64,000 nucleotides of DNA from Candidatus Nanopelagicales bacterium (GCA_030827125.1 JAURFD010000009.1:48759-112758); one strand, 5' to 3'; counted from the stretch's first letter, positions 1-64,000 are shown. Numbers and translations: made by a program. The notes: generated by a model from the letters alone, not told the origin.

Positions 1-2
1 GG

Positions 3-68
3 GGGGTTGCTATCAAGCTCGGTCGCCAGGTCGACTCTGGCTCCGATCCGGGCACACTGGCCGGATAG
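3..68 (+). CDS. C-terminal tail of an upstream CDS truncated by the window edge (product unknown, possibly a DUF4233 membrane protein)
   Basis: Open frame [21 protein letters not shown] ending in TAG just before ndk. DUF4233 is suggested only by the usual ndk neighbourhood. Confidence 0.3.
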
Positions 69-103
69 GCTGCGGGCTCGACGTTTCAACGACAGGAGAA
101 CCC

Positions 104-514
104 GTGAGCGAGCGCACCCTCGTCCTCATCAAGCCCGACGGCGTCGCCCGTGGACTGATCGGTGAGGTGATCGGTCGTATCGAACGCAAGGGCTTCACCA
201 TCGTCGCCCTCGACCTGCGCACCGTGCCTGCTGCCGTCGCGGAGGCCCACTACGCCGAGCACAAGGACAAGCCGTTCTTCAGCGATCTCGTAGCGTTCAT
301 CACCGGTGGGCCGCTTGTTGCCGCCGTGATCGAGGGCCCGGAGGCGATCGCCTCGTGGCGCACCATGATGGGGGCCACGAACCCGGCGAACGCCGCCCCC
401 GGCACCATCCGTGGTGACCTGGCCACCGAAACGCAGTTCAACGTCACTCACGGGTCGGATTCCCCCGAGTCCTCCGCCCGCGAGATCGCGCTGTTCTTCC
501 CCGACCTGGTGTGA
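104..514 (+). CDS. ndk: Nucleoside diphosphate kinase
   Basis: [29 protein letters not shown] and the [20 protein letters not shown] active-site region. GTG start. Confidence 0.97.
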
Positions 515-1884
515 CCATGCGGACCCGCAGACTCGTGCGCCTGGCTCTCGCGGCGGGTGCCGGTGCCGCGGGTGCCTACGCTGCTTCGCGACCCACACTG
601 ATGCCCTGGCCCGGGCGGATCCGTCCCGCCGTGGTCGGTTCGGTCACCGCCATGACGGCGACGACGACGTACCTCGTTGCCGGTGCCGCGGGTCTGCGCA
701 GTTCAACGCCGCCCGCATCGGTGCGGGTACGCCGCGCCGCCGTCGCCGCGGTTGGGTCGGCCGCGGGCGTCGCTGCGGTGCGCGGTGGGATGAAGGTCGC
801 CCGACAGCGACTGGCTCCTGCCGGGAGGGCCATCGAGGAGGGTGTGGCGCAACCGCCAACCGCCACGGAGGTCAGCGGAGGTCCCGGTTCGCTCGTCGAT
901 TTTGAGACGGTGGGGCGTGAGGGCGCCCGGTTCCTCCACAGTTCTGTTCCCCCCGAGGTCATCGAAGAGGTCAGCGGAAAATCCCCAACCGATGTGGGCA
1001 TCCGCGTCTTCGTCGGATTTGATACTGCACCGACGCCACGTGACCGCGTCGACCTCGCGCTTGCTGAATTACGCCGGACCGGTGCCTACGACCGTTCACA
1101 CCTACTCATCGGTGCACCGGCAGGGAGCGGTTATGCGAACTCCACTCCGGTCGACGTCCTTGAGGTCCTCACCGGTGGAGATTGCGCTGCGGTTGCAGTC
1201 GGCTACGGCCTGCTCCCGTCGTTCTTGTCCCTCGATCGGGTACCAATGGCGGGCGAGACACAACGACTGTTGATCGAAGGCATCACGGCCGATCTCGCCC
1301 AACGCGAACGTCGGCCACGACTTCTCCTCTATGGCGAGAGCCTCGGTGCGCGCGTCCAGGAAGCGGCCGTTGCCCGAGGTTCGGCTGACCTCGACTACTT
1401 CGGTGTTGACGCTGCCCTGTGGGTTGGGACTCCCGGTGGCGCCGAGTCCATCGCGTTTCATGCTGCGGTCGCCGGAGAGTCGATCACGGTTGATCGACCC
1501 GAGCAGATCCCCACTCCCGTGCCCGAGCCTCGCCCCCGCGTGTGGTTCCTCGAGCATGATGGGGATCCGGTGGTGCGCTTCGCTCCTGACGTCGCCTACC
1601 GACGTCCGGCCTGGCTGGCGCAGGAGCCGCGGGGTCGCAACGTTCCTGAGGCCATGCTGTGGTCTCCCGGGATTACCTGGGTCCAGGTCCTCGTGGACAC
1701 CCTGTTCGCCACCCACGTCCGCCCTGGACTGTTCGAGAGCCGCGGGCACGATTACCGGGCCGATCTCGGGGCTGTCGTCACGGCCGCCTATGACCTCCCG
1801 TGCTCCGCCGAGGCTGCGGATCGTCTAGAGGCGGCGCTGCGAAGCCTGGAGATTGCGCGCGCGAAGCGCGTGGGAGAGGCTTAA
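511..1884 (+). CDS. Alpha/beta-hydrolase-fold membrane-associated protein (actinobacterial DUF2319-like)
   Basis: Hydrophobic N-terminus, then [15 protein letters not shown] (GxSxG-type nucleophile elbow GESLG) and a late [13 protein letters not shown] acid region. Confidence 0.6.
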
Positions 1885-1896
1885 TCGCCTCAGGGA

Positions 1897-1917
1897 CTTG
1901 GGGGTAACGCCCCCAAG
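1897..1917 (+). terminator. Hairpin between the hydrolase gene and mreB
   Basis: Perfect 8-bp stem CTTGGGGG / CCCCCAAG with a 5-nt loop TAACG. No T-tract. Confidence 0.45.
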
Positions 1918-1981
1918 GCCGTACCATGTTTCCCTTGCGTCACACTAGATTCGTCTGCTCGCAATCAGGGAAGGCCCGCCG

Positions 1982-3013
1982 TTGTCCAACACGATGTCCT
2001 TCGTCGGCCGCGATATGGCTGTGGACCTAGGGACCGCTAACACCCTGGTCTATGTCCGTGGCCGTGGCATTGTGCTCAATGAGCCATCGGTTGTCGCGAT
2101 CAACCAAAACACCGGGGGCATCCTCGCGGTGGGAGCCGACGCCAAGAAGATGATCGGCCGTACCCCGGGCAACATCGTGGCGATCCGTCCCCTCAAGGAC
2201 GGCGTCATCGCGGACTTCGACACCACCGAGCGGATGCTGCGCTACTTCATTCAGAAGGTCCATCGCCGCCGCCACCTCGCCAAGCCGCGCCTGGTCATCT
2301 GCGTCCCCTCCGGCATTACCGGTGTCGAGCAGCGCGCGGTCAAGGATGCGGGCTACGCCGCGGGTGCCCGAAAGGTCTACATCATCGAAGAGCCGATGGC
2401 TGCGGCCATTGGCGCGAACATGCCGGTGCACGAGCCGACCGGCAACATGGTGGTGGATATCGGCGGTGGTACGACCGAGGTCGCGGTGATCTCACTCGGT
2501 GGGATCGTCACCTCGATTTCCATCCGCGTGGGCGGTGACGAACTCGACAACGCGATCATTCAGTACGTCAAGAAGGAGTACTCGCTTCTGCTTGGCGAAC
2601 GGACCGCTGAAGAAATCAAGGTTGCGATCGGTTCGGCCTTCCCGATGCCGGATGAACCACACGCTGAGATTCGCGGACGCGACCTTGTAAGTGGCCTGCC
2701 ACGAACGGTTGTCGTCACCGCTGAGGAAATCCGCCGCGCGATCGACGAACCCGTCAACGCCATTGTGGACGTGGTGAAGACCACTTTGGACCGCACTCCG
2801 CCCGAACTCTCCGGCGACATCATGGATCGCGGGATCGTTCTCACCGGTGGGGGAGCGCTACTCAAGGGTCTTGACGAACGGCTTCGTCACGAGACTGGGA
2901 TGCCGATCGTGGTGGCAGATGATCCGCTGGATTGCGTCGCCATGGGCTCGGGCAAGTGTGTGGAGGAGTTCGAGGCGCTGCAGCAGGTCCTCATCTCCGA
3001 GCCGCGACACTGA
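1982..3013 (+). CDS. mreB: Rod shape-determining actin homologue MreB
   Basis: [54 protein letters not shown] start. Confidence 0.97.
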
Positions 3014-3026
3014 CGCCGGTCGCCTC

Positions 3027-3986
3027 ATGCGTGACGGCCGCACGAATCGCATCGTGCTCGCGATCCTCGTGTTGCTCTCCATCACGCTCGTCATCATTGA
3101 CCTTCGCGGCAGTTCCTCGGGCCCCACGGCCGCCATCCGATCCGCTGGCGCTGCCGTGTTGGCTCCGCTGGAACGAGTCTCTGGGGCGATCTTCGGGCCC
3201 CTCCTATCGCTCGGCGACTCGCTCGGCAGCCTGGGGGAGAAGGATCAGCAGATCGCCGACCTGACGGCGGAGAACGCTCGCCTGCGCGCCGATCTCGATC
3301 TCGTCGCCAACGAGAAGGCGCGCGTTGCGGAATTGGATTCGCTGCTGGGACTTGTGGGCAACAACGGATACGTCACGGTGCCTGCGCAGGTGATCGCTGT
3401 CGGACCTGCGCAGGGATTCGCGTGGACCGTCACGATCGACGCCGGAACCCGGGACGGTGTCGAGCCGCAGATGTCGGTCATCAGTGGTGCTGGTCTCGTG
3501 GGCCGGACGATCTCGGTGACTCCAACGACCGCGACAGTGCTCCTCATCGTTGATGCCACCTCATCGGTTGGGGCGCGCCTCGCCGGCACGTCCCAAATCG
3601 GCATTGTGTCTGGCAGCGGCCGCCAGGATGCGCTGCAGATGCAGCTGCTTGACCCGCTGGCCGTGGTGGACGTCGGCGACATCGTGGTGTCCTTCGGTTC
3701 GGAGGCGGACCGACCCTACGCACCCGGGATCCCCATCGGCACCGTGCTGGAGATGCGCGGCACAGAAGGTCAGTTGACCCGTTCCGCACTCATCCAACCG
3801 TATGTCGACGTGTCTCGGCTCGACATCGTCGGAGTCGTTCTTCGCGTGGACGAGCGCGCACCGCGCGAACCACTTCCGATGCCGACCCCGACTCCCACGA
3901 CCGATGACTCCGTCCTCTCACCGCAAACAGATGACTCCGTCATCCCAGAGGAATCCGCGGCACCTGATGAGACGGCGGTGCCGTGA
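3027..3986 (+). CDS. mreC: Rod shape-determining protein MreC
   Basis: Start refined to ATG 3027 (MRDGRTNRIVLAILVLL). N-terminal TM, coiled coil and MreC core (VIAVGPAQGFAWTVTIDAGTRDGV). Follows mreB. Confidence 0.92.
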   Translation: MRDGRTNRIVLAILVLLSITLVIIDLRGSSSGPTAAIRSAGAAVLAPLERVSGAIFGPLLSLGDSLGSLGEKDQQIADLTAENARLRADLDLVANEKARVAELDSLLGLVGNNGYVTVPAQVIAVGPAQGFAWTVTIDAGTRDGVEPQMSVISGAGLVGRTISVTPTTATVLLIVDATSSVGARLAGTSQIGIVSGSGRQDALQMQLLDPLAVVDVGDIVVSFGSEADRPYAPGIPIGTVLEMRGTEGQLTRSALIQPYVDVSRLDIVGVVLRVDERAPREPLPMPTPTPTTDDSVLSPQTDDSVIPEESAAPDETAVP

Positions 3987-4498
3987 TGGTCATTCGACGG
4001 ATCCTCCTGTGCGCGGTGCTGCTGTTGCTCGCGGTGGTACTCGAAGTGACCCTGCTCGCCCCGCTGCCGTTTCCCGGGGCCACGCCGCCGCTGGTGCTGG
4101 TCACCGTGGCCGCTCTGTCCTTCGCCTTCGGCCCGAACACGGGTGCCGTATGCGGCTTCATCGGCGGACTCTTGCTCGATACGGCCCCTCCGGCCGCAGG
4201 CACTCTGGGCATCACGGCCCTGCTGCTCACCCTGGTCGGCTACCTGCTCGGACGCCTCGGTGATCCCAACGACCGACCGCTGTTCTTGAGCGTCGGCGGC
4301 ACCGCGGCCGCAGGTGGTCTCGTGGTCCTTGGAGCCGCAATTCTCGGTGGTCTGCTGGGCAATCCGCGCATTCAGTGGGGCGACGTGCCGGTGATGGTTA
4401 TCACGGCAGCCCTCTACGCCGCCTTCCTCGCGGTTCTCCTTATCCCTCTCATTCAGCGACTATCGCGCCGACTGGTCCCCGAAGCGTTCGCCCGATAG
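3983..4498 (+). CDS. mreD: Rod shape-determining protein MreD
   Basis: Multi-TM protein overlapping the mreC stop by 4 nt, with the standard mreBCD order. Confidence 0.88.
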   Translation: MMVIRRILLCAVLLLLAVVLEVTLLAPLPFPGATPPLVLVTVAALSFAFGPNTGAVCGFIGGLLLDTAPPAAGTLGITALLLTLVGYLLGRLGDPNDRPLFLSVGGTAAAGGLVVLGAAILGGLLGNPRIQWGDVPVMVITAALYAAFLAVLLIPLIQRLSRRLVPEAFAR

Positions 4499-4629
4499 TC
4501 GGACGGTTGTCTCCGCGTCCGGAGGGACTCGCAGGGAGTGGCGTCGTACCGTGGTGGTCAGCAGGGGCAGATCGCCCTACTGCGGCATGCCCGTGCACCG
4601 GGTGACCGGCGAGGCCGAGCAAGGGAGGT

Positions 4630-6771
4630 GTGGTGAGCGACCGCTCCAATATCCGCCTCGTGGTGCTCGGAGTGCTCATCATCTCCCTCATCAGCACCCT
4701 GCTGGCACGACTGTTCTACCTGCAGATCGTCGTAGGTGATGAGTACGCGGCTCAGGCGGCCAGCAACTCCACCCGCGAGGTCGTCACACCTGCCGTGCGC
4801 GGTCTGATTCTGGACCAGCGGGGCCGTCCCATGGTCGCCAACCGCACATCCCTGGTCGTCTCCGTCGACCGGTCGATTCTCGCTCGCGAGGAGGACGACG
4901 GTGCCGCAATTCTGGGGCGCTTGGCGCAGACCCTTGAGGTCACGCCGGAGTCGCTCGCCGAGCGTCTGCTGCCGTGTGGCAGCGAGGGTGCCCCGCCGCT
5001 GCCTGTGTGCTGGGACGGATCGCCGTACCAGCCGGTGCCGGTCGCCAAGGATGTCCCGACCCAAACTGCACTGAAGATCATGGAACGACGGTCCGAGTTC
5101 GCGGGAGTTACGGCGCAACTCGAAGCCGTGCGCGAATACCCCTCTCCCTACGATTCGAATCTCGCGCACGTGCTCGGTTACGTCGGTCCGGTGACGCAGG
5201 AGCAGTTGGACGCCCAGGGAGAATCTCAAGACCCAGCGCGGCTTCGTGCCCGCGACCTGGTGGGTCGTAATGGTCTCGAGGCCCAATACGACAGCGAACT
5301 ACGCGGCATTCCTGGGATCACCACGCTGGCCGTCGATCAGGTTGGGCGAGTCACGGGCACCGTCAGTGAATCGGATCCGGTTGCTGGCAACTACGTCGTC
5401 ACCAATATCGACGCACATCTCCAGGCCGTTGTAGAGACGGCCCTCGAGGATGCCGTTCTTCGATCTCGCGAGGCCGGTGAGATTGCCGACAGCGGTGCCG
5501 CGATCGTGTTGGACGTGACGAACGGGGCCGTTCTCGCGATGGCGAGTTATCCGACGTACGACCCCCGACTGTGGGTGGGAGGCATCTCGAACTCGGACTA
5601 CGAGAAGCTCCTGGCCGACAAGGCGCTGTCCTCCAATGTCATCCAGGGCACGTTCCCCCCGGGGTCGACCTACAAGGTTGTGACGACGGTGGCGGCGGCA
5701 CGTGAGGGCTACGACCTCTATGGCACGTACGACTGCCCGGGTGACTACACCGTCGGGTCGCAGCGATTCCGCAACTTCGAGTCGTCCGCGTATGGTCCTA
5801 TCACGTTGGAGCGCGCACTCGAGGTGTCCTGCAACACCGTCTTCTACCGCATGGCTGACGAGATGTGGCTGAAGTCCGGCGGCCTGTATGCACCGGACGG
5901 AGCACCCGATCCCATCGCCGATGCGGCGGACTCATTCGCGCTGGGTCGGCGCACCGGCGTGGATCTGCCCAATGAGGCATCCGGACTGGTCTCGGGTCGC
6001 GAGGAAAAGCTCGCGGTGTGGGAGCAGCGGCGCGAAACCTGGTGCGCCGACGCCAAGGACGGCTTTGCCGACCTCCGGCGGGAGAATCCGCGGTTGGCGG
6101 AGTACTACACCGCACTCGCCAAGGAGAACTGTCTGGACGGTTTCCGGTGGCGCAACGGTGACGCCATCAATGCCTCTATCGGCCAGGGTGACACGTCCAT
6201 CACGCCCCTGCAGTTAGCCATGGCTTACGCCGCGATCGCCAACGATGGCACCGTCTACCAGCCGCAGGTGGCCAAGGCGATCGTCACCAGCGGCGGCGAG
6301 GTCGTTCGGCAGTTTGACCCCGTCGTCCGCGGCGAGGTGCAGGCGCCGGAGGGCACTTTTGAGTTCCTGCGGGCGTCACTCTCGGGTGTCACTTTTGATG
6401 GCACCGGCAAGATTCCTTTCGAGGGCTTCCCGCTTGACGACATCCCCATCGCATCCAAGACCGGCTCCGCACAGGTCTTCGGTGACAAGTCGACGACCGC
6501 GTGGTACGCCAGCTTCGCGCCCGCGGACAACCCGCGCTACGCGGTCATCATCATGGTGACCCAGGGTGGCACCGGGTCGGTCACCGTCGGTCCGAGCGTG
6601 CGGACGATCTACGAGGCGCTCTTCGGAGTTGTCGATGGTGTTATCGACCCGGCCCAGAGCGTCCTCGTGGGCGGTGAGCCATCCAGCACCTTGCCGGTGG
6701 TGCGGCCGGACGGGATCCCCATCGTGCCCGAGAGCGACACCCCATCGCCTGATCCGGCAGCTACGCCATGA
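4630..6771 (+). CDS. mrdA: Penicillin-binding protein 2 (class B transpeptidase)
   Basis: N-terminal TM, dimerisation domain, GTFPPGSTYKVVT (SxxK), SCN motif and SKTGSAQVF (KTG). Confidence 0.93.
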   Translation: MVSDRSNIRLVVLGVLIISLISTLLARLFYLQIVVGDEYAAQAASNSTREVVTPAVRGLILDQRGRPMVANRTSLVVSVDRSILAREEDDGAAILGRLAQTLEVTPESLAERLLPCGSEGAPPLPVCWDGSPYQPVPVAKDVPTQTALKIMERRSEFAGVTAQLEAVREYPSPYDSNLAHVLGYVGPVTQEQLDAQGESQDPARLRARDLVGRNGLEAQYDSELRGIPGITTLAVDQVGRVTGTVSESDPVAGNYVVTNIDAHLQAVVETALEDAVLRSREAGEIADSGAAIVLDVTNGAVLAMASYPTYDPRLWVGGISNSDYEKLLADKALSSNVIQGTFPPGSTYKVVTTVAAAREGYDLYGTYDCPGDYTVGSQRFRNFESSAYGPITLERALEVSCNTVFYRMADEMWLKSGGLYAPDGAPDPIADAADSFALGRRTGVDLPNEASGLVSGREEKLAVWEQRRETWCADAKDGFADLRRENPRLAEYYTALAKENCLDGFRWRNGDAINASIGQGDTSITPLQLAMAYAAIANDGTVYQPQVAKAIVTSGGEVVRQFDPVVRGEVQAPEGTFEFLRASLSGVTFDGTGKIPFEGFPLDDIPIASKTGSAQVFGDKSTTAWYASFAPADNPRYAVIIMVTQGGTGSVTVGPSVRTIYEALFGVVDGVIDPAQSVLVGGEPSSTLPVVRPDGIPIVPESDTPSPDPAATP

Positions 6772-7925
6772 GCACCGCGGAGTCGCAACGCTTCATCGGC
6801 GCCCGTCAGCAGGAGCGCCAGTCATATTGGCGACGGCTGGACTGGTGGCTGCTCCTTTCCGCGCTCATCTTGAGTGTGGGCAGTTCGGTATTCGTCTGGT
6901 CCGCGAGCCGCTCGGATCTCGCCGGTGACGATCCGCAGTACTTCCTCAACCGACACGTCATCAACATCGTTATCGGCCTCGTTCTCGCATTCATCATTTC
7001 TCGACTGGACTACCGACTGCTCCGGGCATACTCACCGGTGTTCTACGGGCTGGCGATCTTCGGGATCCTCCTCGTCTACACCCCGCTGGGGGCGACGATC
7101 GCCGGCGCGCGAGCGTGGATCAAGTTGCCGGGCGGGTTCACGATGCAGCCATCGGAATTTGCCAAGGTGGCCATCGTTCTCATCCTGGCCGTCGTTCTCG
7201 CGGAAAAGCGTGATGCGGAGACGGAGCCCCGTGATCGCGATGTGGCCCTGGCGCTGCTGCTCGCAGCGATTCCTATCGGACTGGTCCTTCTTCAAAACGA
7301 CACGGGCACCGTGCTCATCATGTGCACGATCGTCGTGACCATGGTGGCGGTTTCCGGCGCGCGTACGCGATGGGTGGCCGGCCTGCTTGTCGCAGGAGCG
7401 ACCGCCGCCGTCGTCGCGTGGCAACTCGGATTCGTCAAGGACTACCAAATCGCGCGATTGACCTCCTTTGTCAACCCGGACGACGCAGCATCGACGGCGG
7501 CGTACAACGCGACCCAGGCGCGCATCGCGATCGGCGGTGGCGAGCTCTGGGGGAGAGGTCTGTTCCAAGGACCCCAGACGCAGGGCAATTTCGTGCCGGT
7601 CAACGAAAGCGACTTCATTTTCACCGTGATTGGGGAAGAGGTCGGATTCGTAGGCGCCGCACTCTCCATCCTGCTCCTGAGTATCGTGCTGTGGCGCGGC
7701 ATGCGGGTGGCCCTCGGTGCTCAGGAACTCTACGGTCGTCTCGTCGCAGCCGGTGTCGTCGCCTGGCTCGCCTTCCAGACCTTCGAGAACATCGGAATGA
7801 ATCTCGGCATCATGCCGATCACCGGAGTCCCGTTGCCATTCGTCTCCTACGGGGGCACCTCGATGTTCGCCTCCTGGATAGCCCTGGGCCTCATCGAGAA
7901 CGTTCGAATACACACGCGGTCCTAG
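6768..7925 (+). CDS. rodA: Rod shape-determining SEDS glycosyltransferase RodA
   Basis: Polytopic protein with GARAWIKLPGGFTMQPSEFAKVA and GVPLPFVSYGGTSMFASWIALGLI. Confidence 0.93.
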   Translation: MSTAESQRFIGARQQERQSYWRRLDWWLLLSALILSVGSSVFVWSASRSDLAGDDPQYFLNRHVINIVIGLVLAFIISRLDYRLLRAYSPVFYGLAIFGILLVYTPLGATIAGARAWIKLPGGFTMQPSEFAKVAIVLILAVVLAEKRDAETEPRDRDVALALLLAAIPIGLVLLQNDTGTVLIMCTIVVTMVAVSGARTRWVAGLLVAGATAAVVAWQLGFVKDYQIARLTSFVNPDDAASTAAYNATQARIAIGGGELWGRGLFQGPQTQGNFVPVNESDFIFTVIGEEVGFVGAALSILLLSIVLWRGMRVALGAQELYGRLVAAGVVAWLAFQTFENIGMNLGIMPITGVPLPFVSYGGTSMFASWIALGLIENVRIHTRS

Positions 7926-7953
7926 TCCCGGATCGGCCGGTAGTCTTGGCGGC

Positions 7954-9885
7954 ATGTCCCCCGAGTCAGTCTTTCCTGCGCTGGAGGCGCTCCTGCCCCG
8001 CGTGCAGAAGCCCATTCAGTACGTCGGAGGTGAGGTCAACGCCGTCATCGCGGAATGGGACGCGGCCGACGTGCGCTGGGCCCTGATGTACCCCGACGCC
8101 TACGAGGTGGGTGCACCCAATCAGGGCGTGCAGATCCTCTACGAGGTCCTCAACGAGGCCGAGGGTGTTCTCGCCGAGCGCACCTACGCGGTGTGGCCCG
8201 ATCTCGAGGCACTCATGCGGGAGCACGACGTTCCCCAGTTCACGGTTGACTCTCACCGACCCGTCGGCGCCTTTGACCTGTTCGGCCTCTCCTTCTCCAC
8301 CGAGCTCGGCTACACGAACATGCTCACCGCCCTCGACCTCGCGGGCATCCCTGTCCTTGCCCGCGACCGCAGTGACGGCCATCCGCTCGTTATCGCGGGG
8401 GGACACGCGGCGTTCAATCCTGAACCCATCGCTGACTTCATCGATGCTGCGGTCCTCGGCGATGGCGAGGAAGCCGTCCTGCGCATCTCCGAGATCGTGC
8501 GCGACTGGAAGTCTGCAGGGCAACCCGGTGGACGTGATCAATTGCTCGCTGACATCGCCGCGTCCGGCGTCGCGTACGTACCGGCGTTCTATGACGTCGA
8601 GTATCTCGAGGATGGCCGTATTCGTCGTGTCGTGCCCGCGCGAACCGGAATTCCTTGGCGCGTCGCGAAGCACACCGTGATGGACCTCGACGAGTGGCCG
8701 TACCCGAAGGCACCCCTGGTGCCGTTGGCGGAAACAGTGCATGAGCGTATGAGCGTGGAGATCTTCCGCGGGTGCACCCGCGGCTGTCGCTTCTGTCAGG
8801 CCGGCATGATCACGCGGCCCGTTCGCGAACGGAGCAAGGCCGGCATCGCCGAGATGGTCGATCGTGGGCTGGCCGCGACCGGCTATGAAGAGGTAGGTCT
8901 GCTCAGCCTGTCGAGCGCTGATCACTCCGAAATCGCCGAGGTGACGACGTATCTGGCTGACTGCTACGAGGGTTCCCAAACCTCACTGTCCCTGCCGAGC
9001 ACTCGCGTGGATGCCTTCAATATCGATCTCGCGAACGAGCTCTCGCGCAACGGTCGGCGTAGCGGTTTGACCTTCGCGCCGGAGGGTGGCAGTGAGCGGA
9101 TGCGCCGCGTCATCAACAAACAGGTGACCGAGGACGATTTGATTCGCACCGTCGCTACCGCGTACGGCGCTGGTTGGCGTCAGGTGAAGCTCTATTTCAT
9201 GTGTGGGCTGCCCACGGAGACCGATGACGACGTTCTGCAGATTGCTCGCCTTGCTCGCGAGGTCATTCGCGTGGGCCGGGAGGTGAGCGGACGACGTGAT
9301 ATCCGATGCACCGTGTCGATCGGTGGGTTCGTGCCCAAGCCGCACACGCCCTTCCAATGGGCCGGCCAACTCGATCACGAGTCGACCGATGCCCGCCTGG
9401 CCAAGCTTCGTGACGCCATTCGGACCGATCGGGAGTACGGCAAGTCCATCGGCTTCCGCTACCACGATGGCAAGCCAGGCATCATCGAAGGCCTGCTCTC
9501 CCGGGGCGATCGCCGCGTTGGTCAGGTCATCCTCACTGCGTGGCAGCGCGGTGCCCGCTTCGATGGCTGGAGCGAGCACTTCGACTTTGATCGCTGGGCG
9601 GCGGCGGCCGCGGACGCACTCGCAAAGGAGCCGGTGGACCTCGATTGGTACACCACGCGCGAGCGTCAGCATGCTGAGGTCCTGCCCTGGGATCACCTGG
9701 ATTCCGGTCTGGATCGGGAGTGGCTCTGGGAGGACTGGCAGGACGCCATCGACGAGGTAGGTGTCGAAGACTGCCGGTGGCATCCGTGTTCGGACTGCGG
9801 CGTGTGCGATCAACTCGGCACCGAGATTCAGGTGGGTCCCACGGACCTGGGACTACCGGAAATCCGCGTGAGCGCACTCGCGTGA
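7954..9885 (+). CDS. TIGR03960-family B12-binding-domain/radical SAM protein
   Basis: EIFRGCTRGCRFCQAG (CxxxCxxC), LTFAPEGGSERMRRVINK. Followed by the DUF2344 partner. Confidence 0.9.
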   Translation: MSPESVFPALEALLPRVQKPIQYVGGEVNAVIAEWDAADVRWALMYPDAYEVGAPNQGVQILYEVLNEAEGVLAERTYAVWPDLEALMREHDVPQFTVDSHRPVGAFDLFGLSFSTELGYTNMLTALDLAGIPVLARDRSDGHPLVIAGGHAAFNPEPIADFIDAAVLGDGEEAVLRISEIVRDWKSAGQPGGRDQLLADIAASGVAYVPAFYDVEYLEDGRIRRVVPARTGIPWRVAKHTVMDLDEWPYPKAPLVPLAETVHERMSVEIFRGCTRGCRFCQAGMITRPVRERSKAGIAEMVDRGLAATGYEEVGLLSLSSADHSEIAEVTTYLADCYEGSQTSLSLPSTRVDAFNIDLANELSRNGRRSGLTFAPEGGSERMRRVINKQVTEDDLIRTVATAYGAGWRQVKLYFMCGLPTETDDDVLQIARLAREVIRVGREVSGRRDIRCTVSIGGFVPKPHTPFQWAGQLDHESTDARLAKLRDAIRTDREYGKSIGFRYHDGKPGIIEGLLSRGDRRVGQVILTAWQRGARFDGWSEHFDFDRWAAAAADALAKEPVDLDWYTTRERQHAEVLPWDHLDSGLDREWLWEDWQDAIDEVGVEDCRWHPCSDCGVCDQLGTEIQVGPTDLGLPEIRVSALA

Positions 9886-10652
9886 GTCGCAAGCCACCCC
9901 GGGACTACGTCGCTCCCGTCCAGCGTTTCCGCCTGCGCTACGCCAAGCGCGGCCGACTTCGCTTCGCCAGTCACCGCGACTTCCAGCGTGCGTTTGAGCG
10001 GGCCCTTCGACGGGCCGGGGTACCGATGGCCTACAGCGCGGGCTTCAGCCCCCACCCCAAGATCTCCTACGCGAACGCCGCGCCGACCGGCACAGCGAGC
10101 GAGGCCGAGTACCTCGAGATCGGTGTGGCCCGGGAGTGCGACGCCGATGACCTCAGGGTGGCGATCGACGCGGCCCTACCCCCCGGACTCGACATCGTGG
10201 ACGTCGTCGAGGCGCGAACCTCGGACTTTGCGGCTCGGCTGCAGGCGAGTCGCTGGCGTATTGCCCTCCCCGGCCTCACGGCCGAGCAGGTGGCGGCTCC
10301 CCTTCACGAACTGCTGGGCCGTTCGGAGTGCCTCGTCGAACGCCTCACCAAGAATGGCGTCCGGACCTTCGACGTGCGAGCGGCCCTCCTCGAGGGGCGC
10401 GTTGCTCCTGCGACGGATGAGCCTGATGCCTGTGCGATACTGACGGTGGTCCTACGACAGGCGACCCCCGCCGTAAGACCGGACGACGTCCTCGCAGCCC
10501 TGCGTAGCGTGGCCCCCGCTCCGGTGGCCGACGGGTGGCACCAACCGCCGCCCCAGGTGACCCGTGAGCAACAGGGACCGCTCGATGAGGGCGGAGCCAC
10601 CGACGTGATTGTCATCGGTGATCCGCTCGCCGCAGACCGCGAGGCGACCTGA
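9882..10652 (+). CDS. TIGR03936/DUF2344 protein, partner of the radical SAM gene
   Basis: Start refined to GTG 9882. QRFRLRYAKRGRLRFASHRDFQRAFERALRRAGVPMAYSAGFSPHPKISYANAAPTG. Confidence 0.85.
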   Translation: MSRKPPRDYVAPVQRFRLRYAKRGRLRFASHRDFQRAFERALRRAGVPMAYSAGFSPHPKISYANAAPTGTASEAEYLEIGVARECDADDLRVAIDAALPPGLDIVDVVEARTSDFAARLQASRWRIALPGLTAEQVAAPLHELLGRSECLVERLTKNGVRTFDVRAALLEGRVAPATDEPDACAILTVVLRQATPAVRPDDVLAALRSVAPAPVADGWHQPPPQVTREQQGPLDEGGATDVIVIGDPLAADREAT

Positions 10653-10774
10653 GACTTTCTCGGCCCGGGCCACCGGGTCGAGCTGGCAACCGCCACCACG
10701 TGGTGAGAGCCGGATAAACGCAAGGTCCTGCGCGGCGCCTCGGCGCCCGGGACCGTGAGAGGACACGAGACCAC

Positions 10775-13162
10775 ATGGTCGACACGACCGACGAGCCCAC
10801 CGGCTCTAGCACCCCGGCACGACGCACCCCCCGCAAGGCCGCTACGAGGCCTGCGGGTCCACCCAAAGAAACCGCTGAACACGCCCGGAACGAGGACAAG
10901 CCAGCGAAGAAGGCCGCCGCCAAGAAGACGGCGGCCAAGAAGGCCACAAAGTCAGCGGAGAAGCCGTCCGCGACGCAGGACAAGCCGGCGAAGAAGGCCG
11001 CCGCCAAGAAGACGGCGGCCAAGAAGGCCACGAAGTCAGCCGAGAAGGCTCCCGCCAAGAGTGACGCCGACGACAAACCGGTGGCCAAGAAGGCCGCGCG
11101 CAAGTCTTCGGCGAAGAAGACTGCAGCTGAGTCCAGTTCCGCTGCGGCATCCGCGGAGATGAAGGCCGCGCCGATCGCTCCGATCTTCCAGGCCCCCGAC
11201 GAGTCCGCGCCGGTGAAGCCCACGCGCTCGCGCCGGACATCTAAGAAGGCGGCTGCGCCGGACACCGAGACGGAGGCACCTGCCAAGGCCCCTGTTGAGG
11301 GGGCCAATGAGGCCGATGGTGATGCCGCCAGCTCAGGTTCGTCCCGTCGCCGTCGCCGCCGTGGGGGTCGAGGCCGCCGCGGCTCGTCCGGCTCCGTCGA
11401 GGGCGCGACTGAGGGAGCGGCCGGCGACGAGGCCGCCGATGATGACGAGGCCTCCGCCACCGACACTCCCGACGATGGTGGAGCCGAGGATGGCGGTTCG
11501 GGTTCGTCCCGCCGTCGCCGTCGTCGCCGCCGTCGCGGTCAGGACGCGGGGGCCGATCCGGACGATCCCGAGCGCACGATCGTTCATGTTCGTGAGCCGA
11601 AGAGTTCACGCTCCGAGGAGGCCACGGCTCTCAAGGGTTCCGCCCGTCTCGAGGCCAAGCGACAGCGACGCCGTGAAGGTCGCGACGCCGGTCGACGCCG
11701 CGCGCCGATCCTCACCGAGGCTGAGTTCCTCGCCCGACGTGAGTCGGTTGAGCGGGTCATGGTCGTGCGTCAGGCCGGCGATCGCACGCAGATCGCCGTT
11801 CTTGAGGATGGCGTTCTCGTCGAACACTACGTCGATCGCGGGACCTCATCGTCGATGGTGGGCAATGTCTATCTCGGTCGCGTGCAAAACGTCCTGCCGT
11901 CCATGGAGGCAGCGTTCGTCGATATCGGTCGCGGACGCAATGCTGTCCTGTACGCCGGTGAGGTGAATTGGGATGCCGCGGGACTGGATGGCCAACCCCG
12001 CCGGATCGAAATGGCACTGAAGTCCGGTGACCCGGTGCTCGTCCAGGTGACGAAGGACCCGGTCGGCCAGAAGGGCGCCCGACTCACCAGCCAGGTTTCC
12101 CTGCCCGGTCGCTACCTCGTCTACGTACCGGATGGTTCGATGACGGGCATCAGCCGCAAGTTGCCCGATACCGAACGCTCTCGACTCAAGGCCATCTTGA
12201 AGAAGGTCATGCCCGAAGGCGCTGGCGTCATTGTTCGCACTGCTGCCGAAGGGGCGAGCGAGGAAGAACTCACGCGCGACATCACTCGCTTGCAGGCGCA
12301 GTGGGAGGACATCGAGAAGAAGGTCAAGTCAGCGACGCCACCGGCACTGCTGAGCTCGGAGCCGGACCTCGCCGTCAAGGTGATCCGCGACATCTTCAAT
12401 GAGGACTTCGCCAAGCTCGTCGTCTCGGGTGCTGAAGCACAGTCGACGGTGCGTGACTACGTCGCCTCCGTTGCTCCAGATCTGCAGGAGCGCGTCGAGA
12501 CGTGGACCGGACCGAAGGACGTCTTCGCCGAGTATCGGGTGGATGAGCAGTTGACAAAGGCGCTCGACCGCAAGGTGTGGTTGCCGTCAGGAGGCTCGCT
12601 CGTTATTGACCGCACCGAGGCGATGACGGTGGTTGACGTCAATACCGGCAAGTTCGTGGGTCAAGGCGGCAATCTCGAAGAGACCGTGACCAAGAACAAT
12701 CTCGAGGCAGCTGAGGAGATCGTCCGACAACTTCGTCTGCGCGACATCGGTGGCATCATCGTCATCGACTTCATCGACATGGTGCTCGAGAGCAACCGCG
12801 ACCTGGTGCTGCGCCGCCTGGTCGAATGCCTCGGCCGTGACCGCACCAAGCACCAGGTAGCCGAGGTCACCTCGTTGGGTCTGGTCCAGATGACGCGCAA
12901 GCGCATCGGTGGGGGACTGCTGGAGATCTTCTCGACCACCTGCGACTCCTGCGGTGGCCGAGGCCACCACGTCTCGCTGCATCTGCCCGAGGACGACGCG
13001 AAGCCCGCCGTGGTCAAGGCGGGTCGCCGCCGGGGCAAGGGTGTGGACCCCGCCGACGTCATCGCCAAGACTGCGGCCGCGGAGGACGAACCTGTCGGGG
13101 CGGACGCCGACGAGCCCGCACTGTCTGCCGAGGGTGACGAGGGAGCTGAGGAGAGTTCGTGA
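10775..13162 (+). CDS. rne: Ribonuclease E/G family protein with a long Lys/Ala- and Arg-rich N-terminal extension
   Basis: S1/RNase E core (GNVYLGRVQNVLPSMEAAFVDIGRGRNAVLY, MTVVDVNTGKFVGQGGNLEETVTKNNLEAAEEIVRQLRLRDIGGIIVIDFIDM) and CDSCGGRGHH. Confidence 0.93.
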   Translation: MVDTTDEPTGSSTPARRTPRKAATRPAGPPKETAEHARNEDKPAKKAAAKKTAAKKATKSAEKPSATQDKPAKKAAAKKTAAKKATKSAEKAPAKSDADDKPVAKKAARKSSAKKTAAESSSAAASAEMKAAPIAPIFQAPDESAPVKPTRSRRTSKKAAAPDTETEAPAKAPVEGANEADGDAASSGSSRRRRRRGGRGRRGSSGSVEGATEGAAGDEAADDDEASATDTPDDGGAEDGGSGSSRRRRRRRRRGQDAGADPDDPERTIVHVREPKSSRSEEATALKGSARLEAKRQRRREGRDAGRRRAPILTEAEFLARRESVERVMVVRQAGDRTQIAVLEDGVLVEHYVDRGTSSSMVGNVYLGRVQNVLPSMEAAFVDIGRGRNAVLYAGEVNWDAAGLDGQPRRIEMALKSGDPVLVQVTKDPVGQKGARLTSQVSLPGRYLVYVPDGSMTGISRKLPDTERSRLKAILKKVMPEGAGVIVRTAAEGASEEELTRDITRLQAQWEDIEKKVKSATPPALLSSEPDLAVKVIRDIFNEDFAKLVVSGAEAQSTVRDYVASVAPDLQERVETWTGPKDVFAEYRVDEQLTKALDRKVWLPSGGSLVIDRTEAMTVVDVNTGKFVGQGGNLEETVTKNNLEAAEEIVRQLRLRDIGGIIVIDFIDMVLESNRDLVLRRLVECLGRDRTKHQVAEVTSLGLVQMTRKRIGGGLLEIFSTTCDSCGGRGHHVSLHLPEDDAKPAVVKAGRRRGKGVDPADVIAKTAAAEDEPVGADADEPALSAEGDEGAEESS
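10895..11047 (+). repeat. In-frame 84-bp-period tandem repeat in the RNase E/G N-terminus
   Basis: DKPAKKAAAKKTAAKKATKSAEK occurs twice. Nucleotide copies starting at 10895 and 10979 are nearly identical over 69 nt. Confidence 0.9.
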
Positions 13163-13294
13163 GGCGGACAGGTCCTGCCGGCGGGCGTGCCCCCCGGATT
13201 GGCCCCGGACCGTCTCCATCAGGTAACCTTGCCCGTCGGCGCTGACGCGCCCGATTCGCCCGGCCCCAGGGTCGGATAGCCCAAGGAGCACCAC

Positions 13295-13609
13295 GTGTAC
13301 GCCATCGTTCGCGCCGGAGGCCGGCAAGAGAAGGTCGCTGTCGGCGACACCGTCGTCATGGATCGCGTCCAGGCCGAGCCCGGCGCCACCGTGAGCCTCC
13401 CGGCCCTCATGATCGTCGACGACGGCGCCGTGACCGCTGACCCGGCCAAGCTCGCCGGCGTCTCCGTGACCGCCGAGGTCGTGGCGCATGAGCGTGGCCC
13501 GAAGATCCGCATCCTCCGCTACAAGAACAAGACCGGTTACCGTCGACGCCAGGGGCACCGTCAGGACCTCACCCGCGTCAAGGTGACCGCTATCGAGACG
13601 AAGGCGTGA
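13295..13609 (+). CDS. rplU: 50S ribosomal protein L21
   Basis: [44 protein letters not shown]. Confidence 0.97.
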
Positions 13610-13612
13610 CCC

Positions 13613-13867
13613 ATGGCTCACAAGAAGGGTGCATCGAGCACCAGGAACGGTCGCGACTCCAACGCACAGCGTCTCGGCGTCAAGCGGTTCGGTGGTCAGC
13701 TTGTCGGCGCCGGCGAGATCATCGTGCGGCAGCGCGGCACTCACTTCCACCCCGGCTCCAACGTCGGGCGCGGCAAGGACGACACCCTCTTCGCCCTCAG
13801 TGAGGGGCGCGTTGAGTTCGGCACCTTCCGTGGTCGCCGCGTCGTCAACGTCGTCGCCGACGCCTGA
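13613..13867 (+). CDS. rpmA: 50S ribosomal protein L27
   Basis: [50 protein letters not shown]. Confidence 0.98.
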
Positions 13868-13890
13868 AGTCGAGCGGTCAGCGGACCGCC

Positions 13891-15264
13891 ATGACCACTT
13901 TCGTTGATCGAGTAGATCTCCACGCCGCTGCCGGCGACGGCGGGCATGGCTGTGCCTCCATCCATCGCGAGAAGTTCAAGCCGCTCGGTGGACCCGACGG
14001 TGGCAACGGTGGTCGCGGGGGTGACGTCGTACTCACCGTCGATCCCAATGTCACGACGCTCATCGCCTTCCATCATCGGCCGCACCATCGCGCGGCGAAC
14101 GGCAAGCCGGGTCAGGGTTCGCATCGCAACGGGGCCAATGGCGACGATGTGATCCTTCCTGTGCCGGACGGCACCGTGGTGACCACTGCCGACGGGACGG
14201 TCCTCGCTGACCTCACCGGGGCCGGCACCTCCTTCGTTATCGCGGCCGGTGGCCGCGGTGGACTCGGAAACGCCTCGCTCGCCTCCCAGCGACGCAAGGC
14301 GCCGGGGTTTGCGCTCTACGGCGAGCCCGGTGAAAACCGAGACGTCGTCCTGGAGTTGAAGTCCGTCGCCGACGTTGCGCTGGTCGGCTATCCGAGCGCG
14401 GGCAAGTCGAGCCTCATCGCCGCCCTGTCCCAGGCGCGACCGAAGATCGCGGACTATCCCTTCACCACCCTGGTGCCGAACCTTGGCGTCGTCACGGCCG
14501 GTGATGTCACGTACACCATCGCCGACGTGCCCGGGCTGATTCCGGGGGCTAGCGAGGGCAAAGGTCTCGGGCTGGAGTTTCTCCGTCACATTGAGCGTTG
14601 TTCTGTCATCGTCCACGTGATCGATTGCGCATCCTTGGAGACGGAGCGCGAGCCTCTCGCCGACCTCGACATCATCGAGGCCGAACTCGCCGCGTACGGC
14701 GGGCTGGAGGATCGGCCGCGACTGGTGGCCCTCAACAAGGTCGATCTGCCGGACGGCAAGGTCGTCGCGGACATGGTGGCCCCGCTCCTTGCTGAGCGTG
14801 GGTTGCCCGCCTACGAAGTGTCGGCGGTCAGCCACGAAGGGCTGCGGGCGCTGTCCTTCGCCATGGCAGCGCTCGTCGCAGAGCATCGAGCCGCCCGGGA
14901 GATCGTGGTGGCACCGCGCATCGTGGTGCGTCCGAAGGCCGTCGACGATTCCGAGTTCGAGGTTCGGCTGCAGAACTCCCCGGAGACCGGCGAGCCGATT
15001 TACCGGGTGACCGGATCCCGCCCCGAGCGCTGGGTTCGTCAGACTGACTTCGGCAACGAGGAGGCCGTGGGTTATTTGGCGGACCGCCTAGCTCGACTGG
15101 GGGTGGAGGAGGAACTGCTCAAGGCGGGGGCGACTCCTGGCAGCACGGTCGTCATTGGACCGGGCGATGACGCCGTGGTCTTTGACTGGGAGCCCACCAT
15201 CGGTGCGGGAGACATTGCCGCACGCGGTCCCCGCGGAACCGATCGGCGCTTGGAGGACTGGTGA
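13891..15264 (+). CDS. obg: GTPase ObgE/CgtA
   Basis: Gly-rich Obg fold ([13 protein letters not shown]), G1 [15 protein letters not shown], and a C-terminal OCT domain. Confidence 0.97.
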
Positions 15265-16403
15265 GCCCGGCCGCAGCACGTCGCGCGGTCGCCGATGCGC
15301 GCCGCATGGTCGTCAAAGTGGGTTCGTCGTCGCTCACGCGCCCCGGCGGGGGAATTGACGAGGGGCGCGTGGTCGATCTGGTGGCCGCGATCGCCGACCG
15401 GGCCGAGCAGGGCACCCAGGTCATCCTCGTCTCCAGTGGAGCCATCGCGACCGGCTTCCCGCACCTCGGGCTCACCCGCCGCCCGCGTGACCTGGCGACG
15501 CAGCAGGCGTCAGCGAGTGTGGGCCAGGGTCTGCTGTTGGCCCGCTACTCACTAGCGTTTGCCGAGCGGAGCCTCACGGTCGGTCAGGTCCTGTTAACGG
15601 CCGACGACACGATGCGTCGGTCGCACTACCGCAATGCGCAGCGCACCCTGGAGCGCCTGCTCGACATGGGCGTCATCCCGATCGTGAATGAGAACGACAC
15701 CGTGGCCACCGATGAGATTCGATTCGGGGACAACGACCGACTCGCGGCGCTCGTGGCGCACCTGGTGCGGGCCGACGCTCTAGTTCTCCTGTCCGACGTC
15801 GACGGCCTGTTTGACGGCCCACCGGGCAAGGGTGACACGCGTCTGGTGACCGAGGTCCGGGACATGGCCGACCTGGAAGCCATCGCCATCAGTGGGAGTG
15901 GATCCGGGGTCGGCCTTGGCGGCATGGCGACCAAGGTCGAGGCAGCGCGAATCGCGACGGCCGCGGGCATTCCCGTCGTCCTTGCCCGCGCTGGCCACGC
16001 TGCCGCCGCCCTTGCCGGCGAGGCGACCGGCACCGTGTTCGTCCCCGCGGGACGCCGTACCCCCACGCGTCTGCTGTGGCTGGGACACGCGAGTACCCCC
16101 CAGGGGCGGCTTGTCCTCGATTCGGGAGCGGTAGATGCGGTCGTGCGTCGGCGGCTATCCCTCCTGCCCGCGGGCATCACCAGTGTTGAGGGGTCCTTCA
16201 CAGCGGGAGATCCGGTGGACCTCCTTGACGAAAACGGCCACACGATCGCCCGCGGACTGGTCAACTTTGATTCAGCAGAACTGCCCGAGTTGCTCGGTCG
16301 TTCGACGCGGGACCTCGCGCGAGAGCGCGGACCGGCGTATGAACGGGAGGTCGTTCACCGAGACGACCTCATCGTCCTGGACCGAGGGGGCCAGCAGGCG
16401 TAG
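15261..16403 (+). CDS. proB: Glutamate 5-kinase
   Basis: [42 protein letters not shown], plus C-terminal PUA domain. Confidence 0.96.
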
Positions 16404-16418
16404 GCGATAGGAGCGGCG

Positions 16419-16787
16419 ATGACCTCAGCGGATATCTCGCCTGCGCCGCCCGTCTGGTTCGTGACTGTCACGGTCGCCGGCGCTGTCGTCGCCGAGAGTG
16501 ACATTCGAGCGGGGCTTGAGCGCCTGGCCCATGAGCACCCTTTCCTTCTGTCCGGCCGGTACGCCGCGGATCGAGCCGAGGTGCGCTACTGGGAGGAAGG
16601 TCCCGACGCGCGCACTGTGATTGAACTCGCCCTCGGCCTGTGGGACGAGCACCGCGACTCTGCGGAGTTGCCCCGCTGGTCCGTCGTTGGTGTCGAGGTC
16701 ATCGACCGGGAGACATTCCACCGTCGCGGCCGTCATGTGGGTAGTGGCCCGGGGCTCATCGCCGCGGGCGGCGTCACCCCCCTGTGA
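16419..16787 (+). CDS. Conserved hypothetical protein between proB and proA
   Basis: 123-codon ORF in the coding direction of the proB/proA genes. No recognised motif. Confidence 0.65.
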   Translation: MTSADISPAPPVWFVTVTVAGAVVAESDIRAGLERLAHEHPFLLSGRYAADRAEVRYWEEGPDARTVIELALGLWDEHRDSAELPRWSVVGVEVIDRETFHRRGRHVGSGPGLIAAGGVTPL

Positions 16788-16810
16788 CCGCCTCCGCGTA
16801 GCCTTGTCCC

Positions 16811-18079
16811 ATGTCCGATGATCGTGCTGCCATCCTCGAATGTGCTCGGCGAGCCCGCGCCGCGAGCACCGCTCTCCGGTCCCTAACACGAGATGACAAG
16901 GACCGGGCCCTGCGCGCATGTGCCGAGGCCCTGCGCTCCCAGTCGAAACGCATCGTCGAGGTGAACCGGCACGACGTGGAGCGTGCCCGAGAGGCTGGCA
17001 CCGCCGCCGGACTCGTCGACCGGCTCACCCTGGATGCTCCACGGCTCGAGGCCATCGCCAACGCGCTCGATGAGGTTGCCGAACTGCCCGACCCGGTCGG
17101 CGATGTAGTGCGTGGATACACGCTGCCCAACGGGCTCGAAGTCCGGCAGCTTCGGGTTCCCCTCGGAGTTGTCGGAATCATCTATGAGGCGCGCCCCAAC
17201 GTCACCGTGGATGCGGCCGGGCTGTGCCTAAAGAGCGGCAACGCGGCGCTGCTGCGTGGGTCATCGTCGGCTCAGTCGACCAACGAGGTGCTCGTGGATG
17301 TGCTCCGTGAAGCCCTCGTCGAGTCAGGCTTGCCCGCGGACGCCGTTCAGCTGGTTCCGGGCACGTCGCACGAGTCGGTCAAGCACCTCATGACCGCGCG
17401 CGGATTGGTCGATGTGCTCATCCCTCGCGGTGGTGAAGGGTTGATCCGCAGCGTGGTCGAAGGCTCCACCGTGCCGGTGATCGAGACAGGAGTGGGCAAC
17501 TGTCACGTGTACGTCGATGCTGATGCCGACATCGACAAGGCAGTGCGGATTGTGGTCAACGCCAAGGCGCAGCGGGTGAGTGTGTGCAACGCCGCGGAGA
17601 CGCTCCTGGTGCATGAGGCTATCGCCGACCGCTTCCTGCCCGAACTCATGCGCGCCTTCTCCGCGGTGGGGGTGACCGTGCACGGTGACGAGATGCTCTG
17701 CTCCTATGCCGCGGCGGCGGGGACGTCCCATGCGCCCGTGACCGACGACGACTGGGCTGCCGAGTACTACTCCCTGGACATCGCCGCGGGGATCGTGCCC
17801 TCCGTGGACGCTGCCCTGGATCACATTCGACGGTGGTCGTCCGGTCACACGGAGGCCATCGTCAGCGACTCGCAGACGGCCATCCGACAGTTCGTCACCG
17901 GAGTCGACTCGGCGGCCGTCATGGTGAACGCCTCCACCCGATTCACCGACGGTGGGGAGTTCGGGTTTGGGGCCGAGATCGGCATTTCCACTCAGAAACT
18001 GCATGCTCGAGGACCCATGGGGCTCGCCGAACTCACGACGACGACCTACGTCGTGGTCGGCGACGGCCACACCCGCTAG
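16811..18079 (+). CDS. proA: Glutamate-5-semialdehyde dehydrogenase (gamma-glutamyl phosphate reductase)
   Basis: [74 protein letters not shown]. Confidence 0.97.
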
Positions 18080-18109
18080 GCTGACAGCAGCGATCGTCTA
18101 GGAGGACAC

Positions 18110-18262
18110 ATGAGCATGCTCGCCGCCGCCATCTGGGCCAGCGAAGAGGCCGGCATGGCCGAGAGCGGTTCTGTCGTCTCTCCCTATGTGTTTGGTGGGG
18201 TGGCCTTCGCGGTCCTCGCGCTCCTGCTGGTCATCACGTTGATGATCGACGTCGATTGGTGA
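18110..18262 (+). CDS. Small single-pass membrane protein (50 aa)
   Basis: ORF below the track cutoff: [53 protein letters not shown]-like AGGAGG just upstream, predicted TM helix, located between proA and nadD. Confidence 0.6.
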
Positions 18263-18278
18263 TCGGACACCTCCTTCG

Positions 18279-18863
18279 ATGCGCATCGGGGTGATGGGCG
18301 GCACCTTCGATCCGATTCATCTCGGCCATCTGGTGGCCGCCTCCGAGGTGGCCCACACCTTTGATCTCGACAAGGTCGTCTTCGTGCCCACGGGGCAGCC
18401 CTGGCAAAAGTCAGATCGTCCGGTGAGTCCCGCGGAGGACCGCTATCTCATGACGGTCATCGCCACCGCCGCCGATCCTCGCTTTAGCGTCTCCCGTGTT
18501 GACGTTGATCGCCCCGGCCCGACGTACACCGTTGACACCTTGCGGGATCTGCACCGAGAACTCGGCGAGCACGACTACTACTTCATTACCGGTGCCGATG
18601 CGCTCGCTGACATCATGAGTTGGCGTGATACCGATGAGGTGCTGCAGTTGGCACACCTGGTGGGTGTGACGCGACCCGATCACGTCCTGGTTGATCCCGG
18701 GCTCGCCCCGGGGCGTTTCTCCCTTCTTGAGATCCCGGCGCTGTCGATCTCCTCCAGCACCATCCGCGAACGGGTCGCGCGGGGGGCGCCCATCTCCTAT
18801 CTCGTGAGTCCGGGTGTGGAGAGCTACTTGCTCAAGCGGGAGTTGTATCGGGACTCACCGTGA
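18279..18863 (+). CDS. nadD: Nicotinate-nucleotide adenylyltransferase
   Basis: [51 protein letters not shown]. Confidence 0.96.
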
Positions 18864-19738
18864 GTGTTGCCGGTCGTGTGCTGACCGTCATCGTGGGTGC
18901 GCTGGTGGTCGTCCTAGGCCTCGGAGGGCTCTCGCTGATCCTCAGCGGCGAAAGCGAGCCCGAGCCATCACCCTCACCCACCTCCACGCGCCCAGTGGAG
19001 CGCACGCTGCTGCTCCAAGTGCTCGACGCGGAGGGGTATGCGCTCGGCAACTTTGTTCTGGGAGTTGAGCAGGAGCCGGATTCGACCACCGTGTTAACCG
19101 TTCCGGCGAGCCTGCTGGTGGGTGCTGGAGATGACACCAGGACCCTCGGGATGACTCCCAAGTCGACCGACACTCTCGCCGCGGTGAAGGGAATCGGGGC
19201 GACGCTGAACCTCCGCGTCGATGCTGCATTGACGCTCGATCGCCTCGCCTTCGCCGGACTGATTGACGCAGTGGACGACATCTGGGTGGACTTGCCCACG
19301 GCGGTGCGATTGCCCGAGGTCGGCGAGCCGGCGCAGACCCGCACTCTCGGCCCCGGGTGGGTCAAATTTGATGGGCTCGCCGCCGCTGACTATGCGGTCC
19401 TGCGATTGCCCGGTGAGGACGAGCAAGCGCGCATCGCCCGAGTGCAGCAGGTCGTTGGGCTCGCTCTCGAGGGACTACCGCGGAACGCCGAACGGATGAG
19501 GCAATTGCTCACCAGTCTTGGTTCCCTCGCCCAGTCGACGGTGCCCACCGAGGAACTCGTGCCGTTCCTCTTGCAGGTTCGGTGGGACGTCAACTTCGGC
19601 GACGCGCGCTACGAGGTGCTCCCGGTGACCATCGTGCGCGATGGGGTGCGTCCAGCGTCGATCCCGGCCCCGGGAGCGCTCGAGTTGGTCGCGGAACTCT
19701 TCCCGGACGCGCTCCTCGAGGGTGGTGTGACAGGCTGA
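18860..19738 (+). CDS. Membrane-anchored hypothetical protein with a LytR_cpsA-like region
   Basis: N-terminal TM, Pro/Ser-rich linker, then [11 protein letters not shown]...[36 protein letters not shown], resembling the LCP fold context between nadD and rsfS. Confidence 0.5.
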
Positions 19739-19771
19739 CCGGGTTATCTCGACGAGGAAGGCAGGTACCCC

Positions 19772-20140
19772 GTGCCCGCAGCACCGGAAGTGATCGAGCT
19801 TGCTCAGGCGGCGGCGGAGGCCGCGGCGGACAAGCTCGCGACCGACATCGTGGCCATCGATGTCAGCGAGCAACTCGTGATCACGGATGTGTTCTTGCTG
19901 TGCACCGGCGCCAATGACCGACAGGTGCGAGCCATTGTCGACGCGATCGAGGAGCGCATGCTCACATTCAAGGTCAAGCCGCTTCGTCGCGAGGGCGAGA
20001 AGGAGGGCCACTGGGTCCTGCTCGACTACGGGGACATTGTGGTGCACGTCCAGATGGCAGAGGAGCGCGTCCACTACGCGTTGGAGCGCCTGTGGAAGGA
20101 CTGCCCCGACATTCCCCTCAATATCGAGACTGAGCGCTAA
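19772..20140 (+). CDS. rsfS: Ribosome silencing factor
   Basis: DIVAIDVSEQLVITDVFLLCTGANDRQVRAIVDAIEE, GHWVLLDYGDIVVHVQMAEERVHYALERLWKDCP. Confidence 0.95.
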   Translation: MPAAPEVIELAQAAAEAAADKLATDIVAIDVSEQLVITDVFLLCTGANDRQVRAIVDAIEERMLTFKVKPLRREGEKEGHWVLLDYGDIVVHVQMAEERVHYALERLWKDCPDIPLNIETER

Positions 20141-20799
20141 TGCGGCGAATCGCCATCTGGCGACACGGCCGGACATCGTGGAACGCCGAGCACCGTTTCC
20201 AAGGTCAGTCCGACATCGAACTCGACGATGAGGGCCATCGTCAGGCTCGACGTGCGGCCGCCATGCTCGCAAGCATGAGCCCGAGCCGCATCGTGAGTTC
20301 AGACTTGAAGCGGACCCGGCAGACCGCTGCGCCCCTGGCTGAACTCACCGGCCTGCCCGTGGATTCCGATGAGCGCCTTCGTGAGACATACGCCGGCAAG
20401 TGGGAGGGGATGACGCGGGACGAGATCAAGGCACAGTACGGCGAGGCTTTGGAACGCTGGCCGGTCGATCCCTTCATGCAGACCGGCATGACCGGGGAAA
20501 CGCGCCTTGAGGTTGCTCTGCGCACCGCTGCCGCAATCGATGAGGCAGTGCACACCGTGCCCCCTGGCGGCCTGCTCGTTGTCGTGACCCACGGTGGTGC
20601 TGCAAGAGCGGCAATGGGGCAACTCATGGGACTGCCGCCAGAGCATTGGGCGTCACTGGGAGTCCTCACGAACTGTGCGTGGTCGGTGTTGCTCGAGAAC
20701 GGTCCACCGGGACCGCCGTGGCGCCTTCAGGAGTACAACGCCGGCTCACTTCCGGAGCCGATCCCGGTGGACGGGGTGTGGCCGGCCGACGATCGCTGA
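20140..20799 (+). CDS. Histidine phosphatase family protein, likely GpgP-like (glucosyl-3-phosphoglycerate phosphatase)
   Basis: AIWRHGRTSWNAEHRFQGQSDIELDDEG (RHG motif), VVVTHGGAARAAMG. Follows nadD-rsfS in the same order as Rv2421c-Rv2420c-Rv2419c. Confidence 0.7.
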   Translation: MRRIAIWRHGRTSWNAEHRFQGQSDIELDDEGHRQARRAAAMLASMSPSRIVSSDLKRTRQTAAPLAELTGLPVDSDERLRETYAGKWEGMTRDEIKAQYGEALERWPVDPFMQTGMTGETRLEVALRTAAAIDEAVHTVPPGGLLVVVTHGGAARAAMGQLMGLPPEHWASLGVLTNCAWSVLLENGPPGPPWRLQEYNAGSLPEPIPVDGVWPADDR

Positions 20800-20842
20800 G
20801 GGGGTATGCTTGCCGGGCTCGTGGGCCGATCGTTGGCTCGGC

Positions 20843-20915
20843 GGGGCTGTAGCGCAGCTGGTAGCGCACCTCCATGGCATGGAGGGGGTCAGGGGTTCGA
20901 GTCCCCTCAGCTCCA
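20843..20915 (+). tRNA. tRNA-Ala (anticodon GGC)
   Basis: 73-nt cloverleaf GGGGCTG-TA-GCGC-AGCTGGTA-GCGC-A-CCTCC-ATGGCAT-GGAGG-GGGTC-AGGGG-TTCGAGT-CCCCT-CAGCTCC-A. CCA not encoded. Confidence 0.95.
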
Positions 20916-20919
20916 CGTC

Positions 20920-20944
20920 CGGCGCATCCCACAAGGATGCGCCG
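20920..20944 (+). terminator. Hairpin immediately downstream of tRNA-Ala
   Basis: 10-bp perfect stem CGGCGCATCC-CACAA-GGATGCGCCG, followed by TTGAC. Confidence 0.6.
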
Positions 20945-20978
20945 TTGACATGTCCGGACGGGGCTGTGTCCGTCTGCG

Positions 20979-22025
20979 TTAGAGAGACAGCCCGATCGGC
21001 CAGGTGTCGGTGAGGCGGTACCCCATCGGATAGGGGTCCGACGGGTCGAGGACCAGCGTCGTCAGGTCGGTGATCCAGGCCTGTCCAGCGACTGAGGGCA
21101 CCACTGCCGGGATCCCACCCACGGTCGTCTCTGCTTCGATGCGGCAGTCGAATCGCGAGTCGATGATCGAGGTGTGGATGAAGCGCTCGCCTACCGCGAT
21201 TTCACCCCGGGCGTGCATAACGGCCAGTCGAGCCGATGTGCCGGTGCCGCATGGGGACCGGTCGCAGCGGCCGGGGGACACCACCACGGTGTTTTTTGCG
21301 GTGAGTACGCCGTCGACACGTTCAGGGGGAAGGGTGAATTCGCAGATCGTGATGCCGGGGAAGTCCGGATTCTCGGGATGGACGGCGTCGAGTTGCTCGG
21401 CGGCGGCGATCTTGATCCGCTCGCCGAGGTCGCAGATGTCTCGCGCCTCATCCGGAGTGATCTGCAGGTCGAATCTGCGGGCGTCGACGATCACGTAGGC
21501 CATACCGCCCCAGGCAACGTCGACGGTGACCGCGCCGACTCCCTCAACCTCGACCGTGGCGTCCAAGTGGTAGACGAAGGCCGGTTGGTTGGTGAAACGC
21601 ACGCTGGTCACCTTGCCGTCACGGACCGTGCACTCCAACGGGATGAGACCGGCAGGTGACTCGAGCACCAAGCGCGTGATCGGCTCCTGCGCCGGCAGCA
21701 TCCCGGTCTCCAGCAGCACGGTGGCCACGCAAATCGTGTTGCTGCCCGACATGACGGGGTACTCGATCGATTCCATGATCACGTAGCCGGCGTCCGCGTC
21801 AGGGTGGTTGCTCGGCAGGATGATGTTGGCGTTGCGAGCGACCTGACCGCGTGGCTCGCTGAGGATCAATTGGCGCATCCAGTCGCGGTCCTGGGCGAGG
21901 TAGTTGCGCTTGTCGAACATTGTTTCGCCGGGCACTGGGCCGAAGCCGCCGACGATGACGTTGCCCACTTCACCTTCGGCATGCACCCCGACGACCTGCA
22001 CGGACCTGGTGAAGTGCATCGTCAT
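20979..22025 (-). CDS. Proline racemase superfamily protein (hydroxyproline epimerase / trans-3-hydroxyproline dehydratase-like)
   Basis: Start refined to ATG at 22025 (MTMHFTRSVQVVGVHAEGEVGNVIVGG). First catalytic position in MSGSNT (Ser) and second in SPCGTGTSARLA (Cys). Confidence 0.85.
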   Translation of the reverse strand: MTMHFTRSVQVVGVHAEGEVGNVIVGGFGPVPGETMFDKRNYLAQDRDWMRQLILSEPRGQVARNANIILPSNHPDADAGYVIMESIEYPVMSGSNTICVATVLLETGMLPAQEPITRLVLESPAGLIPLECTVRDGKVTSVRFTNQPAFVYHLDATVEVEGVGAVTVDVAWGGMAYVIVDARRFDLQITPDEARDICDLGERIKIAAAEQLDAVHPENPDFPGITICEFTLPPERVDGVLTAKNTVVVSPGRCDRSPCGTGTSARLAVMHARGEIAVGERFIHTSIIDSRFDCRIEAETTVGGIPAVVPSVAGQAWITDLTTLVLDPSDPYPMGYRLTDTWPIGLSL

Positions 22026-22119
22026 TCCTCTCCTGGATGGCACGGCGTACAACCGCCTTGACCCTAGCCGAGCGGCTGTTCAAAGAGCGTCGGCTTGCGA
22101 GCGGTAGCCTGACGGCGCC

Positions 22120-22836
22120 ATGACGGACCGTCACCTGCTCGTCCTCGGAGACTCGCTCGCCTTCCACGGTCCCGAGCGCGCCGAGCGGCCTTCTGATCCC
22201 CGGCTCTACCCACAGGTGGCTGGTCGCCTCCTCGGCGTCGATGTCGACCTGGTTGCTCGCCAAGGGTGGACCGCTCGAGATGCCTGGTGGGCTCTCACGA
22301 AGGATCCGGTCGTGTGGGGGGAGTACCTGCCGCGCGCGGACTACATGCTCATCGGGGTTGGGGGCATGGATCAACTGCCGACGCCCGTGCCGACCTGGCT
22401 GCGCGATTCGATCCCCTATGTGCGCCAGGGACGTATCCGTCGGGCGCTCCGGGGCGCGTGGAGTTCGGCCGTACCACCGGTGGTACGGCGTACCGGAGGA
22501 CCGCTGCGCACCCTCCCGCAAGCTGCGACGGACCGATATCTCACGCGCATCGTTCAGGGCGTTCGGTCGATGCGACCCGATCTGCCGATCGCGCTGCTGG
22601 GACCGTCGCCGTGGTCTGGTCCGTACTACCCCTCGACGCGAAGCCATGCTCCCGCTGTCGCGGCCGCCTGCCGCTGGGCTGACGCGCATGGGGTTTCGTA
22701 CGTCGATATCGAGCCCCTAGTCGCTCCGCGGCTCGCCAATTGCAACCCCGATGGGATGCACTGGTCCTGGGAAGTCCACGCCCTGGTGGGGGAGGCGGTC
22801 ACCTCGGCGTTCGAACCGCCGAGGGGAAAGTCGTGA
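22120..22836 (+). CDS. SGNH/GDSL-type acyl transferase/hydrolase, diglucosylglycerate octanoyltransferase (OctT)-like
   Basis: LLVLGDSLAFHGP (GDS), GVGGMDQLPTPVPTWLRD, DGMHWSWEVHALVGEAV (DxxH). Near the gpgP-like gene, as Rv2418c is to Rv2419c. Confidence 0.65.
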   Translation: MTDRHLLVLGDSLAFHGPERAERPSDPRLYPQVAGRLLGVDVDLVARQGWTARDAWWALTKDPVVWGEYLPRADYMLIGVGGMDQLPTPVPTWLRDSIPYVRQGRIRRALRGAWSSAVPPVVRRTGGPLRTLPQAATDRYLTRIVQGVRSMRPDLPIALLGPSPWSGPYYPSTRSHAPAVAAACRWADAHGVSYVDIEPLVAPRLANCNPDGMHWSWEVHALVGEAVTSAFEPPRGKS

Positions 22837-23471
22837 TCTGGCTCGCTTGGCTCGCTGCCGCCGGTGTCATCGCGATCCTCGACTGGTGGGCCGTAGGCAC
22901 CGATCGGCGCAACATCGAGCGCTGGGCGAAGCCCGGCGTCATGGTCTTCCTCATCGTCGCGGCCGTGCTCATCCCTGCGGAGTCGGACTGGATTCGTTGG
23001 TGGATCGTCATCGGGTTGACCTTCGGGATCGCGGGTGACGTACTCCTTTTCCAGGACCGTTTCATCCCGGGCGCTGCAGCGTTCCTCGTCGGTCACCTGG
23101 CCTACATCCTCGCTCTGGTACCGATCGAGCATCCGCTCCCCGCGGTGGTCTTCGGCCTCGTGATCGTAGGTGCCTTCGCCATCAGCCTGGGCCGATGCAT
23201 CGTGCGCGGTGCCTGGCGTCAGTCGCCGGTGCTCGGTGGGATCGTCGTCGCCTACATGATCACCATCGGCGCCGTCGTCGTCCTCGCCGTCGGCTCGTGG
23301 TCGACGGTGGTGGGCATCGCCGCACTGCTCTTCATGGCGTCCGACACCCTGCTCGCCTGGGGCCGCTTTGTCGGATCGGCACCGGGCGGGCGCGTAGCCG
23401 TGATGGTGACCTACCAAATCGCCCAGGCTGGATTCGTGCTGGCGATCCCCACGCTGATGCCCGTCGCCTAA
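22833..23471 (+). CDS. Lysoplasmalogenase family (YhhN-like) membrane protein
   Basis: GTG start overlapping the previous stop. About 7 TM helices with GDVLLFQDRFIPGAAAFLVGHLAYILAL and MASDTLLAWGRF. Confidence 0.8.
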   Translation: MIWLAWLAAAGVIAILDWWAVGTDRRNIERWAKPGVMVFLIVAAVLIPAESDWIRWWIVIGLTFGIAGDVLLFQDRFIPGAAAFLVGHLAYILALVPIEHPLPAVVFGLVIVGAFAISLGRCIVRGAWRQSPVLGGIVVAYMITIGAVVVLAVGSWSTVVGIAALLFMASDTLLAWGRFVGSAPGGRVAVMVTYQIAQAGFVLAIPTLMPVA

Positions 23472-23480
23472 CCTTCGGTT

Positions 23481-23933
23481 ATGACCGCGGCCCCCCACTC
23501 CAAGCCATCCTTTGTTGACCGCACACCCCGCTGGCGGGCTCGGTGGGCACTTGCGGCATTCGTCGTCACAGCCGTCATCACCCGCGGTATCACTTTGACA
23601 CTGCACCTGCGCGGGGCCGGCAAGGACGGCGGCTTGGTCGTCGCCGGATTGCACATCCATCACATGGTCTTCGGCCTCATCATCCTGGCCGTCCTGACCT
23701 TCGCCTTCGTTCTTTTCATCGGCGAGACGACTCGGTGGGGGAACATGGCGTGGCCGCCCATCCTGTTCGGTATCGGCTGGGCCCTCGTCCTAGACGAGTC
23801 AGCCCTCATCGTCGCGCTGTCGGATGTGTACTGGCAGCCGTTGGGTGACCTGAGCTACTGGGTCATGGGCACGTTCGCCCTCGCCCTCCTCATCGCTTCC
23901 ATCTGGGCCCCCGACAAGTCCGACGGTTACTAG
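23481..23933 (+). CDS. Integral membrane hypothetical protein
   Basis: Four hydrophobic segments, LHIHHMVFGLIILAV, FGIGWALVLDESALIV. Confidence 0.65.
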   Translation: MTAAPHSKPSFVDRTPRWRARWALAAFVVTAVITRGITLTLHLRGAGKDGGLVVAGLHIHHMVFGLIILAVLTFAFVLFIGETTRWGNMAWPPILFGIGWALVLDESALIVALSDVYWQPLGDLSYWVMGTFALALLIASIWAPDKSDGY

Positions 23934-23959
23934 GTGAAGGACCTCCCACCCCCGCCGAG

Positions 23960-24008
23960 TGTCGAGGTACGGGGTGAATTCGGTGAACATTGACCCCGTA
24001 CCTCGACA
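23960..24008. repeat. Perfect 16-bp inverted repeat with 17-nt spacer, upstream of leuS
   Basis: TGTCGAGGTACGGGGT (23960-23975) and ACCCCGTACCTCGACA (23993-24008). The flanks extend the stem imperfectly (GCCGA / TCGGT). Confidence 0.95.
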
Positions 24009-24046
24009 GTCGGTGGAGGGGCTGCGGCAGATAGGCTCGTCCCCTT

Positions 24047-26515
24047 ATGGATGAGGCGACCGAGACGTACGACGTCGAGACGATCCAGGCCCGCTGGCTG
24101 CCGGTCTGGGACGACCTGCAGCCCTTCCGGTCGGGGGCCGAAGGCGATCCGCGCCCGACCAAGTACGTCCTCGACATGTTCCCCTACCCCTCCGGCGACC
24201 TCCACATGGGCCACGCGGAGGCCTATGCCCTTGGTGATGTCATCGCCCGCTACTGGGTCCAGCGCGGCTTCAACGTCATGCACCCCATCGGTTGGGACGC
24301 CTTCGGCCTCCCGGCGGAGAACGCCGCCATCCGCCGTGGCGAGGACCCGGGTCTGTGGACCTACGAAAACATCGCCCAGCAGAAGGCGTCCATGCGGCGT
24401 TACGCCTGCTCCTTCGACTGGGATCGCGTCCTCAACACCTGCGACCCGGAGTACTACCACTGGAACCAGTGGCTCTTCCTGCAGATGTACGACCGTGGCC
24501 TCGCCTACCGCAAGGCCTCCAATGTCAATTGGTGCCCCAACTGCCAAACCGTTCTTGCCAATGAGCAGGTGGTTGCAGGGTTGTGCGAGAGATGCGATTC
24601 AACAGTTACAAAAAAGAAGTTGAACCAGTGGTACTTCAAGATCACCGATTATGCCGATCGATTGCTCGACGACATGGCGCAACTCGAGGGCAAGTGGCCG
24701 GAGAAAGTGCTGCTCATGCAGCGCAACTGGATCGGTCGGTCCCAGGGAGCTGAGGTCGACTTCGTCATCGAGGGCCGCGACGAGCCCGTCACCGTCTTCA
24801 CCACGCGCCCTGACACGTTGTACGGCGCCACCTTCTTTGTCGTCGCCGCCGACTCCGACCTCGCCGCTGAACTCGCTGCGGGCACGGATGCTGAGGAAGA
24901 GTTCGCGGCGTACCTCGAGAAGGTCAAGCAGACCTCCGAGATGGATCGCCTCAACAACGACCGCGACAAGACCGGCGTCTTCCTGCAGCGCTACGCGATC
25001 AATCCGGTCAACGGCGAGCGCATCCCTGTCTGGGCATCCGACTACGTCCTCGCCGACTACGGCACCGGCGCCATCATGGCGGTGCCCGCCCACGACCAGC
25101 GCGACCTCGACTTCGCGCGCACCTTCAACCTGCCGGTGCGTGTCGTCGTCGATGCGGGGGAGGACCCCGCCGAGACTGGTGTGGCCACCGCCGACGATGG
25201 TCCGCACGTCAACTCCGGTCCGCTCGACGGACTCGACAAGGCCGAGGCGATCGCGGCGATCATCGACATCCTGGGGGAGCGCGGCACCGGCCACGCGTCG
25301 ATCAACTACCGCCTGCGCGACTGGCTGATCTCGCGCCAGCGCTACTGGGGTACGCCGATCCCGATCATTCACTGCCCCGACTGCGGTGAGGTGCCGGTCC
25401 CGATCGATCAGTTGCCGGTGACATTGCCGCCGGCGCAGGGCCTGGATCTCAAGCCCAAGGGCACGTCGCCGCTCGGTGCTGCCACCGAATGGGCCACCGT
25501 GGCCTGCCCGCGTTGTGGTCGCGATGACGCCCAGCGCGATCCCGACACGATGGACACCTTCGTCGACTCCTCCTGGTACTACCTGCGCTATCTCGATCCC
25601 CACAAGACCGACGGTCCCTTCGCCGTCGACGAGGCCAAGAAGTGGATGCCGGTCGACCAGTACGTCGGCGGCGTGACGCACGCGATCCTGCACCTGCTTT
25701 ACAGCCGGTTCTTCACCAAGGTGCTGTTTGACATGGGCATGGTCGACTTCACCGAACCCTTCACCCGTCTGCTCAATCAGGGCATGGTCGTCATGGACGG
25801 TTCGGCCATGAGCAAGTCGCGCGGCAACCTGGTGCGGCTGTCCGACGAATTGGCCGTGCACGGTGTGGATGCCATTCGTTTGACGATGGTCTTTGCCGGG
25901 CCACCCGAGGACGACATCGACTGGTCGGACGTGTCCCCGTCGGGGTCGAAGAAGTTCCTCGCCCGCGCGTGGCGACTCGCCCAAGACGTGAGTCGTGACC
26001 CGGGTGTCGACTTCACCACCGGCGACCTCGAACTCCGCAAGGTCACCCATCGCACGTTGCACGACGCCGAGCAGGCGATCGAGTCGTTCCGATTCAACGT
26101 GGCCGTTGCCAAGGCGATGGAGTTGGTCAATGCGACGCGCAAGGCGATCGACTCCGGGTGCGGACCGGCTGATCCTGCCGTGCGCGAGGCGACCGAGGCC
26201 GTTGCGATCCTGCTCAGCCTCACCGCGCCGTACACCGCCGAGGACATGTGGCGTCTGCTCGGTCATGCGCCGTCCGTCGCCCGCGCCGGTTGGCCCACGG
26301 TCGATCCGGCCCTGCTGGTGCAGGAGTCGGTTACTTGCGTCGTGCAGGTCGCGGGCAAGGTGCGCGACCGCCTTGAAGTGTCGCCGGACATCTCCGAGGA
26401 GGCGCTGCGTGGGTTGGCGTTGTCCTCCGATGCCGTCACGAAGGCACTCGAGGGCAAGGGCATCAAGACGGTGATCGTCCGCGCGCCCAAACTTGTCAAC
26501 ATCGTCCCGGAGTAG
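24047..26515 (+). CDS. leuS: Leucyl-tRNA synthetase
   Basis: [17 protein letters not shown] (HIGH-like), editing domain, and AMSKSRGN (KMSKS-like). Confidence 0.98.
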
Positions 26516-26517
26516 TC

Positions 26518-27099
26518 GTGGCCCGTCAGGGGCCCACGCCCACCCTGCAGGCAGGTCCCGTCACGCTGCGCGGGCTTCACCTGGACGATGTCGAGGACAT
26601 GACCCTCGCCTGTCAGGACCCCGAGACGGCGCGGTGGACGACGGTGCCCTCACCCTATGAGCGCGAGCATGCGCTGGCCTTTGTCGAACGTCGTACCGGC
26701 ACACCCGTCGACACCGAACGCGAACGCTGGGGGATCGAGGTCGGCGGTCGCTGGTGCGGCAATATCTCGTTGCGACCCGATGATGCGGGTCTCGCTGAGA
26801 TCGGCTACCTGGTGGCCCCATGGGCGCGGCGGCAAGGAGTGGGCAGCTTGGCGGTCTGGCTGGTGTGCGACTGGGGCTTCCGCGAGGGCGGACTCGAGGT
26901 CATCACCTGGCACGCGGTGGTGGGCAATGGCGCCTCCAAGCGGCTGGTCGAACGCGTCGGATTCCATGTCTACGCCGACATCGCGCGTCGGCGCATGCTC
27001 CATCACGGTGAACGGGTCGATGTCTGGATGGGTGACCTGTTGCCCGATGATCTCGTCTCGCTCGACTCAATGCTGTCCGGCCCTGAAGCGCCCGCGTGA
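26518..27099 (+). CDS. GNAT family N-acetyltransferase (RimJ/RimL type)
   Basis: VTLRGLHLDDVEDM, EIGYLVAPWARRQGVGSLAV, NGASKRLVERVGFH. GTG start. Confidence 0.88.
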   Translation: MARQGPTPTLQAGPVTLRGLHLDDVEDMTLACQDPETARWTTVPSPYEREHALAFVERRTGTPVDTERERWGIEVGGRWCGNISLRPDDAGLAEIGYLVAPWARRQGVGSLAVWLVCDWGFREGGLEVITWHAVVGNGASKRLVERVGFHVYADIARRRMLHHGERVDVWMGDLLPDDLVSLDSMLSGPEAPA

Positions 27100-28322
27100 T
27101 CGAACTCTCAGGTGACGAAGCTCGACGGGCCGCCCTCTGGGCGCAGGGCCTGCTCGGTGCGCGACCGGCACCCGAGTCACCCAGGAAGCGCGAAGAGTCA
27201 GTCATTGACATGCTGGGGGATCTCGGTGCGGTTCAACTGGACACCATCTCGGTACTGGCGCGCTCCCATGAACTCGTCGCCTACGCGCGGCTCGGCGCGC
27301 TAGGCCGCAACGCGGTAGAGGCCGCGTACTGGAACGGTGATTCGGCGTTCGAGTATTGGTCCCACGCGGCGTGCATCCTGCCGATGGAGGAGTGGCCGTG
27401 GTTCGCCTTTCGCCGTCGTCACTATGCGCGCAAGGGGGAGCGCTGGCATGGCGTGCCGCAAGCGTCCTTGACTTCCATCACCGAACGCCTTCGACTCGAA
27501 GGCCCCCTCACCACGCGCGAACTTGGCGGCGCGAAGAAGAGTGCTGACTGGTGGGATTGGTCGGACACCAAGATCGCCGTCGAGTGGCTGCTCGACATCG
27601 GTGAGGTTGTCGTCACGCGTCGGAGCGGGTGGCGCCGGGTCTACGACCTGCCTGAGCGAGTTGTGCCGCCGGCCCTGCGTCAGCAGACCGGCTGGGGCGA
27701 TGCCGATGGCATCCACGGGCCCGATGACGCTGAGTGTCTGCGTCGGCTCACCGAACTCGGCGGCCACTCTGTGGGGGTCGGCACCGCCGGTGACATCGCC
27801 GACATCCATCGACTCGGCGTGAACGACGTCAAGGCGCACATCGCTGACACCGACCTGATCGAGGTCACGGTGGCTGGCTGGGGTCAGCGCGCCTGGGCCT
27901 CGCCGCAGGCCCTGGAATGGCTGGGTACGGCGTCGCGCACGAGATCCCGAACGACCCTGCTCTCGCCCTTCGACTCGCTCATCTGGAACCGCGAACGAAT
28001 GGAACGCATCTTTGACATGCCGCATCGGATCGAGGCCTACACGCCCGCGGCCAAAAGGGTCCACGGGTACTTCGCCATGCCGGTCCTGCACGGGAGACGC
28101 CTCGTGGCCCGCGTAGATCCCGCACGGTCCGGGGGCGCCCTCATGGCCAAGCGAGTGACGTTGGAGACCGACCATCGAGGGGTTCCTGCCCGCGGAGCCG
28201 TCAAGGGTACGGCGAGGGCCTTGCAAGAGGCAGCCTCCTGGGTCGGCCTAGAGCGGGTGACGGTGGACGAAGTCAGACCGTCTTCGGCAGCGGCCTCGCT
28301 ACGGTCGCTGCTGCCCGACTAG
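27096..28322 (+). CDS. Winged-helix DNA-binding (HTH_42 / YcaQ-type crosslink-repair glycosylase) family protein
   Basis: VQLDTISVLARSHELVAYARLG, LLSPFDSLIWNRERMERIFDMPHRIEAYTPAAKRVHGYFAMPVL. Confidence 0.85.
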   Translation: MIELSGDEARRAALWAQGLLGARPAPESPRKREESVIDMLGDLGAVQLDTISVLARSHELVAYARLGALGRNAVEAAYWNGDSAFEYWSHAACILPMEEWPWFAFRRRHYARKGERWHGVPQASLTSITERLRLEGPLTTRELGGAKKSADWWDWSDTKIAVEWLLDIGEVVVTRRSGWRRVYDLPERVVPPALRQQTGWGDADGIHGPDDAECLRRLTELGGHSVGVGTAGDIADIHRLGVNDVKAHIADTDLIEVTVAGWGQRAWASPQALEWLGTASRTRSRTTLLSPFDSLIWNRERMERIFDMPHRIEAYTPAAKRVHGYFAMPVLHGRRLVARVDPARSGGALMAKRVTLETDHRGVPARGAVKGTARALQEAASWVGLERVTVDEVRPSSAAASLRSLLPD

Positions 28323-28331
28323 CCTGGACAA

Positions 28332-29189
28332 ATGCCCGTCGCCCTCGTGACCGACTCAACCGCGTATCTCTCGGCCGAGCTGCTCCGCAACACCGGCATC
28401 ACGGTGGTGCCGGTGCAGGTCATCGTGGGTGGTCGCGCCTACGACGAGACGGCCGATGAGGCCGGCGTGCGCCGGGTCGCCGACGCGTTGCGGGCCTGGC
28501 AGCCGGTGACGACCTCGCGGCCAGCCCCGGAGCGGTTCCGTCAGGCGTTCGCTGCTGCGGCCGCGGGCGGAGCCGATGCCGTCGTGTGCGCGACGTTGTC
28601 CTCCCGGATGTCGGGAACCTTCGAGTCCGCCGAACTCGCGGCCAAGGAGGTCGACATCCCCGTCCATCTCGTGGACAGTCGGACGGTCGGCATGGGGCTC
28701 GGCTTCGCCGTGCTCGCGGGCGCGGAGTTGGCGGCCGCTGGTGCCTCCACCGACGATGTCGCTGACCTCGTCGAGCGCAAGGCTCGCGAGTCCACGTCGC
28801 TGTTCTATGTCGACACCCTGGAATACCTTCGGCGCGGCGGTCGAGTCAGCGCTGCGCGGGCGGCAGTGGGCCAGGCCCTTCAGGTCAAGCCGATCCTGCA
28901 GATTATCGACGGCGAGGTCGTGCCGCTCGAACGTGTGCGCACCTCGACGAAGGCGATCGCGCGCCTGACGGAGCTAGCCCTCGCGGCCACCCTGGGTCGC
29001 TCGGTGGAGATCGCTGTACAGCACCTTGATGGCGCGGAGCGGGCTCGCGTCCTCGCCGAGACACTCATCGACTACCTCCCCGACACGCGTGTCGTCGAGT
29101 CTCCGCTCGGGGCGGTGGTGGGAGCCCACACCGGGCCGGGCATTGTGGCGGTCGTGGTGTCGCCGCTGCTCGGTCGGCAAAGCCCGTAG
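28332..29189 (+). CDS. DegV family fatty-acid-binding protein
   Basis: ALVTDSTAYLS, VTTSRPAPERFRQAF, LYDTLEYL-like FYVDTLEYLRRGGRVSAARAAVG. Confidence 0.93.
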   Translation: MPVALVTDSTAYLSAELLRNTGITVVPVQVIVGGRAYDETADEAGVRRVADALRAWQPVTTSRPAPERFRQAFAAAAAGGADAVVCATLSSRMSGTFESAELAAKEVDIPVHLVDSRTVGMGLGFAVLAGAELAAAGASTDDVADLVERKARESTSLFYVDTLEYLRRGGRVSAARAAVGQALQVKPILQIIDGEVVPLERVRTSTKAIARLTELALAATLGRSVEIAVQHLDGAERARVLAETLIDYLPDTRVVESPLGAVVGAHTGPGIVAVVVSPLLGRQSP

Positions 29190-29293
29190 CCCTCCCGGGC
29201 CGATCCCCTTTCCCCAGGGTCGCCACCCCTGCTTCATCCCCAACCTGGTTCACCACGGCGGTGCGCGGGGGTGGGCGAACCTAGCGTGCCCCG

Positions 29294-29875
29294 GTGACGT
29301 GGAGTCCTCGAGCCCTTCGCGCGTTGGCCGTCGGATTGGCCGCGCTGCTCGTCGTCGTGGGCTACTGGTGGTGGGCCGGTCGGGCGCGCTCCGTCACGCC
29401 CGTGCCGACCGACACAGCGGCCGGGGTCGATGACACAGGGATCGTTGCCGAGGTGGTCGTTCATGTCGCGGGCAAGGTACGCCGACCCGGGGTGGTGCAC
29501 CTGCCTGCCGGTGCTCGAGTCATTGACGCTGTGGAGGCTGCGGGAGGTGTCCGCGACGGTGCCCCGGTGGGGGACCTCAATCTCGCGCGGGTCCTCACGG
29601 ACGGTGAGCAGATCGTGGTGGGACGGACACGGCGTAGCGGGAGCTCCGGAGGTGGACCGACGACATCAACGAATGAATCGAGCACCACGATCGACATCAA
29701 TGCTGCTTCGGCAACCGAACTCGAGGCCTTGCCGGGCATCGGGCCGGTCCTCGCGGGACGGATCGTGCAGTGGCGCACCGACAACGGACCGTTCACCTCG
29801 ATCGAGATCCTCGGCGAGGTCTCGGGAATTGGCGACTCCCTGCTTGAGCAGTTGCGTCCCCTCGTCCGCGTATGA
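29294..29875 (+). CDS. comEA: ComEA family DNA-binding protein (SLBB + helix-hairpin-helix)
   Basis: VVVHVAGKVRRPGVVHLPAGARVIDAVEAAGG and IDINAASATELEALPGIGPVLAGRIVQWR. Confidence 0.92.
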   Translation: MTWSPRALRALAVGLAALLVVVGYWWWAGRARSVTPVPTDTAAGVDDTGIVAEVVVHVAGKVRRPGVVHLPAGARVIDAVEAAGGVRDGAPVGDLNLARVLTDGEQIVVGRTRRSGSSGGGPTTSTNESSTTIDINAASATELEALPGIGPVLAGRIVQWRTDNGPFTSIEILGEVSGIGDSLLEQLRPLVRV

Positions 29876-32250
29876 CGTGGACGGTAGGCGACTCCCTCAC
29901 GCGCCACAGCGAGTCGCATCACGGCGGAGCCGCCCTGTCGTGGCGACTTATCCCGGGCGCCCTCCTCGCGTGGGTGTCGGTGTGGGTGATCCTGCTGAAC
30001 GCCGATCACCTGAGCCCGACCGCCGTTGGCGTCGCGTCCGGGGTCGCACTGATCGTCGCCGTTCTGCTCTGGCTCCTCGCCCGCCGCAGGGTGCGGGTGT
30101 ACGACTCCACTGCTGCCCTCCTGATCGTGGCCGCGGCGCTGGCGGCGACAACGGCCTACCTCGCCGATCTCACGACCGGGCCTGTCCACGACTATCTCGG
30201 TCGACGTGTCACGGCCGAGGTGTCGGTGGTGGGAGATCTGCGATGGCGCGACGGTGGCACACCCTGGCAACCCGAGCCGGTACTCGATGTGCGAGCCCAT
30301 CTCACGCGCCTCGAGGTTAACGGTGAGGTGTGGGATGTCGGCGCTCCGATCCTGCTGCGTTTGCCGCCCGATGCGACGCCACGGGTGGGGGCACTTCTCC
30401 GGGTGTCGGGCACGCTCGGTGACGGTGACGTGCTGCGCGGATACGCCGCGATCGTGGCACCCACGACGGTGACCGAGATTGAACCCCCCGGCATTCTGGG
30501 GACCATTGCCGGAGGCGTGCGTCAATCACTTACGGCGGCGCTCGAGGGTGGCGAACCACGTGCTTCGGCTCTCGTCGCCGGCTTGGCCGTCGGGGATGAA
30601 ACGCGACAGCCACCCGAACTCGCCGACCAGATGCGGGTCTCCGGGCTGTCACATCTGACTGCCGTCTCCGGGGGAAACACCGCGTTGGTCGTGGGCGCCG
30701 TGATTGCCGTAGCCACGCTCGCGGGAGCGGGAGTCGTGGCTCGGATCGTCAGTGCCGTCGTCGCACTCGGGCTTTTTGTCGTTGTTGTGGGACCTCAACC
30801 GAGTGTCTTGCGGGCCGCGGTGATGGGGTTCGTTGCGCTTCTGGCTCTGCTAGCCGGGGGGCGACGAGACGCCCTTGCGGGGCTGGCCTTCGCTGTCGTT
30901 GTCCTGCTCGTCCTGTCACCCGGACTGGCCGCATCCTGGGGATTCGCGCTGTCGGTGTGGGCCACAGCCGGGCTCGTCCTCCTCGCCGGTCCGCTCGCCG
31001 AGCGATTGCCCTGGCGGTCGACCCGGGCCCGGGCCGTCGTGGGAGCGTTGGCACTTACGTCGGCGGCGCAGATCACCACCGCTCCGCTTATCGCATCCTT
31101 CGGCAATGGGCTGAGCCTCGTCGCGATACCGGCCAACCTGTTGGCGGCCCCGGCGGTCGCCCCGGTCACGATCCTGGGCCTTGCCGCGTCGCTGGTCGGC
31201 CTGATCTGGCCCGCCGGTGCTCACGTGATTGCGATGCTGGCTGAACCGGCCGCCGCATGGATCGCCTGGGTCGCGCAGGTGAGTGCGCAGCTGCCGCTTG
31301 CCACGATGCCGTGGCCCGGTGGGTGGGTGGGGGCTCTCCTCGCGTTCGGGCTTTCGGCGGGAATCGCGTACGGGATTCGCCGACGTCGGGGCCGCCATGA
31401 ACGACGTCTTCAGGGGCGCATCGCCGCCATCGTGGCCCTGGGCGCCACCGCTGTCCTTATCTTCGGACTTCGGCTTCCCGAGCGCGCCGGTTGGCCGCCA
31501 CCGGACTGGATCATGGTGGCCTGCGATGTCGGCCAAGGCGATGCGGTGGTGCTTCGCGGGGAGTCGGGAACGGTTCTGGTCGATGCCGGCCCGGATCCAG
31601 ACCTCGTCGACCAGTGTCTGGACGACCTGTCAGTGGATCATCTGGACCTGCTGATCCTCACGCACCCGCATCGAGATCACATCGGTGGTGTCCCGGGAGT
31701 GCTCGCGGGTCGCACCATCGATACTGCGGTGATCTCACCCCTGCGCGAGCCCGCCGATGGCGCACGCGACGTGGATGAGTGGCTCATGGGGATCCCCGTG
31801 GAGGTGGCCACGGTGGGTCGCACCTACGAGGTCCGCGACGTGCGACTCACCACCCTGTGGCCCCAACGGATCATTCGCGGCCCCGAGTCAGCCCCCAACA
31901 ATGCCAGCGTGGTCATGCTCGCCGAAGTGAGGGGAGTGCGCATCCTCCTCTTCGGTGATGTCGAGACTGCTGCGCAGGTCGCGCTGCGAACGTCGTTCCA
32001 GGTGCGTGGGGTCGACGTCGTCAAAGTCCCGCACCACGGCTCCCGCCTACAGGATCCGGCAATGGCCGCCTGGACGGGGGCGCGACTCGCGATCATCTCC
32101 GTGGGTGCCGACAACGGATACGGCCACCCGGCACCGGAGACCCTGCAGCAGTGGGCGGCGACAGGCGCGCTGGTGGCACGCACTGACGAGGCGGGAGACG
32201 CGGCCGTCGTGGTCAGCCCGAGGCTCGGGCTGACCACCCGTCGACGCTAG
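29872..32250 (+). CDS. comEC: ComEC/Rec2 family competence protein
   Basis: Competence domain (SGLSHLTAVSGGNTALV), many TM helices, and a C-terminal metallo-beta-lactamase domain (LILTHPHRDHIGGVPGVL). Confidence 0.94.
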   Translation: MTWTVGDSLTRHSESHHGGAALSWRLIPGALLAWVSVWVILLNADHLSPTAVGVASGVALIVAVLLWLLARRRVRVYDSTAALLIVAAALAATTAYLADLTTGPVHDYLGRRVTAEVSVVGDLRWRDGGTPWQPEPVLDVRAHLTRLEVNGEVWDVGAPILLRLPPDATPRVGALLRVSGTLGDGDVLRGYAAIVAPTTVTEIEPPGILGTIAGGVRQSLTAALEGGEPRASALVAGLAVGDETRQPPELADQMRVSGLSHLTAVSGGNTALVVGAVIAVATLAGAGVVARIVSAVVALGLFVVVVGPQPSVLRAAVMGFVALLALLAGGRRDALAGLAFAVVVLLVLSPGLAASWGFALSVWATAGLVLLAGPLAERLPWRSTRARAVVGALALTSAAQITTAPLIASFGNGLSLVAIPANLLAAPAVAPVTILGLAASLVGLIWPAGAHVIAMLAEPAAAWIAWVAQVSAQLPLATMPWPGGWVGALLAFGLSAGIAYGIRRRRGRHERRLQGRIAAIVALGATAVLIFGLRLPERAGWPPPDWIMVACDVGQGDAVVLRGESGTVLVDAGPDPDLVDQCLDDLSVDHLDLLILTHPHRDHIGGVPGVLAGRTIDTAVISPLREPADGARDVDEWLMGIPVEVATVGRTYEVRDVRLTTLWPQRIIRGPESAPNNASVVMLAEVRGVRILLFGDVETAAQVALRTSFQVRGVDVVKVPHHGSRLQDPAMAAWTGARLAIISVGADNGYGHPAPETLQQWAATGALVARTDEAGDAAVVVSPRLGLTTRRR

Positions 32251-32253
32251 GTC

Positions 32254-32721
32254 CTAGCCCTGGGGGCGGAGGCTGGAGTGATGCGTGGCGATGAGCCAAC
32301 GTCCTCGGTTGTTCTTCTCCCACACAAAGGTGAAGCGCGCTGGGGCCTTCACAGCCTTGCCGTTGGCATCCGTGTAGTGGAATGTGTATAGACCCGAAGC
32401 CCACCGGGTGCCATGTACGCCACCGCTCGCGAACGACTGCGTGGTCACGCGTAGGTTCTCGTAGCAGTTGAGCGAGTCGAAATACCCCTCGATGTTGTCG
32501 CGCCCGACGACCTCGTCGGTGAAGGTGGCAAGAAGGACGCCGCGGCCCCGATACAGCGCCGCTTGGTTGGCGCCATCGCAGGTGCCCGCCGAGGCTGCCA
32601 GTGTTGAGGTCCAGGTGTTGTACAAGGAGCGTGACGAAATTGCGGCGTTGGCCGGGCTGGTGGCAAAGCCAAGCCCAGCGAGAGCGATAAGGGATGCGGT
32701 CAGCAGTCTGAGTGTGCGCAT
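32254..32721 (-). CDS. Secreted hypothetical protein with a SnoaL/DUF4440-like (NTF2-fold) domain
   Basis: Signal peptide MRTLRLLTASLIALAGLGFATSPANA, then VLLATFTDEVVGRDNIEGYF...RFTFVWEKNNRGRWLIATHHSS. Confidence 0.65.
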   Translation of the reverse strand: MRTLRLLTASLIALAGLGFATSPANAAISSRSLYNTWTSTLAASAGTCDGANQAALYRGRGVLLATFTDEVVGRDNIEGYFDSLNCYENLRVTTQSFASGGVHGTRWASGLYTFHYTDANGKAVKAPARFTFVWEKNNRGRWLIATHHSSLRPQG

Positions 32722-32802
32722 GAAGGGGGACCTTCCATCGGAGTCGTTTCACTCACACGCTAGGGATCGTGCAGTGTCCGATATCGGCTTTTGCGTCAAC
32801 GA

Positions 32803-33807
32803 CTACTCTGGATCGACGCGTGATGCGGTCCGCACGACGTACTCCTCAAGTTCATGGAGTTTTTGGTCGCTATCGAGGGCTTCACCGCGGCGCAGTCCAC
32901 CCTTCATGGCCACGTCGAGATCACTCAGCGTGACGGCCGCCCGCGCAAGGCGATCGGGTCGCCATCGCTTCGCCCTCGCCCGAATATTGCGCAGCATCCA
33001 GTCCTGACTGATCCCGGTCTCGGCTTTGACGTCGGCGTCGCTCATCGTGGACGGCAGTGATTGAACCTTGGCGATATTGCGCAAACCAGACGCGACGGCG
33101 GCCGTCACGGCCGGACCGACTCCGCCGCGGCCGATGGACTGGGCGGACCAGCGCAGATCCCGCAGTGCGTCGACGGGCCGGCGCTCCCAGACGGCATCGG
33201 ATATGCGGTAGCCCTGCATGTCGGCGACCCCGGCGAAATACAGGTGGACGTGTTCTTCGGTAATGGGTCCGCTTTCGACATCCGAGCACAGTTGGGCGAT
33301 CGCCCCGACAAGCAGGGGCAGGTCGTGACCAACGGCTTCTTGAAGGGCGCGCAGGGCCTCGGGTGTGGACTTGCGTCCGTGCCTCCGTACCTCACCGGCG
33401 AGGAACTCCGACGTTTCGCGGCCCTTCTTGATCGCCGGACAGGCGACGTCCTCCGCGCCGGCAGCGCGCAGCGCGGTCAGAAATTTCTTGCCTTTGACCC
33501 CACCCGGATGGAGTACAACGAGAGCCACACCCTCGGGAGGATCGGCCAGGGCCTGTTCAACCACGGCGAATATCGGGTCTTCGAACTTGTCGGCGTCGCG
33601 AAGGATGATGAGGGTCGGTTCACCGAAGAGGGTGGGGCTCAGCGCTTCCAGGAGGTCCGACTTCGCCTCGTCGTCACCGAGGGTGATCTCGCGGCGGTCC
33701 GGGTCACGGCCGAAAGTGTCCCGAGCGGCAGTTCGCGCCTGGGCAAGCGCACGGTCGACCAGGACCCGCTCGGAGCCCACGATGAGAGTGAGCGGGAGGC
33801 CGGCCAT
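32803..33807 (-). CDS. holA: DNA polymerase III subunit delta
   Basis: Start refined to MAGLPLTLIVGSERVLVDRAL. LLEALSPTLFGEPTLIILRDADKFEDPIFAVVEQAL, WMLRNIRARAKRW. Confidence 0.9.
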   Translation of the reverse strand: MAGLPLTLIVGSERVLVDRALAQARTAARDTFGRDPDRREITLGDDEAKSDLLEALSPTLFGEPTLIILRDADKFEDPIFAVVEQALADPPEGVALVVLHPGGVKGKKFLTALRAAGAEDVACPAIKKGRETSEFLAGEVRRHGRKSTPEALRALQEAVGHDLPLLVGAIAQLCSDVESGPITEEHVHLYFAGVADMQGYRISDAVWERRPVDALRDLRWSAQSIGRGGVGPAVTAAVASGLRNIAKVQSLPSTMSDADVKAETGISQDWMLRNIRARAKRWRPDRLARAAVTLSDLDVAMKGGLRRGEALDSDQKLHELEEYVVRTASRVDPE

Positions 33808-33865
33808 GGGGTCAGCATGCCACGCCGGCCCGTCATCTCGACCCGTCATCCCGACCCCGGAAAAG

Positions 33866-33902
33866 CCGTCAGGGCCCGATCCCATGGACCGAGCCCTGAC
33901 GG
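33866..33902 (-). terminator. Rho-independent terminator of rpsT
   Basis: 10-bp stem CCGTCAGGGC / GCCCTGACGG. On the minus strand it is followed by CTTTTCC. Confidence 0.65.
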
Positions 33903-33933
33903 GCAGAAAAATATTGGGTTCGAGCGACGTGCC

Positions 33934-34194
33934 TTAGAGCGCCGCGGCCTGCGCCGAGATAGCTGACTTGCGGTTGGCGGCCTGCTTCTTGTGAATCACG
34001 CCCTTGCTGGCGGCCTTGTCCAGCTGGCGGCACGCCTCCTGGGCGAACTCATTGGCCTTGGCGGCGTCGCCGGCTTCGGCGGCCTCACGGAATCGACGGA
34101 TGTGGGTCTTGAGCGAGGACTTCACGGCCTTGTTGCGCTGCCGCGCCTTCTCATTGGTGCGGTTGCGCTTGATCTGCGACTTGATGTTCGCCAC
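33934..34194 (-). CDS. rpsT: 30S ribosomal protein S20
   Basis: GTG start at 34194: [38 protein letters not shown]...[23 protein letters not shown]. Confidence 0.95.
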
Positions 34195-34342
34195 GGTCCA
34201 GCCCTTGCCTGTCGTCTCGTTGAGCCCGGTTGGGCGGCGCTGCCGCCCGTTTGGACTAGCCCGCCAGACGGCTGGGCCGAAGGGTAAGGGTACCCAATGG
34301 GGCCGGTTCACCCCAAATCCGGGTCACGTCCCCCTCTCAGCC

Positions 34343-34417
34343 CCACGTTTGTCACCTGAAACCGCGATTGCGTGGCCCCGACGTGGACGAATCCGCGGTT
34401 CTGGGTGACACACGTGG
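34343..34417. repeat. Long imperfect inverted repeat in the lepA leader
   Basis: CCACGTTTGTCACCTGAAACCGCGATT (34343-34369) pairs with AATCCGCGGTTCTGGGTGACACACGTGG (34390-34417). About 24 of 27 positions pair if G-U is allowed. Confidence 0.85.
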
Positions 34418-34441
34418 CCCGGGAACGCCCAGAAGGGATCG

Positions 34442-36304
<1,863 letters not shown>

Positions 36305-36322
36305 CGCGCTACCGCGACGTCG

Positions 36323-36820
36323 CTAGGGCAGCGGCTCGATTCGCATCGTCACCTGGGTCGAGTCCCCCATGTAGATCGCGAGGAAGTCGACCCTGTAACC
36401 GTTGCCGACGAGGCCGTACATGCCGTTTGCCCCGAGCGGGATATTGCCGTCCACAGCAAAGCCCTTGTTCATCAGATCCTTGGCGTAAGCCTCGACCGCG
36501 GCCATCTGATCACCGGGGGCGGTGAACGACCCGGTCCAGTTGGTGTCGCCCGCTGTGGAGCCGGCCATGATGACCTCGAAGCCGGCTGGCGGGGGCACCT
36601 CGCTCGGCCAGGAAGCAGGCAGGCCGCCGGTGCCGAACTCAATCGTGCCGTCGCTGCCCTCGACCTTGACGCCGCCGTCCTCGTCGAGTTGCACCGATGC
36701 GCTTCCACTCAGCGCATCGTTCATCGCGTCCTCGGCGCGATCGGTCGCACTGCCGCCACAGGCGGTGAGTGCGGCAAGGGAGAGAAGGGCGGCCGCGGAG
36801 GCCGCCAGGGCGCGACGCAT
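36323..36820 (-). CDS. Putative lipoprotein of unknown function
   Basis: Start refined to 36820: MRRALAASAAALLSLAALTACGG (lipobox LTAC). Confidence 0.7.
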   Translation of the reverse strand: MRRALAASAAALLSLAALTACGGSATDRAEDAMNDALSGSASVQLDEDGGVKVEGSDGTIEFGTGGLPASWPSEVPPPAGFEVIMAGSTAGDTNWTGSFTAPGDQMAAVEAYAKDLMNKGFAVDGNIPLGANGMYGLVGNGYRVDFLAIYMGDSTQVTMRIEPLP

Positions 36821-37176
36821 CACTTCACGAGTCGCAGGGTGAAGGGATAGCGGTACTCCTCGCCACTGTTGTTCTTCAGTCCAGCAATGATGCAGAAGAC
36901 GATGTTGAGAACCCACACGGCCAGAAGGATCAGCACCCCAATGAAGACGAGACTGAGCACGACTCCCACGACGTATCCGATAGCCACCGTGATCTGGAAG
37001 TTCAGTGCCTCGGTCGACTGGGACTTCACGAAGGCATTGCGTGGGCCGAAGATCAGCATGATGACCAGCGAACCGATGAAGCCGATCACGATGCCGGACA
37101 ATTGCGCAATCATCGCCCACATGCGTGCCTCAGAATCAGACAGTGGCTGCTGGGCGGGAGGATTCGGACTGGACAT
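36820..37176 (-). CDS. DUF4870 domain membrane protein
   Basis: MSSPNPPAQQPLSDSEARMWAMIAQLSGIVIGFIGSLVIMLIFGPRNAFVKSQSTEALNFQITVAIGY. Confidence 0.8.
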   Translation of the reverse strand: MSSPNPPAQQPLSDSEARMWAMIAQLSGIVIGFIGSLVIMLIFGPRNAFVKSQSTEALNFQITVAIGYVVGVVLSLVFIGVLILLAVWVLNIVFCIIAGLKNNSGEEYRYPFTLRLVK

Positions 37177-37258
37177 GGGAACCCCTTCCGTTGGTTCACT
37201 CCCTACTGTACGCCGCACCCGGCGCCAGATGTCGCGATGAGCGCGAGACAATTCGACC

Positions 37259-38413
37259 ATGTCAACAGGCGTAGAGCGCGATGCCTGGGGCTTCTATCTG
37301 CACGTTCCGTTTTGTGCCACCCGGTGTGGCTACTGCGACTTCAACACCTACACGGCCGCGGAGTTAGGTCCGGGGGCGGATCGGGCGACCTACGCCGACA
37401 CGCTCATCGCGGAGATCACGCTCGCTCGTGAGTCCCTGCCCCAGGCGCCGCCGATCGATACTGTCTTCTTCGGCGGTGGCACTCCGACGCTCATTGGGGC
37501 GGACGACCTGGTGCGCGTGCTCGCTTCTCTTCGGGCGACCTTTGGGCTCTCTCCCGATGCTGAGGTGACCACCGAGGCCAATCCGGACTCGGTGAACGCG
37601 TCCGCGCTCGAGACACTGCGGGAGGGCGGCTTCACTCGGATGTCGTTCGGCGTTCAGAGCCTGGTTCCGCAGGTGCTGGCGGTCCTGGAGCGGACCCACA
37701 CCCCGGGCAGATCCTTGGCGGCCATCGTCGAAGCCCGGGCCGCGGGGTTTGAGCACGTCAGCGCCGACCTCATCTATGCCACACCGGGGGAGACCGACGA
37801 GGACCTGCGGACCTCCGTGGCCCAGGTGTTGGACGCCGGTGTGGATCACATCTCGGCGTACTCACTGATCGTCGAGGACGGCACGCGACTTGCCGCGCGC
37901 GTTCGTCGCGGCGAGATCCCCGCCCCCGATGACGATGTGGCGGCGGAACGCTACGTGCTCATTGATGAGATGGCCAGTGCCGCGGGCCTCCCGTGGTACG
38001 AGGTCTCCAACTGGGCGGTGCCGGGGTCGGAATGCCGCCACAACCTCGGCTACTGGCGTGGCAGCGCGTGGTGGGGTGCCGGTCCTGGAGCGCACGGATT
38101 CGTTCAGGGACGCCGCTGGTGGAATCACAAACATCCGGCGACCTACGCGGCGGCGGTTGGGCGAGGTGAGCTGCCGGTTGCCGGTGACGAAGTTCTCACC
38201 GCTCATGAGATAACTGTCGAGAGCATCATGCTCGGCACCCGGTTGCGCGAAGGCCTCCCGCTCGCGAAGGTCGAGGGACCAGCGCTGGACGAACTAGCAG
38301 CCGATGGGCTCGTAGAGACACGAGATGCGGCGGTGGTCCTCACCGATCGTGGACGACTGCTCGCCGATGCCGTCGTACGACGGCTGTTGGATGATCCACC
38401 TTCTGCGCAGTGA
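37259..38413 (+). CDS. hemW: Radical SAM coproporphyrinogen III oxidase-like / heme chaperone HemW
   Basis: FYLHVPFCATRCGYCDFNTYT, DTVFFGGGTPTLI, RMSFGVQSL, VSNWAVPGSECRHNLGYW. Confidence 0.93.
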   Translation: MSTGVERDAWGFYLHVPFCATRCGYCDFNTYTAAELGPGADRATYADTLIAEITLARESLPQAPPIDTVFFGGGTPTLIGADDLVRVLASLRATFGLSPDAEVTTEANPDSVNASALETLREGGFTRMSFGVQSLVPQVLAVLERTHTPGRSLAAIVEARAAGFEHVSADLIYATPGETDEDLRTSVAQVLDAGVDHISAYSLIVEDGTRLAARVRRGEIPAPDDDVAAERYVLIDEMASAAGLPWYEVSNWAVPGSECRHNLGYWRGSAWWGAGPGAHGFVQGRRWWNHKHPATYAAAVGRGELPVAGDEVLTAHEITVESIMLGTRLREGLPLAKVEGPALDELAADGLVETRDAAVVLTDRGRLLADAVVRRLLDDPPSAQ

Positions 38414-38470
38414 CCGCGGGCAATTCGTCCACAAGGCCGCGGAAACTGCGAAGACGGTGAAGTCGTGGCC

Positions 38471-38923
38471 CTATGGGCGGAGGGGGCGTCCCTCGGCATC
38501 GGTCGTGATCGTCGAGCCGCTGATGATCAAGATCCCCTCGATTAGGCCCCAGATGCTGCCGAGCCCGCAGGTGGCGATTGTCACGAGAATCTGCAGGACG
38601 CCGATGGTGGTGTAGCCCAGATAGAAGCGGTGGACGCCGAAGCCGCCGAGGAAGATGCCCAGCAGACCCGCGGTGAGCCGAGACTTCGCGTAGGGGTCGT
38701 ACGGCGGATACGCCGGGTAGCCCGGATACGCCGGGTAGCCCGGCTGCGCGTAGTAGTTCGGTGGGTACCCGGGTGGCGGGGGCTGGGGAGGATACGCCGG
38801 CGGCGGAGCCTGAGGGGGATACGCCGGTGGTGGGGCTTGCGGGGGCTGATCGGCGCCGGTTGGTGCCTGCGGTGCCTGACCCGCGGGGTCGGGATCGTGG
38901 TGCTCGGGGGTGGGATTGGTCAC
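38471..38923 (-). CDS. TM2 domain-containing protein with a Pro-rich N-terminus
   Basis: PPAYPPQAPPPAYPPQ repeats, then KSRLTAGLLGIFLGGFGVHRFYLGYTTIGVLQILVTIATCGLGSIWGLIEGILI (TM2). Confidence 0.88.
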   Translation of the reverse strand: MTNPTPEHHDPDPAGQAPQAPTGADQPPQAPPPAYPPQAPPPAYPPQPPPPGYPPNYYAQPGYPAYPGYPAYPPYDPYAKSRLTAGLLGIFLGGFGVHRFYLGYTTIGVLQILVTIATCGLGSIWGLIEGILIISGSTITTDAEGRPLRP

Positions 38924-38967
38924 GGGACCTCCTCGTCGACAGGACCCATGATGCCGGACGACGTAGA

Positions 38968-38994
38968 CTGGCACTCCAAGTTGCCGAGTGCCAG
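38968..38994. promoter_or_regulatory. CIRCE element (HrcA operator) upstream of hrcA-dnaJ
   Basis: CTGGCACTC-CAAGTTGCC-GAGTGCCAG: perfect 9-bp inverted repeat with 9-nt spacer, matching the CIRCE core GCACTC-N9-GAGTGC. Confidence 0.93.
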
Positions 38995-39032
38995 GGCAGA
39001 TTCCCAGGCCGATATCGCTCCCGGGAGGTGCG

Positions 39033-40046
39033 ATGCTCGAGGAACGTCGCCTCGCGGTGCTCCGCGCCATCGTGGAGGATTACGTCGCCACCCGCGAACC
39101 GGTCGGGAGCAAGGCGTTGGTCGAACGCCATGGACTCGGGGTGTCCAGCGCGACCATCCGCAACGACATGGCGGCTCTCGAAGACGAGGGCTACATCGCC
39201 CAACCGCACACCAGTGCCGGACGCATCCCTACCGATCTGGGTTACCGCGCTTTCGTTGACCGCCTAGCGGGGGTCAAGCCGATGTCCGCCGCCGAGCGTC
39301 GCGCGATTGCCAACTTCCTCGCCGGTGCCGTCGACCTCGACGACGTGGTGGCGCGCAGCGTTCGACTTCTTGCGCAGATCACCCGGCAGGTGGCGCTGGT
39401 GCAGTACCCCTCGCTTGTCCAGTCGACCGTCCGACATCTAGAGATCGTGCGGATCAGCGACACGCGGTTGCTGTTGGTTCTCATCGCCGATACCGGTCGT
39501 GTTGAACAGCGTGCGGTCGACCTGCCCGCACCCCTGGACGAAGAAGCGCTCGGTCGCCTACGTCAGCGGGTCACCGAAGCGGTGACCGGCCAACGGTGCG
39601 AGGACTTTGCGGTGCTGCTTGGGGATCTCGCCGACTCCTTTCCGCGCGATGAGCGCGGCGCGGTCGCCGTCGTGGTGAGCACCCTCATGGAGACGACTCT
39701 GGACACGGTGGAGCAGCGAATCATGCTCGGGGGCACCGCCAATCTCGCGCGCAACCGTGACGCCTTCACCGTCAGCATCGAACCGGTCCTTGAGGCGCTC
39801 GAGGAGCAGGTGGTCCTGCTGCGCTTGCTCGGTGAAGTGTCCGGGGAGGTGAGCGTCCGCATTGGTCACGAAAACCCGGTGGAGGACCTCCAGGCCACGA
39901 GTGTGGTGGCAACGGGATACGGTCGTGGTGAGTCGGTCGTTGCGGGGGTCGGCATTGTGGGGCCCACGCACATGGACTACCCGGGCACCATGTCCTCCGT
40001 CCACGCCGTCGCGCAATACCTCAGCCGAATCCTCGACGAGAACTGA
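39033..40046 (+). CDS. hrcA: Heat-inducible transcriptional repressor HrcA
   Basis: [72 protein letters not shown]. Confidence 0.97.
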
Positions 40047-41179
40047 TGCCTGTGGCCACCGACTACTACGCCCTGCTCGGCGTCGCCCGCGACTCCGGCC
40101 CGGACGAGATTAAGCGCGCCTACCGCAAGCTGGCTCGTGAACTCCACCCGGACGTCAACCCCGACCCCGCCGCGGTGGATCGCTTCAAGGAAGTGACCGC
40201 GGCATACGAGGTGTTGAGCGACCCCGAGAAGCGGCAGATGTACGACCTCGGCGGTGACCCTTTCCATGCGGGCGGCGGGGGCTTTGGGGCGAGTTTCGAC
40301 TTCGGCGACATCATGGACGCCTTCTTCGGTGGCGGTCAGCCACGTGGACCGCGACCACGCGTACGCCGAGGTCAAGACGCCCTCATCCGGCTGCAGGTCG
40401 ACCTCGCCGAGACGATCTTCGGTGCCGAACGCGAGATCCAGGTCGACACGGCCGTGGTGTGTACGTCGTGCGAGGGTGCCGGCACCGCGCCTGGGACACA
40501 TCCGGCCACCTGCCCGATGTGCAAGGGCCGCGGCGAAATCCAAAACGTCCAGCGATCGTTCCTCGGTCAAGTCATGACCTCTCGGCCGTGTCCGCAGTGC
40601 CAAGGGTTCGGCACGACGATCCCGACTCCGTGTGTCGAGTGCTCCGGGGAGGGCCGCGTCCGTACGCGGACGACGCTTACCGTGAGTATCCCCCCGGGTG
40701 TCGACACCGGAACCCGGATCCAACTTGCCGGACGCGGTGAGGTGGGGCCCGGCGGGGGTGACCCGGGAGACCTGTTCGTCGAGATCGTGCAGATCGCGCA
40801 CCCTGTGTTCGAGCGTCGGGGCGATGACCTGCACTGCGTCGTTGAGGTACCCATGGCCTCGGCGGCTCTGGGCACGTCGATGATCCTGGAAACGCTCGAT
40901 GGGGACGAGTCGGTGCAGATCGCTGCCGGCACGCAGCCGCAAGCGGTGATCACCCTGCGGGGTCGAGGCGTTCCGCGTCTGCGCGGTTCCGGCCGTGGCG
41001 ACATTCACATTCACCTCGATGTGCGCACTCCTACGCGGCTCACGGCCCGGCAGGAAGAACTGCTTCGTGACCTGGCCTCTGAACGCGGCGAGGAAGGTGC
41101 TCGCTTGCGCACTCAGGAGCAGTCGGAGGAGTCGGGCGGCTTCTTCTCCCGGCTCCGGGGTGCGTTCAGCGGTCGCTGA
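40046..41179 (+). CDS. dnaJ: Chaperone protein DnaJ (DnaJ2 type)
   Basis: J domain (DYYALLGVARDSGPDEIKRAYRKLARELHPDVN) and four CxxCxGxG-type zinc repeats. Confidence 0.96.
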   Translation: MPVATDYYALLGVARDSGPDEIKRAYRKLARELHPDVNPDPAAVDRFKEVTAAYEVLSDPEKRQMYDLGGDPFHAGGGGFGASFDFGDIMDAFFGGGQPRGPRPRVRRGQDALIRLQVDLAETIFGAEREIQVDTAVVCTSCEGAGTAPGTHPATCPMCKGRGEIQNVQRSFLGQVMTSRPCPQCQGFGTTIPTPCVECSGEGRVRTRTTLTVSIPPGVDTGTRIQLAGRGEVGPGGGDPGDLFVEIVQIAHPVFERRGDDLHCVVEVPMASAALGTSMILETLDGDESVQIAAGTQPQAVITLRGRGVPRLRGSGRGDIHIHLDVRTPTRLTARQEELLRDLASERGEEGARLRTQEQSEESGGFFSRLRGAFSGR

Positions 41180-41937
41180 TGGGACTGCACACCTTCCTCG
41201 CGCCAGCGTTGGACGATGCCGTCGTTGGCGGTGAAGTGCGCATCACGGGCACCGAAGCCCACCACGCGGCGCAGGTCCTGCGGGTGCGACCGGGCGAGCT
41301 CATTGACGTCGTTGACGGTGCCGGCCGTCGTGTCCATGGCGACGTCACATCCGCTGAGCGCAGTCACGTCACGATTCGCGTGATCTCCGTCATCGACGAG
41401 CCAGATCCACGGCCGCGGCTCACGGTGGTTCAGGCACTGGCTAAGTCGGACCGCGGCGAGCGCGCGGTGGAGACGTTGACCGAGGTCGGCGTCGACGTCA
41501 TCGTCCCGTGGGCCGCTGCCCACTCCGTGGTTCGCTGGGATAGCGAACGGTCACGACGTGGTGTCGACCGCTGGCGGTCGACCGCGCACGCGGCGGGCAA
41601 ACAGGCACGTCGGGCGCGGCTGCCGCACGTGACGGACGTCCACGTGACGGACGAGGTCGCGCGACTGGTGTCCACGGCCACACTCGCGCTCGTTCTCGAC
41701 GAGGAGGCAGGCACGCCGCTCTCGGCGTACGACGTACCCGCTGACGGTGATGTCATCCTCATTGTGGGCCCCGAGGGGGGAGTCAGCGATGCCGAACGTG
41801 AAGTGTTCGCGGCGGCCGGGGCGTTGCCGGCCCGGCTTGGCCCAACGGTGCTGCGCACGTCGACCGCGGGCACCGTGGCGGCGGGAATCGTGCTCTCGTC
41901 GACGGGACGATGGCGAGATGGCAGGATGAATCCGTGA
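41179..41937 (+). CDS. rsmE: 16S rRNA (uracil(1498)-N(3))-methyltransferase
   Basis: RPRLTVVQALAKSDRGERAVETLTEVGVD, LIVGPEGGVSDAEREVF, LGPTVLRTSTAGTVAAGIVLS. Confidence 0.92.
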   Translation: MGLHTFLAPALDDAVVGGEVRITGTEAHHAAQVLRVRPGELIDVVDGAGRRVHGDVTSAERSHVTIRVISVIDEPDPRPRLTVVQALAKSDRGERAVETLTEVGVDVIVPWAAAHSVVRWDSERSRRGVDRWRSTAHAAGKQARRARLPHVTDVHVTDEVARLVSTATLALVLDEEAGTPLSAYDVPADGDVILIVGPEGGVSDAEREVFAAAGALPARLGPTVLRTSTAGTVAAGIVLSSTGRWRDGRMNP

Positions 41938-42278
41938 GTGAGTGTCTGTTCTGTGCCATCGCGGCGGGTGACATCCCTGGCGACGTGCTGGTCCGGACCG
42001 ACCGCGTGATGGCCTTCCGCGACATCGACCCCAAGGCGCCGACCCACATCCTCATCATCCCCATCGAGCACTACGACGATGTGCCGTCCGTAGCCCTGGC
42101 CGATGCCTCATTGGCGGGCGAGATCTTCGAGGTGGCGGCCGGGCTCGCTGCGGCCGAGGGGATCGACCAGACCGGGCATCGACTCGTGGCCAACACCGGG
42201 CAACAAGGTGGTCAGACCGTCGGCCATGCCCACGTGCACCTGCTCGGTGGTCGCTCACTCGGCTGGCCGCCCGGCTGA
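41934..42278 (+). CDS. HIT family protein (HINT-like)
   Basis: CLFCAIAAGDIPGDVLVRTDRVMAFRDIDPKAPTHILIIP, GHAHVHLLGGR. Confidence 0.94.
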   Translation: MSECLFCAIAAGDIPGDVLVRTDRVMAFRDIDPKAPTHILIIPIEHYDDVPSVALADASLAGEIFEVAAGLAAAEGIDQTGHRLVANTGQQGGQTVGHAHVHLLGGRSLGWPPG

Positions 42279-42297
42279 ACGGTACGATCACCCCACG

Positions 42298-43308
42298 ATG
42301 ACGATCACCCCCGCCCAAGCGACGATCACGGTTCCCTCCAGCCAACCCATGGTGGCCCTGCTGGGCCCGGGCGATGAGTTCCTCCGTGTGATTGAGGCCC
42401 AGTTCGCCGAGGCGGATATCCATGTCCGCGGCAATGAGATCACCATTTCCGGTGAGGGTGAAGACGTCGGACTCATCGAACTCCTCATCGCCGAGATGCT
42501 CGCGGTCCTGCGGACCGGCCAGGGCCTCACCAGTGAATCGGTCGAGCGCAGCATTGCGCTTCTGCGATCGGGGACCAGGCCCGCCGAGGTGCTGTCGACA
42601 AACATCTTGAGTTCACGCGGCCGCACGATTCGTGCGAAGTCGTTAAACCAAAAGCGCTACGTCGACGCGATCGATGCCAACACGGTGACCTTCGGCATCG
42701 GACCCGCCGGAACGGGCAAGACCTACCTCGCCGTGGCGAAGGCCGTTCAGGCCCTCCAGGCCAAGAAGGTGTCGCGAATCATCCTCACGCGGCCGGCCGT
42801 GGAGGCGGGGGAACGGCTCGGGTTCCTCCCCGGCACCCTGTCGGAGAAGATCGATCCCTATCTGCGACCGCTGTACGACGCCCTCCATGACATGTTGGAT
42901 CCGGACTCGATCCCACGCCTCATCACCAGCGGGACCATCGAGATCGCGCCGCTCGCCTATATGCGCGGCCGCACGCTCAACGATGCCTTCATCATCTTGG
43001 ACGAGGCGCAAAACACCACGCCTGAGCAGATGAAGATGTTCCTCACCCGCCTGGGCTTCGGTTCCACCATGGTGGTCACCGGCGACGTCACCCAGGTCGA
43101 TCTGCCCGTGGCCACCACCTCCGGGCTGAAGGTGGTGCAGGGCATCCTCGAGGGCATGGATGACGTGTCGTTCTGCACCCTGACGTCGGCCGACGTCGTG
43201 CGGCACCGGCTGGTGGGACGCATCGTGGAGGCCTATGGACGCTACGACGCGGAGGTGGCGTCGGCACAGGGAATCGATGCCAAACGCCGTGGGCCGCGTC
43301 GGGCCTAG
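42298..43308 (+). CDS. phoH: PhoH family ATPase
   Basis: TVTFGIGPAGTGKTYLAVAKAVQAL, RLGFLPGTLSEKIDPYLRPLYDAL, FIILDEAQNTTPEQMKMFLTRLGFGS. Confidence 0.95.
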   Translation: MTITPAQATITVPSSQPMVALLGPGDEFLRVIEAQFAEADIHVRGNEITISGEGEDVGLIELLIAEMLAVLRTGQGLTSESVERSIALLRSGTRPAEVLSTNILSSRGRTIRAKSLNQKRYVDAIDANTVTFGIGPAGTGKTYLAVAKAVQALQAKKVSRIILTRPAVEAGERLGFLPGTLSEKIDPYLRPLYDALHDMLDPDSIPRLITSGTIEIAPLAYMRGRTLNDAFIILDEAQNTTPEQMKMFLTRLGFGSTMVVTGDVTQVDLPVATTSGLKVVQGILEGMDDVSFCTLTSADVVRHRLVGRIVEAYGRYDAEVASAQGIDAKRRGPRRA

Positions 43309-43352
43309 CGCGGTGAACACAGCCATGAACGTCGAGCGATGAGCATCGAGTT

Positions 43353-43829
43353 ATGAATATCGACGTGTCCGATAGTTCGGGGACCGACCTCGCCGACCCC
43401 GAGCACCTCATCACGCAGGCAGCATTCCTGCTTGATCGACTGCGCCTCGATCCGGAGTGCGAACTGTCGATTGCCCTCGTGGGCGAAGCGGAGATGGAGC
43501 GACTCCATGTCGAGTGGATGGACCTCCCAGGCCCGACCGACGTGCTGAGCTTTCCCATGGATGACCTCAGCGTTGGGCCGTTGGAAGGGCCGGCACCGCT
43601 CGGTATCCTCGGCGACATCATCCTGTGCCCCACGGTGGCGGCCCGACAGGGCATTGAGGCGGGTCATTCGGCCACCGCAGAGTTGGAACTGCTGCTCACG
43701 CATGGAGTGCTGCACCTCCTCGGTTTCGACCACGCTGAACCCGACGAACACGCGGTGATGTTCGGGCTGCAGGATGACTTGCTCGCGGAGTGGCGTTCGC
43801 GGGAAGAGGGTTCGAGGGAGAAGGCATGA
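43353..43829 (+). CDS. ybeY: Endoribonuclease YbeY
   Basis: LTHGVLHLLGFDHAEPDEHAVMF (HxxxHxxxxxH), DVLSFPMDD. Confidence 0.94.
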   Translation: MNIDVSDSSGTDLADPEHLITQAAFLLDRLRLDPECELSIALVGEAEMERLHVEWMDLPGPTDVLSFPMDDLSVGPLEGPAPLGILGDIILCPTVAARQGIEAGHSATAELELLLTHGVLHLLGFDHAEPDEHAVMFGLQDDLLAEWRSREEGSREKA

Positions 43830-45145
43830 GTGCTGATCTGTGGCTGGTTTTGCTCGCCGTGGTGCTCATCGTGCTGACGGGCCTTCTCGTGATGACCGAG
43901 ACCGCCGTTGGCCGTGTGTCGCGATCGCATATCGAGGACCTGGCCCGTGATGACGTCCGCGGGGCAGACCGGTTGCTCGTGGTCCTTGGTGACCGGCCGC
44001 GCTACGTCAACGTACTGCTGTTCCTCTCCACGACGGCTGCGGTTACCGCCACGGTCCTGGTCTCCTTTGTCGGCGTCATCAACCTGCGCGATGACCTTGG
44101 CTGGCCCACATGGGCTGCTCTCCTCATGATCGTCGTGGTTATGGTGGTGATCTCCTACGCGGTTCTCGGCGTGGCGCCGCGTACCCTGGGAAGGCAACAT
44201 GCGGACCGGATCGCTCTGCGTAGCGCCGGAGTCGTTCGTCTCCTCGCCAGCGTCCTGAGTCCACTCGCGACCTTGCTCATCCTCATCGGCAACCTCATTA
44301 CGCCTGGCAAGGGCTATCGCGAGGGTCCCTTCGCTACGCAGGCGGAGTTCCGGGAGCTCGTCGACATCGCCGGAGATGAGGACCTCATCGAGGACGATGA
44401 GCGGGCGATGATTCACTCGGTCTTCGAACTTGGCGACACGTTCGTGCGAGAGGTCATGGTCCCGCGGACCGAAATGATCTACATCGAGCGCCACAAGACT
44501 CTGCGCCAAGCGCTCTCCCTTGGGCTTCGCTCGGGCTTCTCGCGCATCCCGGTCATCGGCGAGAACGCGGACGATGTGATCGGCCTTGTCTATCTCAAGG
44601 ATGTCGTCCGCCGGGTCTTCGACAACCGTGACGCGGAGCAGTCGGAGACGGTGGAGTCGCTCATGCGGCCGACGTTTATGGTCCCGGACAGCAAGCAGGT
44701 CGATGAGTTACTTAAGGACATGCAGGCGGCCCGCACCCACATGGCGATTGTTGTCGATGAGTACGGCGGCACCGCGGGTCTGGTGACGATCGAAGACCTC
44801 CTCGAGGAGATCGTCGGTGAGATCGACGATGAATACGACACCGCTGCACCGGAGGTGGCTCCGCTCGAGGATGGTGCATACCGCGTAAGTGCGCGCATGC
44901 AGGTCGATGACTTCGCCGACCTCATTGACGTCGACATCGACGGTGAGGACGAGGGAGTCGACACTGTCCTGGGGTTGATGGCCAAGCGTCTCGGTCGAGT
45001 GCCCATTCCCGGGGCTGTTGTCGATGTTGATGGCTGGCGGTTGCGTGCCGAGGAGGCGTCGGGCCGTCGCAACCGCATCGGTAGCGTGCTCGCTGTTCCC
45101 ATGGCGCCGGACCCCCCCAAGGACGAGGTCGACGATGACGAGTGA
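43826..45145 (+). CDS. Hemolysin family protein (DUF21 + CBS + CorC/HlyC domains)
   Basis: N-terminal TM DUF21, VREVMVPRTEMIYIERHKTL, IVVDEYGGTAGLVTIEDLLEEIVGEIDDEYD. Confidence 0.93.
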   Translation: MSADLWLVLLAVVLIVLTGLLVMTETAVGRVSRSHIEDLARDDVRGADRLLVVLGDRPRYVNVLLFLSTTAAVTATVLVSFVGVINLRDDLGWPTWAALLMIVVVMVVISYAVLGVAPRTLGRQHADRIALRSAGVVRLLASVLSPLATLLILIGNLITPGKGYREGPFATQAEFRELVDIAGDEDLIEDDERAMIHSVFELGDTFVREVMVPRTEMIYIERHKTLRQALSLGLRSGFSRIPVIGENADDVIGLVYLKDVVRRVFDNRDAEQSETVESLMRPTFMVPDSKQVDELLKDMQAARTHMAIVVDEYGGTAGLVTIEDLLEEIVGEIDDEYDTAAPEVAPLEDGAYRVSARMQVDDFADLIDVDIDGEDEGVDTVLGLMAKRLGRVPIPGAVVDVDGWRLRAEEASGRRNRIGSVLAVPMAPDPPKDEVDDDE

Positions 45146-45494
45146 TGTGCCCGCGGGCCTGAGCGCCGAAGACGCCAAGCTCATGACGCTCGCGCGCGGG
45201 GCGCGCGGCCGGATTGGCAGTGCGCAAGGGGCTGCCCTGCGCGATGAGACGGGTCGGACTTACGCCGCCGCCGACGTCCGCCTGCCGTCCCTGTCGCTGG
45301 GGGCTCTGGATCTTGCGGTGGCGACCGCGGTCTCGTCGGGTTCCCGGGGAGTCGAGGCTGCCGTGATCGTGGGTGCGACACCGGAGAATCCACCGGACTT
45401 CGCCGCCCTGCGTGACCTCGGCGGCCCCGGCGTACCTGTGCATCTGGCCGCCCCCGACGGTTCGATCCTCGCCACGGTCCAGGCGGGGGAGTGA
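45135..45494 (+). CDS. Cytidine-deaminase-like protein lacking the catalytic zinc motifs
   Basis: ARGARGRIGSAQGAALRDETGRTYAAADVRLPSLSLGALDLAVATAVSSG is deaminase-fold-like, but no HAE or PCxxC. Lies between the CBS protein and era, as Rv2365c does. Confidence 0.65.
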   Translation: MTSDVPAGLSAEDAKLMTLARGARGRIGSAQGAALRDETGRTYAAADVRLPSLSLGALDLAVATAVSSGSRGVEAAVIVGATPENPPDFAALRDLGGPGVPVHLAAPDGSILATVQAGE

Positions 45495-45528
45495 CCCCGC
45501 TCGCGCGGCATAGGGGAGACTGGTCCCA

Positions 45529-46455
45529 ATGAGTGAGCATCGCGCGGGGCTGGCCTGCTTCGTCGGACGACCGAACGCGGGGAAATCCACGCTCACCAAC
45601 GCCATCGTCGGGACCAAGGTGGCCATCACGTCGAGTCGGCCGCAGACCACTCGGCACGTCATCCGCGGAATCCTTACCCGCCCTGACGCGCAATTGGTGA
45701 TCCTCGATACCCCCGGACTGCACAAGCCCAAGACGCTGCTGGGGGAGCGGCTCAACGACCTTGTTCGCGAGGCCTGGTCGTCGGTGGACGTGGCAGCGCT
45801 GTGCCTGTCTGCTGATGCCAAGGTCGGCCCGGGCGATGCCTACATCGCCGGGGAATTGGCGCGTGCTCGACGCGGGGGCGCACGTGCGACCTTCGCCGTC
45901 ATCACCAAGACCGATGTGGTGAGCCCTGCGCAGGTGGCTGAACGGCTGGTCGAGGCTGCCGAGTTGGGTGCCAAGGTGGGGCTGGAGTGGGCTGAAGTGG
46001 TACCGGTCTCCGCGGTGGATGGCGCCAATGTCGGGGTGCTCACCGACCTGCTCATCGGGTTGCTGCCGGCTGGCCCGGCCCTCTATCCCGATGGAGAGGT
46101 CACGGACGAGCCCGAGGAGACCCTCGTCGCGGAGTTGATCCGGGAGGCGGCCCTTGAAGGGGTGACCGATGAGGTGCCCCACTCCCTGGCCGTGGTGGTC
46201 GAGGAAATGTCCCTGCGTGAGGATCGGCCAGACGAGAGGCCACTTCTCGACATCTATGCCAACGTCTTTGTCGAGCGCGACTCTCAGAAGGCCATTGTCA
46301 TCGGGAAAGGTGGCGCCCGGCTCAAGCAGGTGGGCACCAAGGCCCGACGCGGGATCGAGGCCCTCGTAGGAGTCCCTGTCTACCTGGACCTGCGCGTCAA
46401 GGTGGCGAAGGATTGGCAACGCGACCCCAAGCAGTTGCGCCGCCTCGGCTTCTAA
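45529..46455 (+). CDS. era: GTPase Era
   Basis: GLACFVGRPNAGKSTLTNAIVG, DTPGLHKPKTLLGERLN, KH domain VIGKGGARLKQVGTKARRGIEALVGVPVYLDLRVKVAKDWQRD. Confidence 0.97.
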   Translation: MSEHRAGLACFVGRPNAGKSTLTNAIVGTKVAITSSRPQTTRHVIRGILTRPDAQLVILDTPGLHKPKTLLGERLNDLVREAWSSVDVAALCLSADAKVGPGDAYIAGELARARRGGARATFAVITKTDVVSPAQVAERLVEAAELGAKVGLEWAEVVPVSAVDGANVGVLTDLLIGLLPAGPALYPDGEVTDEPEETLVAELIREAALEGVTDEVPHSLAVVVEEMSLREDRPDERPLLDIYANVFVERDSQKAIVIGKGGARLKQVGTKARRGIEALVGVPVYLDLRVKVAKDWQRDPKQLRRLGF

Positions 46456-46473
46456 GCCTGCGAGGATGGGCCG

Positions 46474-47208
46474 GTGCCCACGTACCGCGACGAGGCGATC
46501 GTCCTGCGCACCCAGCGATTGGGTGAGGCGGACAGGATTGTCAGCCTGCTCACGCGGTCACACGGGCGCGTCCGCAGCGTGGCCAAAGGGGTACGTCGAA
46601 CCGGCAGCCGTTTTGGCGCCCGCCTCGAACCTTTCTCGCATATCGACGTGCAGCTCTACGAGGGCCGGTCGCTGGACACCGTGACGCAGGTGGAATCCCT
46701 CGCGAGCCACGGCGCGCACCTGGCGGAGGACTACCCACGGTGGACATCGGGAAGCGCGATGCTCGAGGCTGCCGAGCGACTGACCCCCGTCGAGAAGGAG
46801 CCGGCGACGCAGCAGTTCCTACTACTGGTAGGTGGGCTGCGAACCCTGGTGTCGGGAACCCATGATGCCTCGCTCGTCCTCGACGCGTTCCTCCTGCGCT
46901 CGCTCGCAATCGCCGGCTGGTCACCCTCCTTCGATGACTGCGCGCGATGTGGCCGCCCCGGCCCGCACCGAGCCTTCTCGATTTCCAGCGGTGGTGCGCT
47001 GTGCCCGGAGTGTCGAGGATCGGGCTCGACGACGCCGCAGCCGCAGACCCTGGAGCTCATGGGGGCACTGCTCTCGGGAGACTGGGCGGTCGCCGACGCC
47101 AGCGATGTGCGCTTCCGGCGCGAGTCCAACGGCCTCACCGCGGCGCTGGTCACGTGGCACCTCGAGCGCGGACTGCGTTCGCTGCCTCTCGTCGAGCGCA
47201 CGCCGTAG
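46474..47208 (+). CDS. recO: DNA repair protein RecO
   Basis: YRDEAIVLRTQRLGEADRIVSLLTRSHGRVRSVAKGVRRTGSRFGARLEPFSHIDVQLYEG, plus zinc finger CARCGRPG...CPECRG. Confidence 0.95.
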   Translation: MPTYRDEAIVLRTQRLGEADRIVSLLTRSHGRVRSVAKGVRRTGSRFGARLEPFSHIDVQLYEGRSLDTVTQVESLASHGAHLAEDYPRWTSGSAMLEAAERLTPVEKEPATQQFLLLVGGLRTLVSGTHDASLVLDAFLLRSLAIAGWSPSFDDCARCGRPGPHRAFSISSGGALCPECRGSGSTTPQPQTLELMGALLSGDWAVADASDVRFRRESNGLTAALVTWHLERGLRSLPLVERTP

Positions 47209-47262
47209 CGCCACATCGTCCAATCCATGAGGGGGACGCGGCGGGGATGACAGGATGGGGCC

Positions 47263-48042
47263 GTGCCGATCGCTCCGACGCCCCACCCCTCCGGGGCGAC
47301 CCCACCGGCCATCCCCGCCGACCTCGTGCCACGTCATGTGGCGGTAGTGATGGACGGCAACGGCCGGTGGGCCAAGGACCGCGGACTCCCGCGCACGGCT
47401 GGTCATGAAGCGGGCGAGTTTGCCCTGCTCGATGTCGTGCATGGGGCTATCGAGATCGGCGTGACCTGGCTCTCGGCGTACGCCTTCTCGACGGAGAATT
47501 GGAAACGCTCACCGGACGAGGTGCGCTTCCTCATGGGCTTCAACCGCGATGTCGTGCATCGGCGCCGCGACGAGATGAACGACCTGGGTGTCCGCGTGCG
47601 CTGGGCCGGCCGCCCCAAGCGGCTGTGGAAGAGCGTCATCAGCGAGTTGCAGATCGCCGAAGAGATGACGCGGACCAACGACGTCCTCAACCTCACGATG
47701 TGTGTGAACTATGGTGGACGAGCCGAACTCGCCGATGCCATGGCCTCGATTGCTCGCGGTGTTGCGGCAGGCCTGATCGACCCGGGCAAGGTCGACGAGC
47801 GCATGATTCACCGGCACCTCTACCTCCCCGACATGCCCGACGTCGACCTCTTCGTGCGCTCCTCGGGTGAGCAACGCACGAGCAACTTCCTGCTGTGGGA
47901 GTCGGCATACGCCGAGATGGTGTTCGACGATGCACTGTGGCCAGACTTCGATCGCCGCAATCTGTGGCGTGCCTGCGAAACGTACGCACGTCGCGATCGT
48001 CGCTATGGTGGCGCGCAGCCGAATCCCGTGGCCGAGTCGTGA
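47263..48042 (+). CDS. uppS: Isoprenyl transferase (decaprenyl/undecaprenyl diphosphate synthase)
   Basis: [78 protein letters not shown]. Confidence 0.96.
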
Positions 48043-49019
48043 GTGAGGCGCCAACCGAGCAGGCGCGCTACCGCCCCGGCAGCCTGGAAATTCTTGCGGT
48101 GGGTCTCGTCCTACTCGTCATCGGTCAGCGCTGGATCGTCGGAATCTTCGACGACCCGGCACTGCAGACAGGCGCCACCATCTTCGTCTCCATCATCGTC
48201 CAGGCGCTGCCTTTCCTTGTATTGGGCGTGGTCCTCTCGGGGGCGATTGCGGCCTTCGTGCCCGCGTCGTTCTGGCGACGCGCGCTGCCGAAGAACCCTG
48301 CCTTGGCCGTCCCCGTCGCCAGTTGCGCGGGGGTGGTGCTGCCCGGCTGCGAGTGCGCGTCGGTGCCGGTGACCAATGGGCTCATCGCCCGGGGTGTGAC
48401 GCCGGCGGCCGCCCTCGCCTTCCTGCTCTCCGCGCCGGCCATCAACCCGGTCGTTCTCGCCTCGACCTTCGTAGCCTTCCCCGGCGAGCCAATGATGGTG
48501 GTTGCGCGCTTCATCGCCTCGCTCGCCACGGCGATGATCATGGGTTGGCTCTGGCTGCGCTTCGGCAAAGCCGACTGGTTGCGCATCGGTCCGCGCGACC
48601 ACCTGGTGGGGAGCAACTCCTGGCACACCTTCCGGCTGACGGCGACCCATGACTTCCTGCACGCCGGCGGTTTCCTCGTTATCGGCGGTCTCACCGCGGC
48701 CGCGCTCAACGTGATCGTGCCGCAGAACTGGATGGATTCCGTCGCTGCGCAGCCGCTGCTCTCGGTGTTGGCGATGGCGCTGTTGGCCGTCGTCCTCAGC
48801 ATCTGCTCCGAGGCCGATGCGTTCGTCGCCGCGAGCCTGAGTGAGTTCTCCCTCACCTCGAAGCTGGCGTTCCTCGTTGTCGGGCCAATGGTGGACATCA
48901 AGTTGGTGTCCTTGCAGGTGGGGACCTTCGGGCGTCGCTTCGCTGCGCGATTCGCACCCGCCACCTTTGTCTTCGCCGTGCTCATGAGCGTGCTGGTGGG
49001 GTGGTGGTTGCTCACATGA
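48039..49019 (+). CDS. Permease of the DUF318/ArsP-like (YcgR) family
   Basis: GTG start. [50 protein letters not shown]. Followed by a TIGR03943 partner. Confidence 0.88.
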
Positions 49020-49750
49020 GACGTGAAGTGCAAGCCATCGTGCTCATCCTCATCGGGGGAGCCATCCTGCGGATCTCCATCGGTGATGCCTACCTCAACT
49101 ACGTCAAGGCCAACATGCGGATCTGGCTGATCTTGTCCGGGGCGTTGCTCGTTGTGCTCGGTGGCATGGCGCTGATCGACGTGCTGCGCAAGGGGCGGCG
49201 TAGTGATGAAGCGACGCCTCACGACGAGCCGCACGAGCACGACGACGGCCACGGGCACGGCCACGGGGGTCCGCGCTCAGCGTGGCTCCTCCTCCTACCC
49301 GTCCTCGCGATCTTCCTCATCGCTCCGCCACCTCTGGGCGCGTATGCGGCGGCTCGGGATACGACCAACGGCGTCCAGCCGCGCGAGGCGAAGGCCCCGC
49401 CCCTGCCCGAGGGGGATCCGGTACCGATCTCCGTGTCGAGCTACGTCAGTCGCGCTGTGTGGGATGACGGCGCTTCGCTCGAAGACCGCAACGTGCAGAT
49501 GACCGGCTTCGCGACACCCAACTCCGAAGGCGGCTGGTGGCTCACCCGGCTCGCGATCTCGTGCTGCGCGGCCGATGCGATCGCCTACAAGATCCAGCCA
49601 CTCGAGGTGTCCGACCTCCCGGCCGATACCTGGGTGACCGTTACCGGCCACTGGGTGCCCGGTGGCGGCACAAAGTCGGACACGGCAATTCCCCTGCTTG
49701 TCGTTGACTCGCTCGAACAGGTAGCGCAGCCGGAGAATCCTTACGAATAG
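49016..49750 (+). CDS. TIGR03943 family (YcgQ-like) membrane protein with a His-rich segment
   Basis: Two N-terminal TM helices, His-rich DEPHEHDDGHGHGHGGP, and C-terminal MTGFATPNSEGGWWLTRLAISCCAADAIAYKI. Confidence 0.87.
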   Translation: MRREVQAIVLILIGGAILRISIGDAYLNYVKANMRIWLILSGALLVVLGGMALIDVLRKGRRSDEATPHDEPHEHDDGHGHGHGGPRSAWLLLLPVLAIFLIAPPPLGAYAAARDTTNGVQPREAKAPPLPEGDPVPISVSSYVSRAVWDDGASLEDRNVQMTGFATPNSEGGWWLTRLAISCCAADAIAYKIQPLEVSDLPADTWVTVTGHWVPGGGTKSDTAIPLLVVDSLEQVAQPENPYE

Positions 49751-51138
49751 TTCGATCTCGCCGGTGGGCTGCTCGACCACGTGCGTCCGTCGGGTCCGGT
49801 TCCGGTGACTTCGTGGTTGGGCTCGCCTTTGAGGTGCCAGCCGGCTTCGTGAACGAGGTGGTGGTGGTGCCAGCACAAGCCGATGAGGTTGTCGCTTCGG
49901 GTGGGGCCGCCGCGGGAGTAGTAAATGAGGTGGTGGACCTCATCGATCCGGGCCCGGCAGCCGGCGAACCGGCAGTGCCGGTCCCGTCGTACGACGAGTG
50001 CGCGCATGGCCGGTGGGATGACCCGGCTGGCGGTCCCGAACGCAACCAACTGTCCGTCGGTGTCGATGAGCAGGGGTCGGAGGGTGGCGTCGCAGGCAAG
50101 GCGTCGGGCGGTGTCGGAGGTGATCGGCTGGTGCGGGACGCCGAAGCGGTCGAGCCACCCGCAGTCCACGCCGGCCTCGCCGGGTGCAGCGGTCAACGTC
50201 TCGACGCTCACCGTGACGTTGATGGTGGGCCGGGTCCCGGCGACGGAGGCGAGACCACCGTCGGCCGGAGTGGCGGCACCGGCCAGGGTGAGGATTCGGT
50301 GCAGGGCTTCGATGTTGCGGGCCCCGGTCAGTCGGTGGTCGATCGGGTCCAGTTCAGGGGGTTGGATGGGGGTGCCGAACACGTCGATCTCCCACGTGGC
50401 CCGATCCGCCGGATCGGGGTCTGAGGTGGGGCCGTCCTTGGCAGCGTCGGCGTCATTGTCTTGGGCGACGGTCCGGCGGGCCGCCTCTAACGAGGCGATG
50501 AGGAGTTGTCCGACGTCGGCGGGGAGCATTCCGTCGACCCGCACCGCGCCATCGAGCAACGTGGAGGCGCGCAGGTAGTAGTCCCGTTCCTTGGCCTTCG
50601 TGTCCTCCTGGGCGGCGATGGGGTCCAGCCGGTGGCACATTGCGGTCAACGACCGGGCGAATGCGGCCGGTTCCCGCTCGGCCGCCAGGGTCACGATCTG
50701 CGGCTGCGCGAGCTTCAGGTGGCCCTGCAGGCGGGGGAATGCTCGGGCTACCTCCCCGAGAACGGTCACGTGCTTGACCGAGATCTCGCCGCGGCGTAGT
50801 GCCGCACCCATCTGGTCGAACACGGCGCATTCGCCTGCGGTGGTGAATACTCGCCGCGCAGAGCCGAACCCGTCCTGGGTGCGGCCCCGGACCCATCCGG
50901 TGGCATCGCGGGCCCCGTCCGCGGCCCAGGCGCCCGAGTGGACGAACCGGTGACCCACCGCGGCGAGCGCACCGTCGACCTGCCGGCGTACCTGCAGCAG
51001 GTCCAGCAGCGCATCCCCGAGTTGAGCCTCACTCAGCTCCGAGGCGTCCAGTTCGGCGAGTGCGTTGGTGGCTGCGCGCAGCACCGCGACCGACTCGGCC
51101 AACACCACATCGGCGTTCAGGACCTCGGCAACGGACAT
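49741..51138 (-). CDS. HNH endonuclease with DUF222 (13E12-repeat family)
   Basis: MSVAEVLNADVVLAESVAVLRAATNALAELDASELSEAQLGDALLDLLQVRRQVDGALAAV (DUF222) and C-terminal CRFAGCRARIDEVHHLIYYSRGGPTRSDNLIGLCWHHHHLVHE (HNH). Confidence 0.92.
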   Translation of the reverse strand: MSVAEVLNADVVLAESVAVLRAATNALAELDASELSEAQLGDALLDLLQVRRQVDGALAAVGHRFVHSGAWAADGARDATGWVRGRTQDGFGSARRVFTTAGECAVFDQMGAALRRGEISVKHVTVLGEVARAFPRLQGHLKLAQPQIVTLAAEREPAAFARSLTAMCHRLDPIAAQEDTKAKERDYYLRASTLLDGAVRVDGMLPADVGQLLIASLEAARRTVAQDNDADAAKDGPTSDPDPADRATWEIDVFGTPIQPPELDPIDHRLTGARNIEALHRILTLAGAATPADGGLASVAGTRPTINVTVSVETLTAAPGEAGVDCGWLDRFGVPHQPITSDTARRLACDATLRPLLIDTDGQLVAFGTASRVIPPAMRALVVRRDRHCRFAGCRARIDEVHHLIYYSRGGPTRSDNLIGLCWHHHHLVHEAGWHLKGEPNHEVTGTGPDGRTWSSSPPARSNYS

Positions 51139-51306
51139 CAGGGGCACCCCACAGCACAGGAGGAAACAGGAAAGGGGATCGGGTGAGTGACCCGCGGCCG
51201 CTGCGCCATCTTCCGCGGCCCGCCAACAACACATCTATCAATAGACCTGGACCACCCACGCTCTCAACAGGCAGGTGATCCGCCACTACTCGCGGGAGTC
51301 CGAACC

Positions 51307-51327
51307 GGTCCGGGCTTGCACCGGACC
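51307..51327. other. Hairpin upstream of the HNH gene
   Basis: Perfect 7-bp stem GGTCCGG-GCTTGCA-CCGGACC. Confidence 0.6.
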
Positions 51328-51338
51328 ACACTCACTGT

Positions 51339-51354
51339 TCGAACACATGTACGA
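51339..51354 (-). promoter_or_regulatory. Putative LexA/SOS box upstream of the HNH/DUF222 gene
   Basis: TCGAAC-ACAT-GTACGA, one mismatch from the actinobacterial LexA consensus TCGAAC-N4-GTTCGA. Confidence 0.65.
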
Positions 51355-51456
51355 TTCTATGTGAGGGGTCCGACATCGTCAACCCCAAAACCCCAGCAAC
51401 ACCAACGTTTTTTTCACAAGCTCTCCCGAGCCACTCCCGAACCTGTGGACGATTCC

Positions 51457-51855
51457 TCAGGCGCAGTCAGGGCAGACGCCGAACACCTCGACCGTGTGTG
51501 CGACATCGGTGAATCCATGTTGAGCGGCGACTTCCTCGGCCCATGACTCGACGGCCGGCGCTTCCACTTCGATGGTGGCGCGGCAACGGCGGCACACCAG
51601 ATGGTGATGGTGATGCTCGCTGCAGCTGCGGTAGACCGACTCGCCATCGTCCCGAACGATCACGTCAACCACGTCGTCGTCGACCATGGTTTGGAGCGCG
51701 CGATAGACGGTGGTGAGGCCGACGCGATCGCCCTGCTGTCGCAATACGTCGTGGATCTCCTGCGCGGAGAGGAACTCGTTCGCCGCACCCAAGGCGGCCG
51801 ACACGGCGGTGCGCTGCCGAGTCTGGCGACGTGGTGCTTGCTCAGGCATGGTCAT
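51457..51855 (-). CDS. zur: Fur-family regulator, likely Zur
   Basis: RQTRQRTAVSAALGAANEFLSAQEIHDVLRQQGDRVGLTTVYRALQTMVDDDVVDVI, CSEHHHHHLVCRRCRATIEVE, CPDC. Overlaps the znu genes. Confidence 0.9.
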   Translation of the reverse strand: MTMPEQAPRRQTRQRTAVSAALGAANEFLSAQEIHDVLRQQGDRVGLTTVYRALQTMVDDDVVDVIVRDDGESVYRSCSEHHHHHLVCRRCRATIEVEAPAVESWAEEVAAQHGFTDVAHTVEVFGVCPDCA

Positions 51856-52702
51856 GCTCCTGCACCGGCTTCTCGGCGTGCGGATGGCGATGGCGGCGTC
51901 GCCGGAGCGGGATGGCGATGAGAGCGGCCACCACGAAGGCGGCGAGCGAGAGCAGCACGATCGATGGGCCGGGTGGCACGTCGAGTTGGAAGGACGTCAC
52001 GAGGCCGGCGACGGAACATGCGAGTCCCACGACGACAGCTCCGATTGCCGTCCCGCGGAAGGATCCGGCGATCTGCTGTGCGGCGGCGACCGGGACGATC
52101 ATGATCGCGCTGACGAGCAACAGTCCGACGGTCCGCATCCCGATGACTACGGTGACGGCCGCAAGGACGGTGAGGAGTACGCCGAGCCGCGTTGTGCGGA
52201 TGCCTTGGACGTGTGCCACGTCCGGGTCGAGCGTCATCGCGAACATCTCGCGACCGAAGATTACGAGGATGATGACGACAACGATGCTCGCGCCGACGAG
52301 CCATGCGATGTCCTCGACGGCCACGGTGGACAGGGAGCCGAAGAGGTATTGGTTGAGTGCGCTGCTCGCCTTGCCCGACGCCAGTGCCGTCAGCATTACG
52401 CCGCCCGCGATGCCGCCGTAGAAGACGAGGGCGAGCGCGAGGTCACCCGCGGTGCGACTGCGTGACCGAATGACCTCGAGCACGAGCGCTCCGAGTGCCG
52501 CGACCACCAGGGCGGTAGGAACCGGTGCGGACCCGACGAGGAAAGCCAGCCCCACGCCGGTCAGGGCGACGTGTCCCATGCCGTCACCGAGGAGTGCGAG
52601 GCGTCGCTGCACCAGGAAGATGCCGATGAGGGGCGCAATGACGCCGATGAGCGCTGCCGCGATGAGCGCGCGTTGCATGAAGTCGTACGTGAGCAGGTTC
52701 AT
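51842..52702 (-). CDS. znuB: Zinc ABC transporter permease
   Basis: ABC-3 family: MQRALIAAALIGVIAPLIGIFLVQRRLALLGDGMGHVALTGVGLAFL, RTVGLLLVSAIMIVPVAAAQQIA. Confidence 0.92.
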   Translation of the reverse strand: MNLLTYDFMQRALIAAALIGVIAPLIGIFLVQRRLALLGDGMGHVALTGVGLAFLVGSAPVPTALVVAALGALVLEVIRSRSRTAGDLALALVFYGGIAGGVMLTALASGKASSALNQYLFGSLSTVAVEDIAWLVGASIVVVIILVIFGREMFAMTLDPDVAHVQGIRTTRLGVLLTVLAAVTVVIGMRTVGLLLVSAIMIVPVAAAQQIAGSFRGTAIGAVVVGLACSVAGLVTSFQLDVPPGPSIVLLSLAAFVVAALIAIPLRRRRHRHPHAEKPVQEHDHA

Positions 52703-53487
52703 GCGGTGTTCCCCGGATCGAGCAGTCCCGGTTCCTTGCCGCGGGCGATGACTTCCTCACTGTGATGCCAGTGCCGCTCGGTGAGATGCTCGGGCACCGG
52801 CGGCGGTCCGTCGTACAGGACATGGGATCCCACGCCGGTGCGCGAGCCAAGCACGACGATGCGGGAGGCCAGCGCGGAGAACGCGCCGAGCTCATGGGTC
52901 ACGAGCAGGACGGTGCGTCCGGCTTGCTGAAGGTGGCGGAAGGTCTCGGTGATGCGTTCTTGACTCTCCGCGTCCACGCCCGCGGTGGGTTCGTCGAGGA
53001 TGTAAATATCGGCATCCTTTGCGAGTGCGGCGGCGATCATGACGCGACGCTGCTGGCCCCCGGACAGCGAATCGAAGCGGTCCTTGCGGCGGTTCGAAAG
53101 TCCCACGAGGTCAAGCGCGTTAGTGACAGCCAGTCGATCTCCACGCCGTGGAAGTCGCCGCCTAGGGGAGATGAGGCTGGCTCCCACTACTTCGTGGACG
53201 GACACGGGCACGGCCCCAGCGGAGTGCAAACGTTGCGGCACGTAGGCGAGGCGCGACCAGTCGCGGAACCGGGGGAGGTCGGTCCCGTAGATCCGCACAG
53301 CGCCACCTGTCAGTGGAATCAGCCCGAGCATCGCCCGCATCAGCGTGGTCTTGCCTGAGCCGTTCACGCCCAGGATGGCCGTGAAGTCACCCGGATAGAT
53401 GTCCACGCTGATGTTCGACAGGACGCAGGATGCGTCGAAGTCGACGCTGACGTCGTCGCAGCAGATGGCGGGAGTGGTCGCGTCCAT
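52699..53487 (-). CDS. znuC: Zinc ABC transporter ATP-binding protein
   Basis: Walker A GVNGSGKTTL, signature LSGGQQRR, Walker B DIYILDEPTAGVD. Confidence 0.94.
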   Translation of the reverse strand: MDATTPAICCDDVSVDFDASCVLSNISVDIYPGDFTAILGVNGSGKTTLMRAMLGLIPLTGGAVRIYGTDLPRFRDWSRLAYVPQRLHSAGAVPVSVHEVVGASLISPRRRLPRRGDRLAVTNALDLVGLSNRRKDRFDSLSGGQQRRVMIAAALAKDADIYILDEPTAGVDAESQERITETFRHLQQAGRTVLLVTHELGAFSALASRIVVLGSRTGVGSHVLYDGPPPVPEHLTERHWHHSEEVIARGKEPGLLDPGNTA

Positions 53488-53496
53488 CGCGGAAGC

Positions 53497-54453
53497 CTAG
53501 GCGCACCCTTGACCGGACTGGATCGCAGCCAAGTTTGCGAGCATCAAGGACACGTAGTCCTGTGTCGAACCCTCGGCCAGGCCCTCGATGGGATCGAGGA
53601 CAGCGGTCGTCGCTCCGGTCTCAGCCGCGATGGTGTTCGCCACCTTGGGATCGACGAGCGTCTCGTAGTAGATCGTGGTGACGCCGTTGGCGCGCACGAA
53701 GTCAGCGATCTCGGCCAGGCGCGCGGGGGAGGGCTCTGTCTCCGGGCTGATGCCGGCGATTCCCACCTGTGCGAAGTCGTATTGGGCGGCGAGGTAGGCG
53801 AATGCTTCGTGGCTGACGACGAGGTCGCGACTTCGGCACGTGGCGGTTCCCGTCAACCACTCATCATTCAGTGCTGTCATCGCGACGTCGAGATCGCTGC
53901 TGCCTGCGGTGACGGCACCCTGCAACGACGGGTCGAGGGTTGCAAGTCGATCGCGAATCTCAGCACCGATGATGGACATGTTGAGGGGGTTGAGCCACAC
54001 GTGTGGGTCGCCGGCCAGTGCATCGTGGCCGTCGTCGCCGTGATCGTCTTCCTGCTCGTCGCTGTGCTCCTCGGCGGGAAGCAGGGGGATCTGCTCGGTG
54101 ACATCGAGTGCGTGGTCCGCGGCCACCTGGTCGATGGCATCGTCGAGGGCGGGCTGGAAGCCGGGCACGTAGAGCACCAGGTCCGCCTCGGCGATCTGGG
54201 CCACCTGCGCAGGGCTGAGCTCGAGATCGTGCGGTTCAGCGCCCGGTGGCGTGAGATCAATGACGTCGACGTTGTCCCCGCCGACCTGAATGGCGGCGTA
54301 GGCGAGGGGATAGAAGGCCGCGACGACGGTGGTGCGTCCCTCAGCGCTGGCACCGCTGTCAGGAGAACTGCCGCCGCAGGCGGAGAGGCCGAGGGCGGCG
54401 ACGCAGGCGAGCGTGGCTACGCGGGTGTGGGGAGGGATGGAAAAGCGCGGCAC
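53497..54453 (-). CDS. znuA: Zinc ABC transporter substrate-binding lipoprotein
   Basis: Lipobox LSACGG, GAEPHDLELSP, His/Asp-rich EEHSDEQEDDHGDDGHD, DPHVWLNPLN. Confidence 0.94.
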   Translation of the reverse strand: MPRFSIPPHTRVATLACVAALGLSACGGSSPDSGASAEGRTTVVAAFYPLAYAAIQVGGDNVDVIDLTPPGAEPHDLELSPAQVAQIAEADLVLYVPGFQPALDDAIDQVAADHALDVTEQIPLLPAEEHSDEQEDDHGDDGHDALAGDPHVWLNPLNMSIIGAEIRDRLATLDPSLQGAVTAGSSDLDVAMTALNDEWLTGTATCRSRDLVVSHEAFAYLAAQYDFAQVGIAGISPETEPSPARLAEIADFVRANGVTTIYYETLVDPKVANTIAAETGATTAVLDPIEGLAEGSTQDYVSLMLANLAAIQSGQGCA

Positions 54454-54472
54454 CAGGCCAGTCTGTTCTTAA

Positions 54473-54487
54473 TGGAAATGATTGTCA
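54473..54487 (-). promoter_or_regulatory. Putative Zur box upstream of znuA
   Basis: TGGAAATGATTGTCA, close to the Zur consensus TGAAAATGATTTTCA, 20 bp upstream of the znuA start in an AT-rich patch. Confidence 0.75.
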
Positions 54488-54509
54488 ATTTCTCTAGGAT
54501 GCTGGAGAG

Positions 54510-54884
54510 CTAGATCTGACCCATGGCCTTGAGGACGGTGAGCCCGGCCAGAGCCGCGACGACGATGAGCCGCAGGAGCCGCCCGGACGCGGGGATGGCC
54601 GGCCACGACAGCACGAGCAGCCAGGCGAAGAAAACGGTGAGCAGACCCAGGATGAGTGCCCCTAGCCAGGCAAGCGAGCCGGTCTGGATCATCCCGAGGA
54701 CGAGCAGGACGGCGAGGGCGATAACCACGAGCCAGCGCGGCACACGGCTGAGTCGGGTGATGAGCGGCAAGCTGACGCGCTGGAGTGGGGTGAGGCTGCC
54801 GGATGACTTCGGCGGGGGAGTGGGGCTCCCCCCGCTGGGGGCAGGTCCCCGGGGACCGCGTACGCCGGGTCGCTCGTCCTTCAT
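54510..54884 (-). CDS. Small membrane protein (DUF6703-like)
   Basis: Pro/Gly-rich N-terminus, then three hydrophobic segments (WLVVIALAVLLVLGMIQTGSLAWLGALILGLLTVFFAWLLVL). Confidence 0.6.
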   Translation of the reverse strand: MKDERPGVRGPRGPAPSGGSPTPPPKSSGSLTPLQRVSLPLITRLSRVPRWLVVIALAVLLVLGMIQTGSLAWLGALILGLLTVFFAWLLVLSWPAIPASGRLLRLIVVAALAGLTVLKAMGQI

Positions 54885-54969
54885 GCGTTCCCTTTCGTGG
54901 GCCCTTCCACCGGGGCCCCCTCGTGGCACCCCGATCCGGCCGCGGCCGCTAGAGGCCTACGGTGGTCCC

Positions 54970-55386
54970 ATGGTGCCAGTGTTCGACCGTGAGCCGATCC
55001 CGGGGTTCATCACCGCCCTGCGCTTCCGCAGCATTCAGCCTGCCACCTTGCTCGCCGAACTCCGCACCGCGGTGGACCTCCTGTCGTCATTCGACGGCTT
55101 CGTTGATGCTCGGTTGGCTCGCGCCGTCGACGACTCCGAACTCATCGCGCTCACGCTGAACTGGACGACCGTAGGGGCCTATCGGCGGGCCTTGTCGTCG
55201 TACGACGTGAAGGTGTCCGTGGTGCCGCTGCTATCCCGGGCCATGGACGAGCCCACGGCCTTCGAGGTGCTGCAGGTGAGTGACTCGGAGGGCAGTGTGA
55301 CGGCCTCAGGAACACTCGCGGCCGATGCCGGCACAGTCTCCCTGGGTGAGGCGGCCGCCGAGCGCGTCACACCAGAACCGTCATGA
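54970..55386 (+). CDS. Antibiotic-biosynthesis-monooxygenase-like (ABM-fold) hypothetical protein
   Basis: Start refined to ATG 54970. MVPVFDREPIPGFITALRFRSIQPATLLAELRTAVDLLSSFDGFVDARLARAVDDSELIALTLNWTTVGAYRRAL. Confidence 0.6.
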   Translation: MVPVFDREPIPGFITALRFRSIQPATLLAELRTAVDLLSSFDGFVDARLARAVDDSELIALTLNWTTVGAYRRALSSYDVKVSVVPLLSRAMDEPTAFEVLQVSDSEGSVTASGTLAADAGTVSLGEAAAERVTPEPS

Positions 55387-55901
55387 GCCCACGGTTCGCC
55401 AATCTCGCGGAGGGCGGCGTTGCGGTGGCTGAACTGCTGAGCCCTCCATCAGAGGCGATCGTGCTCGCCATCCTCCCGAACGGAGTGCCGCCCGCGCTGG
55501 AGATCGCGGCCCGCCATGGTTTGGCCGTGTACGGCGTACGACTTGATCGCGACGACGTGGTGCAGGTCATCGAACTGGTCGTGGCTTCCGACGGCGCAGC
55601 GGCAGGTGTCGATGTCACCGGGCGAGCGGTGATCGTCGTGGACGACGGGGTGGAGACCGGCAGCGCAGCGCACGTTGTTGGTCGCGCACTTCGCGACGCG
55701 GGCGCAGCGAGTCTCATCCTTGCCGTGGCCGTGTGCCCCCGCGAGGGGGAGGCCAGGCTCGCGCTGCTGTACGACGAGATTGTCGCGGTTGATCGCCCGA
55801 TGGTCCGGCGTAGTTTGCGCTGGCACTACGAGGACTTCGATGTCCTGGACGAGGTGGAAGCCCTCCGCCGACTCAGTGAGCACGACGCGTCGTTAGGCTG
55901 A
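55383..55901 (+). CDS. Phosphoribosyltransferase-domain protein
   Basis: [40 protein letters not shown] (PRPP-binding loop [10 protein letters not shown]). Confidence 0.85.
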
Positions 55902-55960
55902 GGCCTTCCATCCCATCGTCCAGGGCACACGCCACGTGCCCGGAAGCCGGAGTAGCCACC

Positions 55961-57340
55961 ATGGCCGATCGCATCGATTCCGTCGTCAACCTGTGCAAGC
56001 GGCGTGGGTTCGTCTTCCCCTCGTCCGAGATCTACGGCGGCACTCGCTCCGCCTGGGACTACGGCCCCTTGGGGGTTGAACTCAAGGACAACATCCGTCG
56101 CCAGTGGTGGCAGGCCGTGGTGCGGGGCCGGGACGACGTTGTGGGAATCGACTCGTCCATCATTCTCGCCCCGCAGGTGTGGGAAGCCTCCGGACATGTG
56201 TCGGCGTTCGTCGATCCGCTCACCGAGTGCAAAAACTGTCACAAGCGGTGGCGCGCCGACCAACTCATCGAGGCGTACGAGGAGAAGCACGGGTCCGCGC
56301 CAGCAGATGGCCTCGCTGACATCGTGTGTGCCAACTGTGGCACCAAGGGCGAGTTCACCGAGCCCAAGGATTTCAACGGCATGCTGCGCACCACCGTAGG
56401 CCCGGTCGAAGATGCGGGGGCGATCCACTATCTGCGACCAGAGACCGCGCAGGGCATCTTCGTCAACTATCTGAATGTCTTGAACTCCGGTCGCAAAAAG
56501 CCGCCGTTCGGCATCGGTCAGACCGGCAAGAGCTTCCGCAACGAGATCACTCCGGGCAACTTCATCTTCCGCACGCGCGAGTTCGAGCAGATGGAGATGG
56601 AGTTCTTCGTCAAGCCGGGCACCGATGAGGAGTGGCACGAGTACTGGCTGCAACAGCGATGGGACTGGTACGTCGACCTCGGGATGAACCCCGAGAACAT
56701 GCGCCTGTTCGAACACCCCCAGGAGAAGCTGAGCCACTACTCCAAGCGCACCGTCGACATTGAGTATCGATTCCTCTTCGCTGGCTCGGAGTGGGCGGAG
56801 CTCGAAGGCATCGCCAATCGCACCGACTATGACCTCAAGACGCACTCCGAGCACTCAGGGACCGACCTGACCTACTTCGAGCAGGACACCGAAGAGCGCT
56901 GGATCCCCTACGTCATCGAGCCGGCAGCGGGCCTGACGCGATGCGTGCTGGCCTTCCTTCTCGATGCCTATGACGAGGATGAGGCCCCGAACGCCAAGGG
57001 TGGCGTCGACAAGCGCACGGTGCTGCGCTTCGACCCGCGACTGGCCCCGGTCAAGGCTGCGGTGCTGCCGCTGTCCCGCAACGCTGACCTGTCGCCCAAG
57101 GCCCGTGATCTGGCGGCGCAGCTGCGTCGACGCTGGAACGTCGACTTCGACGATGCCGGCGCCATCGGTCGCCGCTACCGCCGCCAGGACGAGATCGGCA
57201 CGCCGTACTGCGTGACGGTCGACTTCGACACCCTTGAGGATGACGCCGTAACGATTCGCGAGCGCGACTCGATGGCCCAGGAGCGGATCCCGCTCGCCGG
57301 TATCGAGGGGTGGCTGGGCGAGCGCCTGCCCTCCTGCTGA
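55961..57340 (+). CDS. glyS: Glycyl-tRNA synthetase (class II, dimeric type)
   Basis: [70 protein letters not shown]. Confidence 0.98.
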
Positions 57341-57350
57341 GGTTGAATAG

Positions 57351-57366
57351 ATACCCCCTGGGGTAT
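57351..57366 (+). promoter_or_regulatory. Perfect 16-bp palindrome resembling a CsoR/RcnR-family operator
   Basis: ATACCCCCTGGGGTAT, between a TTGAAT hexamer (57343-57348) and overlapping a TATGCT hexamer (57364-57369). Confidence 0.8.
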
Positions 57367-57376
57367 GCTTACCCGC

Positions 57377-57565
57377 ATGTGTCATCGAGTGACGTGCAAG
57401 AGATGTGAGAAGGCGTCGTGGTCCGGCTGCGGGCAGCACGTCACCCAGGTCCTCAAAGGGGTACCCAAGAATCAGCGCTGCAAGTGCACCCAGGCCGAGC
57501 TGGCGCAATGGAAGAAGGAGCACTCGCTCTTCCACCGGCTCTTTGGCAAGAAGTCTTCAGTCTGA
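57377..57565 (+). CDS. Small Cys-rich protein of unknown function (62 aa, likely metal-binding)
   Basis: MCHRVTCKRCEKASWSGCGQHVTQVLKGVPKNQRCKCTQAELAQWKKEHSLFHRLFGKKSSV. Cys spacing CX4CX2CX7CX16CXC. Confidence 0.85.
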   Translation: MCHRVTCKRCEKASWSGCGQHVTQVLKGVPKNQRCKCTQAELAQWKKEHSLFHRLFGKKSSV

Positions 57566-57611
57566 CGATGGCTCGCTAGGGTACGGGCTCCACCATCGTC
57601 AGGAGTTCGGC

Positions 57612-58514
57612 GTGCTGATCGGGATCGACTGGGGCGGCACCAAGATCGAGGGTGTCGCCATGGAGCGCGACGGTCGTGAGCTCCTGCGCATTCGAGAGGC
57701 GACGCCGCGCGGCGACTACGACGGCTGTTTGCGCCTTGTCGCCGATGTTGTGCGCCGCCTGGAGGTCGAGACCGGCCAGCAGGGTTCGGTCGGAATCGGC
57801 ATCCCGGGCTCGCTGGAGCCGGAGTCGCGCCGAGGCAAGGGCGGAAGTTCGACCTGGATCAACGGAAGGCCAGTGGAGGCCGACCTGCGCGCCACGCTGG
57901 GTCGAGAACTGCGCATCGAGAACGATGCTGACTGCTTCGCGGTGTCGGAGGCGATTGATGGGGCCGGGGTAGGCCACCGGGTGGTCTTCGGCGTGATCAT
58001 CGCCAGCGGGTCCGGTGCGGGGATTGCCGTGGATGGCCGTGCCCATCACGGCCCGAACAACAGTGCGGGGGACTGGGGCCACAACCCGTTGCCCTATCCG
58101 CGGGACGACGAGGTGCCGGGCACCGAGTGCTATTGCGGAAAGTACGGCTGCATGGAGACCTGGATATCGGGCTACTCCTTCGCCCGCGACTTCATCCGAC
58201 ACGGTGGAGGTGACCTTGCTCCCGCGCAGATCATGGAAATGCGCCGCAGTGGTGACGAGCGAGCCGACCTCACCTATCGGCGCTGGGTCGATCGCGTGGC
58301 CCGCGGACTCGCTGTCGTGGTCAACACCGTGGACCCGGATGTGTTTGTCATGGGCGGAGGGATGAGCAATATTGACGAGATGTACGAGGACCTACCCGAG
58401 CTCGTGCGCGAATACGCTTTCAGCACCGTATTCGCTACGCCTATTCAGCGAGCCCTACATGGAGACTCGAGCGGCGTGCGCGGTGCTGCCTGGCTGTGGG
58501 GGGAGCGATCATGA
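57612..58514 (+). CDS. ROK family sugar kinase
   Basis: LIGIDWGGTKIEGVAM, GIPGSLEP, ENDADCFAVSEA, GSGAGIAVDG, CYCGKYGCMETWISG (ROK zinc motif). Confidence 0.92.
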   Translation: MLIGIDWGGTKIEGVAMERDGRELLRIREATPRGDYDGCLRLVADVVRRLEVETGQQGSVGIGIPGSLEPESRRGKGGSSTWINGRPVEADLRATLGRELRIENDADCFAVSEAIDGAGVGHRVVFGVIIASGSGAGIAVDGRAHHGPNNSAGDWGHNPLPYPRDDEVPGTECYCGKYGCMETWISGYSFARDFIRHGGGDLAPAQIMEMRRSGDERADLTYRRWVDRVARGLAVVVNTVDPDVFVMGGGMSNIDEMYEDLPELVREYAFSTVFATPIQRALHGDSSGVRGAAWLWGERS

Positions 58515-59299
58515 CCGAACAATGGCTGGAGGACCGTTACGCGGTCGCCTGCGAGGTCCTCGCGGAAGCGGCCGACATTGCCCTGCGCTTTTCGCGTGAG
58601 CGCTCATCGCTGACCATCGAAGCGAAAGGCCCGCAGGACCTCGTCTCGCAGGCCGACCGCGAGGTCGAGGCGCATATCCGGCGCCGATTGATCGATGCCT
58701 TCCCCGAGGACGCTTTCGTCGGGGAGGAGACCGGCAGGGGGGGCGCTGAGGGCGCCACCGGCGCGTGGGTCGTCGATCCCATCGATGGGACGCAGCCGTT
58801 CCTGCTGGGGCTGCCCTTTTGGTGCGTGTCCATTGCGTACGTACGTGATGGTGAGCCGGTGATTGGAGTGATCAAGAATCCGACGACCGGGGATGTGTAT
58901 GCCGCGTACCGTGGCGGCGGCGCGACACTCAACGGTGTGCGGACATCGGTGCTCTCGGCGGATCGGCTTGATGAGGGCGTGACCGGCGTCGGCTGTTCGA
59001 GCACCACCACCCCTGGGGACCTCGCACAGATCATGCAACGGCTGCGTGAGCAGAACGGCATGTACCTGCGAGTGGGCTCCGGTGCCCTGAACATCGCCTA
59101 CGTGGCTGCCGGTCAACTCATCGGGTACGTCGAAATGCACATCAACGGCTGGGACTGCCTCGCTGCCCTGTGCCTGTGCCAGGAGGCGGGGGCCGTGTGT
59201 AGTGACTTCATCGGCTCCTACGGCATCGCTGGAGGCGGGAGAGTCGTCGTGGGAGCACCCGGCGTCTATGACGCGCTCGTCGATCTCCTACCCACCTAG
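58511..59299 (+). CDS. Inositol monophosphatase family protein
   Basis: FVGEETGRGG, WVVDPIDGTQPFLLGLPFWCVSIAYV, GYVEMHINGWDCLAALCLCQEAG. Confidence 0.92.
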   Translation: MTEQWLEDRYAVACEVLAEAADIALRFSRERSSLTIEAKGPQDLVSQADREVEAHIRRRLIDAFPEDAFVGEETGRGGAEGATGAWVVDPIDGTQPFLLGLPFWCVSIAYVRDGEPVIGVIKNPTTGDVYAAYRGGGATLNGVRTSVLSADRLDEGVTGVGCSSTTTPGDLAQIMQRLREQNGMYLRVGSGALNIAYVAAGQLIGYVEMHINGWDCLAALCLCQEAGAVCSDFIGSYGIAGGGRVVVGAPGVYDALVDLLPT

Positions 59300-59330
59300 C
59301 GCAGGGATGGCGTAGGGTTTGAATCATCAA

Positions 59331-59350
59331 GCATGACTGAATATTCATGC
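59331..59350 (+). promoter_or_regulatory. Inverted-repeat operator candidate upstream of the sugar operon
   Basis: GCATGACTGAATATTCATGC: outer arms GCATG/CATGC and perfect core palindrome TGAATATTCA, 27 bp upstream of the kinase start. Confidence 0.55.
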
Positions 59351-59376
59351 AGCGATGAGATTTCGGGAGGTGCCCT

Positions 59377-60840
59377 GTGTCGGAAGCGATCGTCGCGATC
59401 GACGCGGGTACGTCGTCGGTCAAGGCCCTACTCGTCGATGTGCCCAGCGGTGCGGTCCTCGCACGTGCGTCGGCTCCGCTGGCCTTGCACACGCCTAGAC
59501 CCGGCTGGGTCGAGCAGGATGCCGGTGAACTCATGAACGCGGTTGATGCGGCCGCGGACGAGGTCCTGCAGCGCAGGCCGGATGCCACCGTGTTAGGCAT
59601 CGCCATCAGCAATCAGCGCGAGTCCGTGGTCGCTTGGGATGCGGTCACTGGCGAGCCCGTCGGCCCACTGCTGAGTTGGCAGGACGCGCGCATGGCTGAG
59701 TTCGTTGCTGGGTTCGATGACGACGTACGACACCTCGTGCGCCAACGAACTGGACTGACCCTCGACGCGATGTTCTCGGCGCCCAAGATGTGCTGGCTGC
59801 TCGACAATGCGGCAGGGGATGACGTGCGACTTGGCACGGTGGACTCCTGGATCGTCCACAACCTGACGGGCTCGTGGTCCATCGAGGCCGGCAATGCCTC
59901 GCGAACCCTGCTACTTGATCTAGCGACGGGCACATGGGACGACGAACTGCTCGAGGTGTTCGGTATCCCGCGCAGCGCGCTGCCCGAGGTATCGCCTTCA
60001 GATGCCGACCTCGGTGTCACGCGCGGCCGACCTGCCATCCCCGATGGCATGCCCATCCTGTCTGTGCTCGCCGATTCCCATGCTGCGCTATACGCCCAAG
60101 GCACGGATTCGCCGGGTGCGGGTAAGGCGACCTACGGGACCGGTACCTCGGTGATGATTCCGCTCGCGGCCTTGGCGCCCCCTGCGCAAGGGATCGATAC
60201 GACGATCGCCTGGTGGACCTCCGGACCGACCTACGCGCGGGAGGGCAACATCTTGGCGACGGGCCAGGCGCTGGACTGGACCGCGCGTTTGCTCGCCGCC
60301 GGGGATAACCGCTCCGGCGGTGAAATCCTCGGCGAACTTGCGCATGGCGCACAGGACTCTGGTGGGGTCACCCTCGTGCCCGCCTTTACCGGTCTGGGCG
60401 CTCCGCATTGGGATCGCGCGGCCACGGCGATCCTGAGCGGTATGTCGGCCACGACGACACCGGCCCAGGTGGCCCGCGCGGCGTTCGAGTGCGTGGCCCA
60501 TCAGGTGACGGACCTCGTGGAGGCGATGACGGCCGATGGGCACGTCACCTTGTGTCAGGTGCATGCGGACGGCGGTGCGTCGACCTCCGACCTACTCATG
60601 TCCGTGCAGGCGGATCTTCTCGGGCTGCCCGTGGCCCGCGCCCGCGAATCTGCCCTGTCACCCCTCGGGGCGGCACATCTAGCTGCCCGTCGGCTCGGCA
60701 CGCCACTGCCGCCCATTGACCGTGAACAGCCCACGACCCCCACGATGTCGCCCGCCGTGCGCCAACAGGTACGGACCCACTGGCGTGTGGCCGTCGCTCG
60801 CTCTCGGTTCACCCCCACCCACCCCGAGGAGAACGCATGA
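59377..60840 (+). CDS. FGGY-family carbohydrate kinase
   Basis: [98 protein letters not shown] start. Confidence 0.93.
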
Positions 60841-61829
60841 CCGACTACCCGCCCTTCGGTGCCGGCCTGTGGCACTTCGCCAGCTACGTCGACCGCTATG
60901 CCACCGACGGCTACGCGCCACCGGTCAGCACTCTGGAGATGATCGAACGTGCCGCCCAGGTGGGGGAATTGTCGGCTGTGGATGTGCCCTACCCCTTCAC
61001 CCAGGGCATCGGTGTCGACGAGGTTCGCGACGCGCTGCGGGCGAACAACCTCTTCGTGACGGGAATTACTCCCGAGATCTATCTGCGCCGATTCAGCAAG
61101 GGCGCTTTCACGAACCCCGATCCGGGAGTGCGGGCGCAGGCGCTGGAGTTCATGAATGAGGCTGCCGACATCGTGCGGGCCCTTGATGGCCAGTACCTCA
61201 AGATCTGGCCCGGACAGGATGGCTGGGACTACCCCTTCCAGGTCAACCACCACGACCTATGGGCCCTCGCCGTCGACGGCATGCGGGATCTCGCCGCCGC
61301 GAATCCCGATCTGCGCATCGCTATCGAGTACAAGCCGCGCGAGCCACGGGTGAAGATGACGTGGGACTCGGCCGCGCGATCGATTCTCGGTATTCAGCAG
61401 ATCGGGCTCGACAACGTGGGCGTACTGCTGGACTTCGGGCACTCCCTGTACGGCGGCGAGTCTCCGGCGGACGCGGCCCAACTACTCATCGACCATGGCG
61501 TGCTTTACGGCATGGATGTCAACGACAACTTGCGTTCGTGGGATGACGATCTCGTCGTCGGCACGGTCCATCTGACCGAGATCTTCGAGTACTTCTACAC
61601 ACTGCGCATCAATGACTGGGAGGGCGTGTGGCAGCTGGACCAGTTCCCCTTCCGAGAGGACACGGTGGAGGCGGCCCGCCTATCGATTCGCACCCTGAAG
61701 GCTCTCTATCGCGCCCTTGATGACCTCGACATGCCGGCGCTGCAGGACGCGCAGGCGCGCCACGACGCCCTCGCCGCGCAGCGGATCGTCCAGACCGCAC
61801 TGCTCTCTTCCATGGCCGGTCACGAGTGA
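60837..61829 (+). CDS. Xylose-isomerase-like TIM-barrel sugar (phosphate) isomerase/epimerase
   Basis: [59 protein letters not shown]. Overlaps the kinase stop by 4 nt. Confidence 0.85.
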
Positions 61830-62632
61830 CGGCGACCCCGGCCGAGCTCGCCGACGCGGCCCGCCGGGTGCGTTTGCGCGACCTGCACATGGTCGCCGAC
61901 GCCGGCATGGGGCACATCGGCGGCGAGTTCTCCGTCACCGACATTCTTGTCACGCTCTACCTCGGGGTGCTCAATCTCGAAGGCGGTAGCGAACGAGATC
62001 GACTGATCCTGTCCAAGGGGCACGCGGCAGCCGCGCTGTACTCCACCTTGGCGGAGGCCGGACTCCTCGACGAATCCGAGTTGGCCAGTTTCACGCGGGC
62101 GGAGTCGGCGCTCAATGGTCACCCGGCCAACACGAAGGTGGAGTGGGTCGAGGCCAGCACCGGCCCGCTCGGCCACGGCTTGCCGATCGGGGTCGGGATG
62201 GCGCTCGGGGCTCGCCTTGATCATTCCGACCGTCGCACGTTTGTCATCACCGGTGATGGCGAGATGCAGGAGGGGTCCAATTGGGAGGCGCTCATGGTCG
62301 CGGCCCATCACGGTCTGGATCGCCTGACCTTGATCATCGACCGCAATGGTCTGCAGCAGGGCGCCCGGGTTGTCGATACCAGTGATCTAGAGCCGCTTGC
62401 GGACAAGTTGCGTGCGTTCGGCTGCGCGGTGGTTGAGGTCGATGGGCACAATCACGCGGAGTTGCTTGACGCTCTCGCGAGCGCGCCATCCGAGCCGGGA
62501 AAGCCCACGGCGATCATTGCGCACACGCACAAGGGGCACCCGGTCTCATTCATGTCCGATGACCCCGGGTGGCACCACCGGGTGCCGTCACCGGATCAGG
62601 TTGTTGCTGCGCGCGAGGAGATCTCCCGATGA
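61826..62632 (+). CDS. Transketolase N-terminal (TPP-binding) subunit of a split transketolase
   Basis: [84 protein letters not shown]. Confidence 0.93.
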
Positions 62633-63561
62633 CGTTGCTCCATGATTGCCGCGACGCCTTCGCGTCGACGCTCGTCGATCTGGCGGAGCACGATCCCCGC
62701 ATCGTGACGGTCGTCAACGACTCGGTCGGGTCGAGCAAGCTCGGCGAATTCGGTAGGCGATTCCCCGACCGCCTCATCAACGTCGGGATCGCCGAGCAGG
62801 CCATGGTGGGTGTCGGGGCCGGACTTGCGGCCAGTGGCAAGATCCCGTTCGTCTCGGCGGCCTCATGCTTCATGACCGCTCGGGCACTCGAACAAGTGAA
62901 GATCGATGTGGCGTACTCCGGTCACCATGTCGTCCTGTGTGGGCAGAGCCCTGGCGTCGCATACGGCGAGCTCGGCTCCACCCACCACTCGCCGGAGGAT
63001 CTAAGTTGGCTTCGCGCTATCCCTGGCATCACTGTGGTGGCGCCGGCCGATCCGGCGGAGACGAGCGCTGCCGTGCGATGGGCGGCCGCACATGACGGTC
63101 CGGTATTCCTGCGCGTCAGCCGCATGGGCGTACCGGACATCGCCGGGCTCGATGGCGAGTTCGTACCGGGGAAGTCCGCGATGCTCCGTGAGGGGGACGA
63201 TGTGACGATCATCGCTACCGGCACCGCCGTCGCGCCGACGCTGGAGGCGGCCGATGTCCTTCACGCGGAGGGCATCAGCGCCCGCGTGCTGGCCATGGCG
63301 ACAATCTCGCCCCTTGATCGCGAGGCCATCGTGACGGCGGCGCGGGAGACCGCGGGAATCGTCACGGTGGAAGAGGCCTACGTCTGCGGTCTCGGAGGGG
63401 CCGTCGCCGAAGTCGTGGTCGAGGAATATCCGGTCCGAATGCGTCGTGTTGGGCTGCGTGGATTCGCCCCAACCGGGTCCACGTCCTGGCTTTTCGCGCG
63501 TGCCGGAATCTCGTCGGTCGGCATCGCCGACGCCGCACGAGCCTTGGCTGCGGGTCGTTGA
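62629..63561 (+). CDS. Transketolase C-terminal (pyrimidine-binding + C) subunit of a split transketolase
   Basis: VVNDSVGSSKLGEFGRRFPDRLINVGIAEQAMVGVGAGLAASGKIPFVSAASCFMTARALEQVKIDVAYSGHHVVLCGQSPG. Confidence 0.93.
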   Translation: MTLLHDCRDAFASTLVDLAEHDPRIVTVVNDSVGSSKLGEFGRRFPDRLINVGIAEQAMVGVGAGLAASGKIPFVSAASCFMTARALEQVKIDVAYSGHHVVLCGQSPGVAYGELGSTHHSPEDLSWLRAIPGITVVAPADPAETSAAVRWAAAHDGPVFLRVSRMGVPDIAGLDGEFVPGKSAMLREGDDVTIIATGTAVAPTLEAADVLHAEGISARVLAMATISPLDREAIVTAARETAGIVTVEEAYVCGLGGAVAEVVVEEYPVRMRRVGLRGFAPTGSTSWLFARAGISSVGIADAARALAAGR

Positions 63562-64000
63562 ATGGTGGTATCCGGTGATTGGGCGCAGGCCGAGCTCATG
63601 ACGAAGGTCGCTCGGCTCTATCACGAGCAGGGCGTGACTCAGTCGGAGATCGCTCGCCGTCTCCATGTGTCCCAGGCCAAGGTGTCGCGACTGTTGGCGC
63701 GAGCGCGGGATGAAGGCATCGTGCGTACCACCGTGACGGCGCCACCGGGTCTCCACCTCGATCTCGAGGACGGTCTGCAGGAGCGATACGGACTCGATGA
63801 CGCGGTGGTCGTGGCGGATGCGTCGAAGGGGGTTGACCCATCAGGCGACCTCGGGGCGAAGGCTGCTCCCTATCTCGAGGCCACCCTGGCCGGCGCGGGG
63901 GCCCTGGGTGTTTCGTCGTGGTCGGCCACCCTGCTGGTGGCAGCGGAGGTGCTCGGGCGCACCGCGGGGGGGTTGACCCACGTGGTCCAACTCGTAGGAG
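63562..64000 (+). CDS. SorC/DeoR-type sugar-binding transcriptional regulator, truncated at window edge
   Basis: MVVSGDWAQAELMTKVARLYHEQGVTQSEIARRLHVSQAKVSRLLARARDEGIVRTTV (HTH) and the start of a sugar-binding domain. Confidence 0.88.
   Translation, partial: MVVSGDWAQAELMTKVARLYHEQGVTQSEIARRLHVSQAKVSRLLARARDEGIVRTTVTAPPGLHLDLEDGLQERYGLDDAVVVADASKGVDPSGDLGAKAAPYLEATLAGAGALGVSSWSATLLVAAEVLGRTAGGLTHVVQLVG

Follow-up and report, generated by a model that had tools for sequence, protein, structure and literature searches.

Apiose is a branched plant sugar, and the bacteria already known to have a pathway for its use include plant pathogens and certain E. coli. The D-apiose transketolase pathway of Pectobacterium carotovorum is encoded by aplK, aptA, aptB and apsI, the gene for D-apiose isomerase (PMC13001218, citing Carter et al. 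2018). P. carotovorum and cluster-positive E. coli were able to grow with D-apiose as the sole carbon source, while E. coli K-12 was not (PMC13001218). In P. carotovorum the genes are arranged as SBP–ATPase–permease–aptA–aptB–aplK–apsI, and the regulator gene lies on the opposite strand. The apiose cluster of E. coli ST131/SE15 (ECSF_RS02670-02715) encodes AplK, AptA, AptB, a sugar-binding regulator and a ribose-type ABC importer but contains no apsI, and two SDR oxidoreductases are proposed to replace the isomerase (PMC13001218). In the SE15 cluster (L125:22042-32989), the isomerase was absent and the two SDR oxidoreductases were present.

A stretch of 64,000 nucleotides from a Candidatus Nanopelagicales bacterium, here called the window, was analysed, and an operon related to these clusters was found at its right edge. 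All four enzymes were orthologous to those of P. carotovorum, by tree or by identity, and a SorC-type regulator was present in both. However, the gene order differed, the window operon carried no ABC importer, and the kinase and transketolase were only ~40% identical to their P. carotovorum counterparts. The E. coli cluster shared AplK, AptA, AptB and the sugar-binding regulator with the window, whereas the window additionally encoded the isomerase and had no importer. Loci from Jiangella, Cellulomonas and Phytohabitans (L012, L013 and L042, respectively) had the same order of kinase–isomerase–AptA–AptB, with transketolase identities of 63-70%, and L012 and L013 likewise ended in SorC. In these three loci an ATPase–permease–SBP block was located between the kinase and isomerase genes, and exactly that block was missing from the window lineage. 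Judged on sequence evidence, the products of the operon probably break down D-apiose through the transketolase branch, a reading to which we assign a probability of roughly 0.87. Read in this way, it is a known pathway in a new host group, involving no new chemistry and unusual mainly for the missing sugar importer.

Layout of the operon and its regulator

The four enzyme genes and the regulator gene that follows them were all encoded on the + strand.

59331-59350, no strand: candidate operator GCATGACTGAATATTCATGC, just 5' of the kinase gene
59377-60840, + strand: FGGY kinase, candidate D-apulose kinase (AplK); GTG start; FGGY_N/FGGY_C
60837-61829, + strand: XylA-like TIM-barrel isomerase, candidate D-apiose isomerase (ApsI); AP_endonuc_2; 72.0% identical to PDB 3ktc
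61826-62632, + strand: transketolase N-half, candidate apulose-4-phosphate transketolase subunit A (AptA); Transketolase_N; trees
62629-63561, + strand: transketolase C-half, candidate apulose-4-phosphate transketolase subunit B (AptB); Transket_pyr and Transketolase_C; trees
63562-64000, + strand: SorC/DeoR-type sugar-binding regulator, N-terminal 146 aa; Sugar-bind PF04198 and TransRegDeoRBac; gene cut by the contig end

Three 4-nt overlaps joined the kinase, isomerase, transketolase N-half and C-half, and the ATG of the regulator abutted the last stop codon with zero gap. The coordinates and Pfam domains (best E-values of 1e-7 to 1e-51) confirmed the gene content, the stop/start overlaps and the trailing SorC gene described in the first-pass annotation, and the layout recurred in relatives. 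There were no internal stops in any of the operon ORFs. The start of the C-half was taken as the ATG at 62629, which overlaps the TGA of the N-half; the ORF listing gave a longer version that begins with the GTG at 62569. The regulator gene is incomplete because contig C82 ends at the right end of the window (the genome of 2.6 Mb is in 82 contigs). The nearest named relative, L009 (isomerase at 96%), is a MAG that carries the label Candidatus Nanopelagicales; its regulator was complete, with 316 aa, and was followed by ribBA on the opposite strand. Among the best 80 isomerase loci, 45 were from Actinomycetota, and in 41 of these the kinase and both transketolase halves were located within 8 kb of the isomerase. 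Because it recurs to this extent with the same isomerase, the operon arrangement is not due to chance.

The candidate operator contained a core palindrome, TGAATATTCA, at 59338-59347, and a TAGGGT hexamer was located ~20 nt upstream. The operator matched exactly an 18-nt palindromic pattern that had been derived from the 59331-59350 site itself; by chance, 0.03 matches per window would be expected when as many as 3 mismatches are allowed. The core was kept in L009, and AT-rich relics were found at the equivalent place in L010, L011 and L081. We infer that the SorC regulator may use this palindrome upstream of the kinase gene. A scan for sigma-70 promoters and terminators gave matches no more numerous than in shuffled sequence. 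Just upstream of the operon, at 57477-59299, there were two mutually overlapping genes, encoding a ROK fructokinase-like protein and an inositol-monophosphatase-family protein. This pair was kept in L009 and was absent near the operon in L010, L011 and L081, and the two genes were rejected as operon members.

Relationships of the isomerase, kinase and transketolase

In a PDB search with the window isomerase, 3ktc scored 551 bits (72.0% identity over 325 aa), while the runner-up, a true xylose isomerase, scored 65 bits. The P. carotovorum cluster L051 encodes an isomerase to which 3ktc was 99.1% identical, and this isomerase is assigned as apsI because it adjoins aptA, aptB and aplK. XylA was placed far outside in the tree, on a branch of length 10, and the window isomerase reached 62 bits against the curated NCBIfam XylA cut-off of 447. 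Alignment showed that the window isomerase has kept the metal-ligand positions of XylA, where Asp stands in for a single Glu, as well as the catalytic Lys; the roles of these residues are generally known for XylA. We regard the window isomerase as an orthologue of the Pectobacterium apiose-cluster isomerase and as a candidate ApsI.

The window kinase scored 383 bits against a GlpK cut-off of 590, being below both GlpK cut-offs in NCBIfam, and 195 bits against the XylB cut-off of 380. A kinase tree with XylB/LyxK outgroups gave long-branch warnings and was rebuilt using GlpKs from the same genomes. In the rebuilt tree, 28 apiose-locus kinases were split from 15 GlpK-like kinases in 99% of bootstrap trees, with support of 93/96, which is just under the star level of the tool. 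The pocket signature of the window kinase was M132, S234-H235 and S258, and Ser-His plus Ser was found in 28/28 apiose-locus kinases versus Gln-Gln plus Phe in 14/14 GlpK. A Tyr and a Phe form part of the glycerol pocket of GlpK. The Tyr was changed to Met or Leu (Ala in one) and the Phe to Ser in apiose-locus kinases, corresponding in the window kinase to Tyr136 to Met and Phe271 to Ser (E. coli numbering including Met). With a score under the cut-off and neither the glycerol-pocket Tyr nor the Phe, the window kinase did not have the identity of a glycerol kinase. It fell with the Pectobacterium and E. coli AplK rather than with GlpK and is a candidate D-apulose kinase.

The presence of two transketolase chains alone proves little because generic split transketolases are abundant in the phylum. 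The best PDB match of both halves was one of these, the enzyme of Carboxydothermus hydrogenoformans (6yaj/6yak), which has the same two-chain architecture. In the concatenated tree, the window halves were placed in an actinobacterial clade (plus Caulobacter) that was sister to the Pectobacterium/E. coli AptAB, although they were only 43/37% identical to Pectobacterium AptAB. The Apt clade was separated from 16 generic split transketolases, with 6yak outside, at a support of 100/96 when the longest branches were left out, and at 99/97 when a one-piece outgroup was included. The Enterobacterales stem branch was long (1.6), which leaves the exact depth uncertain.

Asp469 of E. coli TktA contacts a hydroxyl that apulose 4-phosphate lacks. 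Leu115 of the window AptB (codon 62971-62973) aligned with this residue, in a column anchored by the neighbours G467, G470 and T472 as named in PMC3657141. Leu was present in 24/24 Apt members and Asp in 14/18 others, and the C. hydrogenoformans split transketolase also keeps Asp. Several changes of Asp469 in TktA raise its activity with propionaldehyde as substrate, and the enzyme tolerates Leu, among other variants, at this position (PMC3657141). The Leu in this column may be linked to substrate specificity. In the window AptA, His251 was located within a WHH motif, at a position where most generic enzymes have Gly; this His was found in 24/24 Apt members versus 0/18 others. The window halves branched with AptAB and are a candidate apulose-4-phosphate transketolase.

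The window kinase and transketolase therefore have fixed substitutions in common with the Enterobacterales enzymes that are missing in ordinary paralogues. Such signature residues would provide a simple marker of the pathway, and mutating them would test the way in which a branched sugar is handled by a transketolase. None of the matched NCBIfam models names any of the four proteins as an apiose enzyme, and automatic annotation hides the apiose gene set in Actinomycetota.

Proposed pathway and alternative readings

The four proteins did not all cluster with another characterised pathway. The isomerase (72%), the transketolase halves (sister clade of AptAB) and the kinase (on the AplK side) went with the apiose set, which supports the apiose pathway suggested in the first-pass annotation. 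Gene content, gene order, orthology and the pocket substitutions in common with the Enterobacterales enzymes were observed directly, and the reactions were assigned from the characterised Pectobacterium pathway, with the chemistry taken from general knowledge and PMC13001218. The isomerase would convert D-apiose to D-apulose, and the FGGY kinase would convert D-apulose to D-apulose 4-phosphate. The two-subunit transketolase would then transfer a two-carbon unit to glyceraldehyde 3-phosphate, yielding dihydroxyacetone phosphate and xylulose 5-phosphate. The sugar or its phosphate is probably the signal for the SorC regulator, which is encoded last in the operon and would act at the palindrome before the kinase gene. 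No enzyme biochemistry from any actinobacterium was found in the literature searched.

It is improbable that the actinobacterial branch retained the operon and the same enzyme set while shifting to another branched or short ketose. The moderate identity of the kinase and transketolase to those of Pectobacterium (~40%) would agree with such a shift, as would the importers at apiose loci, which vary by lineage (CUT2, CUT1 or none), and the nucleoside-hydrolase-like gene at some actinobacterial loci. However, the isomerase, which is the step that meets the sugar, was the best conserved (72%), the pocket signatures of the kinase and transketolase were the same as in the Enterobacterales enzymes, and the CUT2 binding-protein family used by Pectobacterium recurs at many actinobacterial loci.

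We consider it very improbable that a xylose-isomerase-like protein, a glycerol-kinase-like protein and a generic split transketolase were assembled into an ordinary pentose or glycerol operon. The best NCBIfam matches were glycerol kinase, xylA_Arthro and transketolase, and the phylum has many generic split transketolases, but every best score was under its curated cut-off and in the trees the three enzymes all fell with the apiose set. A xylose locus is present elsewhere in the same genome (L129, G000:C4:5000-20000), encoding XylB (393.5 bits, cut-off 380), XylA (567 bits, cut-off 447), an XylF-like binding protein, an ABC ATPase, a permease and a ROK/NagC-type regulator, as well as a separate GlpK on C54 and a separate one-piece transketolase elsewhere; therefore, the operon is not simply a xylose or glycerol pathway that has been misinterpreted. 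The sulfo-transketolase pathway for sulfoquinovose also uses a two-subunit transketolase, the sole point in its favour, and can practically be dismissed, as the isomerase was orthologous to the apiose-cluster enzyme and neither the operon nor the region just downstream of it in L009 showed a sulfur-related gene (the tree was built without SqwGH); we know of no role for an FGGY kinase in that pathway.

Sugar import and distribution among relatives

A cognate ABC importer linked to the apiose enzymes is common but not universal. The first-pass annotation had reported no transporter before the end of the window. This held for the window, and the relatives extended it: no ABC importer directly adjoined the operon in L009, L010 or L011, where the operon met a convergent ribBA after SorC (L010 and L011 being read by similarity to L009). 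Nor was a close homologue found in the genome. The apiose-type CUT2 binding protein gave only matches of 20-40% in nine genomes of the window's genus; the best match in the window's own genome was 24% and was located in the xylose locus. The CUT1 binding protein, the alternative apiose-linked type, gave no match in the window's genome, and no Pfam apiosidase was detected in 13 genomes.

A joint proposal, which we hold only tentatively and consider rather unlikely, is that the apiose-locus substitutions, above all the Leu of AptB, are the switch for a branched ketose phosphate and that apiose is taken up by a non-dedicated route. Such a switch would let the transketolase cleave a branched ketose phosphate without the hydroxyl that is normally read by Asp469. 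These planktonic bacteria would then import apiose, for example via the xylose-type ABC system, and live on apiose released by others. Near the apiose genes of nine actinobacterial loci, mostly beside a CUT1 sugar importer, a nucleoside-hydrolase-like protein was encoded (L029:1012-2055 and L060:5412-6527, PF01156 in both; also L019, L039, L070, L079 and L086-L088). This protein could be a furanosidase freeing apiose from apiosides.

Two more close relatives, with isomerases at ~90%, were MAGs with names suggesting lake water samples. The D-apiose reading would extend apiose catabolism to lake-dwelling, Nanopelagicales-type actinobacteria, and the gene set is widespread in Actinomycetota. Within the window's genus, the isomerase is an accessory trait: of ten other genomes (G001-G010), five had a full or partial gene at 88-96%, one had a 47% paralogue and four had no gene of this type. 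In a Propionibacteriaceae MAG (L022), the kinase and isomerase were present and the AptA-like match was just 38%. The isomerase was often located away from the kinase and transketolase genes in Pantoea, Erwinia, Enterobacter and others. Another function for the standalone isomerases of Pantoea and Erwinia was considered and rejected, as AptA was found elsewhere at 69-78% in 8/8 tested Enterobacterales genomes with a standalone isomerase, and wherever its neighbourhood was checked AplK adjoined it.

A divergent cassette, SorC–AptA–AptB–kinase–isomerase, was observed in a relative of the same family (L126:8967-14272, G028:C2). Its isomerase was at 47% and its transketolase at 52/55%; it was inserted with rsmB and rpe on either side, and ribD and ribBA were located downstream of it. 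Related kinase–isomerase pairs were also present in G006 and G034.
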